Assembly: GCA_903917565.1 (NCBI GenBank)
Contig: CAIXBB010000007.1
Location: 62,001 to 126,000 of the forward strand
DNA from: an uncultured cyanobacterium
GTDB lineage: Bacteria > Cyanobacteriota > Cyanobacteriia > PCC-6307 > Cyanobiaceae
Length of the DNA: 64,000 bases
Direction of reading: 5' to 3'
The position numbers were made by a program, and so were the translations under genes. Shown here piece by piece: positions 1 through 64,000 of this stretch (position 1 is its first letter; every line of letters begins with the position of its first letter). The notes under the pieces were generated by a model. That model was not told the DNA's origin. It did not search any database and saw only the letters and a list, made by a program, of their open reading frames with translations.

Positions 1-741
1 CCATGGCGTCAAAGCACGATCATCGTTATAGAAATAGATTCCCCCCTTCCCATTCTCAGACCAGCCATCGAATCTCCAGAGGTCAAGGTCACTGGGGCCG
101 AAATGATTAAAAACAACATCCAGAATCACGGCAATGCCCACTTGATGGGCGCGCTTGATGAATCGCTTGAAGCCCAAGGAGCCGCCATAGTCTGTATCGA
201 CGGCAAAGATATGGGATGGGTTGTAGCCCCAGGAGCGCTGGCCGGCAAATTGACCAACAGGCATGATCTGAATGGCATTGATGCCAAGCCGCTTCAGGTG
301 CTGCAGTCGAGCCGTGATGGAGTTGAATTGTCCAGGCAGATTGAGATCATCATCATTGAACGTGCCGACGTGCAATTCGTAAATGACAAGCTCATTCCAG
401 CTCATCATGGAGAAGTCATCATCGTCCCAGCAGAAGTCAGGATCATGAATAATGGCATTACCGACCGAGTTAGTCACCTCACGGGCATAGGGATCAATGC
501 GCTTGAACACTCCCCACGGCGTGCAGAGCAGGTATTTGTATTGGTCGCCGATCCTGGCGCTTTCCACGTTGATCGACCAGAAACCGCGCTGCTCTGGATG
601 CATCGGATGGGCGGCAGCCTCCCAGTTGTTGAAGGAACCGATGACGGAGACCTGTATGGCATGGGGCGCCCAGACACGGAACACCACCCCATCAGCAGAG
701 GGGATCGATCCCATACCTGCATGGATCAGCGGCTTGTCCAT
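1..741 (-). CDS. GH13 alpha-glucan branching-type enzyme, N-terminal part
   Basis: This is the first 247 codons of a GH13 family enzyme of the 1,4-alpha-glucan branching type; the rest lies beyond the left edge. Residues about 10-95 look like a CBM48 early-set domain (VFRVWAPHA, GSFNNW). The catalytic barrel begins near YELHVGTF (121-128), followed by WGYNP (171-175) and conserved region I, DVVFNH (208-213). The catalytic Asp and Glu regions are not in the window. The start is fixed by an in-frame TGA two codons upstream of the ATG. Such enzymes act on glycogen or malto-oligosaccharides in the cytosol. Because region I continues GPSDLDLW, as in a cyanobacterial amylase/branching subgroup rather than classical GlgB, the exact specificity is open. 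By eye its GC content is well below that of the neighbours, so it may have been acquired. Confidence 0.85.
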   Translation of the reverse strand, partial: MDKPLIHAGMGSIPSADGVVFRVWAPHAIQVSVIGSFNNWEAAAHPMHPEQRGFWSINVESARIGDQYKYLLCTPWGVFKRIDPYAREVTNSVGNAIIHDPDFCWDDDDFSMMSWNELVIYELHVGTFNDDDLNLPGQFNSITARLQHLKRLGINAIQIMPVGQFAGQRSWGYNPSHIFAVDTDYGGSLGFKRFIKRAHQVGIAVILDVVFNHFGPSDLDLWRFDGWSENGKGGIYFYNDDRALTPW

Positions 742-1136
742 GGATCAACCCTGCTGAAACCACTCTTTCACAAGGATTCCCTGTGAGAGCATCCATTCAG
801 AAACCTTGAGCATCACGCCAAGGACGGATGCAGAGACGCTGCCAAGGCGCTGCAGGCTGATGCAGAAGGCCTCTGCAGCGCCATTCATCGTCACTGGCCT
901 GGGTGCCCTTGCCACCACTCGGCTGGCGTTCTGCTGAGCGCTTCAAGGGGACGATTGCATCCCGATTCCACACGCATGACGCTCTACCTTGACTAGGCTT
1001 TAAGGGCAGCCTCAGAGCGGGTGCGAACGCTGTGAGTTCATTCGGATTCACCCATGATCTCGTTGCCCCTCATTGCCAGCATCAAGTTGGCACACATGTT
1101 CTGAGCCATGCTGATTCTCCATCGCTAACAGGAACC
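742..1136. other. Intergenic region between divergent genes
   Basis: About 395 bases with no convincing gene. It must contain the promoters for the leftward GH13 gene and the rightward csbD-like gene. A TTGACT hexamer at about 989-994 is the only promoter-like word I noticed, and no matching -10 was found at a standard distance. Nothing else is recognisable. Confidence 0.4.
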
Positions 1137-1355
1137 ATGTCAAACAAAGCTGACGCCTTAGCCAAAGACGCCGAAGGCAAACTTGAAGCTGCCCTGGGTG
1201 AACTGAGTGGTGACACTGGCCACCAGATCAAGGGCAAGGCCAAACAGGTCCAGGCCTCTGCCATGAACGCTGCAGAAGATCTGAAGGATGGCGCCAGAGC
1301 TGTGGCCCAAAAGGTCAGTGATGCTGCCGCGAAACTGGCCGACGGTCAGGGCTGA
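1137..1355 (+). CDS. CsbD-family stress-response protein
   Basis: A 72-residue, highly hydrophilic, Ala/Lys/Asp-rich helical protein with the CsbD-like pattern KAEGKLEAALGELSGD...GKAKQ. CsbD proteins are small general-stress proteins of unknown biochemical role, in cyanobacteria often salt- or light-induced. The in-frame region upstream is open further, but the ATG at 1137 gives the standard family length and the canonical MSNKADALAKDAEGK start, so the extension is rejected. It has its own upstream region and is not in an operon with its neighbours. Confidence 0.8.
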   Translation: MSNKADALAKDAEGKLEAALGELSGDTGHQIKGKAKQVQASAMNAAEDLKDGARAVAQKVSDAAAKLADGQG

Positions 1356-1545
1356 CAGGGCCGGGCCGAACGGAGACTCGCCGCAGATTCTCTCCAACGG
1401 ACATCCCCTGACAAGGACATTCAGGTGGCTGTGCAGGGCATCTGCGGCGCTGTCATGACCCTGCAACACCCATAGAGGCCGTGACACCCAAGGATCCCTT
1501 CTTCATAGCTGATACGAGCAAATCCTTTGCGCAGGCGAGCGCTGA

Positions 1546-1908
1546 TTGCAGGCCGCCATTGTGGCCCAGGACTTCGTCGTGATGGCGGTCCATGACGTCG
1601 GCCAAGCCGCAGATAGGCTCAACTCTTCAGCCGAGTGGAGACCATCCGGTGAGGCTTCTGCCCGAGGCCCCCTGCGCCCCAGCAGTTTCTCCACTGCCTT
1701 GATCAATACGATCGACGAACTGACGGTGGCAGCCCCGGTCCTGGCCCAGGAACACGGCGGCACGAACCAGGCCCAGATCGATGGGATGCGGATGGTGGAC
1801 GACGCGCGCACGCGGGAGAACCGGCTGGCGTCGTTCCTCGAGGGCATGCTTGAACACCACGGTGGGGCGCTGATGGCCTGTTCGCCCTGTGATCAGGACG
1901 TCTGCTGA
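1546..1908 (+). CDS. Doubtful hypothetical protein
   Basis: A 120-residue open frame in the 1356-2017 interval, which otherwise has no recognisable gene. The second half (IDELTVAAPVLAQEHGG..., RMVDDARTRENRLASFLEGMLEHHGGALM) has a plausible amphipathic composition, and the protein ends CSPCDQDVC, but I recognise no family. Overlapping frames on the opposite strand (1503-1847, 1627-1860) are Ser/Arg- or His-rich and look like shadows. It may equally be non-coding; the whole 660-base interval should be treated as unassigned. Confidence 0.2.
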   Translation: MQAAIVAQDFVVMAVHDVGQAADRLNSSAEWRPSGEASARGPLRPSSFSTALINTIDELTVAAPVLAQEHGGTNQAQIDGMRMVDDARTRENRLASFLEGMLEHHGGALMACSPCDQDVC

Positions 1909-2017
1909 CGTCGTGCCATCGGCTACGCCGCCCTGTCACCAATGAACCGACGGCGAGCCGCTGCCATGACTCACTGGAAACAACCCCTCCAGCCGCAGAA
2001 GCCGCGCCGATCGCGCC

Positions 2018-3004
2018 ATGGCGCCGAAACCCTTGAGCGATCGTGAGTATCCAAGTCTCTGGAGCCGTCGCCAGCTTCTGGGACTGGCCGGCGCGGGGCT
2101 GGGCGTCGGAGCCTTGGCCGGTCCGCTGGGTGGCGCCCTGGCCAGCGGCCGCTCAGGCACCGACGTCGACGGCATGCCCCTGCCCTTCGACCCCACCGCA
2201 GGCCTGCGATCTTTCAACCACGGCACCGTGATCCGGGAGAACGGCGTCCCCATCCGGGTGTTCGAGGTGCAGGCCCGCAGCCTCACCGTGCCCCTGCGGC
2301 GCGCCACCCGCTTCAAGGCCTGGACCCTGGATGGCTCGATTCCAGGGCCGAACCTGCGGGCCCGAGCGGGGGAACGGATCCGGGTGATCTTCCACAACGA
2401 GGACAGCACCTCCCACAGCCTCCATTTCCATGGGATTCACCCAGCCGCGATGGATGGGATCCAGCCGGTGCTGTTCAACAAGACGAAGATCTACGACTTC
2501 GAAGCGGGAGCCGCCGGCCTGTATCCCTACCACTGCCATGTGGCTCCGGTGACACGCCATGTGGGCAAGGGCCTGTTCGGCCTGCTGATCGTGGATCCGC
2601 TCCAGCCGCGAGCCGCCGCCGATGAGCTGGTGCTGGTGATGGGCGGCTACGACCTGCATGGCGCGGGCCACAACGATCTCTACGCCTTCAACGGCATCCC
2701 CCACCACTTCATGGAGCACCCGATCGCGATCCGCCAGAACCAGTTGGTACGGCTCTATCTGCTCAACATGGTGGAGCTCGAGGCCCCGCTCACCTTCCAC
2801 ATCCACGCCAACAGTTTCGAGATCCTGCGTCAGGGCCCCGCCGGAGAGTTCCGCGAACGCGGTGACGTGGTCACCCTGGGGGTGGCGGAACGCCACATCC
2901 TCGAGTTCCGCTATCCGTTCCCGGGGCGCTACATGTTCCACCCCCACCAGGACCAGATCGCCGAAAAAGGATGCATGGGTCTGTTCGATGTGCTGGCGGT
3001 CTGA
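2018..3004 (+). CDS. Two-domain multicopper oxidase, Tat-exported
   Basis: A 328-residue cupredoxin-fold oxidase. A twin-arginine signal is visible (WSRRQLLGLAG, Arg17-Arg18), so it should be exported folded to the periplasm. Copper ligands are HFHGIH (136-141), the HCH triplet at 172-174 with His181 (type 1/type 3 cluster in the first domain), HIH at 261-263 and HPH at 308-310. At this length it is a two-domain enzyme, shorter than three-domain laccases, so it would have to be a trimer like other two-domain oxidases and nitrite reductases. The usual Met axial ligand after His181 is not obvious. Its neighbours are an exported His-rich protein and a porin, which suggests a role in oxidation of iron, copper or manganese rather than nitrite reduction; that is an inference. 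Confidence 0.85.
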   Translation: MAPKPLSDREYPSLWSRRQLLGLAGAGLGVGALAGPLGGALASGRSGTDVDGMPLPFDPTAGLRSFNHGTVIRENGVPIRVFEVQARSLTVPLRRATRFKAWTLDGSIPGPNLRARAGERIRVIFHNEDSTSHSLHFHGIHPAAMDGIQPVLFNKTKIYDFEAGAAGLYPYHCHVAPVTRHVGKGLFGLLIVDPLQPRAAADELVLVMGGYDLHGAGHNDLYAFNGIPHHFMEHPIAIRQNQLVRLYLLNMVELEAPLTFHIHANSFEILRQGPAGEFRERGDVVTLGVAERHILEFRYPFPGRYMFHPHQDQIAEKGCMGLFDVLAV

Positions 3005-3108
3005 GCGAGCATCAACCGCGCCTGTGCCATTGGTGACGTGGGGCTGTCGTACCTGGGCGGCGCAGGGCGGCAATCCCAAGCAGGATCAGCGGATTCCGCC
3101 GTGCCCTG

Positions 3109-3954
3109 ATGCCCAGATCCCTGCGCAGCATCGAGCTGTTTCTCGCCCTGGGGGCGGCCACCTCCACGCTCTGCGCCCTGCCGGCTGGGGCCGCCACGGC
3201 ACCCACCGGCACCCGCCTGGCCGCCACAACCCAGCTGGTGGCCCAGCACGGAGGCCATGGGGGTCACACCCCCGCCCCCGCCGCATCGGAGGGCGGGGAA
3301 GGGGGAGAGGGCGGCGAAGGCGCCCAGCAGATCGCCTCCTCCGACACCGCCTATCTCGCCGTGCTCGGCCAGATGCGGGGACACCTGATCGTGGCGAAGG
3401 AACTGATGCAGCAGGGCAACGTCGCCCAGGCGGAGAAACACATCGGCCATCCCGTTGAGGAGCTGTACGGGTCCGTGGAACCGGAACTGGAGCGGCGCCG
3501 GGTGAAACCGTTCAAGGAGAGCCTCACGGCGCTGCTGGAACTGATCCAGGCCGCACCGGGGTCGCCCGAAACACGGAAGGCCTACCAATCGGCCATCGCG
3601 GCCATCGACGCGGCGATGCTCGGGGTACCGGAGAACGTGCGCCGTGATCCCAATACCACCGCGGCGGTGGTGCGAGAGATCGTCAAGGTGGCCGCCAGTG
3701 AGTACGACGCCTCGATCGCCGACGGAGCCATCGTGGAAACGATCGAATACCAGGATTCCCGAGGTTTCGTGCTCTACGCCGAGGTGCTGCTGAAGGCCTC
3801 CCTCGGCCCCGGGGCCAGGGCTGATGCCATGGCGCTTCTGGTCCCGATCCAGCAGCGTCTGGCCGTCCTGGCCAAGGCCTGGCCCGGCGTGAAGCCTCCG
3901 GCCAGGCCTGTGATTGGAGCAAAAACGGTTACCATTCTCGCCAGCCAGCTGTGA
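3109..3954 (+). CDS. Exported His-rich protein between oxidase and porin
   Basis: A 281-residue protein with a signal peptide (hydrophobic 9-29, AGAA cleavage-like site), then a short His/Gly stretch (QHGGHGGHT, 47-54) and a Gly-Glu repeat (61-71). A long helical domain follows from about residue 78 to the end, with charged/His positions such as MRGHLIVAKELMQQG and EKHIGHPVEELY. It is not a family I can name with certainty. The His-rich linker suggests metal binding in the periplasm, and the helical domain recalls periplasmic imelysin/EfeO-like proteins only in general style. Its stop codon overlaps the start of the porin by 4 bases (GTGA), so the two are co-translated; the multicopper oxidase ends 104 bases upstream. 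Confidence 0.7.
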   Translation: MPRSLRSIELFLALGAATSTLCALPAGAATAPTGTRLAATTQLVAQHGGHGGHTPAPAASEGGEGGEGGEGAQQIASSDTAYLAVLGQMRGHLIVAKELMQQGNVAQAEKHIGHPVEELYGSVEPELERRRVKPFKESLTALLELIQAAPGSPETRKAYQSAIAAIDAAMLGVPENVRRDPNTTAAVVREIVKVAASEYDASIADGAIVETIEYQDSRGFVLYAEVLLKASLGPGARADAMALLVPIQQRLAVLAKAWPGVKPPARPVIGAKTVTILASQL

Positions 3955-5546
3955 TGCGATCCGCCATGCGTCGCCCAGCGCGACCCTTCCTGATGCTCGC
4001 CGCACTGATTCCCGGAGCCGCGTCGGCCGCCGAGCTCGATCTCGACGCCATCAACCTCTACGCCAGGTCCGCGGCGGGGGGGAGCCAGGAGCAGGTCACC
4101 ACCATCAACCAGTTTTCCGACGTCAAGCCCACCGACTGGGCCTACCAGGCGCTTTCGAACCTGATCGAGCGCTACGGCTGCGTCGCCGGCTACCCGAACG
4201 GCACCTTCAAGGGCGGCCAGGCCATGACCCGCTATGAAGCGGCTGCACTGCTGAACGCCTGCCTCGACCGGATCACCGAGGTGACCGACGAGCTCAAGCG
4301 CCTGATGGCCGAGTTCGAGAAGGAACTCGCCGTGCTGCGCGGCCGGGTGGATGGCCTGGAGGCCAAGGTGGGTGAGCTGGAGGCCACCCGCTTCTCCACC
4401 ACCACCAAACTCTCAGGCCAGGCCACCTTCGTGATCGGGGCCAATGCCTTTTCCGGCAGCGACACCTCGGCCGTCGACGCCGCCCGGGCCGCCGTGGGGG
4501 CCACCACCTTCAACTACGACCTCCAGCTGAGCTTCGACACCAGTTTCACCGGCAAGGACCTGCTGCGCGCGGTGTTGAGGGCCGGCAACTTCGCCGATTC
4601 CGCCTTCGGTGGCGCCGGTCCCACCGGCTCCCTCTCCACCCTTGAGGCAGCGTTCCAGGAGGACTGTGGCCCCACGGCGGATTGCGGCAACGTGGTGGGG
4701 ATCGACAAGCTCTTCTACCAGTTCCCCATCGGCAGCGGGTTCACCGCCACCTTCGGCGGCCGGGTGGGCCAGGAGGACATGCTCGCCCTCTGGCCGAGCG
4801 CCTATCCCTCCGACACGATCCTCAACCAGTTCACCCTCAATGGCGCCCCGGCGGCGTACAACAAGAACCTCGGGCCCGGTGCCGGCCTGTGGTGGCAGCA
4901 GGGGGGGCTGAGCGTCAGCGCCAGCTACGTGGCCGCCAACGGCGATGGTGGTGATCCCAACTTCGGCGGCATCGGCACCAAGGCCTCAGCGGGCACCGGC
5001 ACGGTCCAGATCGGCTACGCCAAGCACCATTGGGGCCTGGCGGCGATCTACTCCCGCATCCAGTCGGGCGTGGAGGTGCACGGCACCACCCCCTTCACCG
5101 GCTTCACCTACGAGGCCAACCCCAACAGCCGCACCGATGCCTTTGGCCTCAGCGGCTACTGGCAACCGGCCCGCTCCGGCTGGATCCCATCCATCAGCGC
5201 CGGCTGGGGCCTCAACGGCACCAGCTACGACACCCCCCAGGCCCCTGGAGCGTTGCGGACCAGCCAGTCCTGGATGGTGGGCCTGCAGTGGGACGACGCC
5301 TTCATCAAGGGCAACGCCCTCGGCATGGCGGTGGGTCAGCCCGTTTTCGCCACCGCTCTGGCGAATGGTCAGAGCCCCCAGGACAGCAATGTCGCCTGGG
5401 AGTGTTGGTACAAGCTGCAGGTCACCGACAGCATCAGCGTCACCCCCGCCCTCTTCTATCTGGGCCGGCCCCTCGGCCAGGACACCACCCCCGGCACCAC
5501 GTTCCGCCAGCTGGGCGGATTGGTGAAGATCACGTTCCGCTTCTGA
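3951..5546 (+). CDS. Iron uptake porin (SLH domain plus OprB barrel)
   Basis: A 531-residue outer-membrane porin of the cyanobacterial Som/SLH-OprB family. Residues 1-26 are a signal peptide. An SLH domain (about 51-113; FSDVKPTDWAYQAL, RYGCVAGYPNGTFKGGQAMTRYEAA) anchors the protein to peptidoglycan, a short coiled coil follows (about 115-146; LRGRVDGLEAKVGELEAT), and the remainder is a beta-barrel ending in the Phe-terminated strand VKITFRF. Family members pass small ions, including iron. The start is GTG at 3951 (ATG at 3954 is equally possible) and overlaps the preceding stop codon, so expression is coupled to the His-rich protein. Confidence 0.9.
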   Translation: MMRSAMRRPARPFLMLAALIPGAASAAELDLDAINLYARSAAGGSQEQVTTINQFSDVKPTDWAYQALSNLIERYGCVAGYPNGTFKGGQAMTRYEAAALLNACLDRITEVTDELKRLMAEFEKELAVLRGRVDGLEAKVGELEATRFSTTTKLSGQATFVIGANAFSGSDTSAVDAARAAVGATTFNYDLQLSFDTSFTGKDLLRAVLRAGNFADSAFGGAGPTGSLSTLEAAFQEDCGPTADCGNVVGIDKLFYQFPIGSGFTATFGGRVGQEDMLALWPSAYPSDTILNQFTLNGAPAAYNKNLGPGAGLWWQQGGLSVSASYVAANGDGGDPNFGGIGTKASAGTGTVQIGYAKHHWGLAAIYSRIQSGVEVHGTTPFTGFTYEANPNSRTDAFGLSGYWQPARSGWIPSISAGWGLNGTSYDTPQAPGALRTSQSWMVGLQWDDAFIKGNALGMAVGQPVFATALANGQSPQDSNVAWECWYKLQVTDSISVTPALFYLGRPLGQDTTPGTTFRQLGGLVKITFRF

Positions 5547-5593
5547 CGGCCCCCGGGAACCGATGATGAGGAAACCTGGATGGCCCGGCCACC

Positions 5594-6283
5594 ATGGATC
5601 TCACGCCGTTCCTGCCGAACCTGGAAGGGAACACCTTCGAAGCGGTGCTGCTGTCGGTGGCGGTGAAGGGAAAGGTGGCCATCGCCATGAAGGGCCGCTT
5701 CCTGTTGCGAGCCCTCTGCGAGAGCGTCAGCGACCGCAGTTTGATCGGTTGCGCGATCACCGAAGAAGAGGGCTGCCTCGAGTACCTCAGGGGCGAACCC
5801 TACGAATGGCTGCTCTGCACCGATCACCTGGAGAGCGGTAACGGCTTCGAACTCACGCGCAAGGCCAAGGCGCTGTACCCCGACCTCAAGGTGGTGATGC
5901 TGGCGCTCGGGGATGTGATCCCGGCCGAATACGAACACGCCCCCTGGCTGGAGGCCGTGGTGGCCGAAGCCGACATCGTCGAAGATCAGCGCCCCCTGCA
6001 GGCCGCCGTGATCGCCGTGATGGGGCACCATTCCTACCGCAGCCCCTCGCTGCGCTCCGGCAAGCTCCCCTACCTGAGCTGTCCACGGCTCACCCCGAGG
6101 GAATACGAGGTGCTGGACCTGCTGGCCAGTGGCCTCAGTGACCGGGAGATCGCCCGCAAGCTGGGGGTGAGCGACGCCACGGCCCGCACCTACACCAAGC
6201 GCCTGCTCCAGACCCTCGGCGTCAACAACCGCCTGCAGGCCGTCCTCAAGGGCGTCCGCTGCGGCATGGTGCAGCTGGGCTGA
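5594..6283 (+). CDS. LuxR/NarL-type response regulator
   Basis: A 229-residue regulator. The N-terminal two thirds are receiver-like, with Asp77 in LLCTDHLESGNG at the phospho-acceptor position, but the first acidic patch is weak and no lysine is found where the conserved Lys normally sits (VVAEADIVED). The C-terminus (about 160-225) is a clear LuxR-type helix-turn-helix: LTPREYEVLDLLASGLSDREIARKL. It would bind DNA as a dimer. No histidine kinase is adjacent. It lies 47 bases after the porin in the same direction, so a regulatory link with the metal genes is possible but unproven. Confidence 0.8.
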   Translation: MDLTPFLPNLEGNTFEAVLLSVAVKGKVAIAMKGRFLLRALCESVSDRSLIGCAITEEEGCLEYLRGEPYEWLLCTDHLESGNGFELTRKAKALYPDLKVVMLALGDVIPAEYEHAPWLEAVVAEADIVEDQRPLQAAVIAVMGHHSYRSPSLRSGKLPYLSCPRLTPREYEVLDLLASGLSDREIARKLGVSDATARTYTKRLLQTLGVNNRLQAVLKGVRCGMVQLG

Positions 6284-6330
6284 GTCACCAGCACCGGCGC
6301 GCTGCCCAAGTGGCGGTTCGGGAAAAGGGA

Positions 6331-6402
6331 TGGGTCGCCTGAGATTCGAACTCAGGACCAGTCGGTTAAAAGCCGAATGCTCTACCGCTGAGCTAGCGAC
6401 CC
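6331..6402 (-). tRNA. tRNA-Lys (anticodon TTT)
   Basis: Reading the minus strand, the acceptor arm GGGTCGC pairs with GCGACCC followed by discriminator A. The D arm contains AGCTCAGCGGTAGAGC, the anticodon loop is CTTTTAA and the T arm is CTGAGTTCGAATCTCAG. The cloverleaf is complete at 72 bases without an encoded CCA. Confidence 0.95.
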
Positions 6403-6529
6403 GATGCAGGTGCCCTGAACAGGGACCGATCGAACGTATCACAGGGGCATCGGGCCGATGGAGGACGCCCCTGCGCTGCCGCAACGCTTGAGGAGGACCC
6501 CCTGGCGAAGGGGGCAAAGGTGGAGAAAG

Positions 6530-6601
6530 TGGGCCGCCTCGGATTCGAACCGAGGACCGATCGGTTAAGAGCCGACTGCTCTACCGCTGAGCTAGCGACC
6601 C
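6530..6601 (-). tRNA. tRNA-Lys (anticodon CTT)
   Basis: Minus-strand cloverleaf of 72 bases. The first 25 bases are identical to those of the tRNA-Lys(TTT) 127 bases downstream. The anticodon loop is CTCTTAA, giving CTT, and the T arm is CTCGGTTCGAATCCGAG. The acceptor arm pairs GGGTCGC with GCGGCCC, including one G-T wobble. It reads AAG codons, which are abundant in this high-GC genome. Confidence 0.92.
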
Positions 6602-6622
6602 GCTTTGGGAAACTATCATCTG

Positions 6623-7150
6623 ATGCCACGCGCCATGACCAGCCCTGAGGCCTGGCCCACCCGCTGGGACGCCCCCCGCGTCGACGCCGCCGCCTGGGTG
6701 GCCCCAACGGCTGTGGTGATCGGCGATGTGCGGCTGGCGGCCGGGGCCAGCCTCTGGCCCACCGCCGTGGCCCGGGGAGATGTCTGCGCGATCCGTGTGG
6801 GGGAGGGCAGCAACGTCCAGGACGGCGCCGTGCTGCACGGCGATCCCGGCCAGCCCGTGGCCATCGGCGCTGATGTGACCATCGGCCACCGGGCCGTGAT
6901 CCATGGCGCCACCCTGGAGGACGGCTGCCTGATCGGCATCGGCGCCATCGTGCTCAATGGCGTCACCGTGGGGGCCGGGGCCCTGGTGGCGGCCGGCTCG
7001 GTGGTCACCCGTGACGTCCCCGCCGGCGCGGTGGTGATGGGGGCCCCTGCCCAGGTGAAGCGCCAGCTCGATCCCAACGCGATTGAGGCCCAGCGGCAGC
7101 ACGCCCGCCGGTACCGGGACCTGGCGGAGGTTCACGCTGGACTCCGTTAG
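6623..7150 (+). CDS. Gamma carbonic anhydrase-like hexapeptide protein
   Basis: A 175-residue left-handed beta-helix protein with hexapeptide repeats running from about residue 20 to 145 ([49 protein letters not shown]). The zinc-binding His pattern of gamma carbonic anhydrases is present (LHGD plus GHRAVIHG). In cyanobacteria such stand-alone proteins are related to the CcmM N-domain, but many are inactive or of unknown substrate. Starts at 6605 (TTG), 6623 (ATG) and 6635 (ATG) are in frame. The first is too close to the divergent tRNA gene, and I chose 6623. Confidence 0.85.
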
Positions 7151-7180
7151 GATCCCAAAATCGTTTTTCACTCCCCCGCC

Positions 7181-7303
7181 ATGGACCTCCGGCTGCTGCT
7201 CGTCGCTGCTCCGATCCTCCTGGCCGTGGGTTGGGCGGGCTTCAACATCGGCCGCGCCGCCGTGGGTCAGTTGCAACTGATGCTCAAGCGCGCACGCGCC
7301 TGA
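7181..7303 (+). CDS. psbY: Photosystem II protein Y
   Basis: A 40-residue single-span membrane protein, [18 protein letters not shown] followed by [14 protein letters not shown] and a basic tail. The pattern of a single helix, then W..NIG.AA..QL, is that of PsbY, a peripheral low-molecular-mass subunit of photosystem II near cytochrome b559 in the thylakoid membrane. Length matches the family (about 39-42). The stop codon TGA shares its last base with the ATG of trmFO. Confidence 0.9.
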
Positions 7304-8694
7304 TGGTCGTCGTCATCGGTGCCGGCCTGGCCGGCACCGAAGCCGCCTGGCAGATCGCCGAGGCCGGGGTTCCGGTGCGGCTGGTGGAGATGCGGCCCGT
7401 GCGCCCCTCCCCTGCCCACCACAGCGGCGATTTCGCCGAACTGGTCTGCAGCAACAGTTTCGGTGCCCTCTCCCCCGATCGGGCCGCAGGCCTGCTCCAG
7501 GAGGAACTGAGGCGCCTGGGATCGCTGGTGATCAGCACCGCCGATGTCCATGCGGTGCCCGCCGGCGGCGCCCTGGCCGTGGACCGGGGGCGCTACAGCG
7601 CCGCCCTCACCGCCGCCCTGGAAGCCCATCCCCTGGTGACGGTGGAGCGGCGCGAGCAGATGGGGCTGCCTGAGCCCTCGGAGATCGCCGTGCTGGCCAC
7701 CGGCCCCCTCACCAGCGAGCCCCTGGCGAAGCAGTTGCGCGCCTTCACCGGAAGGGAGTCCTGCCACTTCTTCGATGCCGCCAGCCCGATCGTGGAGGGA
7801 GAAGGCATCGATCTGTCGGTGGCCTTCCGGGCCAGCCGCTACGACAAGGGCGACGCCGACTACATCAACTGTCCCATGGACCGGGCGCAGTACCAGTCCT
7901 TCCGCACGGCCCTGCTGGAGGCCGAGAAGGCGGAGCTGAAGGATTTCGAGCAGGAGAGCGCCACCTTCTTCGAGGGCTGCCTGCCGATCGAGGAGCTGGC
8001 CCGCCGCGGCGAGGACACCATGCGCTACGGCCCGCTCAAGCCGATCGGCCTCTGGGATCCGCGCTGGGGCGACCTGCACGACCGCAACTTGCGCCGCGCC
8101 AAGCGGGCCCATGCTGTGGTGCAGCTGCGCCAGGAAGACCGAGACGGCCGCCTATGGAACCTCGTCGGTTTTCAGACCAACCTCAAGTGGGGCGAACAGC
8201 AGCGGGTGCTGCGCATGATCCCCGGCCTGGAGAGCGCCTCCTTCGTACGCTTCGGGGTGATGCACCGCAATACCTTCCTCGACTCCCCCGAACTGCTGCA
8301 CAGCACCCTGCAGTTTCGCCAGCGCCCCAGCCTGCTGGCCGCCGGCCAGATCACCGGCACCGAGGGCTACGCAGCCGCGGTGGCCGGTGGCTGGCTGGCC
8401 GGCACCAACGCCGCCCGCCTGGTACGGGGGCTGGCACCCCTGAGCCTGCCGCCCACCACCATGGCTGGCGCCCTGCTCGCCTTCATCAGTGATGCCGAGC
8501 GCAGCCACAGCGCCCGCAAGGGGGGCTTCCAGCCCATGCCCCCCAGCTTCGGTCTGATGCCGGAACTCCCCCGGCGGATCCGCGACAAGCGCGAACGCTA
8601 TGGCACCTACCGCGACCGGGCCCTGGGGGATCTGGCCGCCTGGGAGAACGAGCGTCAGGTGGGGGGCCGTTGCGCGGTTCCCGCAGCCGGCTGA
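7303..8694 (+). CDS. trmFO: Methylenetetrahydrofolate-tRNA-(uracil-5-)-methyltransferase
   Basis: A 463-residue flavoprotein that methylates U54 in the T loop of tRNA using methylene-THF and FADH2. The FAD-binding [10 protein letters not shown] is at the N-terminus, followed by the hallmark [29 protein letters not shown]. The mid-region shows [15 protein letters not shown] and the GINCPM-like [11 protein letters not shown], and the C-terminal second FAD motif is [14 protein letters not shown]. Length is normal. The start overlaps the psbY stop by one base, which indicates translational coupling with the photosystem gene. Confidence 0.95.
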
Positions 8695-8741
8695 GGGGGG
8701 CCGCTTCCTAGGGTCGGGCCGCTTCCGTTTGCCTGGTTCCG

Positions 8742-10307
8742 GTGACCGTCACGGCCCGTTCGTCCGCCGACGCCCCCCTTGCCGCGGCCGAAGGCCGCCC
8801 CTGGGACGCCGTCGTGATCGGCTCGGGCATCGGCGGGCTTGTCACCGCCAGCCAGCTGGCGGCCAAGGGGGCGAAGGTGCTGGTGCTGGAGCGCTATCTG
8901 ATCCCCGGCGGATCGGGGGGCAGCTTCCGCCGAGAGGGCTACACCTTCGACGTCGGCGCCTCGATGATCTTCGGCTTCGGCGAGACGGGCCACACCAACC
9001 TGCTCACCCGGGCCCTGGCGGACGTGGGCGAGCACTGCGAAACGATTCCCGACCCCGCCCAGCTGGCCTATCACCTGCCCGGGGGCCTCCAGGTGGCGGT
9101 GGATCGGGACTACGAGCGCTTCCTGGCCGATCTCACCGCCCTGTTCCCCCATGAGGCGAAGGGCATCCGCTCCTTCTACGACGCCTGCTGGCAGGTGTTC
9201 CGCTGCCTCGATGCGATGCCGCTGCTGTCGCTCGAGGATCCCGCCTACCTGGCCAAGGTGTTCTTCCGGGCGCCCCTGGCCTGCCTGGGGCTGGCCCGCT
9301 GGCTGCCGGTGAACGTGGGCGACGTGGCCCGCCGGCACATCAGCGATCCGGCCCTGCTGAAGTTCATCGACATGGAGTGCTTCTGCTGGTCGGTGATGCC
9401 GGCCGATCGCACCCCGATGATCAATGCCGGGATGGTGTTCTCCGATCGCCACGCCGGCGGCATCAACTATCCCAGGGGCGGCGTCGGGGTGATCGCCGAG
9501 AAGCTGGCGGCGGGCCTGCTCAAGCACGGCGGCGCGATCCGCTACCGGGCGCGGGTGGTGAAGGTGCTGCTCGAGAACGGCCGGGCCGTGGGGGTGAAAC
9601 TGGCCGGCGGCGAGGAGATCCGCGCCCGCCGGGTGGTCAGCAACGCCACCCGCTGGGACACCTTCGGCTCCCTGGTGGATGAGGCCCACACCCCGGCGGC
9701 CGAGCTCACCTGGCGGCGGCGCTACAAGCCCTCCTCCTCATTCCTCTCCCTGCACCTCGGGGTGAGGGCGGAGGCGATCTCCCCCGGCAGCCACGTCCAC
9801 CACCTGCTGCTGGAGCGCTGGGAGGACATGGAGGCTGAGCAGGGGGTGATCTTCGTCTCGATCCCCACCCTGCTCGATCCCTCCCTGGCCCCGGCCGGCC
9901 ACCACATCGTGCACACCTTCACCCCTTCGGCCATGGCCACCTGGCAGGGGCTGGCCCCGGGGGCCTACAGGGCCGCCAAGGAAGCCGCCGCCACCGGGCT
10001 GATCCGCCGGCTGGAGGCGATCCTGCCGGGCCTCGCTGGCGCCATCACCCACCGGGAGATCGGCACCCCCCGCAGCCACCGCCGCTTCCTGGGCCGCCAC
10101 GGCGGCAGCTACGGACCGGTGCCGGCCCTGCGGCTGCCGGGCTTGCTGCCGATGCCCTTCAACCGCACCGCCATTCCGGATCTCTATTGCGTCGGCGATT
10201 CCTGCTTCCCCGGCCAGGGGCTGAATGCGGTGGCCTTCAGCGGCTTCGCCTGCGCCCACCGTATCGGCGCCGACCTGGGCCTCAATCCCTGGAGCCTGCC
10301 GGCCTGA
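8742..10307 (+). CDS. crtH: Prolycopene (carotenoid) cis-trans isomerase
   Basis: A 521-residue FAD enzyme of the CrtI/CrtISO family that converts poly-cis-lycopene to all-trans-lycopene on the way to beta-carotene and zeaxanthin. The dinucleotide-binding GSGIGG is at 27-32, followed by LVLERYLIPGGSGGSFRREGYTFDVGASMIFG, typical of CrtISO. The C-terminal FAD motif is LYCVGDSCFPGQGLNAVAFSG. It starts with GTG. The upstream spacer contains an 11-base direct repeat (GGGCCGCTTCC at 8698 and 8716). It belongs with the thylakoid genes psbY and trmFO only by proximity. Confidence 0.93.
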   Translation: MTVTARSSADAPLAAAEGRPWDAVVIGSGIGGLVTASQLAAKGAKVLVLERYLIPGGSGGSFRREGYTFDVGASMIFGFGETGHTNLLTRALADVGEHCETIPDPAQLAYHLPGGLQVAVDRDYERFLADLTALFPHEAKGIRSFYDACWQVFRCLDAMPLLSLEDPAYLAKVFFRAPLACLGLARWLPVNVGDVARRHISDPALLKFIDMECFCWSVMPADRTPMINAGMVFSDRHAGGINYPRGGVGVIAEKLAAGLLKHGGAIRYRARVVKVLLENGRAVGVKLAGGEEIRARRVVSNATRWDTFGSLVDEAHTPAAELTWRRRYKPSSSFLSLHLGVRAEAISPGSHVHHLLLERWEDMEAEQGVIFVSIPTLLDPSLAPAGHHIVHTFTPSAMATWQGLAPGAYRAAKEAAATGLIRRLEAILPGLAGAITHREIGTPRSHRRFLGRHGGSYGPVPALRLPGLLPMPFNRTAIPDLYCVGDSCFPGQGLNAVAFSGFACAHRIGADLGLNPWSLPA

Positions 10308-10348
10308 GCCCGCAGGCGAGGATCGATCCTTCCGCTTCCCCGCCCACC

Positions 10349-11284
10349 ATGGTTCCAGAGCATCGCCTGCACTGCGTCGTGCGGCCGGAACCGCCGGCCG
10401 CCGGAGAAGGACTGCGGCTGGGGATCTGGCAGGGCAGCGGCACGGCCGGCACCCCAGCGGCCATCGCCGAGAACCTGGAGCGGCTGGAGCTGGTCTGCGG
10501 CCAGGCGGCGGGCCACGGGGTGCAACTGCTGGCCTTTCCGGAGCTCTACCTCACCGGTTACATCGTCACACCCGCGATCGTGCGGCAGCTGGCGGAGCCG
10601 GTGGACGGCCCCAGCCTGCGGCGGGTGGCCGCTGCGGCACGCCGCCATGGCCTGGCGGTGGCCTGTCCCTATGCCGAACGGGCCAGCGTCGCCGGGGAGG
10701 AGCGCTTCTATGACGCCATCGCCCTGTTCGACCGGGACGGCCGGCTGCTGCGCAACTACCGCAAGACGCACCTCTGGGGACCGGACGAGAAACGCTGCTG
10801 GAGCGCCGGCTACCGCCATCCCGAAGAGGGGGCAGCTTTCACGGTGCAGGCGGTGAACGGGGTGGGCGTGGGTCTGCTCAACTGCTATGAGGCCGAGTTT
10901 CCCGAGCTCACCCGCCGACTGGCGCTGGAGGGGGCGAAGCTTGTGCTGATTCCCACGGCCGCCGATGCCTGGGCCGAGCTGAGCACCGGCGAGCGCACTG
11001 ACCGGCCCTACCCGGACGTGTCCCGCACCCTCATTCCTGCCCATGCCTTCCAGAACGGATGTTTCGTGGCCTACGCCAACCGCTGCGGCGAGGAAACGGT
11101 GAACGGGCGTGTGATGGCGGCCTACCTGGGCAACAGTGTCATCTGCGGCCCCCACGGCGATGTGCTGGCGGCCGCCCGGCCCGAGCCGACCCTGCTGATC
11201 GCCGACTGCCGGCCCGGCGAGTATGGGCCCACCCACCCCGCCGCCACCCGCTACCACGAGGACCTTCGGCCCGATCTCTACTGA
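10349..11284 (+). CDS. Carbon-nitrogen hydrolase (nitrilase superfamily)
   Basis: A 311-residue nitrilase-fold amidohydrolase. The Glu-Lys-Cys triad is visible: Glu in LLAFPELYLTGY, Lys in LRNYRKTHLW and Cys in GLLNCYEAEFPE. The Cys motif with EAEFPE and the overall length resemble the aliphatic-amidase/omega-amidase or R-amidase-like groups rather than true nitrilases, so the substrate cannot be named. It is cytosolic. It follows crtH by 41 bases in the same direction. Confidence 0.85.
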   Translation: MVPEHRLHCVVRPEPPAAGEGLRLGIWQGSGTAGTPAAIAENLERLELVCGQAAGHGVQLLAFPELYLTGYIVTPAIVRQLAEPVDGPSLRRVAAAARRHGLAVACPYAERASVAGEERFYDAIALFDRDGRLLRNYRKTHLWGPDEKRCWSAGYRHPEEGAAFTVQAVNGVGVGLLNCYEAEFPELTRRLALEGAKLVLIPTAADAWAELSTGERTDRPYPDVSRTLIPAHAFQNGCFVAYANRCGEETVNGRVMAAYLGNSVICGPHGDVLAAARPEPTLLIADCRPGEYGPTHPAATRYHEDLRPDLY

Positions 11285-11352
11285 GGGCGCCGCACCACCC
11301 AGGCAGGCCGTGGCGGCCACCACGGCCACACGCCGGCGTCTGTACGATTTGT

Positions 11353-11364
11353 AAACAATTGTTT
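11353..11364. promoter_or_regulatory. 12-base perfect palindrome before a small conserved gene
   Basis: AAACAATTGTTT is a perfect inverted repeat ending one base before the GTG at 11366 and seven bases before the ATG at 11372. It sits in an A+T-rich island (TGTACGATTTGTAAAC...) within very GC-rich surroundings, so it is a candidate operator or promoter element. If so, the transcript would start at or very near the initiation codon. Confidence 0.4.
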
Positions 11365-11365
11365 C

Positions 11366-11653
11366 GTGTCCATGGCGGCTCCGATTCCCAGCTCCTTCGA
11401 CCTTGCCCGCTACCTGGAGGCCCGCGGCGAGATGGGCAAGCCCTGGGTATGGCACCTGCTTCGCCTCAGCAAGCTCAAGGAGGCCAAGGACACGATGGAG
11501 CCCAACGAGTATGTGGAGCGCCTGGGCGAAGCCCATGCCGACCTGATGCGCCTCGGCAGCTTCTGGAAAGGTCGGGAGGCGGAAGTGTTCGGAGGCCGCT
11601 ACCAGCCCTCCGAGATCATCGAACCCCTGCCCGGATCCCCCGACGACCGATGA
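11366..11653 (+). CDS. Conserved small cyanobacterial protein, unknown function
   Basis: A 95-residue soluble helical protein (GTG start; the ATG at 11372 gives 93 residues). It reads like a conserved picocyanobacterial hypothetical: FDLARYLEARGEMGKPWVW, LLRLSKLKEAKDTMEP, YVERLGEAHADLMRLG. I see no catalytic motif. Its stop overlaps the start of the following membrane protein (ATGA), so the two form a translationally coupled pair. The AT-rich palindrome immediately upstream is its likely control region. Confidence 0.7.
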   Translation: MSMAAPIPSSFDLARYLEARGEMGKPWVWHLLRLSKLKEAKDTMEPNEYVERLGEAHADLMRLGSFWKGREAEVFGGRYQPSEIIEPLPGSPDDR

Positions 11654-12198
11654 GCGTCGAGCCGACATGCCATCGCTATCCGATGGCGCCGCTGATCCGC
11701 TTCACCCTGCTCGGCCTCTACCTGGCCCTGGTGCTCCCCCTGCCGTTGCTGGCACCGGAGCCCCTGCGGATCCCGTTGCTGCTGGCCTCCATCGCCGGCC
11801 TGACTCTGGTGCTGGCCCTCACCAGTGAGGAGGTGGAGCTGGATGCCCAGGGGATCAGGGTGGGGCATCCCCCCTGGTGCTCCTGGCTGTGGCGGAGGGG
11901 CTGGCAGCTGCCCTGGAGTCATGTCACGGCCCTGACGCCGGTGACCACCAACCAGGGGAGCAAAGTCTACTACGTGCGCAGCGGCGTCACGGAGGATGGC
12001 CGCACTGAGGAGTCCTGGTTACTGCCGCAACGTGTGGCCCGCTTCGACGACTTCCTGAAACGCTTCTCGACTGCCACGGGCTTGTCCACCAAGGGCATCA
12101 GCCGGATCAGCCCCCCGTGGACCTACCAACTGCTGGCCCTGCTTTCGGCCCTGCTGCTCGGAGGCGAGCTGTTGGCACTGATCCTTCGCCCTAGTTGA
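11650..12198 (+). CDS. Integral membrane protein, unknown function
   Basis: A 182-residue protein with two adjacent hydrophobic segments near the N-terminus (about 14-35 and 40-60), a soluble middle part of about 95 residues and a C-terminal membrane helix (LLALLSALLLGGELLALIL). The middle region (EEVELDAQGIRVGHPP, WSHVTALTP) resembles the pleckstrin-like fold often found in bacterial PH/DUF membrane proteins, but I cannot assign a family. It is coupled by ATGA overlap to the small gene before it, and its tail overlaps the convergent regulator gene by 8 bases. Confidence 0.65.
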   Translation: MSVEPTCHRYPMAPLIRFTLLGLYLALVLPLPLLAPEPLRIPLLLASIAGLTLVLALTSEEVELDAQGIRVGHPPWCSWLWRRGWQLPWSHVTALTPVTTNQGSKVYYVRSGVTEDGRTEESWLLPQRVARFDDFLKRFSTATGLSTKGISRISPPWTYQLLALLSALLLGGELLALILRPS

Positions 12199-12982
12199 TG
12201 CAGGAGGAGCTGCTGGGTGAGGTGAGCAGCAGCCCTGAAGCGGCTCCGCCAGTGGGCTCCTCACTGAGTTCGGGCAGAGTGTCGAGGCTGAAGCGGTACC
12301 CCTGCTGCCGCATGGTTTCGATGGCGCCCCCCTCGCCGAGGCCTGCCTGCTCCAGCTTGCGGCGCAGGGTGAGCACCTGGGTGTCGACGGAACGGGGCCC
12401 GCCACTGAAAGGAGGCCAGGCCATGCGCAACAGTTCCTGGCGGCTGCGCACCACGCCCGGGGGCATCAGCAGGGCGCAGAGAAGGGCGAATTCCCTTGGG
12501 CTGAGCTCCACCGGCTGGTCACGCAAGGTGACCTGGCGAAGCAAAAGGTGCACCTCCAGGGGGCCGACGCAGACCCGCTCCTGCAATCCGCTGCCACTGC
12601 GGCGCAGCAACGTGCGGCAACGGGCCGCCAACTCCTCAAGACCGAAGGGTTTGCGCAACACGTCATCAGCGCCGGCATCCAGCAGGGCCACCACGGGCTC
12701 GGAGCCGGTACGGGCCGTGAGCACCATTACCTGGCAGTGGAGCTGCGCCGCCAGCCGCAGCGCCGAGGTTTCCTCAAGCAACTCGGCGCTGACCAGCAGA
12801 TCGGGCGACTGCTCCTGGCAGATTTCGAGGGCCTCACGGGCGGTGGCGACTGCCGCAGCCAGATGGCCATCCTGGCGAAGGCGCTGGGCGAGAACCGTCC
12901 GGAGGGTCGCATGGGGGTCGACCACGAGAACCCTCCGAGGGGTACTTCCGGGATCAGTCAACTTGTCCAGGGCCACGGGCAT
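12191..12982 (-). CDS. OmpR/PhoB-type regulator with degenerate receiver
   Basis: A 263-residue protein with a receiver-like domain (about 17-125) and an OmpR winged helix (about 140-235; VELSPREFALLCALL, RSVDTQVLTLRRKLE, GYRFSLDTL). The phospho-acceptor is missing: where PhoB-type proteins have PDLxxxD this protein has PDLLVSA with Ala66. Only one acidic residue (Asp22) remains of the metal-binding pair, while Thr89 and Lys111 are kept. It should therefore act without aspartyl phosphorylation. A GAGGAG lies immediately before the ATG at 12982. The GTG two codons later (12976) has better spacing and may be the true start. The C-terminal tail is Ser-rich. Confidence 0.85.
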   Translation of the reverse strand: MPVALDKLTDPGSTPRRVLVVDPHATLRTVLAQRLRQDGHLAAAVATAREALEICQEQSPDLLVSAELLEETSALRLAAQLHCQVMVLTARTGSEPVVALLDAGADDVLRKPFGLEELAARCRTLLRRSGSGLQERVCVGPLEVHLLLRQVTLRDQPVELSPREFALLCALLMPPGVVRSRQELLRMAWPPFSGGPRSVDTQVLTLRRKLEQAGLGEGGAIETMRQQGYRFSLDTLPELSEEPTGGAASGLLLTSPSSSSCIN

Positions 12983-13185
12983 CTCCTCGCCATCACGATG
13001 AAATCAGAAGCGGAAGTGCCGGCAGCCGATTAAGTGTGACAACGCTAACTGGAAATGTGCGTGGACGCCGGTGACGGGCGATGCCTTGTCAACTGTCCGC
13101 TCTCGCAAGGAGGTCGTGGCACGGCAGGATGGGGCCATCTGCCGGCTATCGCCGCCACAAAGATGCCAGGGGCCCGACCCCAGCC

Positions 13186-13452
13186 ATGACAGCACTCCAA
13201 CACCCAGACGCGATCCGCCACTTCCAGTCCCTGTGTGATGCCTGCCAGGACCTTGCCGATCGCCATCACGGACCGTCCGAACTGCGGCTCTATGCGGACG
13301 GCTACCTCCATGCCCTGCGCCGCACGGCGGTGCTGGATCACCACTCCCAGCGGCGGCTGGAGGAACTGATCGACCGCTGGATCCAGGACCCTTCCAGCTT
13401 CATCGGACCCGACGGCCACCCCCGCCTGCTCATGGAAACGAGCCGCTACTGA
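13186..13452 (+). CDS. Conserved small cyanobacterial protein, unknown function
   Basis: An 88-residue soluble, mostly helical protein with an upstream region of about 200 bases shared with the divergent regulator. The sequence (FQSLCDACQDLADRHH, LRLYADGYLHALRRTAVLDHHSQRRLEELIDRWIQDPSSFIGPDG) looks like a conserved picocyanobacterial hypothetical. The open frame extends upstream to 13081, but the ATG at 13186 gives the natural compact protein. No function can be assigned. Confidence 0.65.
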   Translation: MTALQHPDAIRHFQSLCDACQDLADRHHGPSELRLYADGYLHALRRTAVLDHHSQRRLEELIDRWIQDPSSFIGPDGHPRLLMETSRY

Positions 13453-13485
13453 GGGCCCTTGGGGCAGTGCCGGCCAGTCGCTGGC

Positions 13486-13809
13486 CTAGGAGGCCAGGGC
13501 CACTTCGAGTTTCTCACGCAGTTCTCCGCTGTTGTACATCTCGATCAGGATGTCGGAGCCGCCGAGAAACTCCCCTTTGACATAAATCTGGGGGATGGTG
13601 GGCCAGTCGGAGAATTCCTTGATCCCCTGGCGGATCTCCATGTCGGAGAGCACATCAAACGTCTCGAAAGGCACACCCAGAGACTGCAGAATCTGGACCA
13701 CGTTGTTCGAGAACCCACACTGGGGCATCAGTTTGTTGCCCTTCATGAAAACCACGACCGGACTGGTGGTGATCAGGTCGTCGATGCGTTGACGGGTGCG
13801 GGCGTCCAT
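13486..13809 (-). CDS. grxD: Monothiol glutaredoxin, Grx4/CGFS type
   Basis: A 107-residue glutaredoxin with the CGFS active site at Cys31 and the cis-proline and glutathione-binding regions WPTIPQIYVKGEFLGGSDI. CGFS glutaredoxins bind a [2Fe-2S] cluster with glutathione and pass clusters or iron signals together with BolA proteins. The bolA gene lies 44 bases upstream in the same direction, matching the Grx4-BolA partnership. Length is standard. A 21-base tandem duplication lies immediately 5' of the start codon. Confidence 0.95.
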   Translation of the reverse strand: MDARTRQRIDDLITTSPVVVFMKGNKLMPQCGFSNNVVQILQSLGVPFETFDVLSDMEIRQGIKEFSDWPTIPQIYVKGEFLGGSDILIEMYNSGELREKLEVALAS

Positions 13810-13849
13810 GGTGACAAAGTCGGGAAAGATGGTGACGAAGTCGGGAAAA
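13808..13849. repeat. 21-base imperfect tandem duplication in the grxD leader
   Basis: Two adjacent copies (13808-13828 and 13829-13849) differ at only two positions. The first copy overlaps the grxD start codon, so on the mRNA the duplicated unit forms the bolA-grxD spacer and ends at the initiation site. No function is evident. It may duplicate the ribosome-binding region. Confidence 0.75.
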
Positions 13850-13853
13850 GGAA

Positions 13854-14087
13854 TCAGGAGGGAAGGGAGGTCTGCACCGCCAGGGCGTGGATGGCCTCGC
13901 TGGCCAACTCGCTGCGCAGGGCGCCGTAGACGAGCTGGTGCTGACGCACCCGGTTCAGCCCGGCGAAGGCGCCGGACACCACCTTGACCTGCAGGTGATC
14001 ACCACCGCCGGTGAGATCCTCCACCTCCACGGAGGCATCAGGAAGCGCGCGGCGGATGGCGTCCTTGACCTGCTCCGGTTGCACCAT
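13854..14087 (-). CDS. bolA: BolA-family protein
   Basis: A 77-residue BolA/IbaG protein: [18 protein letters not shown] at the N-terminus, then [28 protein letters not shown], which contains the conserved helix-turn-helix-like region and the H of the RxxxH motif, and a C-terminal HALAVQT. BolA proteins form heterodimers with CGFS glutaredoxins across a shared [2Fe-2S] cluster; the grxD gene follows directly. I chose the ATG at 14087 over one at 14138 because the longer form adds an atypical hydrophobic tail. Confidence 0.93.
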
Positions 14088-14134
14088 GGCGTCGGGGATC
14101 GGGGGGATAACGGGAAGCTGGAATCTAAGAACGA

Positions 14135-14710
14135 TCACCCCCCAGTGGTCGATCCAGGCGCGGTGTAGGGAGTGATCACGAAACCCAGCTCCACCAGTTG
14201 CTGGTAAGCCTTGCGCCCACCCTCATTGGTGGGGGTCATGATCTTGACCACCTCCACCAGCAGGGGGATGGCCACCTCCGGCTGGTTCTGGCGACGGAAC
14301 ACGGCCGCCAGCCGCAGGTTGGCCTCGGCCAGCAGGGTGAGGGCCTCCCGCCCCTTGTCATCCATTTCCCGGGGGATGCGGGCGTCAAGGCCGCGGAAGG
14401 AACCGCTCAGATCGCGGTAGAAGCCGAGCAGGCGACGGCTGGCATCCCGGGCCAGGTCGTAGAGGCGCCGACCTTCGGCCAGGTTGCCGCTGGCCACGGC
14501 CGCGTCACCCCTGGAAAGCAGGCTCTTCACCGAAGAGAGGTTGAGATCGGTGCCGGCGGGCTGGACCGTCTGGGCTGGGGCCTGGGCCCGGGCCGGCGGC
14601 TGCAGCAGCGGCTGGGCCAGGGCGAGCAGGGCCAGGGCGCCTCCGCAGACTCCGACAAAGCCCGATGGCCGAGCGGATCGGAGGGGAAAGATGGCGGAAG
14701 GCCTGATCAC
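14135..14710 (-). CDS. Exported helical (TPR-like) protein, unknown function
   Basis: About 191 residues from the GTG at 14710. An N-terminal basic stretch and a hydrophobic segment ([20 protein letters not shown]...ARAQA) indicate a signal peptide. The mature part is helical, with repeated motifs such as [26 protein letters not shown] and [29 protein letters not shown], resembling tetratricopeptide repeats. It is probably periplasmic or lumenal. It lies between plsC and bolA in the same direction. The start is uncertain because no ATG gives a sensible signal peptide. Confidence 0.65.
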
Positions 14711-14739
14711 GTCGACGCCTGACGGGTAACGGGCGAACT

Positions 14740-15471
14740 TTACGGGGAGCCCATCGGACGGCCCACCACGGCGCGGGCCGCTTGCTCGGCCGACTCCATC
14801 GCGGCGGCCAGCTCGGCGCTGAAGGCCAGGGCTGCCTGACGACCCTGGCCAGCCGCCCGCAGGGGGGGGCCGAAACACAGGGAGGCCTCATCGCCGGGGC
14901 GGGGATCAGCGTGGCCGTAGGCGATGCCCACCGGCACCACCGGCACCTCCACACCCAGGCTGGCGGCCAGCAGGGCCAGGCGAGCCAGACCCTGGTGCAG
15001 GCGGATGGGGCCGTCCTCGCGCCGGATGCGGCCCTCGGGGAACACCACCAGTTGCTGGCCAGCGGCCAGCAACTCCACGGAGAACCGCAGGCTGGCCAGG
15101 GTGGGGCGGCCCTGATCGACCGGGAAACAGCCGAGACGGTGCAGAAACCACCCCTGCAGTCCCTTCATTTCATCCGCCGTCACCATGAAGCGGCAATCCC
15201 GGCCGCTGATGCGGCGGCCGGCGGCCCAGGGCAGCATCAAAGCGTCCCAGCGGGCCCGGTGGGTGGGGGCCAGCAGCACGGCCCCATCCCGAGGCAGGTT
15301 CTGCCGATCAAGCACTTTCAGCTCGCCGAAGTAGCCCTTCAAAACCAGGTCGATGGTGACCACCATCGCCACCGGAGACAGCCAGGGGCTGATGCCGTTG
15401 CAGAGCAGACTTTCCCGGGAACTGATCGCCGGAGAGAGGCCTGAGTCGGGGGGCGTCTGCGCCGCCAACAC
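14740..15471 (-). CDS. plsC: 1-acyl-glycerol-3-phosphate acyltransferase
   Basis: A 243-residue PlsC-type acyltransferase that makes phosphatidic acid at the inner face of the membrane. The catalytic HX4D motif reads HRARWD within LLAPTHRARWDALMLPWA. The glycerol-phosphate binding EGR motif appears in QLVVFPEGRIRREDGPIRLHQG, and VPVVPVGIAYG is the usual fourth block. Length is typical. It is divergent from pdxJ, with a 139-base shared promoter region. Confidence 0.9.
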   Translation of the reverse strand: MLAAQTPPDSGLSPAISSRESLLCNGISPWLSPVAMVVTIDLVLKGYFGELKVLDRQNLPRDGAVLLAPTHRARWDALMLPWAAGRRISGRDCRFMVTADEMKGLQGWFLHRLGCFPVDQGRPTLASLRFSVELLAAGQQLVVFPEGRIRREDGPIRLHQGLARLALLAASLGVEVPVVPVGIAYGHADPRPGDEASLCFGPPLRAAGQGRQAALAFSAELAAAMESAEQAARAVVGRPMGSP

Positions 15472-15610
15472 TTCTGATCCGGCAGAACGTCGAAACTGAA
15501 ACTAGGGGCTGAATCCCCCAGCGCAGGGCCGAGGCGGGCAGTTGGGCCTGCGGCCGCGCCCCCGGCGACCGATACGGTTCGGTCAGGATCGCTTCAACAA
15601 CCTGCCGCCC

Positions 15611-16360
15611 ATGGCCAGCCTCGGGGTCAACATCGATCACATCGCCAACGTGCGGCAGGCCCGCCGCACCGTGGAGCCCGATCCGGTGCGCTGCGCCCTG
15701 CTGGCTGAGCTGGGCGGCGCCGATGGCATCACCGTGCACCTGCGGGAAGACCGGCGCCACATCCAGGACAGGGACGTGGAGCTGCTGCGGGCCACAGTGC
15801 GCACCCGTCTGAACCTGGAGATGGCCGCCACCCCGGAGATGGAGGCCATCGCCCTGCGGATCCGCCCCGACATGGTGACCCTGGTGCCGGAACGCCGCGA
15901 GGAGGTGACCACCGAGGGGGGCCTGGACGTGGCCGGACAGGTGCAGAGCCTCGGTCCCCTGGTGGGCCGGCTGATGGAGGCGGGGATTGGCGTCAGCCTG
16001 TTCGTCGACCCCGACGACGCTCAGCTGGAGGCCTGCCGAAGCTGCGGGGCCCGCTGGGTGGAACTCCACACCGGCGCCTATGCCGAGGCCCCCTGGGAGC
16101 AGCAGCCGTTCCAGCTGGCCCGGATCACCGAAGCCACGGCCATCGCCCGGGGCCTCAGCCTGCGGGTGAACGCCGGCCATGGCCTCACCTACCACAATGT
16201 CGAGCCGATCGCCGCGATCGAGGGCATGGAGGAGCTCAACATCGGCCACACGATCGTGGCCCGCGCCCTGCTCGTCGGCCTGCAGGAGGCGGTGGGCCAG
16301 ATGCGGGCGCTGGTGCAGAATCCTCGCCGCGACCCGCTGTTCGGCGACCGCCAGCCCTGA
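15611..16360 (+). CDS. pdxJ: Pyridoxine 5'-phosphate synthase
   Basis: A 249-residue TIM-barrel enzyme that condenses 3-amino-2-oxopropyl phosphate with deoxyxylulose phosphate to give pyridoxine phosphate. Its opening [16 protein letters not shown], the [20 protein letters not shown] segment, ELHTGAYA and the terminal [11 protein letters not shown]...[13 protein letters not shown] are all PdxJ signatures. The open frame runs further upstream but the ATG at 15611 gives the family length. ycf54 follows after 13 bases and is probably in the same operon. Confidence 0.96.
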
Positions 16361-16373
16361 GGCCCCACCCGCC

Positions 16374-16694
16374 ATGACCCGGTACCACTTCGTCGCCGCC
16401 AGTCGCGCCTTCCTGCTTGAGGAGGAACCCCTGGAGGAGGTGCTGCGTGAACGCGTGCGCAACTACGCCGAGAAGGACAAGGCCATCGACTTCTGGCTTC
16501 TGGAACGTCCCGCGTTCCTGGAGGCGCCGGAGCTGGCCGCCACCGTGGCCTCCGTACCGCGGCCCGCGGCGGCGGTGATCTCCACCGACGAGAAGTTCAT
16601 CACCTTCATGAAGCTGCGCCTGGAGTTTGTGGCCCTCGGGAGCTTTGAGGCCCCGAGCAGCGCGATCCCCGAGCCGCTGGCCACCGTGGCCTGA
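16374..16694 (+). CDS. ycf54: Ycf54, Mg-protoporphyrin IX monomethyl ester cyclase factor
   Basis: A 106-residue protein matching Ycf54/DUF2488: TRYHFVAASRAFLLEEEPLEEVLRERVRNYAEKDKAIDFWLL, PAFLEAPEL, STDEKFITFMKLRLEFVALGSFEAP. Ycf54 associates with the aerobic cyclase that forms the isocyclic ring of chlorophyll and is needed for its accumulation. It sits 13 bases after pdxJ in the same direction. Confidence 0.92.
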   Translation: MTRYHFVAASRAFLLEEEPLEEVLRERVRNYAEKDKAIDFWLLERPAFLEAPELAATVASVPRPAAAVISTDEKFITFMKLRLEFVALGSFEAPSSAIPEPLATVA

Positions 16695-16707
16695 CAGGGG
16701 CAGCCGC

Positions 16708-17052
16708 TCAGAACAGACCCAGGAAGCGGCGCCTGGGCGGCTCCTCGTCCGTTGGGCCCGAAGGACGGGGCTTGCCCTGGCCACCGTCCTGTTGGTAGCG
16801 GGGCTTGCTGTCGCCGATGGTCAGGGGCGCTTCCTTGTTCTTCCACCAGATCCAGTCCCGGATCGGCGGGGTGTTCTCCAGCTCCCACCGGGTCAGACCC
16901 AGACCCAGCCGGGACGAGGCGTCCAGCAGCACATCCAGCATGGCTTCGCCGTCGCTGCAGCGGGCCAGGGCCTCATTGGTGCGTCTGGCCCCGTCCAGGG
17001 CCTTCACCAGGGCATTGACGCGCTGCGCGACCGGCAGATCCTTCAGGTCCAT
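16708..17052 (-). CDS. Small Nif11-like domain protein
   Basis: A 114-residue protein. Residues 1-65 resemble a Nif11-like fold: ALVKALDGARRTNEALARCSDGEAMLDVLLDASSRLGLGLTRWELEN, then PPIRDWIWWKNKEAP. The tail (70-114) is Gly/Pro/Arg-rich and ends RRRFLGLF. There is no double-glycine cleavage site or Cys-rich core, so it is unlikely to be a peptide-natural-product precursor. The ATG at 17052 is preferred over an upstream extension that enters the divergent promoter. Function is unknown; the Nif11 assignment is by pattern only. Confidence 0.6.
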   Translation of the reverse strand: MDLKDLPVAQRVNALVKALDGARRTNEALARCSDGEAMLDVLLDASSRLGLGLTRWELENTPPIRDWIWWKNKEAPLTIGDSKPRYQQDGGQGKPRPSGPTDEEPPRRRFLGLF

Positions 17053-17161
17053 CGCCCGTTGCCTCCGTGGGCGCACCGTATCAGTGCTGGAACCCCCAGC
17101 CCCGGCGGGGGTGACAGAAACCCACTTCAAAGGCAACACTTAGGGGGAAGCTTCCTTCTTG

Positions 17162-17836
17162 ATGACGTTCCCGGACCAACGTCCACCGCAGCACTGGGTC
17201 ATCGGGGATGTCCATGGCTGCGCGGAAGCTCTTGGAAGGCTGGTGGCAACGTTGCCCCCGGACGAACGGCTGGTGTTCTGCGGCGACGTGATCAACCGCG
17301 GTTCCCACATCGAGGCCACCATGGAGCGGGTCTGGGACCTGGTGTGCCGCGGCCGGGCGGTGTGGCTCAAGGGCAACCATGAACGGGACCTCGTCACCCG
17401 GCTCGACCTGGGCCTGGCGCCCACCAGCCACCCAGAACTGAACGGCAACGACACCTACCGCCAGCTCGGAGCCTCCCGCTGCCGCCTCTGGCGCGACCGG
17501 CTCGACCGGCTGCCCCTTGCCTACTGGGGTCAGGGCTGGGTGGCCACCCATGCCGGCTTCGATCCGCGCACCTGGCAGCCCGATCTCAACGTGCGAATAG
17601 CCTTCTGGCAGGCCTACGACGACCGTTTCGGCGAGGTGATCGTCGGCCACACCCCCGGGCCAGGACTGCGGCGGCTGGGATCGATCGTCCTGCTCGACAC
17701 CGGTGCCTGCTACGGCGGCGACCTCACCGCCTACTGCCCCGAAACCCAGCAGACCCGAAGGGTCAGCGGTCTGCCTGCGGCGGACTTCTCCTGGAAGGCC
17801 CTGGCGTCCGGCCCAGCCCTGAGCTGCGCCCTCTGA
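17162..17836 (+). CDS. Calcineurin-type metallophosphoesterase
   Basis: A 224-residue phosphatase of the Ser/Thr-phosphatase or diadenosine-tetraphosphatase class. All metal-binding motifs are present: GDVHG near residue 16, GDVINRG, GNHE, WVATHAGFD and VGHTP. This order (GDxHG, GDxxxRG, GNHE, H, GH) is that of PrpA/ApaH-type enzymes. The TTG one codon earlier is an alternative start. It ends 10 bases before recC and may be transcribed with the recCBD genes, though a functional link is not established. Confidence 0.85.
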   Translation: MTFPDQRPPQHWVIGDVHGCAEALGRLVATLPPDERLVFCGDVINRGSHIEATMERVWDLVCRGRAVWLKGNHERDLVTRLDLGLAPTSHPELNGNDTYRQLGASRCRLWRDRLDRLPLAYWGQGWVATHAGFDPRTWQPDLNVRIAFWQAYDDRFGEVIVGHTPGPGLRRLGSIVLLDTGACYGGDLTAYCPETQQTRRVSGLPAADFSWKALASGPALSCAL

Positions 17837-17846
17837 ACCGGCCCCC

Positions 17847-20800
17847 TTGCTGACAGTTTTTCGCAGCAACCGTGCGGAGCTGCTGGCCCGGGTGCTGGCC
17901 ACCCAGCTGCGGTTGCAGCCCCCAGATCCCTTCGAACAGGTGCAGGTGGTGGTCAACACCTGGCCCACCAGCCGCTGGCTCGGAGAGCAACTGGCCGAGC
18001 ACCTCGGTGGCATCGCTGCCAACCTGCGCTTTCCCTTCCCAGGCAGCCATCTGCGTCAGCTGGTGGAGCAACTGCTGGCCACGGCGGAAACGAATCCCGG
18101 TGGGGGATCTGCCGATCCCTGGCGCGCCGACCACCTGGTCTGGCCCCTGCTCGGCCTGCTGCCGGCGGTGGCCGCCGCACCGGAAGGGGGCCCGCTGCGC
18201 CGCTGGCTCGCTGAAAGGGGCGGCGTGGCCCAACTGGAACTGGGCCACTGGCAGCTGGGCAGAGCCATCGCCGATGCCTTCGACGACTACGCCCTCTACA
18301 GGCCCGATCTGCTGGGCGCCTGGGAAGCGGGGCGGGCGATCGATGCCAGCGGCCGGCCCCTGCCGGACAGCCAGCTCTGGCAGCCCCTGCTCTACCGCTC
18401 CCTGCTCCGGGAGCTGGGCAGCGAACCGTTCGGACGCCGGGTGCAGGAGCTGGTCGGGAGGTTGCGCCGCGGCGAGCTCGCGGCCGAGGCCCGCGGCGCT
18501 CCCCTGCGCCTCTTCGGCCTCAGCAGCATGGCGCCGATCCAGGTGCAGCTGCTTCAGGCCCTGAGCCTGCATCGGCCGGTCGACCTCTACCTGCTCACCC
18601 CCTGCCGCGATCTCTGGCAACGCTGCGGCGAGCGCCGCCGCCAGCTCAGTGATGCCCTGGCCCTGCGCCAACCGCTCGAGGCCGCGTGGCTGCTGGAGGC
18701 CCCGGGTCTGGAAGCCCGCTTCGGCCGTCTGGGAGGGGAGTTTCAACAGCTGCTGGAGGGCACCGGTGAGGCCCAGCTGGGGGAGGAGCAGGAGCTGGAC
18801 CTCTTCTTCGCCCCCGCCAGCAGCGCCAGGCCGTCCCCCCTGCTGGCCCAGCTGCAGGAGCAGCTGGCCGACGCGAGCCGGATTCCTGCACTGGAAATCG
18901 ATCCGGAGGATCGCTCCCTCGAGTTCCATGCCTGTCCAGGCCGGCTGCGCCAGGTGCAGATCGTGCGCGACCGCCTGCTGCAACTGCTGGCGGCCGACCC
19001 CAGCCTCGAACCACGCGACATCCTGGTGATGACGCCGGACATCAACGGTTTCGCCCCCCTGGTGGCCTCGGTGTTCGGCGACAGCCATGCCACGGGGGTG
19101 GACCTGCCCTGGCGACTGACCGACCGCAGCCAGGAGGAGGGAGCCGGAATCGGCAGCACCTTGCTGCTGCTCCTGGAGCTGGCCGGCACCCGCCTCACCG
19201 CCTCCGGCCTGGAGCCCCTGCTGGGTGGCGGGCCCCTCCTGGGGCGTTTCGGCCTCGACGCCAGGGAGGCGGCCCGCCTGGTGGAGGCCTTGCAGGAGGT
19301 GGGCTTCCGCTGGGGCCTGGACGCCCAGGAGAAGGAATCCGCCTGCCACAGCCTGGCCTGGGCGATCGACCGGCTGCTGCTCGGCCTGGTGCTGCCCGCC
19401 GGCGCGGGCCTGGCGCCGGGGGAGACGGCCCCCTGGGAGGCGGGGGTGCCCCTGGAGCTGACCGGCCGCTGGTTGCATCTGCTCACCCGGCTGCGCCACT
19501 GGCTGGGGGAACTGCGCCGCGGCGGCGATGTGGCCGTCTGGGTGGAACGGCTGCGGCGGCTGATCGACGACCTCTTCGGCGATGGGGGCGAGACCGCCGG
19601 CGAACTGCCGGACCTGATGGGGGCGATCGACGCCTGGCAAACGGCCGCCGGCAGCTGTCCGCTGGGCCTTGAAGCCCCGGTGGTGGCCGCCGTGCTGCGG
19701 GAACGTCTTGGGGCCGAAAGCGGCCGCTTCGGCCATCGCAGCGGCGCCCTGACGATCAGCGCCCTCGAACCAATGAGGGCCATCCCCTACCGGGTGATCG
19801 TGCTCATGGGGCTGGAGGCGGGCCTGTTCCCCCGTCCGGGCGACCGTCCCGCCTTCCACCTGATGGAAAGCCAGCGCCAGCTCGGGGATCCCCATCCCTC
19901 CGACCAGGATCGCTACGTCCTGATGGAGGCCTTGCTCTCCGCCCGGGACCACCTGCTGCTCAGCTGGAGCTGCCGCGACGACCGGACCGGCGCCGCCCTG
20001 CCCCCCTCCGGGCCGGTCGGCCAGTGGCTGCAGTGGCTGGCCGGCCAGCTGGACCCCGAAGCCATGGCGCGCCTGTTGGTGGAGCACCCCGCCAACCCCC
20101 TCGACCGGCGCAATTTCCTGCCCTCCGCCGGACGGGAGGCCCCCAGCTGCGACCGGCGGCTGCTGGAGGCGGTGCGTCGCCTGAGCGGCGATCCACCGCC
20201 ACCAGCCACGCCGCTGCTGGGCGGACCGAGTCCCCTGGAGACCGCCGCCGACACGCTCTCCGACACCGACGCTTTCAGCGATCTGCGCGACTGGCTGGCG
20301 GCCCCCCAGAAGCACTGGCTGAACTCCCTGGGCCTGCGTCCCGGTGAGTGGGAGAAGCGGATCGACGACCTCGAGGCCCTCGCCCTCGGGGAGCGGGAGC
20401 GTTCCGCCCTGCTGCGGGGAAGGCTGCAGCGCAGCGACGGCGATCCCGGCAGCGAGGGCCCCGGCATAGCTGAGGACTGGCTCGAATGGCACCGCGGGCA
20501 GGGTCTGCTGCCCCCCAGAGCGGCCGGAGGCCTGGAAGCGGGCCTCCTGCAACGGTGCTGGTCAAGCCTGGCGAGCGCCCTCGGGCGCCTCGGCCCACCA
20601 CGGCAGCCCACCCACCACTGGGGCCCCTGGCAGGCCCCGATCCCCTGGCGTGGCGAGGCGGTCGTGCTGGTGCACACGGCCCAGGCCCGCGTCGGCCACC
20701 GGCTGGAGCTCTGGCTGCAGTTGTTGCTCGCCTCCGCCGCGGGCGGAGAGCCGCGCCGGGGCGTGCTGATCGCCCGCGACGGCGACGGCTTCGCTCCGGC

Positions 20801-21134
20801 CCTGGAGCTGAGGGCGCCGGCACCCAAGGCGGCCCGGGACGAACTCGAACGGTTGGCCGGCCTGCAACGGGACTGGCGCAGCCGCGGCTGGCCGGTGCCC
20901 CCGGAAACGGGCTGGAGCTATGCGGTGACCGAGCGGAAGCGGCCGGGCCAGGGACCGCTCAAGGCCGCCGTCACCTGGGAAGGTTCCGGCTTCCACAGCG
21001 GTGAGCGGGAACGGCCCGAGATGGAGGCCTGCTTCGGCGCCCGCCTGCCGGCGGAAGCCCTGCTGACGCCGGAGGTGCTGGAGCTGGCCGGCGCTCTGTT
21101 CTCCCCCCTGCTGGCGGCGGAGGTGGTGCCATGA
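17847..21134 (+). CDS. recC: Exodeoxyribonuclease V gamma subunit
   Basis: A 1095-residue protein with a TTG start, opening MLTVFRSNRAELLARVLATQL and VVVNTWPTSRWLGEQLAEHLGGIAANLRFPFP, which is characteristic of RecC. Superfamily-1-like but catalytically dead helicase segments follow (for example DILVMTPDINGFAPLVASVFG), then GALTISALEPMRAIPYRVIVLMGLEAGLFPRPGDRPAFHL. RecC recognises Chi, splits the duplex and scaffolds RecB and RecD. Length matches the family (about 1050-1120). The recB start overlaps its stop by 4 bases (ATGA). Confidence 0.95.
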   Translation: MLTVFRSNRAELLARVLATQLRLQPPDPFEQVQVVVNTWPTSRWLGEQLAEHLGGIAANLRFPFPGSHLRQLVEQLLATAETNPGGGSADPWRADHLVWPLLGLLPAVAAAPEGGPLRRWLAERGGVAQLELGHWQLGRAIADAFDDYALYRPDLLGAWEAGRAIDASGRPLPDSQLWQPLLYRSLLRELGSEPFGRRVQELVGRLRRGELAAEARGAPLRLFGLSSMAPIQVQLLQALSLHRPVDLYLLTPCRDLWQRCGERRRQLSDALALRQPLEAAWLLEAPGLEARFGRLGGEFQQLLEGTGEAQLGEEQELDLFFAPASSARPSPLLAQLQEQLADASRIPALEIDPEDRSLEFHACPGRLRQVQIVRDRLLQLLAADPSLEPRDILVMTPDINGFAPLVASVFGDSHATGVDLPWRLTDRSQEEGAGIGSTLLLLLELAGTRLTASGLEPLLGGGPLLGRFGLDAREAARLVEALQEVGFRWGLDAQEKESACHSLAWAIDRLLLGLVLPAGAGLAPGETAPWEAGVPLELTGRWLHLLTRLRHWLGELRRGGDVAVWVERLRRLIDDLFGDGGETAGELPDLMGAIDAWQTAAGSCPLGLEAPVVAAVLRERLGAESGRFGHRSGALTISALEPMRAIPYRVIVLMGLEAGLFPRPGDRPAFHLMESQRQLGDPHPSDQDRYVLMEALLSARDHLLLSWSCRDDRTGAALPPSGPVGQWLQWLAGQLDPEAMARLLVEHPANPLDRRNFLPSAGREAPSCDRRLLEAVRRLSGDPPPPATPLLGGPSPLETAADTLSDTDAFSDLRDWLAAPQKHWLNSLGLRPGEWEKRIDDLEALALGERERSALLRGRLQRSDGDPGSEGPGIAEDWLEWHRGQGLLPPRAAGGLEAGLLQRCWSSLASALGRLGPPRQPTHHWGPWQAPIPWRGEAVVLVHTAQARVGHRLELWLQLLLASAAGGEPRRGVLIARDGDGFAPALELRAPAPKAARDELERLAGLQRDWRSRGWPVPPETGWSYAVTERKRPGQGPLKAAVTWEGSGFHSGERERPEMEACFGARLPAEALLTPEVLELAGALFSPLLAAEVVP

Positions 21135-24100
21135 CCGTCGCCGTCAGCGGCCCCATCGCCCCAGAAAGCTTTGATCCCAACGACGTCAGTCTCGACGACG
21201 GCGTGATGCTGCTGGAGGCCAGCGCGGGCACCGGCAAGACCTTTGCCCTGGCCCATCTGGTGCTGCGGCTCCTGGCCGAGCGGCAGCTGGGGCTGCGGCA
21301 GTTGCTGGTGGTGACCTACACCAACGCCGCCGCGGCGGAACTGCGCGATCGCATCGGCCGTCGGCTCCAGGAGGCCCTCACCGGCCTCCAGCCTCCCGCC
21401 GACTGGCGAGCACCCGACCCCGTTCTGGAGCAATGGCTGGAGCGCCAGCCCCGCGAGGCCGGAGCCCGCGGCACGGTGCAGGGCCTGCTGCTGCTGGCCC
21501 TCGAAGAGCTCGACGCCGCCGACATCACCACCATCCACGGCTTCTGCCAGCGGACGCTGCGGCGCCAGGCCATGGAGGCTGCCCGGCCCCCGGACCTGAC
21601 TGTGGAGACCGACGCCGGTGAACTGGTGCGCCAGGTCGCCCACGACTACTGGCAGCAGCAGGTGCTGGCCCTTCCCCTGCATCTGGTGGAAGGGCTGGCG
21701 ACGGGCCCCGGCCTGGAGGACCTGGAGCGGCTGCTGCAACTGCTCGATGGGGACCCCGGCCTGGTCCTCGACCCCCTGCCGGAGGGCCTGAGCCTGGAAC
21801 GGCCGCTGCTGGAGCAGCTGGAGACCCTGTGGCACGAGCCCTGGAGACGCTTCAAGCAGGCCTGGGCGGCCCAGGGCCAGGCCCTGGAGCAGGACTTCCG
21901 GGACGCCGCAAGCGGGTGGCGCGCCGCTGGCGCCAGCAGCACCACGCCCTACGCCGCCAAGCCCAGAACCGATCACTGCGGGCTGGTCGAGGCCTGGCTC
22001 GCCTGCCAGGGCGAAGCCGGCAGCTACGCCGCCGTCTGTGCCGAGAAGGAGCTGGGGGGGTACTTCCACCCGGACCCGTTCAGCCGGATGGCCAGGAAGG
22101 TGGAAGGCCCGGAGCGGGACATCCAGCTGCCCTGCCCGGACCTCCTGGAGGCTGTGGCTGCCCTGCGGGAGGGTCCGGCGGAGGCTGTGCTGCTGCACGG
22201 CTGCCACTGGGGACGGGCCGAGCTGGCCCGGCGTCGGGAGCGGAGCGGCAGCATCGGCTTCGCCCAGCTGCTCGAAGGGCTCGACCCCGGCCAGGACGCC
22301 ACGGCCCCCACCCCCCTGCTGCGGGCGGTGGGGGAGCGCTACCGGGCCGCCCTGATCGACGAATTCCAGGACACGGACCCCGTCCAGTGGCGGATCCTGC
22401 AGCTGGCCTTCACAGGCGGTACCCACCTGCTGGTGATGGTGGGCGACCCCAAGCAGGCCATCTACCGCTTCCGTGGCGGCGACCTGGACACCTACCGACT
22501 GGCCCGTCGGAGCGCGGCGCGTGTCCTGGCGCTGCAGGAGAACCGGCGCTCCGCTCCGGCGCTGATCGACACCCTGAACAAGCTGATGGCCCCGGCGGGC
22601 CTGCCCCGCTCGTTCCTGCCGGTGCCGGCGGTGGAGGCCCGATCCAGGCGCCGCGGCCCCGACGGCCTGGCCCCGGTGCGACTGCTCTGGCTGGGGAGCG
22701 AGCGGACGCCCGACGATCCCCTGCCGAGCAGGAGTGCCCTGGAGAGCTCGCTGCCCGACCTGGTGGCCGCCGCCGTCCAGGAGCTGCTGGAGGAGGCCCC
22801 CGCCCTGCTGGCGGACGACGGCCAGCCCCCCCGGCCCCTCTGTGCCGGCGACATCGCCCTGCTGGTCCACAACCACCAGCAGGCGGAGGAGCAGCGCAGC
22901 GCCCTGGAGCGGCGGGGCATCGCCAGCAGGCTGGTGAGCAAGGCCGACGTCTTCGCCAGCCCGGCGGCGACCGCCCTGCAGCGCCTGCTCGATGCCCTCG
23001 CCGATCCCGCCGATCCCAACCGCCTGCGGCTGCTGGCCGCCTCCCCCCTGCTCGGCTGGTCGGCCCGGCAGATCGCCGCCGCCGCCGCCGCCGAATGGAG
23101 CGAGCTGGCCGGGCGGCTTCAGGCCCTGGCCAGGGATCTGCCCCACCAGGGACCGCTTGGGGTGCTCTCCCAGCTGGTGGACGGCGAAGGCCTGGCCAGG
23201 CTGAGTGCCAGCGGCCGGTTGCTGGCGGATCTGCAGCAGGTGGCCGAACTGCTGCAGGAACGGCTGCACGCGGAGCGGCTGGCGCTGGTGGCCGCCGCCG
23301 ACTGGCTGCGGCGCCTGCGGCTGGACCAGAGCCGGGCCACGGGCACCATCCCGGACTCCCATCAAGCCCACAGCGACAAGATGGACGAGGCGGTGACCGT
23401 GATCACGGTGCATCGCAGCAAGGGCTTGGAGTTTCCCGTGGTGGTCTGCCCCTATCTCTGGCAGGCGGCCGGCACCCCTTCGGCCCGCGGGCACCGGGTG
23501 GGGATCCGCTGGCAGCCGCCCGGCAGCGCGGAATCCCACCTCGACCTTCACCGGCGTCCCTCCTGGGGCCAGGGGTGGCAGGCCCTCCGCCAGCAGCGGG
23601 ACGCCGAACGGGCCGAGCGGGAACGGCTGGCCTACGTGGCCGTCACCCGTGCCCAGCACCTGCTGGTGCTCGCCTGGGCGCCGGCGAAGGGCCAGCAGGC
23701 CAACCCCCTGTTCCCCTGGCTGTTTCCGGGCGAGCCCCTGCCCGATCCCGATGACGAGGCCTCCGTCGCTCCCCTTGGCGATCGGGAATGGCAGGCACGG
23801 CTGCTGGGGCAGATCGCCCAGCGATCGCTGGACCTCGATCTGCACCAGCCCAACGGAGAGCGGCCCGCCCACCGGAGCCTACCGCTGCCCCCGGAGGCGA
23901 TCGCCGCCCTTCGCTGCGGCCCTGTTCCCTTGCGCCACCTGGACACCAACTGGGGCCGCAGCAGCTACACCGCCTGGACCCGCGCCGCCCACGGCGCCGC
24001 AGTTTCGGTGGCGGCCCTCGACGAGGGTCGCGACACCAGCGATCCCAGCCCCAACGACGAGGCCCCGGAGACCGGGGCCGACCTGTGGCCCGAGCAAGGC

Positions 24101-24934
24101 CCCCTGGCCGGCTTCGCCCGCGGTGCGGCGGCCGGCGACTGCCTGCACCGGATGCTGGAGCAGCTGGACTACCGCGTCCCCACCGATGGGTCAGCCAACC
24201 GGGAGCTGGTGGAGCGGGAGCTGCGCCGGGCCGGCCTGGAGACGGACCCCCTGGAGCCGCTGCTGCAGGGACTGGAGCTGGTGCGACTGACCCCCTTCGG
24301 CGCCGAGCTGGGGTCCCTGCGCGTGGCCGACCTGGACCCAGAGCGCCGGCTCAATGAGATGAACTTCGATCTCACCCTCGGCTTCGCGCGGGCCGCGGGC
24401 CTGGCTGCTGCCTTCGTCGAGCACCCCGGCGGCGCCTTCGGGGCCGCCTATGCCGAAACCGTGGCGGCACTGCCGGTGGCCAGCCGCGGCTTCCTCACCG
24501 GTTCGATCGACCTGATCTTCACCGCCACCGGGGCCGACGGACAGGAACGCTGGTGGGTGGCCGACTGGAAAAGCAACTGGATCGGCCGTCGGGACGGCGA
24601 GGGCAGGCCCCTGGCCTGCGGCCCCCGCCACTACGGCCAGGAGGCGATGGCCGCCCTGATGGCCCACAGCCACTACCCCCTCCAGGCCCACCTCTATCTG
24701 GTGGCCCTGCACCGCTACCTGGGCTGGCGCCTGCCGGGCTACTTGCCGGAGCGCCACCTGGGCGGTTACGCCTATGTCTTCCTGCGCGGCGCCCCAGGGG
24801 CAGCGGGGGCGCAGGCCTTGCCCGGGGCGGTGCCGGGCATGTTCGTGGAACGGCCACCCCTGGCCAGGGTGCTCGCCCTCGATGGGGCCCTGGGCGGCCA
24901 CGCCGCGGCCGGCATCAGGGAGGGGGCGCCGTGA
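21131..24934 (+). CDS. recB: Exodeoxyribonuclease V beta subunit (helicase-nuclease)
   Basis: A 1267-residue UvrD-like helicase fused to a C-terminal nuclease. Walker A is ASAGTGKTF at about 30-38. Other helicase motifs include TYTNAAAAELRDRI, DEFQDTDPVQWRIL, VGDPKQAIYRFRGGDL and VTVHRSKGLEFPVV. The RecB-family nuclease is intact near 1124-1150: GSIDLIF...WWVADWKSNWIG, with the catalytic Asp and DWKSN. It loads RecA at processed double-strand breaks. It is translationally coupled at both ends (ATGA with recC, GTGA with recD). Confidence 0.97.
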   Translation: MTVAVSGPIAPESFDPNDVSLDDGVMLLEASAGTGKTFALAHLVLRLLAERQLGLRQLLVVTYTNAAAAELRDRIGRRLQEALTGLQPPADWRAPDPVLEQWLERQPREAGARGTVQGLLLLALEELDAADITTIHGFCQRTLRRQAMEAARPPDLTVETDAGELVRQVAHDYWQQQVLALPLHLVEGLATGPGLEDLERLLQLLDGDPGLVLDPLPEGLSLERPLLEQLETLWHEPWRRFKQAWAAQGQALEQDFRDAASGWRAAGASSTTPYAAKPRTDHCGLVEAWLACQGEAGSYAAVCAEKELGGYFHPDPFSRMARKVEGPERDIQLPCPDLLEAVAALREGPAEAVLLHGCHWGRAELARRRERSGSIGFAQLLEGLDPGQDATAPTPLLRAVGERYRAALIDEFQDTDPVQWRILQLAFTGGTHLLVMVGDPKQAIYRFRGGDLDTYRLARRSAARVLALQENRRSAPALIDTLNKLMAPAGLPRSFLPVPAVEARSRRRGPDGLAPVRLLWLGSERTPDDPLPSRSALESSLPDLVAAAVQELLEEAPALLADDGQPPRPLCAGDIALLVHNHQQAEEQRSALERRGIASRLVSKADVFASPAATALQRLLDALADPADPNRLRLLAASPLLGWSARQIAAAAAAEWSELAGRLQALARDLPHQGPLGVLSQLVDGEGLARLSASGRLLADLQQVAELLQERLHAERLALVAAADWLRRLRLDQSRATGTIPDSHQAHSDKMDEAVTVITVHRSKGLEFPVVVCPYLWQAAGTPSARGHRVGIRWQPPGSAESHLDLHRRPSWGQGWQALRQQRDAERAERERLAYVAVTRAQHLLVLAWAPAKGQQANPLFPWLFPGEPLPDPDDEASVAPLGDREWQARLLGQIAQRSLDLDLHQPNGERPAHRSLPLPPEAIAALRCGPVPLRHLDTNWGRSSYTAWTRAAHGAAVSVAALDEGRDTSDPSPNDEAPETGADLWPEQGPLAGFARGAAAGDCLHRMLEQLDYRVPTDGSANRELVERELRRAGLETDPLEPLLQGLELVRLTPFGAELGSLRVADLDPERRLNEMNFDLTLGFARAAGLAAAFVEHPGGAFGAAYAETVAALPVASRGFLTGSIDLIFTATGADGQERWWVADWKSNWIGRRDGEGRPLACGPRHYGQEAMAALMAHSHYPLQAHLYLVALHRYLGWRLPGYLPERHLGGYAYVFLRGAPGAAGAQALPGAVPGMFVERPPLARVLALDGALGGHAAAGIREGAP

Positions 24935-26589
24935 GGGACCCCCTCCACACCCCCCAGCCCTGGGCGGTGGCCCTCGGCCCCAGCCTGGCCGAGGCCCTGC
25001 CGCGTCTCTACGGCACTCCCTGCGATCCCTTGATCGTCGAACTGATCAACGCCCTCACCGCGGCCCTGGGGCGGGGGGAACTGGAGCTGGATCTGAACGG
25101 GCCACCAACGGTGGAGGTGGGTGACGCCGGCTGGCCGGAGGAGCACCGCCAGGCCCTGCTCCGGAGCCCGCTCTGCAGGGATCCGGACGGGCCCCTGGCC
25201 CTGGAGGAGGGACGGCTGCAGTGGCGCCGCTGGCAGCGGCAGCGGCTGGAGGTGATCGATGCGCTGATCGGCCGTGCCGGCGCCCTGGAGAGGCCTGCCC
25301 TGATCGAGATTCAGGGGGCCAGGGACGTCCCAGGTCCATCGGGCCTCAATACCCTTCAGCGGCAGGCGGTGGCCGCGGTGCTGAGCCACGGGCTGGTGCT
25401 GCTGGAGGGGGGGCCCGGCACCGGCAAAACCAGCACGGTGGCGGGCATGATCGCGGCGCACCGGGGCCAGGTGCCCGGCGGACGACTGCATCTGGCGGCA
25501 CCCACCGGCAAGGCGGCGGGCCGGTTGCGGGCCGCCACCGGAGGCACCCTCCCCTGCACGACCCTGCACCGGCTTCTGGAGAGCCGCGGCGACCGTTTCG
25601 GCCGCCATCGCGGACGCCCCCTCGACCTCGACCTGCTGGTGGTGGATGAGGTGTCGATGGTGGACCTGGGCCTGATGGCCGCTCTGCTGGAGGCCCTGCC
25701 CGCCACCTGTCGGCTGGTGCTGGTGGGCGACCCCGCCCAGCTGCCCCCGATCGCCCCAGGGGCCGTGCTCCAGGAACTGCAACGGCCCGACCGCCGGCGT
25801 CAGCTCGGGGCCGCCGCCATCACCCTGACCACCAGCTACCGCAACGCCGGAGCCATTGCCGCAGTGGCCAGCGCCCTGCGCCAGGGGCTCGCCACCGCCC
25901 CCGGAGCCACAGCCCCCGGAGCCATCGATGTCGACCCGATCACCACAATCCGGCCGCTGCTGCAGGCCCTGGAGCCCACCGACAATCTGCGCTGGCGCCC
26001 CTGCTCCCCACGGACCCTGCCGGCGGAGCTTCTGGAGCGGCTGCGGCGCCACCAGGCCGCTCTTGCACGGCTGGCGGAGCGGTGCCGGCCAGGATCAACC
26101 CAGGGCTGCAGTGAGTTGCTCGCCGAGCGGGACCGGCTGCTGGTACTGGCCCCCCAGCGCCTGGGCCGCTGGGGGCTGGAGGCCATCCATCGGAGCCTGC
26201 TGGGGGGACGACTGGATGGCGATCTGCAGGATCTGCCGGCGGGAACCCCCGTGCTCTGCCGCCGCAACCTGTCGGAACTGGACCTGGCCAACGGGGATGT
26301 GGGGCTGCTCGTGGGCGGGCCAGGGGCATCGGCGCGGCTGCTGTTCGGCGACGGGAACGGGAAGGTGATCTGGATCCATCCCGGCCAGCTGGCGGGAGCG
26401 GCCGAACCCGCCCTGGCTCTGACGGTGCACAAGGCCCAGGGCAGCGAAGCCGAGGAGGTGATCGTGCTGCTGCCCAGCGGCGGGTCCCGGGATGGGCGTC
26501 TGCTCTACACCGCCCTGACCCGGGCCAGACAGGGGGCCCTGCTGCTCACCGATGGGGAGAATGAACCCACCGACCGGGACCCGGCGTAG
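24931..26589 (+). CDS. recD: Exodeoxyribonuclease V alpha subunit (5'-3' helicase)
   Basis: A 552-residue SF1B helicase. Walker A reads GGPGTGKTS at about 159-166, motif II is LVVDEVSMVDLGLMAALLEAL, then VLVGDPAQLPPIAPGAVL, and the C-terminal motif VI region is ALTVHKAQGSEAEEVIVLLP with LLYTALTRARQGALLL. The GTG start at 24931 overlaps the recB stop (GTGA). Slightly shorter than E. coli RecD (608) but with all motifs. With recC and recB it makes a complete RecBCD complex. Confidence 0.95.
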   Translation: MRDPLHTPQPWAVALGPSLAEALPRLYGTPCDPLIVELINALTAALGRGELELDLNGPPTVEVGDAGWPEEHRQALLRSPLCRDPDGPLALEEGRLQWRRWQRQRLEVIDALIGRAGALERPALIEIQGARDVPGPSGLNTLQRQAVAAVLSHGLVLLEGGPGTGKTSTVAGMIAAHRGQVPGGRLHLAAPTGKAAGRLRAATGGTLPCTTLHRLLESRGDRFGRHRGRPLDLDLLVVDEVSMVDLGLMAALLEALPATCRLVLVGDPAQLPPIAPGAVLQELQRPDRRRQLGAAAITLTTSYRNAGAIAAVASALRQGLATAPGATAPGAIDVDPITTIRPLLQALEPTDNLRWRPCSPRTLPAELLERLRRHQAALARLAERCRPGSTQGCSELLAERDRLLVLAPQRLGRWGLEAIHRSLLGGRLDGDLQDLPAGTPVLCRRNLSELDLANGDVGLLVGGPGASARLLFGDGNGKVIWIHPGQLAGAAEPALALTVHKAQGSEAEEVIVLLPSGGSRDGRLLYTALTRARQGALLLTDGENEPTDRDPA

Positions 26590-26769
26590 GCGGGTTCTTC
26601 ATTCATTGCCACACAGCATCAGATGTCTACGAAAAGTGAACCGTTTGAGGCGGACATCGGCCACGGACCCATACTTTGTCCATCGGCGCGGTACCCCGGG
26701 TCGAACTCTCCGGACCCCCTGCTCCAATAGTCTCCACCGCTGGGATTTCTCCCCTTCAGGGAGCCCCTC

Positions 26770-26796
26770 CATTCCTCCAGATCAGCTGGAGGAATG
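26770..26796. promoter_or_regulatory. Hairpin: 11-base perfect stem, 5-base loop
   Basis: CATTCCTCCAG and CTGGAGGAATG flank an ATCAG loop with no mismatches. The right arm carries GGAGG, an anti-Shine-Dalgarno complement, so in the plus-strand RNA a ribosome-binding-like sequence would be sequestered. It may be part of the leader of the cupin gene that starts at 26931 or of the recD 3' end. Confidence 0.45.
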
Positions 26797-26816
26797 CCCT
26801 CCTGCATCGTCATGAA

Positions 26817-26845
26817 GGATCGGCCCGGCGGGGCCGGGCCGATCC
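26817..26845. terminator. GC-rich hairpin, possible terminator
   Basis: A perfect 13-base stem (GGATCGGCCCGGC / GCCGGGCCGATCC) with a GGG loop. It is followed by TCAGGTGCC rather than a T-run, so a canonical intrinsic terminator is not supported. It could still stop or pause recD transcription or structure the cupin leader. Confidence 0.4.
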
Positions 26846-26930
26846 TCAGGTGCCCCGAGGTCGACAGGGACAACCCCCATGGATCCCCTGGCCCCAGGTG
26901 GTTCCGGTCAGTCTTTTCTCCAACCCACCC

Positions 26931-27317
26931 ATGGGGCGGCCGTTGACAGCGTCCAGCACTGCGCGCGTCCACCGTCCCTGGGGATGGTTCGAAACCCTGG
27001 CGACGGGCCCCGGCTATCTCGTCAAGCGGATCCTGATCACGGCGGACCAGCGCATCAGCCTCCAGCGCCATCAGCACCGCAGCGAGCACTGGGTGGTGGT
27101 GGCCGGGACGGGAGTGATGGAATGCGATGGCGATGGCATCGCCGCCTTACCCGGCGCCACCCTGTTCGTCCCCCGCGGTGGTGTCCATCGGGCGGCGGCG
27201 GCGGCCTCGGGCCTGGAAATCATTGAGGTGCAGCTGGGGACGGAACTGCGGGAGGACGACATCGAGCGATTCGACGATGATTACGGCCGGGTGGTAAAGT
27301 CTCATTTCAACCTTTGA
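26931..27317 (+). CDS. Mannose-6-phosphate isomerase type II-like cupin
   Basis: A 128-residue single-domain cupin equivalent to the C-terminal domain of bifunctional ManC/type II phosphomannose isomerases: VHRPWGWFETLATGPGYLVKRILI, then SLQRHQHRSEHWVVVAGTGVMECDG, TLFVPRGGVHRAAA and LEIIEVQLGTELREDDIERFDDDYGR. The HQHRSEHW metal ligands are present. Stand-alone forms interconvert mannose-6-P and fructose-6-P for GDP-mannose and polysaccharide synthesis. The start at ATG 26931 is chosen because upstream in-frame sequence does not resemble the family. Confidence 0.88.
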   Translation: MGRPLTASSTARVHRPWGWFETLATGPGYLVKRILITADQRISLQRHQHRSEHWVVVAGTGVMECDGDGIAALPGATLFVPRGGVHRAAAAASGLEIIEVQLGTELREDDIERFDDDYGRVVKSHFNL

Positions 27318-27406
27318 GCAAGGGCAAGGCAGCCCGGGTGCAGGGCACCCAATCCCACGGTCCACTGCCGGCCTGCGTTGAAGGATTCACCAGGCTCCAG
27401 CATCCC

Positions 27407-29299
27407 GTGACCCAGAGTATTGACGGCAGCACCCTCACAGGTGCCGCCGATTCCCAGGCGGCCATCGAGCAGCCTTGCCAGGAGGACGTCCTCTCGTCTG
27501 CCATGGCTCCCCAGGACGGCGGCATCAGCGTCGCCATCCCCGAAGCCGATGTTTCCACAGACGTGGAAGCAGAACAGGCCATTGCCGTATCCGAAGCGGA
27601 AACCGCTCTCCCCGTCAGCGCCTTCGCCGCCTTCGGCCTGCGCCGTGAGCTGCTTGAGGGCCTGGCCGCCATCGGCTTTGAGGAACCCTCCCCGATCCAG
27701 AAAGCCGCCATTCCCGAGCTGATGCTCGGCCGCGACCTGGTGGGCCAGGCCCAGACCGGCACCGGCAAGACGGCGGCCTTCGGCCTGCCCCTGCTGGAGC
27801 GCCTCGATGCCGGCCAGCGCACCCCCCAGGTGCTGGTGCTCACCCCCACCCGCGAACTGGCCATGCAGGTGGCGGAGGCCTTCAACAGCTATGCGGCCTG
27901 CATGAAGGGTGTGAAGGTGCTGCCGATCTATGGCGGCGCCGACTTCCGCGACCAGATTCAGCACCTGCGCAGGGGCGTGCAGATCGTGGTGGGCACCCCT
28001 GGCCGGGTGATGGATCACATGCGCCAGGGCACCCTCGACCTCTCCGGACTGCGCAGCCTGGTGCTGGACGAGGCCGATGAGATGCTCCGCATGGGCTTCA
28101 TCGATGACGTCAAGTGGGTGCTCGAGCAGCTCCCTGCCGAGCGTCAGGTGGTGCTCTTCTCCGCCACCATGCCCACGGAGATTCGCCGCATCTCCCAGAA
28201 CTACCTCAAGGACCCGGCCGAGGTCACCATCCGTCAGAAGGCCGCCGACGGCCGCCGCATCCGCCAGCGGCACCTGGTTGTGAACGGACCCCAGAAGCTT
28301 GAGGCCCTCGAACGGGTGCTGGAGGCCGAGGGCAGCGAAGGGGTCATCATCTTTGCCCGCACCAAGGCCATCACCCTCACGGTGGCCGAGTCGCTGGAGC
28401 AGCACGGCTACGACGTGGCGGTGCTCAACGGCGACGTTCCCCAGACCCAGCGGGAGCGCACGATCGAGCGTCTGCGGGATGGCCGCGTCAACGTGCTGGT
28501 GGCCACCGACGTGGCCGCTCGGGGCCTCGACGTCGACCGCATCGGCCTGGTCATCAACTACGACATCCCCTTCGACGGGGAGGCCTACGTGCACCGCATC
28601 GGCCGCACCGGACGGGCAGGCCGCAGTGGCGAGGCGATCCTTTTCCTGACCCCGCGGGAACGGCGCTTCCTGGGGGGGCTGGAGCGCGCCGTGAACCAGC
28701 CGATCGATGCGATGGAGGTGCCCGGCAACGCCAGCATCAACCAGCACCGCCTCGACCGCCTGCGCCAGAAACTCACCACCACCCTGCAGCAGCCGGTCTG
28801 CAACCCGGAGGAGCGGGCCCTGTTGGGCGAGATCCTGCAACGGGTGGCCCAGGAGCAGTCCTGCAGCCCCGATCAGCTGGCCCTCGCTGCCCTCGAGCTG
28901 GGGCTGGCCGGCAAGCCCCTGCTGCTCCAGGGTGAGGAGCGCTGGGGCCAGTCCCGTCCCGGCGCCCCCACCAGGGAGCGCGACCGTGACAGAGACCGGG
29001 GCGGGGAACGCCGTCCCTTCAATGACCGCAACCAGGAGCGCAGCGAGGACGGCCCCGAAGACAACATGGAGCGGTTCCGCATCGAGGTGGGCTGGCGGGA
29101 TCGGGTCAAGCCCGGGAACATTGTGGGCGCCATCGCGAATGAATCCGGCCTCGCTGGACGATCGATCGGAAAGATCCGCATCTTCGATGCCCACAGCACC
29201 GTCGACCTGCCCAAGGGCATGCCTGACGACGTCTTCGCCGACCTTCGTCGCCTGCGGGTGATGAACAAGGAACTTCAGATCTCCCGACTGGGCTCCTGA
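27407..29299 (+). CDS. deaD: DEAD-box RNA helicase with DbpA-type C-terminal domain
   Basis: About 630 residues. After a low-complexity acidic N-terminus (about 1-60) come the helicase motifs: Q-motif (FGLRRELLEGLAAIGFEEPSPIQ), AQTGTGKT (about 113-120), PTRELA, DEAD in VLDEADEML (about 218), SATMP, and HRIGRTGRAG. A DEAD/DeaD C-terminal RNA-binding module follows (ERFRIEVGWRDRVKPGNIVGAIANESGLAGRSIGKIRIF), preceded by an RD/RE-rich linker. DeaD/CrhR-type enzymes unwind rRNA and mRNA structures and are cold- or redox-induced in cyanobacteria. Starts at 27314 (TTG), 27407 (GTG) and 27503 (ATG) are possible; I chose GTG 27407 without firm evidence. Confidence 0.9.
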   Translation: MTQSIDGSTLTGAADSQAAIEQPCQEDVLSSAMAPQDGGISVAIPEADVSTDVEAEQAIAVSEAETALPVSAFAAFGLRRELLEGLAAIGFEEPSPIQKAAIPELMLGRDLVGQAQTGTGKTAAFGLPLLERLDAGQRTPQVLVLTPTRELAMQVAEAFNSYAACMKGVKVLPIYGGADFRDQIQHLRRGVQIVVGTPGRVMDHMRQGTLDLSGLRSLVLDEADEMLRMGFIDDVKWVLEQLPAERQVVLFSATMPTEIRRISQNYLKDPAEVTIRQKAADGRRIRQRHLVVNGPQKLEALERVLEAEGSEGVIIFARTKAITLTVAESLEQHGYDVAVLNGDVPQTQRERTIERLRDGRVNVLVATDVAARGLDVDRIGLVINYDIPFDGEAYVHRIGRTGRAGRSGEAILFLTPRERRFLGGLERAVNQPIDAMEVPGNASINQHRLDRLRQKLTTTLQQPVCNPEERALLGEILQRVAQEQSCSPDQLALAALELGLAGKPLLLQGEERWGQSRPGAPTRERDRDRDRGGERRPFNDRNQERSEDGPEDNMERFRIEVGWRDRVKPGNIVGAIANESGLAGRSIGKIRIFDAHSTVDLPKGMPDDVFADLRRLRVMNKELQISRLGS

Positions 29300-29333
29300 T
29301 TCCCCTTCCCGGCGTTCACCACGCCGCCCTCCC

Positions 29334-29663
29334 ATGCCTTCCCAGCATCGGCCCCATCGGCGATCGTCCCGCCCCAGCTTTCTGCCGGGTGCCCTCGGCC
29401 TGAGCTTCAGCCTGGTGGCCCTGACGGCTTTCGGGCCGGTGGGGGGCCAGGCGGAAGCGGCGTCAGGCCCCATCCTCGAGGTGGTGCGCTCCATCTGCCT
29501 TTCCGCCTTCGAGACGGAACTAGCCCAGTCCGGCAAGAAGGCTCCCGACGGGATGGCCAACTACGCCTGCAGCTGTGTGGCCGATCGCATCACGGGCGGC
29601 AGCAGCATTGCTTCGGCCCGCAGCAGCTGCAAGGACGCCGCCTCAAAGCGCTACCCAATCTGA
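29334..29663 (+). CDS. Small exported four-cysteine protein
   Basis: A 109-residue protein with an N-terminal basic/hydrophobic signal (about 15-42, ending GGQAEAA). A mature part of about 65 residues has four cysteines (ICLSAFETEL, YACSCVADRI, SSCKDAA), probably forming two disulfides in the periplasm or lumen. It resembles conserved small secreted picocyanobacterial proteins of unknown function. It lies 34 bases after the helicase gene and may be read from the same transcript. Confidence 0.65.
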   Translation: MPSQHRPHRRSSRPSFLPGALGLSFSLVALTAFGPVGGQAEAASGPILEVVRSICLSAFETELAQSGKKAPDGMANYACSCVADRITGGSSIASARSSCKDAASKRYPI

Positions 29664-29702
29664 ACGGGGTGCGCGGTCAGTCGTCGGCCGAAGGGAAGGT
29701 CC

Positions 29703-29906
29703 TCAGGCACACATCCTGGTGACCTCCTCAGAGGCCATCACCTGGAGCTCGCCTAGTGTGAGCTGCTCCACGGCGGCGATCAGAGTCATTTGGACCTCAT
29801 GACTTTCGTTGGCCACAAGGACCTGCAGAATGTCAAACAGATCCTGAGAATGGAGCTCTCCATTCTCACGCCAGTTGAGGCTCCAGGGGACAGGGGCGGT
29901 TGTCAT
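29703..29906 (-). CDS. Small conserved hypothetical protein
   Basis: A 67-residue soluble protein (WRENGELHSQDLFDILQVLVANESHEVQMTLIAAVEQLTLGELQVM) with helical character and no known motif. The balanced composition, lower local GC and ATG start favour a real gene. It is divergent from the RRM protein, with its start at the left edge of that gene's leader. Confidence 0.5.
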   Translation of the reverse strand: MTTAPVPWSLNWRENGELHSQDLFDILQVLVANESHEVQMTLIAAVEQLTLGELQVMASEEVTRMCA

Positions 29907-30187
29907 GGGATCAACCTAGTCAGGGTTTGCTGACAATGGGACATCCCTCCGGGGGGCGGGAAAACTTTCGGAATTGCTTCGCTTCCGCTTCAAACTTCTC
30001 CATGGAGCCTCTTGCTGCGGTTGTAGGCTTCAAGGAATTCCATGCCGCTCTGGCTCCCTTCGGCACGCAACGACGGCTCAGGCCCAACAGAACCGGACCC
30101 TCCGGATCCGTTCTGATCTCCATGCCGACCGCCTGCTTTCCCTGGGATTCCCGACACCGGTGGAATCCGTTCCAGCTTTTTCATTGA
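29907..30187 (+). promoter_or_regulatory. Long leader/promoter region of the RRM protein gene
   Basis: About 280 bases, less GC-rich than the surrounding genes and without a credible coding frame, sit before the RRM gene. Cyanobacterial Rbp genes are commonly cold-induced through long 5' untranslated leaders. I see no defined element, so this is position-based only. Confidence 0.35.
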
Positions 30188-30574
30188 ATGACCATCTACG
30201 TCGGCAACCTCTCGTTTCAGGCCGAACGCGAGGACCTTCTCGATCTCTTCGGCCAGTATGGAGAGGTCCGTCAGTGCAGCCTTCCCCTCGACCGGGAAAC
30301 GGGCCGCAAACGCGGCTTCGCCTTCATCGAACTGGCCGACGATGCTTCCGAGCAGAAGGCCATCGATGACCTTCAGGACGTCGAATGGATGGGGCGGATG
30401 ATCCGGGTCAACAAGGCCACACCCCGTGAAGGCAGTGGCGGTGGGGGTGGCCGCTCCGCTGGTGGCGGCTACGGCGGTGGTGGCGGTCGCCCCGGCGCTG
30501 GTGGTGGCGGCGGCGGCGGCCGCTCAGGTGGCGGCGGCTATGGCGGTGGCGGTGGCGGCGGCAATCGCTGGTGA
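30188..30574 (+). CDS. RRM-type RNA-binding protein with Gly-rich tail
   Basis: A 128-residue protein with one RNA-recognition motif (1-80): IYVGNLSF is RNP2 and KRGFAFIEL is RNP1. A C-terminal tail of glycine-rich repeats with Arg, Ser and Tyr (GGGYGGGGG) follows and ends in W. This is the cyanobacterial Rbp family, which binds RNA and is induced by cold or involved in mRNA localisation to thylakoids. The stop overlaps the GTG of the ABC exporter gene (GTGA), so the transporter is read through coupling with it. Confidence 0.93.
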   Translation: MTIYVGNLSFQAEREDLLDLFGQYGEVRQCSLPLDRETGRKRGFAFIELADDASEQKAIDDLQDVEWMGRMIRVNKATPREGSGGGGGRSAGGGYGGGGGRPGAGGGGGGGRSGGGGYGGGGGGGNRW

Positions 30575-32400
30575 CGCCAGCGGCCACGATGGCCGTTGAT
30601 GGCGTCAGGGCGTCGACCACCCCCGCACCAGGATTCCAGCGTCTGCTGGCCAGCCTGCGGCCCCACCGCAGGCTGGTTTTGCTGGCATCGGCCTGTTCGG
30701 TCCTCAACAAACTCTTCGACCTGGCTCCACCCGTGCTCATCGGCCTGGCGGTCGATGTGGTGGTCCAGGAGCGCACTTCCTGGCTGGCCGGGCTGGGCTT
30801 CAGCTCCGTTCCAGGCCAGCTGGGGGTGCTGGCGGTGCTCTCGTTCCTGATCTGGAGCGCCGAATCCCTGTTCGAGTACCTCTACGCCCTGCTGTGGCGT
30901 CGCCTGGCCCAGACCGTGCAGCACGAGCTGCGCATCGAGGCCTACGACCATCTGCAGCACCTGGAGATGGGCTTCTTCGAGGCTGGCAGCAGCGGGCGGC
31001 TGCTCACGGTCCTCAACGACGACATCAACCAGCTGGAGCGCTTCCTCGACCAGGGGGCCAACGAGATCCTGCAACTGGTCACCACCGTGCTGGCGGTGGG
31101 CGGCACGATGCTCGTGCTGTCCCCCACTGTGGCCGGTGTCTCCTTCCTGCCGATTCCGGTGATCCTGTGGGGGTCGCTGCGTTTTCAGCGGCGCCTGGCC
31201 CCCCGCTATCGGGAGGTGCGCGAGCGGGCCGGTGACCTGGCCAGCCTCCTCAGCAACAACCTCGGCGGCATGCTCACCATCAAGAGCTACGCCGCCGAGG
31301 ACTGGGAGAAGCAACGGCTGGTCGCCCTGAGCCAGGCCTACCGCGCCAGCAACGGCCAGGCCATCCGCCTGTCCGCGGCCTTCATCCCCCTGATCCGTTT
31401 CGCGATCCTGTTCGCCTTCCTGGCGATCCTGGTGATCGGCGGCCTTCAGGCCTGGCAAGGCACCATCGCCATCGGCACCTACTCCTTTCTCGTTTTCATC
31501 ACCCAGCGGCTGCTCTGGCCCCTCACCACCCTGGGCCGCACCCTCGACGACTACCAGCGCGCCATGGCCTCCACCCACCGGGTGATGGACCTGCTGGACA
31601 CCCCCATCGCCATCCCCAGCGGCGACCGTCCGCTGCCCATCGCCGTCGTCCGTGGTCAGCTCAGTTTCGAGGGGGTCGACTTCGCCTACACCGGCCGTGA
31701 CAGGCTTCTTGAGGGCTTCGATCTGGAGGTGCCCGCCGGCGCCACCCTGGGGATCGTGGGGGCCACCGGCTCCGGCAAGAGCACGATCGTCAAGCTGCTG
31801 CTGCGGCTCTACGCGATCCAGGCGGGCCGGATCCTGCTGGATGGCGTGGCGATCGAGGAGCTGACGTTGCAGGACCTGCGCCGGGCCATCGGCCTGGTGA
31901 GCCAGGAGGTGTTCCTCTTCCACGGCACCGTGGCCGAGAACATCGCCTACGGCAGCTTCGTCGCCTGCCGTGGGGCCATCGAGAGGGCCGCCGGACTCGC
32001 CGAGGCGGCCGGATTCATCAACGACCTGCCCCAGGGTTACGACACCGTGGTGGGTGAGCGGGGTCTGCGCCTCTCCGGCGGCCAGCGGCAGCGCATCGCC
32101 CTTGCCCGAGCCATCCTCAAGGATCCCCCGGTCCTGGTGCTGGATGAGGCCACCGCCGCCGTCGACAACGAAACGGAAGCCGCGATCCAACGCTCCCTCG
32201 ACCGCATCACCGCGGCACGCACGACCCTGGTGATCGCTCACCGGCTGAGCACGGTGCGCCACGCCGACCGGATCGTGGTGATGGAACGGGGGAGAATCGT
32301 CGAGAGCGGCGGGCACGATGACCTGCTGGCCAGGAATGGGGCCTATGCCGCGCTCTGGCGGGTGCAGACCGGGCTGAGGCCGGAGGAAGCCGTGCACTGA
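30571..32400 (+). CDS. ABC exporter, fused membrane and ATPase domains
   Basis: A 609-residue half-transporter of the MsbA/type IV exporter class. Residues about 25-330 hold six membrane helices. The ATPase domain follows with Walker A GATGSGKST (about 397), LVSQEVFLFHGT (Q-loop), signature LSGGQRQRIALARAIL (about 500) and Walker B VLVLDEATAAVD. It works as a homodimer to export a lipid, peptide or drug; the substrate cannot be inferred. GTG 30571 overlaps the RRM stop codon; ATG 30589 is the alternative start. Confidence 0.9.
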   Translation: MTPAATMAVDGVRASTTPAPGFQRLLASLRPHRRLVLLASACSVLNKLFDLAPPVLIGLAVDVVVQERTSWLAGLGFSSVPGQLGVLAVLSFLIWSAESLFEYLYALLWRRLAQTVQHELRIEAYDHLQHLEMGFFEAGSSGRLLTVLNDDINQLERFLDQGANEILQLVTTVLAVGGTMLVLSPTVAGVSFLPIPVILWGSLRFQRRLAPRYREVRERAGDLASLLSNNLGGMLTIKSYAAEDWEKQRLVALSQAYRASNGQAIRLSAAFIPLIRFAILFAFLAILVIGGLQAWQGTIAIGTYSFLVFITQRLLWPLTTLGRTLDDYQRAMASTHRVMDLLDTPIAIPSGDRPLPIAVVRGQLSFEGVDFAYTGRDRLLEGFDLEVPAGATLGIVGATGSGKSTIVKLLLRLYAIQAGRILLDGVAIEELTLQDLRRAIGLVSQEVFLFHGTVAENIAYGSFVACRGAIERAAGLAEAAGFINDLPQGYDTVVGERGLRLSGGQRQRIALARAILKDPPVLVLDEATAAVDNETEAAIQRSLDRITAARTTLVIAHRLSTVRHADRIVVMERGRIVESGGHDDLLARNGAYAALWRVQTGLRPEEAVH

Positions 32401-32425
32401 ACCCATGGGGCTTAGTTTGGATTGA

Positions 32426-33358
32426 ATGAAGATGTCCCAGCCCAGGTCGGCACGTCGACGCGCCCCGGTTCTGATCGCCGTGGCCTGCGGGCTGGGAGCG
32501 GGCCTGTTGCTGGCCGGACCCCTGGCCCAGCTGATCTCAGCGAGGTCGAGCGCCGGGGGCGGCGCCTCGCTCACCAATCCCTTCGCCGCCTGGAGCGGCG
32601 GCATGGGCCGTCAGGATGTCCTGATCCTGGGCACCGACGTGGGCGGCGGCAACACCGATGTGATCGCCACCCTGCGCATTGATGGGAACCGCACCAGCAT
32701 CACCCAGATCCCCCGCGACACCTACATCGAGGCCGAGAGTTTCGGTCCGGTCAAGATCAACGCCCTCTACAGCCTGGGCGGCATCGAAGCGGTGAAGCGG
32801 GAGATCTCCCAGCGTCTCGGCCGTCCCATCCAGCACCACCTGGTCGTCAATCTCTCCTCCATCCGCCAGATGGCCGACGTCCTCGGGGGGATTGAGGTGG
32901 ATGTGCCCAAACGGATGTTCTATGTCGACCGGAGCCAGGGGCTGTCGATTGATCTGCAGCCCGGGCTGCAGACCCTGCGGGGCAATGATCTGGAGGGCTT
33001 CCTGCGCTTTCGCCATGACGAAACCGGCGACCTGGGTCGCATGGATCGTCAGCAACTGGCCCTGAAGTCCCTGTTCCGTAAACTCACACGGCCCGAATAC
33101 CTGGTTCGGCTGCCGGCGTTGATGATGGCCGCCCGCAAGGACATCAGGACCGACCTCGGACCGATGGAGCTTGGCGGCCTGATCACGGCCATGGGCAGCA
33201 CCCAGCTCGACACCCACAGGCTGGATGGCCGGCCTTTCTACAAGGGCGGCATCAGCTACTGGGACGCCGTCTGGCCGACCCCGGAGGGGGAGCCAATCGA
33301 AGCCGAAAGCGACGGCCAGGCCAACGCTACGAACGGTCGCCACCGCTTCCTTTTCTGA
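32426..33358 (+). CDS. LytR-CpsA-Psr (LCP) family glycopolymer transferase
   Basis: A 310-residue membrane-anchored enzyme. An N-terminal basic region is followed by one membrane helix (about 13-40). The LCP domain then shows DVLILGTDVGGGNTDVIATLRID, ITQIPRDTYIE, KINALYSLGG and FLRFRHDETGDLGRMDRQQ, with the Arg and Asp residues that bind the pyrophosphate lipid. LCP enzymes attach polysaccharides from lipid carriers to the cell wall in the periplasm. It is 26 bases after the exporter and converges on mgtC with a 32-base overlap of the 3' ends. Confidence 0.9.
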   Translation: MKMSQPRSARRRAPVLIAVACGLGAGLLLAGPLAQLISARSSAGGGASLTNPFAAWSGGMGRQDVLILGTDVGGGNTDVIATLRIDGNRTSITQIPRDTYIEAESFGPVKINALYSLGGIEAVKREISQRLGRPIQHHLVVNLSSIRQMADVLGGIEVDVPKRMFYVDRSQGLSIDLQPGLQTLRGNDLEGFLRFRHDETGDLGRMDRQQLALKSLFRKLTRPEYLVRLPALMMAARKDIRTDLGPMELGGLITAMGSTQLDTHRLDGRPFYKGGISYWDAVWPTPEGEPIEAESDGQANATNGRHRFLF

Positions 33359-33830
33359 GCTCCTCGGGCGGTGGAGGAGTCTCCTCGCCACTGATGGGGG
33401 AGCGGCCATCGTCACGGACGGAGAGGGTGATCAGGGCAAGGCCGAGGGCCATCAACACCGGCACCGGACTGGAAACGGCCACCGTGACACCGAGAGCAGC
33501 CGTGAACCAGATCGAAGCGGCACTGCTCAGACCCCGCACCTCCGGGATGCCGTGCTTCGAACGGACTGGAGGCACGAGGATCTCGCCGGCTCCCAGGAAG
33601 CCGACGCCCGTCGCCACCCCCTGGATCACCCGGCTGCGGGCCTGGGGATCGGGACCGGCCGCCAGAATCATCAGACAGGCACTCATACCCACCAGCACAT
33701 GCACCCGCAGCCGGTTGGGATGGGCCCGGCTGCCGTGGTGCGCCCGGTTGATCCCCACGGCCAGTCCACAGAGCACCGCCATGCCAAGCCGCAGCAGCGC
33801 TTCCAGATCCGGGCTCAACGAGAGGACCAT
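33327..33830 (-). CDS. MgtC/SapB family membrane protein
   Basis: A 167-residue protein with about four membrane helices and the MgtC pattern: LEALLRLGMAVLCGLAVGINRA (usually GLERE or similar), LRVHVLVGMSACLMIL, VIQGVATGVGFLGAGEILV, VRGLSSAASIWFTAALG. MgtC proteins support growth at low magnesium and in pathogens inhibit ATP synthase. In cyanobacteria an MgtC is linked to salt or Mg adaptation. The soluble C-terminal extension of long MgtC forms is missing; instead it has a short charged tail. Confidence 0.85.
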   Translation of the reverse strand: MVLSLSPDLEALLRLGMAVLCGLAVGINRAHHGSRAHPNRLRVHVLVGMSACLMILAAGPDPQARSRVIQGVATGVGFLGAGEILVPPVRSKHGIPEVRGLSSAASIWFTAALGVTVAVSSPVPVLMALGLALITLSVRDDGRSPISGEETPPPPEELRKGSGGDRS

Positions 33831-33947
33831 GGCTGCCCGCTGCTCGGCAAGAGGTCACCAACCATCGCGCATCGGCGACCAGCCCTGGCGCATCAGCAAA
33901 CAGCCCGGGACCATGAACGTCCATAGGCTCCTGCCTCCCCAGCGCCG

Positions 33948-34937
33948 TTGAGGTCCGTGCGATCCGCCTTGCTTCGCAACAGCCTGAGGCTTGGGGTGGC
34001 CGCCTTCATCACCGCCGCCCTGTCGCTCTGGTTCGAGCGGATCGCCTACGTGTGGTACCCGATGCTGGCGGTGATCACGGTCATGGAGGACGGTGATGAC
34101 CTCAGCCTCCAGGCCGCCAGGGTGAGGGTGTTCGGCACGATGACCGGTGGGCTGGTGACCTTCCTGGTGCATACCGTGCTGGACGGCTGGCAGGGGGTGC
34201 TGGTGTCCCTGCTGCTGATGTTGCCCCTGCTGCGCTGGCTGGGCTGGCAGTCGGCGGCCGGGACCGCGACGCTGGTCAGCCTGATGTTCCTGATGATTCC
34301 GAGCCACGTGGCCCTGAACTGGGACTACGTGTTCAACCGCACACTGGACACGGCCATCGGCTGCGTGATCGCCATTCTGGTGGGCCTGCTGTTCTGGCCC
34401 CAGCGAGGCTTCGACCGGCTGATGCGACTGGAGCTGGGCCTGCGCAACGGATACATCGCCCAGCTGGAGCGGCAGCGGGACTGGCTCGAGGGCAGGGGGG
34501 AACGCCCCCTGCCTCTGCCCCCGGCCCAACTCAGCCATGACCTGGTGGCCATGGAACAGCTGGTGGCCCAGGAGCGCAGGGGCCCCCACGGTCAGCGCAT
34601 GAAGGGACAGCGCTGGTCCCAGCGGCTGCAGCTGTGGGCTGCGGTCCAGCACCACTGGGTGCAGTGGGAGCGGCTGCTGGCTGGCCTTCCCGACCGCCTC
34701 AGGCCAGGGGCGGCCCCCGGCGGCGATGGCGGCAACGATCCGCTGGCAGCGGGCATGGCACGCATCGGCGCCATGCTCGAGGGGGGCACGCTGCCGCCCC
34801 CGGCCCCGGACCCCCTGCCATGGCAGAACCTGGCCCGGCGCCGCTCGCTGCCCCTGCTGCCGCTGCTGGCCCTGGCCCAGGAGCAGCAGCCGCTGATGGC
34901 GAGCCTGCGCACCCTGAGCCTGGTGGCCCGATGCTGA
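33948..34937 (+). CDS. FUSC-family half protein A
   Basis: A 329-residue inner-membrane protein of the FUSC/aromatic-acid exporter type. Residues about 1-150 contain six closely spaced helices with the FUSC signatures FERIAYVWYPMLAVITVMEDGDD and NRTLDTAIGCVIAILVGLLFWPQ, followed by a soluble helical region. It is half the usual length of AaeB/YccS-type exporters (about 650-720). The second half-size gene follows with a 7-base overlap, so the two probably assemble as one exporter. Starts TTG 33948 and GTG 33957 are both possible. It is the first gene of the five-gene envelope operon. Confidence 0.8.
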   Translation: MRSVRSALLRNSLRLGVAAFITAALSLWFERIAYVWYPMLAVITVMEDGDDLSLQAARVRVFGTMTGGLVTFLVHTVLDGWQGVLVSLLLMLPLLRWLGWQSAAGTATLVSLMFLMIPSHVALNWDYVFNRTLDTAIGCVIAILVGLLFWPQRGFDRLMRLELGLRNGYIAQLERQRDWLEGRGERPLPLPPAQLSHDLVAMEQLVAQERRGPHGQRMKGQRWSQRLQLWAAVQHHWVQWERLLAGLPDRLRPGAAPGGDGGNDPLAAGMARIGAMLEGGTLPPPAPDPLPWQNLARRRSLPLLPLLALAQEQQPLMASLRTLSLVARC

Positions 34938-36013
34938 TCCGCCGCTCCGAACTGCGACTGGCCCTGACCGCCGGGCTGATGAACGGCTTCGGTGCCCTGG
35001 CCCCGCTGGCCTACGGCTTCTACGCCCCGATGGCCGTGCTGGTGGTCTGCACCGGCACCTACGGGGGCTCCATCGGCCTGGGCCGCCAGCGGCTGCTGGG
35101 GTCGGTGGCGGGAGCCCTGGTGCTGGTCGTGTCGTTCACCGGCCTCAGCCACCTGCCCCTGCCCCTGGGGCTGAGCCTGGCTCTCGTCGCCATGCGACTG
35201 CTGGGGGCGGCCCTGGGCCTGGAAGTGGGGTACAAGGTGGGCAGCAACATCATCGTGATGGGCTGGCTGGTCCATGACGGCGAGCTGGGGATCTGGGTCC
35301 CGGTGCGGCTGTTCTGGACCGTGGCCGGCATCCTCGTGGCCCTGCTGTCTCTGCGCCTCTTCTGGCCAGACCTGGCCGTGGAAAGCAACCGGCAGCGGCT
35401 GCGCCGGTTCCTGGCCGACCTCGGCGCCGCCCTCGTCAGCCAGGCCGGCCGCATCGAAGCCCCCGCCGCCCCTGTACCCCCGGGCGCCATGGCGTCCGCC
35501 CAGCGGCTGGAGCTGCAGACGGCCCAACGGTTGCGCCGTCAGCTGGTGGCGCTGCGCGACGCCATGCCGGCTGTGGCCGATGAGTTGGGCAACAACCCCA
35601 CCAGCCACGCCACGTTCCGCCTGTTCCAGCTCCTGAATGGGGCCGGCTCCCAACTGGTCGGCGTCTTCGACGGGTTGCGGCTCCTGGAGCACACGCCGGC
35701 GGAGCGCGGCCCGCTGGAGGGACTCCATGGCGCCCAGGCGGAACTGCTTCGAGCCGTGGCCGATCGCCTGGGGCAGTGGAACCACTGCCTGGAGGTGCCC
35801 CATCGGCACCGGCCAGCCCCACCGACCACGCCCCTGGAACCGCCACCTCTCTGGGGGAGCCTGGAGCGTTGGCTGCACGATCCGGATCTGGATGCCCTCG
35901 AACTGCTCCGTCTGCAGCGCAATGCCAGCCGGCTGATGCTCTGCGGCCAGGCCCTGCGCAGCATCCAGCAGGCGGAGCACCGCTGGCGGGCCCTGGGGGA
36001 GGCCCCTGCCTGA
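34931..36013 (+). CDS. FUSC-family half protein B
   Basis: A 360-residue protein built like its neighbour: helices from about residue 8 to 150 (LTAGLMNGFGALAPLAYGFYAPMAVLVVCTGTYGGSIGLGRQRLLGSVAGALVLVV, then VRLFWTVAGILVALLSLRLFWPDLAVESNRQRLRRFL) and a soluble helical C-terminal half. RLFWTVAGI...LFWP is the counterpart of the NRTLDTAIG...LFWPQ motif. The start overlaps FUSC-A by 7 bases. A two-gene FUSC is uncommon compared with a single fused chain. The OprB porin begins 3 bases later. Confidence 0.78.
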   Translation: MLIRRSELRLALTAGLMNGFGALAPLAYGFYAPMAVLVVCTGTYGGSIGLGRQRLLGSVAGALVLVVSFTGLSHLPLPLGLSLALVAMRLLGAALGLEVGYKVGSNIIVMGWLVHDGELGIWVPVRLFWTVAGILVALLSLRLFWPDLAVESNRQRLRRFLADLGAALVSQAGRIEAPAAPVPPGAMASAQRLELQTAQRLRRQLVALRDAMPAVADELGNNPTSHATFRLFQLLNGAGSQLVGVFDGLRLLEHTPAERGPLEGLHGAQAELLRAVADRLGQWNHCLEVPHRHRPAPPTTPLEPPPLWGSLERWLHDPDLDALELLRLQRNASRLMLCGQALRSIQQAEHRWRALGEAPA

Positions 36014-36016
36014 ACC

Positions 36017-37354
36017 ATGGCCGGACTTCGCTGCTCCCCGCCGAAGGCCTCCGTGCTCTGCCCTCCCCTGGCGTTCCTGCTGCTGGCCAGTGCCGCACCC
36101 GGCGCCGCCCAGCCGCCCGAACCCGTGGGCAGCCCTCCGCCAGCGGTCCCCCTGATCAAGCTCGAGTCCGGCTGGGGAAGCCTTCAGCAGAGGCTGGGTC
36201 TGCCGGCCTGGCTCGACCTGGAACTGGAGGTCCTGGCCGAACCGATGGGCAACCCCGCCGGTGGTCTGGTCCGGGAAGCGAGCTGGATCCAGCAGGCCAC
36301 CCTCGCGCTGATCGTGAGGGTCCCCAGCGACGCCGCCCGCTCAACGGAACGGGTATGGGACCGATGGGCGTTGCATGTGGCCGTCGCCAGCTACAACGGC
36401 GACCCCGCCTACGCCCAGCGGGTGGGGGCGGTGCTGCCCCTGCAGGAGGTGGCCAATCCGGTGGGGTTCTGGCTCACCCGCGCCAGTCTCCAGCGCCGTT
36501 CCTCCGACGACCGCTGGAGCCTGGAAGCGGGGTTGGTGGGCATGAACCCCGATCTTTTCAGCACCCCGATCGAAGGCTTCTACGTGCATGACGCCCTCAA
36601 CGGGGCGCCCGTGCTGTTCTCGATCCCCAACTTTCCCGTCTTTCCTGTCGCCGCACCGGGTGCCCTGCTGGTGCTGCGGCCGACCCCGGCCAGCACCCTG
36701 CGGCTGGCCAGCTTCGATCTGGCCGGCACCGACTCGGTGGCAGGGCTCCTTGGGGCCGCCAGCGGCCTTCCCCCCGGACGGGGCTGGACCCACCAACTGC
36801 AGTGGAGCTATGCCGCCCCCTGGCTCAACCGCCAGCTGGCGACCCCCATCGCCGCCTGCCGCGACGGGTCCGCCGTCCGGGCGCTGGGTCGGACCTGCTC
36901 CCAACCGGTGCAGGTGGAGCGGCAACTGCCCGGAGGCCTGCTGCAACTGGCGGCCTATGCCGGCACCGGGCCGAACCGGGGTCTGTACGGCAGCGCCACC
37001 GTGCCGATGGCGCTGCCCTGGGGTTTGGATCATCGGCTCTGGGTCGCCGCGGCCGCGGGGCTCGACACCGCCGTCAATCCCACACCCGGGTATTTCGGCG
37101 GCGGTCTGGTGAGCCAGGGTGTCCTCCCCGGCCGCCCCCTCGACCTGCTGATCCTCGGCGTGGCCCGCACGGGCTTCAGCCCGATCACCAATCCCGGTCT
37201 CAGCTACGAAGGCGTGGTGGAACTCGGCTATCAGGTGCAGATCAACCAGTCGTTCAACCTGCAGCCCAGCCTGCAGTGGATCGTCAACCCCGGCGGTGCC
37301 GGCCGGGTGCCTGGAGTCTTCGCGGCGGGTCTGCAGCTGGGTTTCAGCTTTTGA
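36017..37354 (+). CDS. OprB-type carbohydrate-selective porin without SLH domain
   Basis: A 445-residue outer-membrane protein. A signal peptide (about 15-36) is followed by a Pro-rich link and then the OprB barrel: ASWIQQATLALIV, WDRWALHVAVASYNGDP, VGFWLTRASLQRRSSDDRWSLEAGLVGMN, and the terminal strands ...GVFAAGLQLGFSF ending in Phe. It lacks the SLH anchor of the other porin in this window. Two cysteines pair plausibly in a loop (IAACRDG, GRTCSQP). Its position between FUSC and TolC genes suggests a role in the same export or uptake pathway. Confidence 0.82.
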   Translation: MAGLRCSPPKASVLCPPLAFLLLASAAPGAAQPPEPVGSPPPAVPLIKLESGWGSLQQRLGLPAWLDLELEVLAEPMGNPAGGLVREASWIQQATLALIVRVPSDAARSTERVWDRWALHVAVASYNGDPAYAQRVGAVLPLQEVANPVGFWLTRASLQRRSSDDRWSLEAGLVGMNPDLFSTPIEGFYVHDALNGAPVLFSIPNFPVFPVAAPGALLVLRPTPASTLRLASFDLAGTDSVAGLLGAASGLPPGRGWTHQLQWSYAAPWLNRQLATPIAACRDGSAVRALGRTCSQPVQVERQLPGGLLQLAAYAGTGPNRGLYGSATVPMALPWGLDHRLWVAAAAGLDTAVNPTPGYFGGGLVSQGVLPGRPLDLLILGVARTGFSPITNPGLSYEGVVELGYQVQINQSFNLQPSLQWIVNPGGAGRVPGVFAAGLQLGFSF

Positions 37355-37368
37355 AGCCGGGGAGGCCG

Positions 37369-39099
37369 ATGTCGAGCAAACTGGGCGCCGGATCGGGGGG
37401 ACGGTGGGCCATGGGGGGCAGGGGAACGGGGCGGCCCCTGGCCAGCTGGATCCTCGCGGGGCTGGCGCTGGGTCTCGTTTTCGGATCGGGGCCCCTCGCG
37501 GGCCAGCCCCTGCCGGCGGCCAGCAGCGGCGATGGGCGGCGCCTCGAGCGTCGCTGGAACGAGCTGGATCGCCAGATCCGGGTCCTTGAAGAGCTGCTGC
37601 CCGCAGAGGCGAAACCCCTCGCCGATGGGGCACTGGCCAGCCCGCCATCGCCGCCGCAGGGGACAGCGCCCCTGCCGCCGCTGGCGCTGCCGCAGGCCAG
37701 CAGCCTGCGCGAAGGCCAGCCCCAGCCCCTCAGCCTGGGGCAGACCCTGGCGATCGGCTTCGCCAACAGCCCTGCCCTGCAGGGCCGCCGCGAGGAGGTG
37801 GCGGCGGCCCTCGCCGAGCTGCAGAGCCAGATGGGCTCCTACTGGCCCCGGATCTCGGCCTACGCCGCCGCCGGCACCGACCAGGCGAGCACCAGCTTCT
37901 TTTCCCCCACCGGTTCAGGGACCCTCTTCGCTCCCAGCAATCCCTTCTTCATCCCCCCAGGCGGCAGGGCCTCCTTCAACACCAACGCCAATGCGGTCGC
38001 CGCCGGCCTGCAGCTGCGCTATGAGCTGCTGGATTTCGCCCGCACGCCAAAGGCGCGGGCCGCTCTGGCAAGCCTGCGCAGCGCCCGTCTGGCCTATGCC
38101 GATGCCCTGCGGCGGCTGCAATTGTCCCTGAGCGAGAGCTACTACCTGCTGCAGCGGGCCGACCAGCTCGTGCGCATCCGCGAGGCCGTGGTGCGCAATG
38201 ACCTGCTGATCCTCCAGGACAGCCTGGATCTCAAGCAGGCGGGGCTGGTTCCCCGGCTGGATGTGCTGCGGCGCCAGGCGATCGAAGCCGGCGGGCAGGA
38301 ACTGCTGATCGCCGCCCTGGCGGAGCAGGCGATCGCCCGCCGCCGCCTGGCGGCCGTGCTCAATCTCCCGCCCCAGCTGACCCCCGCCGCCGGCGACCCG
38401 ATCCGCCTCCAGCCAGGCTGGCCCCTGGATCTGGAGGCCAGCCTGGTGGCCTCCTACCGGGACAACCCGGAGCTGGAAGCCCTCCTGGCCACCCGCGAAG
38501 CCCTGCTGCTCCAGAAGGATGCGGTTGCCGCCGGACTGCTGCCGAAGCTGTCGCTGTTCGCCAGCGCCGGCGTCGGGGCCAACAACGCCAACAGCTGGAA
38601 CGTGCGGGTCGCCGACGGCGGCTGCTGCGGCAGCACGGTGGCCACCTCGCTCAACACCTACGGCAGCGACTGGTCGGTGGGGCTGGCGGTGAGCTGGCTG
38701 CTCTTCGATGCCGGGAGCACCCGGGGGCAGGCACGGGCCCTGGCCCGCCGGGGGGACGCGTTGGCCCAGCAGTACGCCACCCAGCGCAACGACATCCGGC
38801 TGCGGATCGAGCAGGCCTTCTTCGGCCACGAAGCCAGCCTGGCGCGGCTCGTGGCCGCCAGGCGGGGTGTGGCGGCAAGTCTGGAGGCGTTCCGTGACGC
38901 CCGCCTCCGCTACCAGGCGGGACTGAGCAGCGAGCTGGATCTCTCCAACACCCAGGAGCGGCTGATCAGCAGCCTGGTGCAGCGGCTCGAGGCCACTGTG
39001 AACGTGAACGTCACCTACGCCCAGCTGCTGCGCGAACTGCTGCCGATGCCCACGGATCCGGACGCTCCGGTTCAGCCACGCCTGCAATGGACCCCATGA
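37369..39099 (+). CDS. TolC-family outer-membrane efflux channel
   Basis: A 576-residue outer-membrane factor with two OEP repeats. A signal-like segment (about 20-45) is followed by a coiled coil and Pro-rich link (about 57-110), then the TolC helical barrel (LSLGQTLAIGFANSPALQGRREEVAAALAELQSQMGSYWPRISAYAAAG ... YELLDFARTPKARAALAS ... VGLAVSWLLFDAGSTRGQARALARR). The region LRYQAGLSSELDLSNTQERLISSLVQRLEA is a TolC signature. It should connect an inner-membrane pump to the outside. It overlaps the next gene by 13 bases. Confidence 0.88.
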   Translation: MSSKLGAGSGGRWAMGGRGTGRPLASWILAGLALGLVFGSGPLAGQPLPAASSGDGRRLERRWNELDRQIRVLEELLPAEAKPLADGALASPPSPPQGTAPLPPLALPQASSLREGQPQPLSLGQTLAIGFANSPALQGRREEVAAALAELQSQMGSYWPRISAYAAAGTDQASTSFFSPTGSGTLFAPSNPFFIPPGGRASFNTNANAVAAGLQLRYELLDFARTPKARAALASLRSARLAYADALRRLQLSLSESYYLLQRADQLVRIREAVVRNDLLILQDSLDLKQAGLVPRLDVLRRQAIEAGGQELLIAALAEQAIARRRLAAVLNLPPQLTPAAGDPIRLQPGWPLDLEASLVASYRDNPELEALLATREALLLQKDAVAAGLLPKLSLFASAGVGANNANSWNVRVADGGCCGSTVATSLNTYGSDWSVGLAVSWLLFDAGSTRGQARALARRGDALAQQYATQRNDIRLRIEQAFFGHEASLARLVAARRGVAASLEAFRDARLRYQAGLSSELDLSNTQERLISSLVQRLEATVNVNVTYAQLLRELLPMPTDPDAPVQPRLQWTP

Positions 39100-40487
39100 C
39101 GCTTTCCCCCGAAGCGATCGACGCCGCCGACGCCAGGCGTGACTGGAGCCTGCGCCGGGGCCAGGTGGTCGCCCTGCTGCTGGCCGCCCTGCCGCTGCTG
39201 CTGTTGCTGCAGCCCTACCAATGGCTTTCAGCCCTGGGCTTCCGGCTCCAGCGTGCCTGGCCCCTGGGAGGGGGAGGGGGCGTCCCGGGAGGCAGCCTGC
39301 TGCTGGTGTTCGCGGGCACGGCGCTGCTGACCCTGCTGGCGAACGGCCCCCTGCAGGGCGGCAGGGGAGGGGGTCTCACCGGGGTGCTGGCCCTGCAGCT
39401 GGAGAGGGTGCAGCAGGGTCCGGCCCGCTCCGCGGCCCTCGCCTCCCTGAATCTGAGGCGTCAGCTGGCCCGCCTGCCACTGCTGCTGCTCACCCATGGA
39501 GCCAGCCTCACCGTGGGCCTGGAATCCCCCTCCGCCTCCCTGGGGGCGAGCCTGCTTCTGGCGCTGCGGGACAAGGTGGCTCCGCTGAAGCGTCTGCCCC
39601 TGGAGGTGCTGCTGGCAACCGGTGCCGGAGCCGGCCTGGGCATCGCCTTCAACTCCGTCCTGCTGGGGGTCACCTACGCCGTCGAGGAGCTGTGCAGACG
39701 GCGCTCAGCCGCCCTCATCAACGGCACCCTGCTGACCACGGGACTGGGCGTGGTGATGGGGGCCGTCACGGGCCTCTGGGAGAGCACGGCCCAAGCGGCA
39801 CCCGCCCACCACACCGGCGTCTCCATGCTGGTGGGAGGAGGCGGCCACCTGATCGCGCCGGCCCTGCTGCTGACGCTGGCGGCGGGGTGGCTGGGCGGGG
39901 TGTTCACGGCCAGCACCGCCTGGATGGCCAGCCGCTGGAGCCAGTGGCTCTCGAGGCCGGCCGGACCGGGGGGATCGGCCATCCCCAGGCCCCTGGTCTG
40001 GGTGCTGGGGGCTGCGCTGGTGATCAGCGTGGCCGCAGTCGCCAGCGACGGCTGGAGTCTCAATGACGGCCAGTTGCTGATCCTGCGCATGGCCTACGGC
40101 GAGGATCGCCCGGGCCTTGAGGTCCTGCCCTGGCGCCTGCTGGCCTCGGCACTGAGCATCGCCATCGGCGCCCCCGGGGGTGTCATGCACGACGCCATGT
40201 CCCTGGGAGCCCTGTTGGCAGGACCCCTGATCGGCGATCTGCCGCCACTGGAACGGCAACTGCTGGTGTGGACCGGAGCGACTGCGCTGTTCAGCGGCGC
40301 CTGCCGCACCCCCCTGTTCTGCGCCCTGTTCGTGGCCCAGATCGCCGGTACTGTCGCCCTCGTGCCCCTGCTGCTGCTGGTGGCCGCCTTGGCGGCACCG
40401 ATCGGTCGCTGGGTGCGCGCCGACACCTGGAACGAGGTGCAGCTGGAACGGTGGCTTGAATCTCACGGAGCCAACCCTGCAGAATAG
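39087..40487 (+). CDS. Divergent ClC-type chloride channel/transporter
   Basis: A 466-residue polytopic protein related to ClC. The order of helices and three partial signatures can be seen: LANGPLQGGRGGG (place of GSGIP), VGLESPSASLGASL (place of GREGPxV, with the gating Glu kept) and APGGVMHDAMSLGALLAG (place of GGIFAPxLxxG). All three have substitutions in the selectivity-filter residues, so conduction of chloride is not assured. It overlaps tolC by 13 bases and is the last gene of the operon. Confidence 0.7.
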   Translation: MDPMTLSPEAIDAADARRDWSLRRGQVVALLLAALPLLLLLQPYQWLSALGFRLQRAWPLGGGGGVPGGSLLLVFAGTALLTLLANGPLQGGRGGGLTGVLALQLERVQQGPARSAALASLNLRRQLARLPLLLLTHGASLTVGLESPSASLGASLLLALRDKVAPLKRLPLEVLLATGAGAGLGIAFNSVLLGVTYAVEELCRRRSAALINGTLLTTGLGVVMGAVTGLWESTAQAAPAHHTGVSMLVGGGGHLIAPALLLTLAAGWLGGVFTASTAWMASRWSQWLSRPAGPGGSAIPRPLVWVLGAALVISVAAVASDGWSLNDGQLLILRMAYGEDRPGLEVLPWRLLASALSIAIGAPGGVMHDAMSLGALLAGPLIGDLPPLERQLLVWTGATALFSGACRTPLFCALFVAQIAGTVALVPLLLLVAALAAPIGRWVRADTWNEVQLERWLESHGANPAE

Positions 40488-40745
40488 ATGAAAGAAGACT
40501 GAGTCTTCGGGCTATACCATTTCCGCAAGCGGCTGAATAGCTGAAAGCTCTGCTAAAAGACCAAACGCAAGGAGAGCGAGGGCAAAATACGCTAATATTG
40601 AGGACCACTGTTTCGGGCGAACAAGTCAACAGTTCAGTGGTAGCCCTCAAAGCCCATCGCGGCTGGCCGCACAAAGTGCCTCACCCGAGGCTCGCCTCTT
40701 AAACTGGCCTTCTCAAGCTGGTTTTTCCCCTCCCGATTCTCCCCA
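40488..40745. other. AT-richer intergenic region
   Basis: About 260 bases clearly richer in A and T than the rest of the window. A small inverted repeat GAAGACT/AGTCTTC (40494-40508) follows the ClC gene but has no T-run. The rest probably holds the promoter of the GGDEF gene. Confidence 0.4.
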
Positions 40746-41828
40746 TTGTCCAGCCATGAATCCAAGAGGGATGCATTGAAATCACCCGAGATCCCTGAGG
40801 GCGAAAAGCTCCGCCTCGCCAAGCTTCGCTCACTGCGCCTCCTGGATACTGGCGAGGACATCCGTTTCGATCGCCTGACCCGGTTGACCGGGCGCATCTT
40901 CCAGGCACCGATCTGCGTGATCAGCCTGGTGGACGAAGATCGGCAGTGGTTCAAATCCTGTGTTGGTCTCACGGTCTCTGAAATGCCAAGAAGCATGTCC
41001 TTCTGCGGGCATGCGATTACCGGAACAGATGTGCTGATCGTTGAAGATGCCCTCGAAGATGAGCGCTTCTTTGATAACCCCATGGTGCTGAATGATCCGC
41101 ACATCCGGTTCTATGCCGGATGTCCGCTGATCCTGGATCAGCGCAAGCTAGGCACCCTCTGCATCGCCGACCACTCTCCCCGATCCCTGGATCAGGAGCA
41201 GATCGACATTCTCAGGGATCTGGCCAGCCTGGTGGAGCAGGAGCTGGCAGCTACCCTGATGGCCACCAAGGATGAGCTCACCGGCCTCGAAAACAGGCGC
41301 GGTTTTCTGGCCCTTGCCCAACAGAGCCTGCAGCTCTGCACCCGCCAAGGGTTCCCTGTTTCTCTGCTCTATCTCGACCTCGATCATTTCAAGACCATCA
41401 ACGACCTGCATGGCCATGGGGAAGGGGATCGGGTACTGATCACCTTTGCCGATCGGATCAAGCATATCTGTCGCGATTCCGATGTCGTTGCCAGGCTTGG
41501 CGGTGATGAATTCGTCTTGCTGCTGATCAACTCAACCCGCGAACAGTCTGAGGCGGCCATCCATCGGATCAAGGAAGCTCTGATGCATGACAACAGACTT
41601 TCTGGCAAGACCTACGACATTGATTTCAGTTATGGAATCACCTCCTATCAGCCCGAAAGACATGAAACGATCGCCGAACTTCTCGCCGATGGGAATGCTC
41701 TGATGCACGAGATCAAACTGCTCCGGTGTGAGGATCAGTACTGCGGCAATGGCACAGCAACACCGTCGGCTGCAGCGGTTTCCCCCGGGTCAGGGTTTGC
41801 CAACAGATTCCAGGAGCCCACTGGCTGA
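40746..41828 (+). CDS. GAF-GGDEF diguanylate cyclase
   Basis: A 360-residue cytosolic protein that should make cyclic di-GMP. Residues about 20-165 are a GAF domain (FDRLTRLTGRIFQAPICVISLVDEDRQWFKSCVGL, SMSFCGHAITG). The cyclase domain (about 172-325) has an intact GGDEF at 252-256 and the product-inhibition I-site RDSD five residues before it. The C-terminal 35 residues are low-complexity. The start is TTG 40746 or TTG 40776. The GAF domain contains Cys and His near SFCGHAI, as in many redox or light-sensing GAFs, but no clear chromophore motif. Its GC is lower than its neighbours, and no EAL or PilZ partner is adjacent. Confidence 0.88.
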   Translation: MSSHESKRDALKSPEIPEGEKLRLAKLRSLRLLDTGEDIRFDRLTRLTGRIFQAPICVISLVDEDRQWFKSCVGLTVSEMPRSMSFCGHAITGTDVLIVEDALEDERFFDNPMVLNDPHIRFYAGCPLILDQRKLGTLCIADHSPRSLDQEQIDILRDLASLVEQELAATLMATKDELTGLENRRGFLALAQQSLQLCTRQGFPVSLLYLDLDHFKTINDLHGHGEGDRVLITFADRIKHICRDSDVVARLGGDEFVLLLINSTREQSEAAIHRIKEALMHDNRLSGKTYDIDFSYGITSYQPERHETIAELLADGNALMHEIKLLRCEDQYCGNGTATPSAAAVSPGSGFANRFQEPTG

Positions 41829-41892
41829 ACAGCCCATGGGGTCGTGGAATCTCCCGGCGACAACAGCCGGAGGAGGTGCTGGCAGTAGGTGA

Positions 41893-42084
41893 TCACTCCG
41901 GACGTGAGGACGTCCAGCGCTCGATCCTGTAGCCCAGGATCACCACCAGCACCACCAACCAGAACCACAGTTCCGGTGGATTGGCATTGCACAGCACCAC
42001 CAGCAGCACCACCTCACTGATCAACCAGGGAAGTTCCTGGCGCAGCAGGGGATTGCGGATCTGCCACCATCGCCGATCGCTCAT
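41893..42084 (-). CDS. Small membrane protein coupled to the HlyD gene
   Basis: A 63-residue protein: a basic N-terminus (MSDRRWWQIRNPLLRQEL), then a long hydrophobic stretch (about 20-55, probably two helices: LISEVVLLVVLCN and LWFWLVVLVVILGYRI), ending in ERWTSSRPE. Its ATG overlaps the HlyD stop (ATGA), so it is translated with the adaptor. No family recognised; an accessory component of the secretion apparatus is a reasonable guess. Confidence 0.6.
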   Translation of the reverse strand: MSDRRWWQIRNPLLRQELPWLISEVVLLVVLCNANPPELWFWLVVLVVILGYRIERWTSSRPE

Positions 42085-43433
42085 GGCAACGGACCGCTCT
42101 GGCGCAGGGAGGGGCGGTCCCAGAGGCGATCGATGCGCAGCGAGCGGTAGCCGCCGGTGAGCGAGCGAAGCCCGGGGAGCAGATAGGTGATCGGCGTGCG
42201 CCATTCCACATAGGCATGGGCGGCGATGGTGAGGCCTTCCCGCACGGGGAACACGCCGCTGCCCCCCGAAAGGGTCCAGCGGTAGCCGTCCCGGCTGGTG
42301 GGGTCCCGCTCCAGCTCGATCTCCGCGCGCATCACCGGACCCCGCTTGAGCAGGTCACGGGCCAACTGGGGGTTGCCGATGGTGGTGGAGATGTCCTCCT
42401 CCGTGGCCGGCAGGGTGAGCACCTGAATCACCCTGCCCACGATTCCGCCGAACCGGCCCCGCTGGTCCCACAGCGGCACCACCTCCACCGGCAGGCCCGC
42501 CGGCAGCCGCCGGGCATCGGCAGGGGCGAAATAGGCCACGGCCCGCAGCAGCGGCGCCCGCACGCCGGTGGTGGCGGCCCGGCCCAGGGTCCCCAGGCGC
42601 TGTCCGGTGGCGACCGTCTGGCCCTGGATCACCTGCAGGTCCAGCACCGTGCCGTCCCGGTCGGCCAGCACCTGGCCGTCATAGGCCAGGCGAGCCTCGG
42701 TGACCCGGATCTGACGGCGCATGTCGTCGATCTGGTAGCGGCGCCGCAAGGCCTGGGTCTGGATGTCGAGTCGGATCTGCTCGTAGCGGGTCAGAAGATC
42801 CTTCTCCTGAATCCTGACCGCGTCGAGACTGACGCTGGTGCTGGTCAGACCCTGCTCGGCCACCACCACCTCGGAGGCCAGGGGGGCCACCACCTCCCGC
42901 TGGCTCAGCCAGCGCAGGCTGCGCACCTTCTCTCTGTATGTGGCCGCCAGCTCCTGGTAGCGGCGTCGATCCTGGGCCAGCTTGGCCAGGGAGGTGTCGA
43001 CGCTGAGCTTCTCGCTGGCCAGCCGCAGGGCATCGCGGCGGTCGAGCTCGCGGTTGTCGCGCTCCAGCTGGGCCAGGTTGCCGCGTTGCTGCTGCAGCTG
43101 GCGGTCGAGCACGGGCAGGTACAGCTGCATCAGCACCTGCCCCTTGCGAACCTCGTCCCCGACGGCCACCCGCAGGCGTCGCACCTGACCGCCGGCGCGG
43201 GCATCGAGCAGGCCGGCGGTTTCGGGATAGAGCAGCACCCCCTGCCCCATTACCTCCGTGGGCACAGGCCAGAACAGGACCCACATCCCCAGGGCCCCAC
43301 CCATGGCCCCCAGGCACGCCCCCACCTGACCCCGATCACCCAGGCCCCGCCAACGTCGGCGCAGGCCAGCGACCGGCCGGCGAGGCGGCGCTGCACCGGT
43401 CGAGGGAGCGGAGGTGGCCATCGCCGCCAGCAT
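42081..43433 (-). CDS. HlyD-type adaptor of the NHLP bacteriocin-export type
   Basis: A 450-residue membrane-fusion protein. One membrane helix (about 38-58), a split biotinyl-lipoyl domain (GGQVRRLRVAVGDEVRKGQVLMQLY and later GTVLDLQVIQGQTVATGQRLGTLG) and a long coiled coil in between (about 105-270). The arrangement and the C-terminal region (EVVPLWDQRGRFGGIVGRVIQVLTLPATEEDISTTIGNPQLARDLL) match the NHLP (nitrile-hydratase leader peptide) secretion proteins that work with peptidase-ABC transporters. No such ABC gene lies in the window. A small membrane gene follows by ATGA overlap. Confidence 0.8.
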   Translation of the reverse strand: MLAAMATSAPSTGAAPPRRPVAGLRRRWRGLGDRGQVGACLGAMGGALGMWVLFWPVPTEVMGQGVLLYPETAGLLDARAGGQVRRLRVAVGDEVRKGQVLMQLYLPVLDRQLQQQRGNLAQLERDNRELDRRDALRLASEKLSVDTSLAKLAQDRRRYQELAATYREKVRSLRWLSQREVVAPLASEVVVAEQGLTSTSVSLDAVRIQEKDLLTRYEQIRLDIQTQALRRRYQIDDMRRQIRVTEARLAYDGQVLADRDGTVLDLQVIQGQTVATGQRLGTLGRAATTGVRAPLLRAVAYFAPADARRLPAGLPVEVVPLWDQRGRFGGIVGRVIQVLTLPATEEDISTTIGNPQLARDLLKRGPVMRAEIELERDPTSRDGYRWTLSGGSGVFPVREGLTIAAHAYVEWRTPITYLLPGLRSLTGGYRSLRIDRLWDRPSLRQSGPLP

Positions 43434-43453
43434 GCTGGATGGAAGCTCTCCTG

Positions 43454-44518
43454 TCAGCCCGCCAGGACGCCCAATCCGGCCAGGGTCGAAGGGTCGGCCA
43501 CACCCGTGATCACATCAGCCAGCAGGGGAGCCAGCACCGGTACCTGGGCGAAGGCGCCCCCGAAACCGCTGAACACCCACAGGCCCGCCTCCCCCGGCAG
43601 CGGCCCCACCAGGGGAAGCCCGCCAGCGCAGAAGGCCACCGGCACCTGGCGATAGGGGGCCGGCAGGGCGGCCAGCAGCGGATCGAGTCCGGCCAGCCCC
43701 CGGCGCAGGCGCCCTTCCATGGCCTCTGGCGGCGGCGGCTCGCCGGTGTCCAGGCCCGGCCGCACCAGGCTGATCTGTCCCAGCAGCAGCCCCTCGCCCC
43801 AGGGGGCGAAACCGGCATCGACGATCCAGCGCTCCTCCTGCAACCCCGCCGCCGCCCCCTCCAGCGCCGGACGCTGCCAGTGGCGCGGCTGCACGATGCG
43901 GCGCCGGACGGCGTGCCGCCACCAGGGACTAGCGGCGGGCTTGGGGAGGATCGGGCGCGCCGGCAGGACCAGCACCCCGGCCCAGCTGGCGCGGTGACGC
44001 TCCGGCAAACCGGGGGCGAGGGAGCGACATCCGGCCCCGGCCGCCAGTACCACCTGCTCCGCCAGCAGGGGCCCTCCCGGCTCCAGCTCCAGTTTCCAGC
44101 CACCGGCCACCGGCCGCGGCGGGGCCAGGACCCGCGCCCGCCGCAGCTCGACCCCGGCCGCCGCCAGCACCCGGGGCAGGGACGCCATCAGCACGGTGCT
44201 GTCCACCTGGGCGAAGGGGGGTCGCAGCAGGGTGGTGCCCCAGCCGCCGCCATGGAGGCGCAGACCGCAGCGCCGCCAGCCGAGGGGACCATGGCGGCCC
44301 TGCAGCCGTCGCCAGCGGTCGGGGGCCTCGCGCAGCAACGGGCCGAGGCGACCGGGGGCTCCGGCCCACCAGGCCACCCCGCCGTAACTGAGCGCCGTGG
44401 CCTTGGCCTCCGCCGCATCGACGAGGGTCACCGGCAGGCCCCGCTCCACCAGCTCCAGGGCCAGCAGGCTGCCAGACAGGCCGCCCCCCACGATGGTCAG
44501 CCGGCCAGGGGCAGACAC
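43454..44518 (-). CDS. FAD-dependent amine oxidase of the DAO family
   Basis: A 354-residue flavoprotein with the N-terminal FAD fingerprint LTIVGGGLSGSLLALELVERGLPVTLVD, the second FAD strand near EQVVLAAGAGCRSLAPGL and the C-terminal WVFSGFGGAFAQVPVLAPLLA typical of glycine/D-amino-acid oxidase-like proteins (ThiO, DadA, SoxB). Substrate is unknown. It is in the same direction as the genes on both sides: the PsbP-like gene ends 2 bases upstream, and HlyD starts 20 bases downstream. Confidence 0.8.
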   Translation of the reverse strand: MSAPGRLTIVGGGLSGSLLALELVERGLPVTLVDAAEAKATALSYGGVAWWAGAPGRLGPLLREAPDRWRRLQGRHGPLGWRRCGLRLHGGGWGTTLLRPPFAQVDSTVLMASLPRVLAAAGVELRRARVLAPPRPVAGGWKLELEPGGPLLAEQVVLAAGAGCRSLAPGLPERHRASWAGVLVLPARPILPKPAASPWWRHAVRRRIVQPRHWQRPALEGAAAGLQEERWIVDAGFAPWGEGLLLGQISLVRPGLDTGEPPPPEAMEGRLRRGLAGLDPLLAALPAPYRQVPVAFCAGGLPLVGPLPGEAGLWVFSGFGGAFAQVPVLAPLLADVITGVADPSTLAGLGVLAG

Positions 44519-44520
44519 CC

Positions 44521-45138
44521 CTAGATCTGCAGGGTGAAGGACCCGATCACCACGGAGAACAGATCCTTCACCTTGTTCCAGCGGGCTTCGTTGGTGCTGG
44601 CGGCGAAGGTGTACAGCCGGCCGCGGTCCACCACCACGGTGGCCAGCTCGTGGCGGTCCCGGTCGGCCAGATGGACCGTGTACTCGAGGTCGTAGTAGGT
44701 GCGGCCGCCCTGCTCGCGCTCGTGGGCTACCACCAGTTCGGCGTCCCGGCCGCTGCCTTCCGGTGAGATGACGCTGCGGCGCAGGGTCTCGCCCACCTCC
44801 ACGGCACTGCCCAGCTGGCTGAGATCCCGGTCGGGGGTGACCTCGGACACCACCAGGCTGAGGGTTTCGTCGCTGTTGATCAGGTCGTGGAAGACCACCT
44901 GGGGGCCATTGCTGACCTGCACCCGGGTCCAGCCGGTGGGGTAGAGGAAGGCATAGCGGCCATCGGGGCTCTGGAAGGAATTCAGGCCCGCGGCGGCGGC
45001 GCTGCAGCTGGTGATCAGGGTGCCCAGTAGCAGGGACAGCAGAAAACCCACCAGGCGTGATGTCCCCTGGGGATTAAGCCGCAGGCTCGGGGCACTCCCC
45101 AGGGCAATCCGGGAATCGCGGTGCAGCGGTGAGGCCAT
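44521..45138 (-). CDS. PsbP-like (CyanoP) photosystem II lipoprotein
   Basis: A 205-residue protein. A hydrophobic segment ends in a lipobox LITSC with Cys45 as the lipid-modified residue, so the mature protein is lipid-anchored at the lumenal side of the thylakoid. The mature part matches PsbP: GLNSFQSPDGRYAFLYPTGWTRVQVSNGPQVVFHDLINSDETLSLVVS, and TYYDLEYTVHLADRDRHELATVVVDRGRLYTFAASTNEARWNKVKDLF. CyanoP assists photosystem II assembly. The 44-residue pre-Cys region is longer than needed, so a later start is possible. It is followed after 2 bases by the FAD oxidase. Confidence 0.9.
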   Translation of the reverse strand: MASPLHRDSRIALGSAPSLRLNPQGTSRLVGFLLSLLLGTLITSCSAAAAGLNSFQSPDGRYAFLYPTGWTRVQVSNGPQVVFHDLINSDETLSLVVSEVTPDRDLSQLGSAVEVGETLRRSVISPEGSGRDAELVVAHEREQGGRTYYDLEYTVHLADRDRHELATVVVDRGRLYTFAASTNEARWNKVKDLFSVVIGSFTLQI

Positions 45139-45248
45139 GACGAAGGGTCCGAAAGGGGGCTTGGGGCTGGTGATGTATCGACATTCTCGCCCTGGCGAGG
45201 GACGCCCCGCCTGCCCGATCGGATCGGGCGCGGCCCGTGCCCGTGGAC

Positions 45249-46526
45249 CTATCGACGGAGGCGTGCGAGTCTGCGGGACGTCCAGCGGAGGGGGGCCGTG
45301 AGCCCCCAGGAGCGGCTGCGCAGGATTCCTTCCAGCTGTCTGGCGAGGAGCTCGCAGGAACGGTTGCTCCGGTGAAGGTGCTCCTGATTCTCTTTGAGCA
45401 GGTGAGCGGAAGCAGCAAGCCGCTGTTGGCGCTCCAGCTCCAACCGAACCGCGAGGGAGCCAACCTCTGGCTGGTCCCTGCCAGGGAAGGCGATCTCGCG
45501 AAGGACGGGAGGGCGATCGAAGGACGCCGTGAATCCGCCCAGGTCGAAGAACGCCAGCGGCTGAAGCTTGCAGCAGGTGACCAGAACCCTGCTGGAGGGA
45601 TCGATCGCGAGACCCTTCGGGCCGCCCTCCTGGGGATTGATCTGCCCGCGGCGGAAGAGGGATTCCTCCATCGTGAGAGCGGAAAGGATCGGGTCGTGGA
45701 TACCTCTCCAGTCCCCATCTGGCCGATGGTAGATGTGAACGTAGGGAGCTCCGGCATCGGCCACAAGGATAAACTTCCCGTCGTGGCTGAAGCGAACGCC
45801 ATGGGGATAGGTGAGTCCGCGCAACACTCCCTGAGGATCGGTGTGAGGTGAGATCCTCTCGTGAGCGTCATGAAGATGCACACTCTGGGTGTAGTGGGAA
45901 CTCGTGGCCAGCCAACGTCCCTGCGGAGCGATGTTGATGCCATCCGGCAGATCAATCCAGCGCCGGAGCAGGAGTTCTTCTCCCAGAACGCTAATGCCGT
46001 CCGTGATGTCAAGCAGGAACCGGCCGACCGAATCGCTCCAGTTGCTGCAGACCAGCAGTTCATAGCAGTCAGGGCTCAGGACACGGGCGTCAAGCGATCC
46101 CGGCCCATGCAGCAGCAATCCCTCACCGGAAGGGATGATCTTCAGGGGCGCAAGGGAATGGGGCAGGCCGTTGTGATCCTCCCCCAGGCGGTAGATGACC
46201 AGATGTCCCGAACGGTTGCCCACGACCAGATGGTGATCGTCGAGGAAGGTGAGGCCATGGGGATCGGTCAGTTCCGGTGAGGTCAGCCGCACGGCCTGGC
46301 TGAGCACGATCCTGGGCCCTTCTTCCAGATCAACCGGGTTGATCTGGAAGAAGACAACACCACAACCCGTGTAGTCCGCCAGCGCCAGGCAGCGCCCATC
46401 GGAACGGAAGCAGAGATCCTCGCCGCAGCCAATGGCGGCGATCTGATCACGAACGGAAGGGGGCGCCTCAAAAGGAAGTTCCCGCAATGCCAAAGACTGC
46501 TCCGGACTACACGGCTTGTCAGTCAA
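45249..46526 (-). CDS. Beta-propeller protein with glycosyltransferase-like C-terminal tail
   Basis: About 425 residues (TTG start at 46526; a longer frame to 46628 would collide with the recR promoter). It consists of repeated WD/YVTN-like blades: [126 protein letters not shown]. The C-terminal 60 residues form a coiled coil ending [15 protein letters not shown], a motif often seen at the end of polysaccharide glycosyltransferases and methyltransferases. No signal peptide is apparent. Its GC content is lower than average. Function is unknown; a link to surface polysaccharide synthesis is inferred only from the tail. Confidence 0.7.
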
Positions 46527-46534
46527 GCAGAAGT

Positions 46535-47269
46535 GTGAAAATCGAGAGCGCACCGCTGAATAAGGGGATCGGGCGGAGTGCCACCGCCGTTCCCTCCGGA
46601 GCCATCCGCACCCGGCACCCCGCCCCAACGTGCAGGCCGCCTAGATTCGCCCTACCTGCAGCTGGTTCGCTGAGCGGTTTCACCCGACCCCTGGCCAGGC
46701 TGATCGACCAGTTCGAACGCCTGCCGGGCATCGGACCCCGCACGGCCCAGCGGCTGGCCCTGCACCTGCTGCGCCAGCCGGAAGAGCAGATCCGCTCTTT
46801 CGCTGATGCCCTGCTGGCGGCCCGCAGCCAGGTGGGGCAATGCCGTCGTTGTTTCCATCTTTCAGCCGAGGAGTTCTGCGAGATCTGCCGCAACGAGGAG
46901 CGGCGCAACGGCCAGATCTGTGTGGTGGCCGACTCCCGCGACCTGCTGGCGATGGAACGCAGCCGCGAATTCCATGGGCACTATCACGTGCTGGGCGGAC
47001 TGATCTCGCCGATGGATGGGGTCGGTCCGGAGCTGTTGCAGATCCAGCCGCTGGTGGAGCGGGTCGACCGGGAGGGTGTAGTCGAGGTGATCCTTGCCCT
47101 GACCCCCAGCGTTGAGGGCGACACCACCAGCCTCTACCTGGCCCGGCTGCTCAAACCCTTCACGAGCGTCACCCGCATCGCCTACGGACTGCCGGTGGGA
47201 GGTGAGCTGGAGTACGCCGACGAGGTGACCCTGGCGCGGGCCTTCGAAGGTCGCCGCCGGATGGAATGA
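46535..47269 (+). CDS. recR: Recombination mediator RecR
   Basis: RecR of the RecFOR pathway, which helps RecA load at gaps. The conserved protein begins [30 protein letters not shown] (helix-hairpin-helix), then the zinc finger CRRC...CEIC, and the Toprim domain ([41 protein letters not shown]), ending with [21 protein letters not shown]. The family length of about 198 residues would begin at about 46676, where no ATG, GTG or TTG exists. The nearest in-frame starts are GTG 46535 and ATG 46487, giving an unusual 45-60 residue extension. A CTG at 46670 is another option. Confidence 0.9.
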
Positions 47270-47855
47270 CTCGCTCTCAGGACGGCCACCAGAGCCAGGC
47301 CTTCGATCTTGTGGCCACCACTCTCGACACCCCGACGGGCGCAACGGAGCGCCTGTGATGGCTGCCGACCGCAGCCACCGTGCCGCACGTCACTCAGCGA
47401 TGGGGAGAGCACACCTACCGCACGGCCCTGACCAGTGCAATGCGCAGCCTGGCCAGGTCATCTTCATCCACAACCCGGTCAGCGGCCTTCTGCGGCTACC
47501 ACTGGCGCTTGTGGGGCAGCCGCCCTGCATTCGGTGCCCACCCCCGAAGATCACCGCCAGCGTTGCAGCGAAATCACTGCTGACGGATTTTCGCCGCCAA
47601 CTCAACCGTGCCCTGTCGGGGGAGTGCCAGGTGGCGCTGCTCCCCCCGGCGATGGCGTCCCAGCGCCAGCGGCTTCAGACCCTCTTTGAAGAACTCAACC
47701 GGGACGGCAGCGGCAGCTTGAACAGAGGCGGGACGCCATCCCAGACCCCCGGAGCTGCTGCTGGAGATCGATGGCCAAGGCGATCACCCTATTGTCTGGA
47801 TCTCCCGTCCTGGAGTGCCCTCCGGTGCACTGAGCGGCCGGTTGTCTTCTCAGCG
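47270..47855 (+). pseudogene. Non-coding or decayed interval between recR and lipA
   Basis: About 586 bases without a convincing gene. Protein-like stretches occur in different forward frames: a helical stretch ending [15 protein letters not shown] around 47650-47720, [14 protein letters not shown] just after in the next frame, and [21 protein letters not shown] (47753 onward) in the third. This pattern suggests a former small gene broken by indels, but I cannot identify it. The sequence may simply be intergenic. Confidence 0.3.
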
Positions 47856-48785
47856 ATGCCAGCCACCAGCCGCTACAACGCCATCTCCCCCATCGAGCGG
47901 ATGCCGGACTGGATCCGTCGCCCCCTCGGTGCGGCCTCGGCCACCGAACGGGTGCAGGGAGTGATCCGGGAGCAGCGGCTGCACACCATCTGCGAGGAGG
48001 GCCGCTGTCCCAACCGGGGCGAGTGCTACGCCGCCGGCACGGCCACCTTCCTTCTGGGCGGGCCCATCTGCACCCGCAGCTGCGCCTTCTGCCAGGTGGA
48101 CAAGGGCAGGGCGCCGGTGCCCCTCGATGGGGGTGAAGCGGAGCGGGTGGCGGAGGCGGTGCAGGCGCTCAACCTGCGCTATGTGGTGCTCACCGCCGTG
48201 GCCCGCGACGACCTGGCCGACCACGGCGCCAGCCTGTTCACCGCCACCATCACAGCGATCCGGCGCCGCGATGGGCAGGTGCTGATCGAGGTGCTCACCC
48301 CCGATTTCTGGGGCGGCCATGCCGACCCCGACCAGGGCCGCCGGGCCCAGCGGCAACGGCTGGCCGCGGTGCTGGCGGCGGCACCGGTGTGCTTCAACCA
48401 CAACCTGGAGACGGTGGAGCGCCTGCAGGGGGAGGTGCGTCGCGGCGCCACCTACGGCCGCTCCCTGGAACTGCTGACCATGGCCAGGGAACTGGCGCCG
48501 GGGATTCCCACCAAGTCGGGGCTGATGCTGGGGCTCGGCGAAACGGTCGCGGAGGTGGTGGCCACCCTGGAGCACCTGCGGGCCGCCGGCTGCCAGCGGC
48601 TCACCCTGGGCCAGTACCTGCGCCCCTCCCTGGCCCACATCCCCGTGGCCCGCTACTGGAGACCGGAGGAATTCGAGCAGCTGGGCGCCATTGCCCGCGA
48701 AATGGGTTTTGCCCAGGTTCGCAGCGGTCCCCTAGTGCGCAGCAGCTACCACGCCGCCGTGGAGGAAGCGCAACGCCCTGGCTGA
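47856..48785 (+). CDS. lipA: Lipoyl synthase
   Basis: A 309-residue radical SAM enzyme that inserts two sulfurs into octanoyl groups on lipoyl domains of 2-oxoacid dehydrogenases and the glycine cleavage H protein. The auxiliary cluster motif [12 protein letters not shown] (Cys46, 51, 57) and the radical [11 protein letters not shown] (Cys72, 76, 79) are both intact, followed by [15 protein letters not shown]-like sequence and GLGET. The terminal RSSY motif is present ([11 protein letters not shown]). Start at ATG 47856 gives the normal length; upstream in-frame sequence is discarded. Confidence 0.96.
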
Positions 48786-48790
48786 AGCTC

Positions 48791-49339
48791 TCAGAGCCGC
48801 AGCAGGAACCCGTCTCTTCGATGGAAATCGGGTTCGGCCCCCGGATGGGCCAGGGCCCAGTAACTCAGGCGCCCGTTGCGATCCTCGATCACGCTGGTGA
48901 TCGCCACCTGCAGCGGGACATCCGTTGGAATTGACGGCGGCAGCGGCAGATCCAGGTGCAGCGACAGCCCACCGGCGTCGCGGACGAGGCGATGCGGCGG
49001 CAGGTCGTAGCCGGGCTCCGGCCGCAGGCCATCGCGGTACGCCTCCAACCGGTACAGGTTCCAGTGGCCGGCAGGGGAAAGATTCAGCTCCCAATAGGGC
49101 AGCTCCCCCTCGACGCCCCAGAAGCACTCGAAGCAGGTCGTGGACCAGAGGCCGTCCTGGCGCGAGGGTGACGCGACCGGCGACGACAGTCGCACCGCCT
49201 CGATCGCTCCCCCCAGCCGAAAGCTGAGCAGGAGACGCGTCTCCACCCGGCTGATCTCTCCCCCCAGCTGGAGGGCCGGCGACGTGGTGCCGCCATCGAA
49301 GGGACACAGGTCGAAAGGATGGGAAACGGGCTCAGCCAT
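48791..49339 (-). CDS. DOMON-like domain protein
   Basis: A 182-residue soluble beta-rich protein of the DOMON-like family: HPFDLCPFDGG at the start, LLLSFRLGGAIEAVRLSSP, DGLWSTTCFECFWGVEGELPYWELNLSPAGHWNLYRLEAYRDG, and the terminal ISVIEDRNGRLSYWALAHPGAEPDFHRRDGF-type sequence. Members are found across cyanobacteria and proteobacteria without a known role; DOMON folds bind heme or sugars. It overlaps the upstream kinase gene by 8 bases, which suggests co-expression. Confidence 0.8.
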   Translation of the reverse strand: MAEPVSHPFDLCPFDGGTTSPALQLGGEISRVETRLLLSFRLGGAIEAVRLSSPVASPSRQDGLWSTTCFECFWGVEGELPYWELNLSPAGHWNLYRLEAYRDGLRPEPGYDLPPHRLVRDAGGLSLHLDLPLPPSIPTDVPLQVAITSVIEDRNGRLSYWALAHPGAEPDFHRRDGFLLRL

Positions 49340-50477
49340 CAACAGCCGGGGCGAACTCGGCCCTGAGATCATCGATCAGTTCCAGGATCCGAGCCTCCTG
49401 GGCCTCGATGCTTTCGGTGAGCCGGAACTGCACCAGGGCGCGCTGCAGATTGTGGTCCGGATGGTCCGTCCGGAAATAGACGTTGCCGGCCAGATGATCG
49501 GTGAAGAAACGCAGGCCGAGCTCGAAGCTGATCAGGCGAATCGCCACATAAAGGTGGTCATAATCAGCAACGGTGAGAAACCCTGAGGCGGCGGCCAGAT
49601 AGCCGCTGAGCACCTCGCGGCAGAGGTCGACATCGAAGCAGACAGCCTCCAGATCAGCCGCTTCCTCCCCAATGGGATTGCAACAGGACCGCAGGCAATC
49701 GCCGATGTCGTAGTGAATCAGGCCGGGCTTCACCGTATCGAGATCCACTAGGGCACAGGCCCGGCCGGAGCAGGCTTCCATCATCACGTTGTTGACCTTG
49801 GGATCCCCGTGGATGGGCCGAAGTCGCAGCTGGCCGCTGGCCCTGGCCCTCTCCAGCACCGGAACAAAGCTTCGGCGCTCCTCCACGAAGGCCCGGCAGT
49901 ACAGAACATCGCTGCCCATGCTGGCCGGCGCGCTGGCCAGCACCGCGTCATAGTGCTCCAGATACCGGGGCGTGACATGAAAACCCTCCAGGGTGTCGGC
50001 CAGCCCGGCAGGGGGGAGATCACTGATCAGATGGTGGAAAACGCCCAGACCGAAGCCCACCTCCCTGGCCTGTTCGGCACTGGCCACCACATCGAAGCTC
50101 CGGGAGGATTCGATGAAGGTGATCAGGCGCCAGAAACCACCATCCCGCTCCACCCAGGGACGTTGATCAGCACGGCTCAGCATCACCCGGGGGTGCTCCC
50201 AGCGCCGTTCACCCAGCAGGGCACAACCCTGGTTCAATCGCGCCTCGACATGCTCTCCAATGGCGACCATGTTGGCCATCACCAGCTCGGGCCTTAAAAA
50301 CACCGTCCGGTTCAACCGCTGCAGCACGAACCGCCGCAAGGGGGGACCTTCGCAGACGACCAGGTAGCTGTCGTTGACATTGCCGTTGCCCAGGGGTTCA
50401 AGGCTGCAGATCCGGCCGGGAAGGTCAAACACCGCAGCGATGGAGGCCAGGTCGCCGAATGGATTCCCCAGGGTCAT
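49332..50477 (-). CDS. APH-type small-molecule kinase, NahK-like
   Basis: A 381-residue protein-kinase-fold phosphotransferase. The nucleotide-binding start is SLEPLGNGNVNDSYLVV with FVLQRLN (Lys replaced in this family by an R/L context). The catalytic loop is LRPIHGDPKVNNVMM and the metal motif is ALVDLDTVKPGLIHYDIGDCLR. HGDxKxNN with DLDTVxPG is characteristic of N-acetylhexosamine 1-kinase (NahK) and relatives, so a sugar kinase is more likely than antibiotic resistance. The ATG at 50477 is used; one at 50516 adds 13 residues. It overlaps the DOMON-like gene by 8 bases. Confidence 0.82.
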   Translation of the reverse strand: MTLGNPFGDLASIAAVFDLPGRICSLEPLGNGNVNDSYLVVCEGPPLRRFVLQRLNRTVFLRPELVMANMVAIGEHVEARLNQGCALLGERRWEHPRVMLSRADQRPWVERDGGFWRLITFIESSRSFDVVASAEQAREVGFGLGVFHHLISDLPPAGLADTLEGFHVTPRYLEHYDAVLASAPASMGSDVLYCRAFVEERRSFVPVLERARASGQLRLRPIHGDPKVNNVMMEACSGRACALVDLDTVKPGLIHYDIGDCLRSCCNPIGEEAADLEAVCFDVDLCREVLSGYLAAASGFLTVADYDHLYVAIRLISFELGLRFFTDHLAGNVYFRTDHPDHNLQRALVQFRLTESIEAQEARILELIDDLRAEFAPAVDG

Positions 50478-50532
50478 GGATGGGTGCACCGGCGCAGACG
50501 CTGCGGATGATCGCATGCCCCCATGGCAACGA

Positions 50533-51198
50533 TCACGGCCCCAGCTGTTGCCGACACCCCTGCAGAAGGGCAAGCACCTCCTCGTCACTGAGCTGCTCGA
50601 AGTGCCCGAACCACATCCCCACCGCCTGAAGATCGTCGACGACGGCCAGGGCCTCCATTCTCTCCACCAGCCGAGCAAGCTCGGTGGCGACCGCGCGATC
50701 GACCACCGGCACCGCCAGAGAAAGGGAAGCCGGTTCGAGCTTGCGCAGCGAGACCAGTGCCGCCTTCACCGTCATGCCGGTGGCGATGCCGTCATCCACC
50801 ACGATCAGGTGACGGCCACGGAGCCGATCGCCTGGCGGGTCCCCGAAGAGATCCTGCCGGCGCCGCAATTCCTCCTGCTGGGCCCGCAGCCAGCCGTGCG
50901 TCGTTGCCGTGGTGGCCCGTCGGATGGCGCCCTGCCCGTTCCGCCAGACCACCACCCCACCGGAGGCAACGGCCCCGATCGCCACCTCCGGCGATCCAGG
51001 ATCAGCGACCTTGCGCACCGACCAGGTCGCCAGGGGCAGCCCCAGCCGCGAGGCCATCGCGGCGCCCACCGGCACCCCGCCCCTGGGCAGGGCCACCAGG
51101 GTGGTGTCGCGGCGCTGGCCCTGGCGGTCGGCGAAGACAGCGGCCAGGGCCCGCCCCGCCTGGTGGCGACTGGTCCAGAGGGGAGGTCGGGGCGCCAT
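50533..51198 (-). CDS. Type I phosphoribosyltransferase
   Basis: A 221-residue phosphoribosyltransferase-fold protein. The PRPP-binding loop is LIVVDDGIATGMTVKAAL; the N-terminal part has VALPRGGVPVGAAMASRLGLPLATWSVRKVADPG. This form, with ALPRGGVPV and an N-terminal GR.LA, belongs to the predicted phosphoribosyltransferases often found with dienelactone hydrolases or erythromycin esterase genes, whose substrate is unknown. It precedes the kinase gene by 55 bases in the same direction. Confidence 0.82.
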   Translation of the reverse strand: MAPRPPLWTSRHQAGRALAAVFADRQGQRRDTTLVALPRGGVPVGAAMASRLGLPLATWSVRKVADPGSPEVAIGAVASGGVVVWRNGQGAIRRATTATTHGWLRAQQEELRRRQDLFGDPPGDRLRGRHLIVVDDGIATGMTVKAALVSLRKLEPASLSLAVPVVDRAVATELARLVERMEALAVVDDLQAVGMWFGHFEQLSDEEVLALLQGCRQQLGP

Positions 51199-51231
51199 GG
51201 CAGTGGGGGGGATGGGCGGCCCGTCGGCCCT

Positions 51232-51810
51232 TCAAGGCAAACTCTGCACGGAACCCTTCTGCGGCTTCACCTTTGCCCAGACGGCCTCCATGCCGCCCGC
51301 CAGCGGCCTCGAGCTGAGCGCATCGATCCGCAGGACCTGCCCCCTGGGGATGATGCCCAGGGACGAGCCCGAGCGGATCGTGCCCTGGGACCTCAGGTAC
51401 ACGGATGTCGAGGTGGTGACATCGAAATTGGGGGCCGGCTTTTTCGGGACGTTGATGGTGCGATCGTCCCGGAGAGTGCCGGAGGCATCCGCCTTGCCGA
51501 TGTAGATCCAACCCTGAAGGTCGGTGGCGGCGATCCTGGCCGTCGTGATCTCCTCCAGAGCCATGGCAACGGGCGAAGGCTGAACCTGAATAGTCTCCAC
51601 TGTTCCCTGTTGGAGAGCCCCCCTTGATTCGCCGATCAGCTTGACTTGCTTGCGGATCTGACGCTGAACGCTCACATCCTCTGTTCGCGCCAGCATGCCC
51701 AGGGCATTCTTGCAGGTCGACAACTCAGGCAGTTCCTTGCATTCCTGCCTGAGCAGAAAGGCTGCGACATCCCTGAGGTTGCTCTTGCCGCTCTGCAGCG
51801 ATGTTGGCAA
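51232..51810 (-). CDS. SH3-like domain protein, probably frameshifted
   Basis: A 192-residue frame. The C-terminal 85 residues (DLQGWIYIGKADASGTLRDDRTINVPKK, TSTSVYLRSQG, LGIIPRGQVLRIDALSS) look like a bacterial SH3 domain; the N-terminal part is helical with two cysteines (LRQECKELPELSTCKNALGML). The frame opens abruptly. A second, overlapping frame upstream (51725-52030) reads like the missing N-terminus, so the intact gene probably ran from 52030 to 51232 and carries a one-base shift near 51790. The protein family is unknown. Confidence 0.5.
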   Translation of the reverse strand: MPTSLQSGKSNLRDVAAFLLRQECKELPELSTCKNALGMLARTEDVSVQRQIRKQVKLIGESRGALQQGTVETIQVQPSPVAMALEEITTARIAATDLQGWIYIGKADASGTLRDDRTINVPKKPAPNFDVTTSTSVYLRSQGTIRSGSSLGIIPRGQVLRIDALSSRPLAGGMEAVWAKVKPQKGSVQSLP

Positions 51811-52030
51811 AGTTCATCTTGCCCTTGGTTTCATTGTCACCTGTGAGGTTATCCATCTGATCCAGGATCTGTTTTGAGAAGGCCTGTGTGCGTTTGGCCT
51901 CCTCCAGAGAATGGGTGATTCTCACAGAGCTCCAGGCCTGGAAAGCACCAGACAGAGACACCACCGAACCCTTGAATATACTGAGATTCCTGATGAGAGA
52001 AGAAGTCTCATCCGAAGGAAATGGTCCCAT
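51725..52030 (-). pseudogene. Probable N-terminal fragment of the SH3-like gene
   Basis: This frame encodes a hydrophobic segment (LSIFKGSVVSLSGAFQAW) followed by charged helix (HSLEEAKRTQAFSKQILDQMDNLTGDNETKGK). Read on, it loses protein character just where the downstream frame (ending at 51232) gains it. The codon phase differs by one base, consistent with a single-base insertion or a two-base deletion in the overlap. Confidence 0.35.
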
Positions 52031-52204
52031 TCAACATCCAATCCCACAGCTATCCTTACCCTATCCTTCTCAAGCCTTGATGGGCTTCAGATCGTTCCAG
52101 ATCGAGAGAAATAACTTCACAATCACCACCCAGTTCCTCAATGTGGCCCCCTTCTGCAGGCTGGACCACCGGAGCCTCCGCTGACGTGACGGCAAACGAC
52201 GGAC

Positions 52205-52243
52205 AGCGGCAGATTTTGTGCTGAACATACAAAGCCTGCCGCT
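52205..52243. other. Long hairpin upstream of the nadM pseudogene
   Basis: AGCGGCAG pairs with CTGCCGCT, and after one A-C mismatch the stem continues TTTTGT with ACAAAG (one T-G wobble), leaving a 9-base loop. It lies between the leftward SH3-like gene and the rightward nadM remnant, so it could serve either as leader structure or as part of a lost element. Confidence 0.5.
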
Positions 52244-52273
52244 GAGACGGGCGCCATCTCAGGGATTCTGAGG

Positions 52274-52672
52274 TTCACCACGAATCTCGACGTCGCTGTC
52301 CTGATCGGACGCTTTCAGCCCGTTCATGAAGGGCATGTGTCATTGGTCGCGTCGGCTCTCGACAGGGCCGATCGGCTGCTGCTCCTGTTGGGCAGCCATC
52401 GCTGCGCCCCAGATACCCGCAACCCATGAAGCAGTGAGGAGCGGGAGCGAATGATCCGCGACGCCCTGCCTGCCGATTGGCAACGCCGGCTGGTGGTGAT
52501 CCCGATCCGCGACCATCTGTACTCCGACAATCTCCGGCTGGCGGAGGTGCATGAGAAGGTGCTCGCCGTCACGGATGAGGAGGATCGGGTGCTGCTGGTC
52601 GGTCACAGAAAAGACCACAGCAGTGACTACCTGGACCTCTTCCCCCAGTGGGACTTCCAGGACGTGCCCTGA
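52274..52672 (+). pseudogene. NMN adenylyltransferase (NadM-type) remnant
   Basis: The reading frame encodes VAVLIGRFQPVHEGHVSLV, the HxGH nucleotidyltransferase motif, then LLLLLGSHRCAPDTRNP, a TGA at 52427, and in the same frame SSEERERMIRDALPADW...VLLVGHRKDHSSDYLDLFPQWDF before a second TGA at 52670. The first TGA stands where homologues have Trp (RNPW), so a TGG to TGA change is likely. No start codon is left upstream (TTCACCACG). The Nudix half and the ATP-binding ISxTxxR region of the bifunctional NadM-Nudix enzyme are missing. NAD synthesis must rely on another adenylyltransferase. Confidence 0.85.
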
Positions 52673-52840
52673 AGAGCGCCATCCGGCCAGCTGCCTCCAG
52701 ACCGTGTGCGAGAACGACGCGCGACCGCGCCGCTGCAGCCTCAAGGAGGTGCGCGCCAGGGCCACAGCGACCTGGATAGCGATGGTGAAGGTGGGCCGGC
52801 GAAAGCCTCCTAGGCTTCGGTAGCCACCGGGTGGCTGGCC

Positions 52841-55591
52841 ATGTTCCCTCCCGAGGCCACGGCCTGGCAGACCCTCTCGGGGCAGGAATGCCTTCGGCGT
52901 CTCGAGGTCGGCGAGGCGGGCCTGAGCGAGGCCGTCGCGGCCGAACGCCTGGCCCGCGAAGGTCCCAACCGGCTGTCCTTGCCGCCGGGCCCGGGCCGCT
53001 GGCGGATCCTGCTGGATCAGTTCAGCAACGTGATGCTGGTCCTGCTGCTGGCGGTGGCGGCCGTGTCCGCCGGACTGGCGGTGCTGGATCACGCCTTCCC
53101 CAAGGACGCGATCGCCATCCTGCTGATCGTGGCCCTCACCGCCCTGCTGGGCTACCTGCAGGAAAGCCAGGCGCTGCTGGCCCTGCGCAGTCTCCTGAAC
53201 CTCGCCCAGCCCCAGGCCAGAGTCCGCAGGGGCGGACTCTGGCAGCGCCTCCCCAGTGACCGGCTGGTGCCGGGGGACCTGATCCGCCTGGAAAGCGGCG
53301 ATCGTGTGCCCGCTGATGCACGGCTGCTGGAGGGCAACGACCTGGGGCTGCAGGAGGCGGCCCTCACCGGCGAGGCCGAGCTGGTGAGCAAACGCCCCGA
53401 ACCGCCGCTGGCCCCTGACACGCCCGTGGTGGAGCGGCGCAACTGCCTGTTTCTCGGCACCGCGGTGGGGCGGGGGCGGGGGCTGGCCGTGGTGACAGCC
53501 ACGGGCATGGCCACCGTGCTGGGAGGCATCGCCGCACTGATCCATGGCGCCCGCCCGGAGCCAACGCCCCTGCAGAAACGCCTGGCGAATCTCTCAGGAC
53601 AGCTGGTGGCCTGGGCCCTGGTCCTGGTGGCGGCGGTGGTGCTCGGGGGGTGGCTGCTGGGCGGCTCCCCCCTGGGCCTGCTGGAGCTGGCCCTCTCGAC
53701 CGCCGTGGCGATCGTGCCGGAGGGGCTGCCGGCGGTGATCACCGTGAGCCTGGCGATCGGCACCCAGCGGATGGTGCGGCGAGCTGCCCTGATCCGCCAC
53801 CTGCCGGCGGTGGAGGCCCTGGGCGCGATCACCGTCATCTGCACCGACAAGACCGGCACCCTCACCCAGAACCGGCAGGTGGTGGTGGAGCTCCGCTGCG
53901 GCACCCAGGCCCTGCCCCTCGACGAGAACGGCTTCAGGGTCAGGGAGCTGGCGCCTCCACCGGGGGCAGAGGCCGGGATCAGTCCTGGGAACGTGGACCT
54001 GCTGCTGCAGGCCGGCGTGCTCTGCAACGATTCCGAACCACAGCAGCAGGGGGGGATGGGGGATCCCACCGAGGTTGCCCTGATGGAGGCCGCCGCCCGG
54101 GCGGGCCTGGAGGAAGCCAGTCTGCGTGCGAAGCACCCGCGTACGGCGGAGATCCCCTTCCGCGCCGAGCGCCAGAGGATGGCGGTGTGGGTGAGCGACC
54201 CAGGTGGCAGCCTGGCGGCTCCCCTGGGCGAAACCCCCTTCGGCTCCTCCGCTGCAGAAGTGTCCCAGCTGTTGATCGTCAAGGGAGCTCCGGAGGCGAT
54301 CCTGCACGACTGCGATCGCTGGATGGATGGCACGGGGGCGCGGACCCTCTCAACGGCCCAACGGGACTGGTGGCTGGCGGAAGCACGCGGGCTGGCCTCC
54401 TCTGGCCTGCGGGTGCTGGCCTTCGCCTGCGGCCCGCAGCATCAGGGCCCAGAAAGCCCGTTGGAGGCCCTGGACCTGCTCGGCCTGATGGCGCAGCGCG
54501 ATCCGCCCCGGCCGGAGGTGCCAGGCGCCGTGGCCCGTTGCCATGGGGCCGGCATCCGGCCGGTGATGGTCACCGGCGACCACCCCCTCACGGCGCGCGC
54601 GATCAGCGAGGCCATCGGCCTGGCGGAACCCGGCAGCCCGATCGTGCAGGGTCCGGAGCTGGAGGGCCTCAACGAGGAGGCTCTCGAAGCGGTGGTGCGA
54701 CGCACAAGCCTCTTCGCCCGGGTGGTGCCGGAGCAGAAGCTCCGCATCGTGCGGGCGCTGCAGGCCACGGGCGCGGTGGTGGCCATGACCGGTGACGGGG
54801 TCAACGACGCCCCGGCCCTGCGCCAGGCGCACGTCGGTGTGGCCATGGGGATCAGCGGCTCTGACGTGAGCCGGGAGGCGGCCGACGTGGTGCTCCTCGA
54901 CGACAACTTCGCCTCGATCGTCAACGCCGTGGAGGAAGGACGGCAGGTGTACGCGAACATCCGCCGCTTCGTGCGCTTCATCCTCGGCTGCAACCTGGGG
55001 GAACTGATCACTATCGGCTCGGCGCCGCTGCTGGGTCTGGCCCTGACGCCCCTGCAGATCCTCTGGATCAACCTGGTGACCGACGGCCTGCCGGCCCTGG
55101 CCCTGGCCCTGGGTCCACCCGGGGAGGATCTGATGCATCAGCCGCCGATCGAACCCGGCGAGTCGATCTTCGCCCGCGGGCTGGGCAGCGCCATCCTGCG
55201 CATCGGGCTGGTGTTCGGGGCCCTGGTGGTGGCGCTGATGCTGGTGGCCGCCCGCCTGGGTAGGCCCTGGCAGACGATGGCCTTCACCACCCTCGCCCTG
55301 GCCCAGCTGGGCCACGCCCTCTCGGCCGGCAGCGACAGGCCCCTGTGGCGCACCCCTCCCCTGGCGAACCCCTGGCTGCTGGGCGCGGTGCTGGCCACCA
55401 CCGCCCTGCAGCTGACACTCCTGTACGTGACGCCGATGGCCCGCTTCTTCGGGGTCACCGCCCTGTCCGCCGTCGATCTGACGGCCTGCGGAGGGGTGAG
55501 CGTGGCGTTCGTGGCCTACCTGGAGCTGGAGAAGTGGCTCGCCCCTGGCGCGGCGACGCCGGTTCAGCGGTCGGTGACGAAGGAGGCGTAG
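52841..55591 (+). CDS. P-type Ca2+-transporting ATPase (PacL-like)
   Basis: A 916-residue P2-type ATPase. The phosphorylated Asp lies in [12 protein letters not shown] (Asp336), with TGEAELVSK in the actuator, KGAPEAIL in the nucleotide domain and [12 protein letters not shown] in the hinge. Transport-site residues match Ca2+ pumps: PEGLPAV in helix 4, NLGE in helix 5 and [10 protein letters not shown] in helix 6, corresponding to both calcium sites of SERCA. It expels Ca2+ (possibly Mn2+) across the cytoplasmic membrane. Its 3' end overlaps the convergent pterin dehydratase gene by 28 bases. Confidence 0.92.
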
Positions 55592-55923
55592 GGACGCCGG
55601 GGCTCCATAGCCTCGAAGCGGGCGGCCAGCACGGCATCGGCGCGGGTGAGTCCATCCACCTTGTGGGTATGGATCAACGCTTCGGCATGGCCCCAGCCGA
55701 GACGGAACTCGGCGTGGTGGCCCTGTTCCTCGCAGATCGCCCCGGCCCTGTTCACCCAGTCGAGGGCGGCGCGGAAATCAGCGAACCGCCAGCCCTTGCG
55801 CAGGTGGTGGTGATCGATGACCTCCCAGCCCGGCAGCTCCCCCATCAGGGAGGCAAGCTCCTGGACGCTGAGGGTGGGGGCACCCTCCCGGCAGGGAAGA
55901 CAGGCTTCGTTGGCCAGGGCCAT
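55564..55923 (-). CDS. Pterin-4a-carbinolamine dehydratase
   Basis: A 119-residue PCD/DCoH protein that recycles 4a-hydroxytetrahydrobiopterin. The core is LMGELPGWEVIDHHHLRKGWRFADFRAALDWVNRAGAICEEQGHHAEFRLGWGHAEALIHTHKVDGLTRAD, with the active-site HH and the HTHKVDGLT motif. It may act in pterin metabolism or as an assembly factor. Starts at 55947 and 55989 are also in frame; 55923 gives the compact family length. Confidence 0.9.
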   Translation of the reverse strand: MALANEACLPCREGAPTLSVQELASLMGELPGWEVIDHHHLRKGWRFADFRAALDWVNRAGAICEEQGHHAEFRLGWGHAEALIHTHKVDGLTRADAVLAARFEAMEPRRPYASFVTDR

Positions 55924-56019
55924 CGTCTCGGCTGCGACGACCCCCATTGTGGAAGGCCTTGGACGCCCCCCTGCCCCGGCCTGCGCCATGCTGGGCGATC
56001 ACCCCACCCCCGCCGGCGC

Positions 56020-56235
56020 ATGAGCCTCGATCAGGCGCGCTCCTTCCTGGCCAGGATGTCGGACGACGAGGCCCTGCGGGGCGAGGTGCTGGCCGCCGCC
56101 ACGGCCGACGATGTGGCCCAGATCGCCGCGGGCCGGGGCTTCGATTTCTCGGGTGATGAGCTGCTGCGGCTGTCAGGGAAGAAGGTGGGTCGGGTCACGG
56201 TGACCAAGCAGGACATCCCCGGGGAATACAACTGA
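56020..56235 (+). CDS. Nif11-like small protein
   Basis: A 71-residue protein with a Nif11-type fold: SLDQARSFLARMSDDEALRGEVLAAATADDVAQIAAGRGFDFSGDELLRLSG, then a short tail KKVGRVTVTKQDIPGEYN. Nif11-like proteins are abundant in cyanobacteria, some as leaders of modified peptides. This one has no Gly-Gly cleavage site and no Cys/Ser/Thr-rich core, so it is probably a stand-alone protein of unknown role. It is divergent from the pterin dehydratase and convergent with the cupin gene. Confidence 0.8.
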   Translation: MSLDQARSFLARMSDDEALRGEVLAAATADDVAQIAAGRGFDFSGDELLRLSGKKVGRVTVTKQDIPGEYN

Positions 56236-56245
56236 GGCGGGATGG

Positions 56246-56662
56246 CTAGGCCATCGCCAGACGTCGCCACTGGCTGCGGAGCTGGTGCGGCACCGGCAGG
56301 GGCCGGTAGTCCCGGGGATCACTGGGGCCGTGGCGCAGCACGGCATTGACCATCAGGGCGGGGATCCGGCCACGGTTGATGGCGCCGTGGGGCACCCCGG
56401 GGGGGATGCGGACCCAGAGGCCCTCGTCCTCCCGCAGCGGGATGCGGCGCAGCTGACGGTTCTGCAGCACCACCAGATCGATCGATCCCCGCAACAGGAG
56501 CAGCTGATCGGTCTGGAAGCGGTGGCAGAAGAGCTCAAAGGAGTCGCCGCTGGCAATCTCGGCGATCAGGGTTTCATCGCTGGCGCGGGGTGCGGAGAAG
56601 ACTGCCTCCCCATGCAGTGAGCGCTCCATGGGCAGGAGTTCGACGATGCGGGAGAGAGCCAT
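56246..56662 (-). CDS. Cupin-domain protein
   Basis: A 138-residue cupin: FELFCHRFQTDQLLLLRGSIDLVVLQNRQLRRIPLREDEGLWVRIPPGVPHGAINRG, with the metal-binding His of the second motif in PPGVPHGAI and a weaker first motif (FCHRFQTDQ). A short cytosolic single-domain protein resembling sugar epimerase-like cupins; substrate unknown. It converges on the Nif11-like gene with 10 bases between the ends. Confidence 0.75.
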   Translation of the reverse strand: MALSRIVELLPMERSLHGEAVFSAPRASDETLIAEIASGDSFELFCHRFQTDQLLLLRGSIDLVVLQNRQLRRIPLREDEGLWVRIPPGVPHGAINRGRIPALMVNAVLRHGPSDPRDYRPLPVPHQLRSQWRRLAMA

Positions 56663-56681
56663 GGCGCTCGCAGCAATAGGA

Positions 56682-57497
<816 letters not shown>

Positions 57498-57516
57498 CAA
57501 CCTTGTTTCTAATCGG

Positions 57517-57548
57517 CCCTGCCTGGGAAGGCCCCATGGCAGGCAGGG
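57517..57548 (-). promoter_or_regulatory. Hairpin in the sodA leader
   Basis: CCCTGCCTG (57517-57525) and CAGGCAGGG (57540-57548) form a perfect 9-base stem with a 14-base loop, ending about 20 bases before the sodA start on the minus strand. It could affect translation or terminate upstream transcripts; no T-run follows. Confidence 0.4.
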
Positions 57549-57566
57549 GCTCAGGCTGAACGCCAG

Positions 57567-57635
57567 TCAAACCAGGGCCGCCTCGGGCATGGGTTCGGGC
57601 AGGGTGTTCGGCTTGGTGACTACCCAGATCGGCAT
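57567..57635 (-). CDS. Possible 22-residue peptide
   Basis: MPIWVVTKPNTLPEPMPEAALV, preceded by GGAGGTGG just before the ATG, which is a strong ribosome-binding sequence. It lies between the hydrolase gene and sodA on the same strand. Such a short frame can arise by chance; it might be a leader peptide. Confidence 0.2.
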   Translation of the reverse strand: MPIWVVTKPNTLPEPMPEAALV

Positions 57636-57663
57636 CCACCTCCATCCTTGGCCGGAATGGCCG

Positions 57664-58278
57664 TCAGGGGCGCAGCAAGTCCTCCACCAGGGGTTCGAGA
57701 GCCGCCGGGTGGCGCAGCAGTTGCTGGTGGGTCAAGACCGGCAGCATCCGCCGCGGCCCCACCGGCAGCACCCCACGCCAGCCCGGCACCACCATCAGAT
57801 CGAAGGCGGTGCCATAGCTGCAGCAGTCGATGCCCTGCAGAGGGGTGAGATCGGCGTTGAGCTGGCGCAGCAGCGCGCTGCCCAGCTTGAGATCGGCGAT
57901 GCCGGCCAACGGCAGGCGGGGCCAGGGCTGGGCCGTCAGGGTGCCCTGCTGGGGGCTGCCGAGGCTGAGGAAGCGGCGGGTGCGGGCATGGCCGCCCAGC
58001 AACTGGATCCAGGTGCGGGCGATGACGCCGCCCATCGAAAACCCGAGGATGTCGATCGGCTCACTCACGCCGAACGCCGCCTCGATGTGACCGGCGAGCC
58101 GCTGGGCCGAGATCTGGATCGGCGCGATGCCGAAGCGCAGGGGCAGCGCAGGCTGCAACAGGGGCTGGCGTCTGCCGGCCAGGACCCTCTCCAGTCGTTC
58201 GAACACCCGGGGAGTGTCGAACAGCCCATGAACCAGCACCAGAGGGGGCCGAGCAGAAGGATCGCCGCCTGAAGACAT
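57664..58278 (-). CDS. Alpha/beta hydrolase, lipase-like
   Basis: A 204-residue hydrolase: PPLVLVHGLFDTPRVFERLERVL (oxyanion HG), nucleophile elbow DILGFSMGGVIARTWIQLLGG with Ser, and SLGSPQQGTLTAQPWPRLPLAG followed by a late His (LPVLTHQQLLRHP). The pattern GFSMGG...SLGSPQQGT is that of triacylglycerol lipase/PGAP1-like esterases. No signal peptide in the chosen form (ATG 58278); an upstream frame exists. A GACCCTT/AAGGGTC hairpin (58324-58343) lies in its leader. Confidence 0.82.
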   Translation of the reverse strand: MSSGGDPSARPPLVLVHGLFDTPRVFERLERVLAGRRQPLLQPALPLRFGIAPIQISAQRLAGHIEAAFGVSEPIDILGFSMGGVIARTWIQLLGGHARTRRFLSLGSPQQGTLTAQPWPRLPLAGIADLKLGSALLRQLNADLTPLQGIDCCSYGTAFDLMVVPGWRGVLPVGPRRMLPVLTHQQLLRHPAALEPLVEDLLRP

Positions 58279-58482
58279 CGCGGTGACGTGCGGCACAGCT
58301 AAGGAAGGTGACGACACTGTCACGACCCTTACTCGCAAGGGTCTACGGCAAGAAAACTGTTTGGAAGCATGGCTGGTGCCTGGACACCGCCTGCGGGTGG
58401 GATGTCAGGGGGGCCACCTTCAGGGGCTCCAGGCTGACTCGATCAGGTGAACAATATGAGCAACAGTGCGGCCTGAGGAGAC

Positions 58483-58671
58483 TTACTTCTGCAGAAGGGA
58501 GAGTGTGCCAGCGAATGGAGAGACGGTGGTGGTGACCTGGGAGGGCGCTGTGATGGCCGGCGAAGAGTCCGCCTTGGACTCGGGGAAGGGAATCACCAGC
58601 ATCGAAACGAGAAAAGCGGCTCCGCTGATCGCGGCGACCGCTAGCTGAGCTACGGGGCTTACGGGATCCAT
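58483..58671 (-). CDS. Small single-span membrane protein
   Basis: A 62-residue protein with one clear membrane helix (VAQLAVAAISGAAFLVSMLVIPF) and a Ser/Thr/Pro-rich polar tail (SPAITAPSQVTTTVSPFAGTLSLLQK). The short soluble head MDPVSP and ATG start look genuine. No family recognised; it may be a small thylakoid or plasma-membrane protein. Confidence 0.45.
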   Translation of the reverse strand: MDPVSPVAQLAVAAISGAAFLVSMLVIPFPESKADSSPAITAPSQVTTTVSPFAGTLSLLQK

Positions 58672-58932
58672 GGCCGAGGCTTCACTGGTCCTTAAGAGTA
58701 CACCAAGTTATCGCTCATGGCTATGGGAACCGCTACGGCGGTGCCCCAGGCAGGGGCGTGATCGGCAAGAAAGGTCAGGAATCAAACACTGACAGGCCTT
58801 TGGGGGGTTCACGATCTCCCCCACCAGGTCCCGGTACGCCGCCGAAGGGACCTCCTTCCCAACCCGCAGACCACAGATAAACTGAGAATGTGAGGAGAGC
58901 TTGGATGAGCGGCCCCAGATGACCCCCTCCAG

Positions 58933-59448
58933 ATGAACCGCTACGACGCCCTGGCGGAACGGTGGCGAATTCAGAGCAACAGGTCCGACGAACTCCAGGA
59001 AACACTCCGCAACAACTCCTATCTCCTGCTCAACGAGCTGGCGACGGAGCTGGGTGTGGAGGCGAAATCCTGGAAGGAGCAGAAGAATCCCTTCCACCGC
59101 CGCTACGTCGACTATCGGCTTTCTCCCTTTCCAGGCTCGGAAGGGGAGACGCGGATCGACCGGTACACGCCCAGGGGCGAGCTGGAGTTCGCCATCGTCA
59201 TCACCTTCGACCACGGCGAAGAGCACTTCCCGAAGACCCGCTTCCTGGTGCCACTGGCCACGCGCATGTTCAGGCAGTATCCCCAGTACTGCCTGTGGGA
59301 CCCCCTTCTGGCGGCTCCACTCGAGGGCTTTCCTTGGGTGGCCACCCGACCTGCCGTGATTCAGGATATTTTCACACTCCTGGATCGGGAACTGGCGATC
59401 GATCCCTTCGAGGGGCCGCCGACACCCCCAAGACTCGCTTGCCTCTGA
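58933..59448 (+). CDS. Hypothetical soluble protein
   Basis: A 171-residue protein rich in aromatic and acidic residues (NSYLLLNELATELGVEAKSWKEQKNPFHRRYVDYRLSPFPG, IVITFDHGEEHFPKTRFLVPLATRMFRQYPQYCLWDPLLAAPLEGFPWVATRPAVIQDIFTLLDREL). No motif or domain recognised. A balanced composition and its own upstream region (about 260 bases) support a real gene. Possibly restricted to picocyanobacteria. Confidence 0.65.
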   Translation: MNRYDALAERWRIQSNRSDELQETLRNNSYLLLNELATELGVEAKSWKEQKNPFHRRYVDYRLSPFPGSEGETRIDRYTPRGELEFAIVITFDHGEEHFPKTRFLVPLATRMFRQYPQYCLWDPLLAAPLEGFPWVATRPAVIQDIFTLLDRELAIDPFEGPPTPPRLACL

Positions 59449-59484
59449 TCCTGCGGGAGGGCCCGCAGCCGTCACCCGCAGCCG

Positions 59485-60078
59485 TCAGCCCAGCACCGGA
59501 AAGCAGCCCCGCAGGCCACTGACGAGCATCTGCACGGCGATGGCACTCAGCAGCAGGCCCATCAGGCGGCTGATCACCTTCTCCTGCAGCTCCCCGAGGG
59601 CCTGGCGCAGGGGCATCGAAGCGATGAGCAGGAGATAGATGACGATCGCCAGCAGGCCGATCACCACACTCAGGGCCACCCTCCCCTGCCAGGCCGAAGG
59701 GGCAGCGGCCACCACCAGGGAGATGGCCCCGGGGCCCGCCAGCAAGGGCAGGCCGATCGGCACCACACCGGCGCTGTCTTCAGTGCCGTCCAGGGAACCA
59801 TGGCTCACTTCCCGCCCATCGATCAAGCGCAGACCGATCGGCAGCAGGATCAGCCCCCCGGCCACCCGGAACGCGTCCAGCGTGATGCCGAACAGGTCGA
59901 GCAGGGCCTGGCCCCACCAACAGGCGGCGATCAGGGCACAGAGAAAGGTGAGCACAGCCAGGCGGCTGATCCGGCGGATACGGACGGGATTGCCCCGCCC
60001 GGCCTCCACCACCACCGGCAGCAGACCGATCGGCGAACTGATCGCCAGCAGACCGACGGCCGTATTGATCAGGGACAT
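59485..60078 (-). CDS. MarC-family integral membrane protein
   Basis: A 197-residue protein with six membrane helices and MarC/UPF0056 motifs: TAVGLLAISSPIGLLPVVVEAG, FGITLDAFRVAGGLILLPIGLRLIDG, VVPIGLPLLAGPGAISLVV, and GLLLSAIAVQMLVSGLRG. The family is widespread with no firmly known function. The ATG at 60078 is chosen over an upstream extension. It is divergent from the efflux adaptor gene, with 99 bases between the two starts. Confidence 0.88.
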   Translation of the reverse strand: MSLINTAVGLLAISSPIGLLPVVVEAGRGNPVRIRRISRLAVLTFLCALIAACWWGQALLDLFGITLDAFRVAGGLILLPIGLRLIDGREVSHGSLDGTEDSAGVVPIGLPLLAGPGAISLVVAAAPSAWQGRVALSVVIGLLAIVIYLLLIASMPLRQALGELQEKVISRLMGLLLSAIAVQMLVSGLRGCFPVLG

Positions 60079-60177
60079 GGCGGCCCCGGGAACACCGGGC
60101 AATCGGTGACCATCATCAGAGGCGGGGGGGCGCCTTTGCCCCGGTTCCACTCCAGGCATCAGGATTGATCCATCGCC

Positions 60178-61380
60178 GTGTCGCCGATCGTCTCCCAGCG
60201 CCCCAAGCCCAAGGTGGCCTTGCTTCTGGCCAGGCTTTCAACCCGGCAGCGGCGGTGGCTCGGAGGTAGTGTCGGGCTGGTGGTCATCGGCCTGGCGGCC
60301 TGGATCTGGGTGGGCCGTTCCGGCCCCGAAGCCCTCAGGCTGAGCGGCCGGATCGAGGGTTACGAGACGGATGTGGGGGCCAGGATCGGTGGCCGTGTGG
60401 CCCAGGTGACGGTGCGCGAGGGTAACGCCGTTGTGCCCGGTCAGCTGCTGGTGCGACTCGATGACGACGAGATCCAGGCTCAGCTGCGGGGCGCCCGGGC
60501 CCGCGTGGCGGCCGCGCTCCAGCAGGAGCGGGACGCCCGGGTCCAGATCCAGGTAGCCGAGAGCCGCATCCAGGAATCCCAGCTCAACCGGTCCCAGGCG
60601 GAACAGGACAACCGGGGCCGGCTTTATCAGGCCCAGGCCAATCTGGCCACCGCGGAGGCGCGGCTTCAGGAAGGTCAGGCGCGGCTGCGGCTGGCCCGGG
60701 TCACCCTGGCCCGCACCGAACAGCTCACGAAGCTGGGGGCCACCTCCCGCCAGAGCCTCGACCAGGACCGCAGTGCCTACGAGAGCGCAGTGGCCAGCGT
60801 CCATGCCCTGGCCAAGGAGGTGGAAGCGGTCCGCGGTGCCCTGACCCTGGCCCGGACCAGCACCTACAACCCCGCCATCCGGGGCGCCCAGCTGTCGGCC
60901 CTCCGGCAGCAGCTGCTCCAGAGCAGGGCCCAGCTGCAGGCCAGCGCCGCCGAGGTGCGCGTCGCCCTGGCGGCCGAGCAGCAGATCCGGGCCCAGATGG
61001 CCTACCTCAGCATCCGATCCCCGATCGGGGGCGTGGTGATCGCCCGCAGCATCGAACCGGGGGCGGTGGTGATCAACGGCCGCACCCTGCTCACCCTGCT
61101 CGACCCCGGCACGGTATACCTGCGGGGCTTCATTCCCGAGGGGGACATCGGCCATGTGCGCGCCGGCCAGGCCGCCAGAGTGTTTCTGGATTCCGACCCC
61201 GAACGGCCCCTGGCGGCAAGGGTGGCCCAGATCGATGCCCAGGCCTCCTTCACCCCCGAAAACATCTATTTCCAGAAGGACCGGGTGCGGCAGGCGTTCG
61301 GCGTGAAGCTGGCCATCACCGATCCGGCCGGCTACGCCAAACCCGGGATGCCCGCCGATGCCGAGATCCTCACCCGCTAA
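60178..61380 (+). CDS. HlyD-type efflux adaptor (YbhG-like)
   Basis: A 400-residue membrane-fusion protein. One membrane helix (about 27-48) precedes a split lipoyl domain (GRVAQVTVREGNAVVPGQLLVRLDD and later AYLSIRSPIGGVVIARSIEPGAVVINGRTLLTLLD) with a long coiled-coil hairpin (about 100-265) in between, and a C-terminal beta-barrel (VYLRGFIPEGDIGHVRAGQAARVFLDSDP...). The next genes, a double-ABC ATPase and an ABC-2 permease, make this the adaptor of a YbhGFSR-like tripartite exporter. The start is GTG. Its stop lies inside the next gene (23-base overlap). Confidence 0.9.
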   Translation: MSPIVSQRPKPKVALLLARLSTRQRRWLGGSVGLVVIGLAAWIWVGRSGPEALRLSGRIEGYETDVGARIGGRVAQVTVREGNAVVPGQLLVRLDDDEIQAQLRGARARVAAALQQERDARVQIQVAESRIQESQLNRSQAEQDNRGRLYQAQANLATAEARLQEGQARLRLARVTLARTEQLTKLGATSRQSLDQDRSAYESAVASVHALAKEVEAVRGALTLARTSTYNPAIRGAQLSALRQQLLQSRAQLQASAAEVRVALAAEQQIRAQMAYLSIRSPIGGVVIARSIEPGAVVINGRTLLTLLDPGTVYLRGFIPEGDIGHVRAGQAARVFLDSDPERPLAARVAQIDAQASFTPENIYFQKDRVRQAFGVKLAITDPAGYAKPGMPADAEILTR

Positions 61381-63367
61381 ACCCGGCCTGGAGCCGGTGG
61401 CCAGGGGCGGCGACACCGCGCTTCAGGACGTCGTGCTGCAGGTGGAGGGGCTCCACAAGAGCTATGGGCCCCTGGAAGCCGTGCGGGGCATCGACTTCCG
61501 GGTGCAGGCCGGCGAAATTTTCGGCCTGATCGGCGCCGACGGCGCCGGCAAGACCACCACGTTCCACATCCTGGCCGGGCTGCTGAACGCCAGCTCCGGC
61601 ACGGTGCGGGTGCTTGGGCAACCTCCCCGCCAGGCCTGCTCCCGGGTCGGTTACCTCACCCAGACCTTCTCCCTCTACCCCGATCTGAGCGTGGTGGAGA
61701 ACCTCCGCTACGTGGCGGGGTTGCGGCAGGTCGCCGACGGCGACTTCCGGGAGCGCCGTGAGCAGTTGCTGCCTCTGATGGGGCTCGCCCCCTTCCGGGA
61801 TCGGCTGGCGGGCCAGCTCTCCGGTGGCATGAAACAGAAACTGGCCCTTTGCTGCTCCCTGATCGACCGGCCCGAGGTGCTGCTGCTGGATGAACCGACC
61901 ACGGGGGTGGATCCGGTGTCCCGGCGTGAATTCTGGGATGTGCTCGCCCAGCTCGCCTCCCAGCAGGTGACCATCGTCGTCGCCACCCCCTATCTCGACG
62001 AAGCGGAACGCTGTCACCGCATCGCCCTGTTCCATCAGGGGCGGATCCAGCGCCTCGGTACCCCCACCGAACTGAAACAGGGCCTCGGCCTCAGCCGCCT
62101 CGAGCTGCGCTGTCCGCAGCGGCAACGGGCAGAGCATCTGCTGGTGGAGGCCGCCACCAGCCAGGGCACCACGACGGGCACCCACGGCGGCAGCATCGTG
62201 GACGTGCAGAGCTTCGGCGACCGGCTCGACGTGCTGGTGAGCGATGCCAGCCGGGGGGTGAGCGAGGTGGAGGCGTTGTTCCGTCGTCAGGACCTGCCCC
62301 TGGAGGATCTGCAGATCAGTGCCCCCACCCTGGAGAACGTCTTCGTGACCCGGCTGCGGCAGGAAGGGGCCCAACCGCTGCCGCTGGCCTTCCCCCGCAG
62401 CGGTGAGCGGCCAGCGCGCGCCGACCCGGCCATTGCCGCCCGGCAGCTGTCCCGCCGCTTCGGCAGCTTCGAGGCCGTGCGCCAGGTGGATCTGGAGGTG
62501 CGCTACGGCGAGATCTTCGGCCTGCTGGGGGCCAACGGCGCCGGCAAGACCACCACGATCAAGATGCTCTGCGGCCTGCTGGAGCCCAGCGCCGGCGAGG
62601 TGTCCCTGGTGGGGGAGACCTGCCAGCTGCGCAGCCGCCAGCTGCTGCGCCGCATCGGCTACATGAGCCAGAAGTTCACCCTCTACGACGATCTCTCGAT
62701 CCGCCAGAACCTGGAGTTCTACGCAGGGTTCTACGAGATTCCCCAGGTCCTGCGCCGCCAGCGGATCGACTGGGTGCTGGCCAGCTGCGGCCTGGAGGGC
62801 CAGGGGGCGATGGCCACCGGCCTGTTGCCGGGGGGCTGGAAGCAGCGGGTGGCCTTCGGTGCGGCGGTGCTCCACGATCCGGAGGTGCTGTTTCTCGATG
62901 AGCCCACCTCCGGCGTGGATCCGATGGCTCGGCGACAGTTCTGGGGGATGATCAACGACTTCGCCCAGGCCGGCACCGCCATCCTGGTGACCACCCATTA
63001 CCTGGAGGAGGCGGAGCAGTGCAACCGGCTCTGCTTCCTGGTGGCCGGCCAGAGCGTGATCGAAGGCACCCCCACCCAGGTGAAGGCCGCCCAGCCGGGT
63101 CGCCTGTTCGAGCTGATGGTGCCGCCCGGCCAGACCCAGCAGGCCGCTGACCTGCTCAAGCGCCACTTTGATCCCTGGCGGGTGGGCATCTTCGCCGACC
63201 GGCTGCATCTGGTGGTGGACGCACCGGAGCCGGAGCTGGCCATGATGCGCACGGCCCTCGCCGCTGCAGCGATCGAGATCCGCTCGCTGCGATCGATTCC
63301 CTATTCCCTCGAGGATGCCTTCATCGGCACCGTGCAGCGGGCCCAGGCAACGGATCCATCGCCGTGA
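61358..63367 (+). CDS. Efflux ABC ATPase with two nucleotide-binding domains (YbhF-like)
   Basis: A 669-residue fusion of two ABC ATPases. The first has Walker A GADGAGKTT (Asp for the usual Asn), signature LSGGMKQKLALCCSL and Walker B VLLLDEPTTGVDP. The second has GANGAGKTT, GGWKQRVAFGAAVL (signature lacking the LSGG Ser: LLPGGWKQ) and VLFLDEPTSGVDP. This double domain and the linker with an ENVFVTRL segment are YbhF/RbbA-like. Coupled to the adaptor by a 23-base overlap and to the permease by GTGA. Confidence 0.92.
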   Translation: MPRSSPAKPGLEPVARGGDTALQDVVLQVEGLHKSYGPLEAVRGIDFRVQAGEIFGLIGADGAGKTTTFHILAGLLNASSGTVRVLGQPPRQACSRVGYLTQTFSLYPDLSVVENLRYVAGLRQVADGDFRERREQLLPLMGLAPFRDRLAGQLSGGMKQKLALCCSLIDRPEVLLLDEPTTGVDPVSRREFWDVLAQLASQQVTIVVATPYLDEAERCHRIALFHQGRIQRLGTPTELKQGLGLSRLELRCPQRQRAEHLLVEAATSQGTTTGTHGGSIVDVQSFGDRLDVLVSDASRGVSEVEALFRRQDLPLEDLQISAPTLENVFVTRLRQEGAQPLPLAFPRSGERPARADPAIAARQLSRRFGSFEAVRQVDLEVRYGEIFGLLGANGAGKTTTIKMLCGLLEPSAGEVSLVGETCQLRSRQLLRRIGYMSQKFTLYDDLSIRQNLEFYAGFYEIPQVLRRQRIDWVLASCGLEGQGAMATGLLPGGWKQRVAFGAAVLHDPEVLFLDEPTSGVDPMARRQFWGMINDFAQAGTAILVTTHYLEEAEQCNRLCFLVAGQSVIEGTPTQVKAAQPGRLFELMVPPGQTQQAADLLKRHFDPWRVGIFADRLHLVVDAPEPELAMMRTALAAAAIEIRSLRSIPYSLEDAFIGTVQRAQATDPSP

Positions 63368-64000
63368 GGGCACGCATCCGGGCCCAGTGCGTCAAGGAAC
63401 TGCTGCAGTTCCGCCGCGACCGGCTGACCCTGGGGCTGGCCTTCCTGCTGCCCCTGCTGAGCCTGCTGATCCTCGGCTTCGCGATCCGGCTGGAAACGAA
63501 GCACATCCCGATCGTGGTGCAGGACCTCGACCGCAGTCACCTCAGTTACGCCTACAGCGACCGGCTGTTCGCCACCGACCAGTTCCACCCCAGCCGCTGG
63601 CGCGGCACCGATCCGGTGCAAGGGGCCCTCGATCAGGGCACCGCCAAGGCCGCGGTGATCATCCCGCCGGACTTCAGCCGTCGCATCAAGGCCGGCAAGC
63701 CGGTGACCGTGCAGGTGCTGGTGGATGGCACCGATGCCAACAACGCCCGCGTGATCCGCAACAGCATCCAGGCCACCACCCGCTTCTTCCTGCTGGATCA
63801 GGGCCTGATCGAAGACGCCCAGCCGGTGCGGGCGATTACACGGCTGTGGTTCAACCCTGGCCGGAAGGAATCCCTCTACATCGTGCCCGGGGTCTATGCC
63901 GTGGTGCTGTGGATCTTCCCCTCCCTGCTGGCGGCGATCGCCATGGTGCGGGAGAAGGAGAAGCAGACGATCCTGCAGGTGTACGCCTCCGGCATCAGCG
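63364..64000 (+). CDS. ABC-2 type permease (YbhS/YbhR-like), N-terminal part
   Basis: The first 212 codons of an ABC-2 permease, cut by the right edge. The N-terminal amphipathic region (IRAQCVKELLQFRRDRLT) leads into a first membrane helix (LGLAFLLPLLSLLILGFAI). A large periplasmic domain follows (IPIVVQDLDRSHLSYAYSDRLF...AAVIIPPDFSRRI), and a second helix begins near LWFNPGRKESLYIVPGVYAVVLWIFPSLLAAIAMVREKEKQTI. Its GTG overlaps the ATPase stop codon (GTGA). A second permease gene would be expected next. Confidence 0.88.
   Translation, partial: MRARIRAQCVKELLQFRRDRLTLGLAFLLPLLSLLILGFAIRLETKHIPIVVQDLDRSHLSYAYSDRLFATDQFHPSRWRGTDPVQGALDQGTAKAAVIIPPDFSRRIKAGKPVTVQVLVDGTDANNARVIRNSIQATTRFFLLDQGLIEDAQPVRAITRLWFNPGRKESLYIVPGVYAVVLWIFPSLLAAIAMVREKEKQTILQVYASGIS

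Follow-up and report, generated by a model that had tools for sequence, protein, structure and literature searches.

The closest described systems are export pumps built around a FUSC protein in the inner membrane. According to an excerpt of the published account, AaeXAB of Escherichia coli exports aromatic acids (PMC9301823). Like the cyanobacterial locus described here, AaeXAB (with TolC) combines a FUSC inner-membrane protein, a membrane-fusion adaptor and a small membrane protein. AaeB, however, is a single protein of 655 amino acids, whereas here there are two half-size genes; moreover, the adaptor unit is convergent here, the operon contains its own TolC gene, the small protein (c3) shows no sign of kinship with AaeX, and AaeA is but a distant relative of the adaptor HlyD. 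The excerpted description of Bucl8-FusCDE from Burkholderia (PMC7682875) gives a tetrapartite pump with the same set of parts, that is an outer-membrane factor, FUSC, a small protein of 67 amino acids and an adaptor. In contrast to our locus, this pump is encoded in one operon, with a single FUSC of 733 amino acids and an adaptor of 293 amino acids, and neither a porin nor a ClC protein is mentioned in the excerpt. Adaptors of the TIGR03794 (NHLM_micro_HlyD) family offer a further comparison, as the HlyD found here scores above the curated cut-off, although the genome has no NHLM ABC2 partner above its own cut-off and the linked inner-membrane partner is FUSC. Our literature searches found no paper on this FUSC-HlyD-TolC system.

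In the window, i.e., the whole stretch of 64,000 nucleotides that was analyzed, five neighboring genes of a cyanobacterium of freshwater type probably encode the greater part of an export pump with three components. Our preferred reading, with a probability of about 0.78, is that the locus encodes an exporter resembling AaeAB and FusCDE, composed of a split, probably heterodimeric FUSC, HlyD, c3 and TolC, and encoded in two convergent units (Table 1). Such an envelope-spanning exporter would be tripartite, or tetrapartite if c3 is counted. FUSC-A and FUSC-B, each an ALMT-like protomer, would pair as half-transporters in the inner membrane, HlyD would bridge the periplasm with c3 as its small inner-membrane accessory, and the TolC of the operon would serve as outer-membrane exit, so that cargo would move from the cytoplasm through the FUSC dimer into the HlyD-TolC conduit and out. 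OprB and ClC would be later, clade-specific insertions in the FUSC-TolC operon, outside the core. The reading is based on the genes, their families, predicted folds, linkage, co-occurrence and co-loss, and we infer from it the physical assembly, the heterodimer, the direction of transport, an organic-anion cargo and co-expression of both units. A FUSC protein, a genetically linked adaptor and a TolC-type factor are shared with FUSC tripartite exporters; a small protein of the DUF1656 (AaeX) type and the grouping of all parts in one operon are not.

Table 1. Position of the genes at the pump locus and in its flanks (window coordinates)
Feature	Position	Strand	Remarks
FUSC-A, half-size FUSC transporter	33957..34937	+	start at GTG 33957 preferred; ORF open from TTG 33948
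FUSC-B, the other FUSC half and a homolog of FUSC-A	34931..36013	+	
OprB-family porin	36017..37354	+	no SLH domain match; apparent window-clade addition
TolC/OEP outer-membrane channel	37369..39099	+	OEP
ClC-family protein	39087..40487	+	Voltage_CLC; apparent window-clade addition
GAF-GGDEF gene	40746..41828	+	between the two units; excluded from pump
c3, 63-aa membrane protein	41893..42084	-	directly behind HlyD, 4-base overlap
HlyD, membrane-fusion adaptor	42081..43325	-	TIGR03794 over cut-off; ORF open upstream to 43433
Left flank of slot: LCP gene, MgtC gene	32426..33830	+, -	
Right flank of slot: FAD oxidoreductase and PsbP genes	43454..45138	-	
ABC gene flanking slot	30571-32400		

The junctions given in the initial annotation were confirmed from the ORFs and their translations: FUSC-A and FUSC-B overlap by 7 bases (ORF 33948-34937 versus 34931-36013), the OprB and TolC genes follow after gaps of 3 and 14 bases, respectively, the ClC gene overlaps that of TolC by 13 bases, and all five lie on the + strand. 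The description of ClC as divergent can refer to its sequence but not to its orientation, as the gene reads with the other four. Since the GTG at 33957 is kept in 10 of 10 relatives examined and the TTG at 33948 in 1 of 10, FUSC-A probably starts at the former. Pfam matches exceed the curated cut-offs for all five products: FUSC_2 in both halves (39.4 bits for FUSC-A and 35.5 bits for FUSC-B; cut-off 25.6), OprB (64.5 bits), OEP in TolC (153.2 bits) and Voltage_CLC in ClC (88.2 bits). Purifying selection acts on all five genes, as dN/dS values range from 0.17 to 0.35 (six pairs compared, five in the case of OprB). Among 13 window-clade regions, which come from 12 genomes, 8 show the five-gene order; the arrangement is therefore beyond chance. 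Conservation of gene order holds inside the window clade, but not outside it. A promoter and terminator scan returned two terminator-like sites (2.9 expected) and no promoter-like sites. The GAF-GGDEF gene was considered as a sixth operon gene and left out because of the 258-base gap preceding it and its higher dS (0.6-1.2 versus 0.2-0.6 for the operon genes, an approximately 2- to 5-fold difference).

The operon had been reported to lack a periplasmic adaptor. This is correct for the + strand, but not for the locus, where the HlyD-c3 unit lies convergent to the FUSC operon, 1.4 kb past ClC; a "missing" adaptor can, as this case shows, sit on the opposite strand. A survey of the window's family, covering 141 genomes, counted FUSC-A and HlyD. 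Of the 61 genomes having either gene, 58 have both (FUSC-A only, 1; HlyD only, 2; neither, 80), which together with the HlyD-c3 unit beside the operon argues against a pump without adaptor. The exceptions are G120, with FUSC-A and no HlyD, and G084 and G126, which have an HlyD of 70% and no FUSC-A match. Among the 58 pairs, 55 lie within 11.1 kb, one is 32 kb apart and two are on different contigs. The corresponding Fisher p-value of 5e-36 is an overstatement, because genomes are taken as independent, and linkage and shared ancestry alone would be able to yield much of the co-occurrence. One of the named copies (L200) comes from a marine strain, Synechococcus WH7803.

All 27 named slots viewed from flank to flank contain FUSC, TolC, c3 and HlyD, and in each of them HlyD is opposite in strand to the first FUSC gene. 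While this content is constant, the order varies: TolC is found before or after FUSC, one or two FUSC pairs occur, and in L205 and L220 c3-HlyD is placed between FUSC and TolC. In three genomes (G010, G002 and G035) the components co-occur though unlinked. Against the pump reading, FUSC pairs also stand alone at the nuoD-side locus (6 of 54 loci). FUSC-A matches are found in 28 of 37 same-genus genomes; six of the nine without one, and also G030, carry an empty site with the order LCP-(MgtC)-FAD-PsbP. Co-decay was seen in G015, the G024 slot, G138:C98 and G104. Some relatives have an additional gene, c17 (282 amino acids), between FUSC-B and TolC. A K+ channel assignment for its product was dropped, as Pfam returned no ion-channel family; its one match, to MnhB, is weak (Pfam E=0.03; NCBIfam E=0.002), and a sequence search for a PDB relative found none.

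The two FUSC halves are homologous to each other (hhalign 97.6%, E=3.4e-12), and the inner-membrane component is probably a heterodimer of the two. AaeB is weakly related to FUSC-A (hhalign 53%) and not recognizably to FUSC-B (1.9%). The FUSC-A model has six helices in its membrane part and a cytoplasmic helical domain, assigned by analogy with ALMT; its quality is middling (pLDDT 78.8, about 60-80 through much of the membrane part). The best nine PDB matches are all ALMT structures, at a Foldseek E of only 1.6e-3 and TM-scores of 0.42-0.50, and AtALMT1 aligns with a Z of 16.2 across 318 residues, nearly the whole length, at about 12% identity. However, PhoU also matches the cytoplasmic part (Z 12.7). 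The predicted structure thus resembles the ALMT/FUSC fold, with membrane helices and a cytoplasmic helical domain as in ALMT. Plant ALMT anion channels are homodimers, unlike the two different halves found here, and to our knowledge have neither an adaptor nor an outer-membrane partner.

The HlyD model comprises an N-terminal helix, beta domains and an alpha-hairpin of about 70 residues, and its structural relatives are MacA, EmrA, AcrA and MexA. As its score of 199.9 exceeds the TIGR03794 ("NHLP bacteriocin system secretion protein") cut-off of 156.2, its family name points to peptide export and away from the pump reading. Each of the 32 near-full HlyD genes at the named loci is followed by c3. 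The c3 protein has two hydrophobic stretches, placed by eye, and conserved PW, LL and WFW motifs. An identity with DUF1656/AaeX was not supported, as three c3 proteins gave no Pfam match to DUF1656 and hhalign with AaeX a probability of 0.8%; c3 is a small protein of other sequence that holds a like place. TolC has a long N-terminal stretch ahead of its first OEP match, which starts at residue 125.

It had been proposed that all five + strand genes together may provide a single route, without adaptor, by which anions are exported or exchanged across both membranes, in line with their tight packing, common direction and retained order in the window clade. Part of this proposal stands: gene linkage and the ALMT-like predicted fold support the FUSC halves and TolC in one exporter, plausibly of anions. 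OprB and ClC, however, are found in 12 and 13 of the 37 same-genus genomes versus 28 for FUSC-A, and the rest survives loss: OprB is a remnant in G027, where the remainder of the locus is intact, whereas the G002 slot has lost the FUSC pair but keeps TolC, ClC, c3 and HlyD intact. Given that an adaptor adjoins the operon, that no OprB was found in the slots of other clades and that ClC occurs there just once, in an unrelated insert (L184), the five-protein pathway is very improbable. Alternatively, HlyD-c3 and TolC could serve an NHLP-type peptide or other ABC exporter, with the FUSC operon as a mere neighbor. The TIGR03794 score, the ABC gene flanking the slot and paralogous sets of HlyD (approximately 55%), small protein and TolC without FUSC alongside (L133-L136) would fit, and other adaptors exist in the window genome, given its 14 HlyD_D23 matches (and four OEP genes). 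Yet the flanking ABC gene is still in place at all 7 empty slots, from which the entire block is missing, and none of 70 matches in the window genome reaches the cut-off for an NHLM ABC2 transporter (TIGR03797; best 422 versus 709 bits). Moreover, at a second FUSC locus of this genome (C35), HlyD, a small LWFW protein and FUSC form one run on one strand, with TolC divergent, and this HlyD also has TIGR03794 as best family, at 104.1 bits and below the cut-off. We consider a peptide or ABC exporter unlikely and retain the FUSC-HlyD-TolC pump.

Both remaining operon products look like later additions. OprB (at least 68% identity) is broken in one of the 12 same-genus genomes that have it, the window's included, and was not found in pump slots of other clades, so its place beside the pump seems confined to the window clade. 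It has no SLH domain, OprB being its sole Pfam match at E up to 0.01. Because relatives of OprB often lie behind feoB, it is tentatively suggested, at somewhat less than even odds, that it partners FeoB as a porin for ferrous iron or an iron ligand, and that it was relocated into the FUSC-TolC operon without belonging to the exporter. Relatives of 34-36% are directly behind feoB in 6 of the 9 regions fetched (L224-L228 and L231; FeoB and FeoA were checked with Pfam in L224), while feoB was not seen in L223, L229 and L230, the last of which is cut. Of 13 window-clade genomes, 10 have intact copies of both OprB and FeoB, and in two (G002 and G027) both genes are broken. Concordance is 12 of 13, since G017, with internal FeoB stops beside an intact OprB, precludes a perfect co-loss. 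The comparison is limited to these 13 related genomes, which are draft assemblies; in G002, FeoB extends up to the edge of its contig, and the G017 stops may be errors. OprB-like iron porins are on record in cyanobacteria, according to excerpts of two reports (PMC9723758, PMC9705863); on the other hand, the Pfam name denotes a carbohydrate porin, and identity of the feo-side and pump-side genes as one moved gene is assumed. For porins annotated as selective for carbohydrates, the feoB neighborhood suggests a role that can be tested.

The ClC gene (at least 75%) appears similarly restricted to the window clade, where it is present in every region reaching its place, even without OprB or FUSC. 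The L184 insert (C. usitatum slot) was not counted as a second recruitment, because this ClC lies among unrelated genes in the stretch of about 7 kb that separates a FUSC-A fragment from an intact FUSC-A. A clade-specific accessory role, in which ClC balances charge or protons while the pump exports anions, would agree with the overlap with the TolC gene and the conserved E146 and E201, which we take to be the gating and proton glutamates. This role is doubtful, however, given the absence of ClC from other clades' pump slots save L184, the lack of FUSC, TolC or HlyD matches in the stretches around ClC genes of 46-47% from six other genomes, and selectivity motifs unlike those of Cl- exchangers. 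Of what are presumably the canonical motifs, GSGIP and GxFxP, the former is replaced by GGGLT (placed by eye), and GGVMHD stands in place of GGIFAP in the alignment.

As a long shot, OprB may return iron to FeoB while FUSC-HlyD-TolC exports an organic anion acting as iron ligand and a proton-coupled ClC balances charge, both OprB and ClC having been recruited in the window's clade to an exporter widespread in picocyanobacteria, with two ALMT-like half-channels joined as a heterodimer, an adaptor of its own and a novel small subunit. A single locus would then serve both to send out the ligand and to bring back the iron. Aquatic bacteria feed on the compounds that such cells export, and part of this becomes testable with an exporter whose deletion targets are clear. 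Finally, this case shows that half-size FUSC genes are retained as pairs.

The plus-strand operon proposed in the initial annotation (FUSC-A, FUSC-B, OprB, TolC, ClC) was borne out by the ORFs and translations of the window as regards its five genes, their order and all four junctions, and each family assignment scored above its Pfam cut-off. In a comparison of FUSC-A starts, GTG 33957 is kept in 10 of 10 relatives and TTG 33948 in one of 10; GTG 33957 is therefore the more likely start. The N-terminal part of TolC ahead of the first OEP match is long (37369-37740) and comprises, by eye, a charged helix-like stretch followed by a proline-rich one. The GAF-GGDEF gene lies within a 2-kb bin of reduced GC (59%), and its synonymous divergence is roughly two to five times that of the operon genes.

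Genes surrounding the operon in the window
Feature	Position	Strand	Remark
LCP	before operon	+	left flank
MgtC	before operon	-	left flank
GAF-GGDEF gene	40746-41828	+	3' of operon, before HlyD/c3
c3, 63-aa membrane protein	41893-42084	-	behind HlyD, 4-base overlap
HlyD	42081-43325	-	ORF open to 43433
FAD oxidoreductase, then PsbP	beyond HlyD		right flank

A scan of contigs from GTDB species yielded 54 named loci, titled Cyanobium, Synechococcus (including WH7803, L200), Aphanothece, Vulcanococcus, Microcystis elabens or MAGs. The slot between LCP-MgtC and FAD-PsbP is visible flank to flank in 27, 21 are cut or incomplete, and six are nuoD-side FUSC loci with no HlyD within the stretch. All 27 flank-to-flank slots contain FUSC, TolC, c3 and HlyD, with HlyD on the strand opposite the first FUSC gene; two FUSC genes are present in 15 and more in 12. 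One cyanobacterial slot (L218) stands on a contig titled Bifidobacterium breve MAG, a mislabelled or contaminated record.

FUSC-A was also searched in 60 genomes including the window's own, with matches in 28 of 37 same-genus genomes and two of 23 others, and genes were clustered in 38 stretches fetched around the matches. Slot arrangement varies among them: the window type, FUSC-A/B - c17 - TolC - second FUSC pair, or TolC - FUSC-A/B. In the second type c17, a 282-aa membrane protein with weak MnhB similarity, lies between FUSC-B and TolC (L063 5147-5995, L048, L062, L046). The c3-HlyD pair is convergent in every stretch long enough to show it, barring G010, where it sits on a different contig, and the decayed G015. 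Four window-type stretches (L036, L039-L041) have an extra gene 3' of GGDEF, and their HlyD falls outside the stretch; the FUSC-A and HlyD searches put it some 11 kb away from FUSC-A. Among same-genus genomes, an HlyD orthologue (at least 67% identity) is present in 24 of the 28 with FUSC-A and in none of the nine without it; some of these nine carry weaker relatives (best 58%, G028). The four positives lacking an orthologue call are G011 and G016 (contig cut, incomplete), G015 (both genes decayed: stops in FUSC-A, HlyD a fragment) and G030, whose FUSC is at the nuoD-side locus only and whose slot is empty (L162).

Across the family (141 genomes, 90% completeness; FUSC-A at 1e-30, HlyD at 1e-60), 58 genomes have both genes, one FUSC-A only (G120), two HlyD only (G084, G126) and 80 neither, counts that assume, from the genomes listed for each survey, that both drew the identical 141. 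The HlyD threshold also admits a 53-59% paralogue. The genes lie 1.2 to 11.1 kb apart in 55 of the 58 pairs, 32 kb apart in G067 and on separate contigs in G092 and G182, the latter with a full-length match of the paralogue kind alongside an orthologue fragment. Since family genomes are not independent, this co-occurrence speaks for a module but gives no probability.

In six of the nine FUSC-A-negative genomes the flanks adjoin without the block (L160, L161, L163, L164, L166, L167); for G033 the contig reaches the right flank only (L165), and neither flank was matched in G018 or G028. Stops are found in FUSC-A and HlyD alike in G138:C98, and G104 has a FUSC-A fragment and a single HlyD match (56%) with two stops. 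In G024 the slot's FUSC-A and FUSC-B are collapsed into one 338-aa hybrid ORF (L054 4656-5672) and its HlyD is fragmented with stops, further copies lying elsewhere in the genome. The slots of G002 and G035 retain TolC and c3-HlyD, while a FUSC pair adjoins nuoD.

HlyD is assigned to NHLM_micro_HlyD in NCBIfam. Its structure model (pLDDT 80.1), for which MacA, EmrA, AcrA and MexA are matches, combines beta domains with an N-terminal helix and a two-helix hairpin of about 70 residues. In the named loci all 32 near-full HlyD genes are followed by c3, whose residues PW...LL...WFW are retained even in paralogous sets. The second FUSC locus of the window's own genome (contig C35; L034 6986-11137) is an internal precedent for this grouping: HlyD, a 68-aa LWFW protein and FUSC (379 aa) form one minus-strand run, with TolC divergent from it. 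The paralogous sets, found in relatives (L133 5851-9455, L134, L135, L136), have no FUSC; two small proteins (81-98 aa) and TolC (40%) face HlyD (55%) and a c3-like protein in convergent orientation. The small pair of L133 matched no Pfam family, and GMC oxidoreductase and glycoside hydrolase genes adjoin three of the four sets.

FUSC-A and FUSC-B are homologous across membrane and cytoplasmic parts. For the FUSC-A model (21 sequences, pLDDT 78.8), the nine Foldseek matches at probability 1.00 are ALMT anion channels without exception, with a best E of 1.6e-3 and TM-scores of 0.42-0.50; the next match is at 0.21. A second structure comparison placed AtALMT1 at Z 16.2 (318 residues, rmsd 6.2), followed by PhoU on the cytoplasmic part at Z 12.7. 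Because unrelated helical models can reach Z of about 13, as the tool warns, the predicted ALMT likeness is good but not overwhelming. The N-terminal half of E. coli AaeB aligns with the FUSC-A profile at 53% probability; against the FUSC-B profile the value is 1.9%. Most likely, a FUSC heterodimer would feed a small anionic molecule into a conduit made of HlyD and TolC, and c3 would aid either HlyD or the FUSC dimer. Pump assembly, transport direction and cargo we infer from AaeAB and FusCDE, as described in PMC9301823 and PMC7682875. Among the titles listed from the open-licence PMC literature (8 of 1,510 for one query), none was on this cyanobacterial system, which does not prove that no such paper exists.

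Within the window clade, the five genes stand in order in eight of 13 regions; the others are G027 (OprB remnant), G002 (no FUSC left, a frameshift in OprB), G024 (hybrid FUSC) and, from G013, two cut stretches. The 27 flank-to-flank slots have OprB in four and ClC in six (in L184 within an unrelated insert); cut named loci add six and five, respectively, all of the window clade. Long OprB matches outside this clade have 28-38% identity. In six of nine such regions fetched (L224-L228, L231) an OprB relative is the next gene 3' of feoB, despite the family name carbohydrate porin, and five of the six also have a feoA-family gene in front of feoB, as judged by clustering and, for the L224 set, by Pfam. 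Of 13 genomes of the window clade, 10 have OprB and FeoB intact, two have both genes broken, and in one the two disagree. The position behind feoB and this intact/broken pattern hint at an iron role for OprB, in line with the OprB-like iron porins reported in PMC9723758 and PMC9705863. In G019 (L223 6314-9366) an OprB relative, preceded by other genes, converges on a distant ClC (33%). In the window ClC the gating and proton glutamates are preserved; where E. coli ClC has GGIFAP, it reads GGVMHD.
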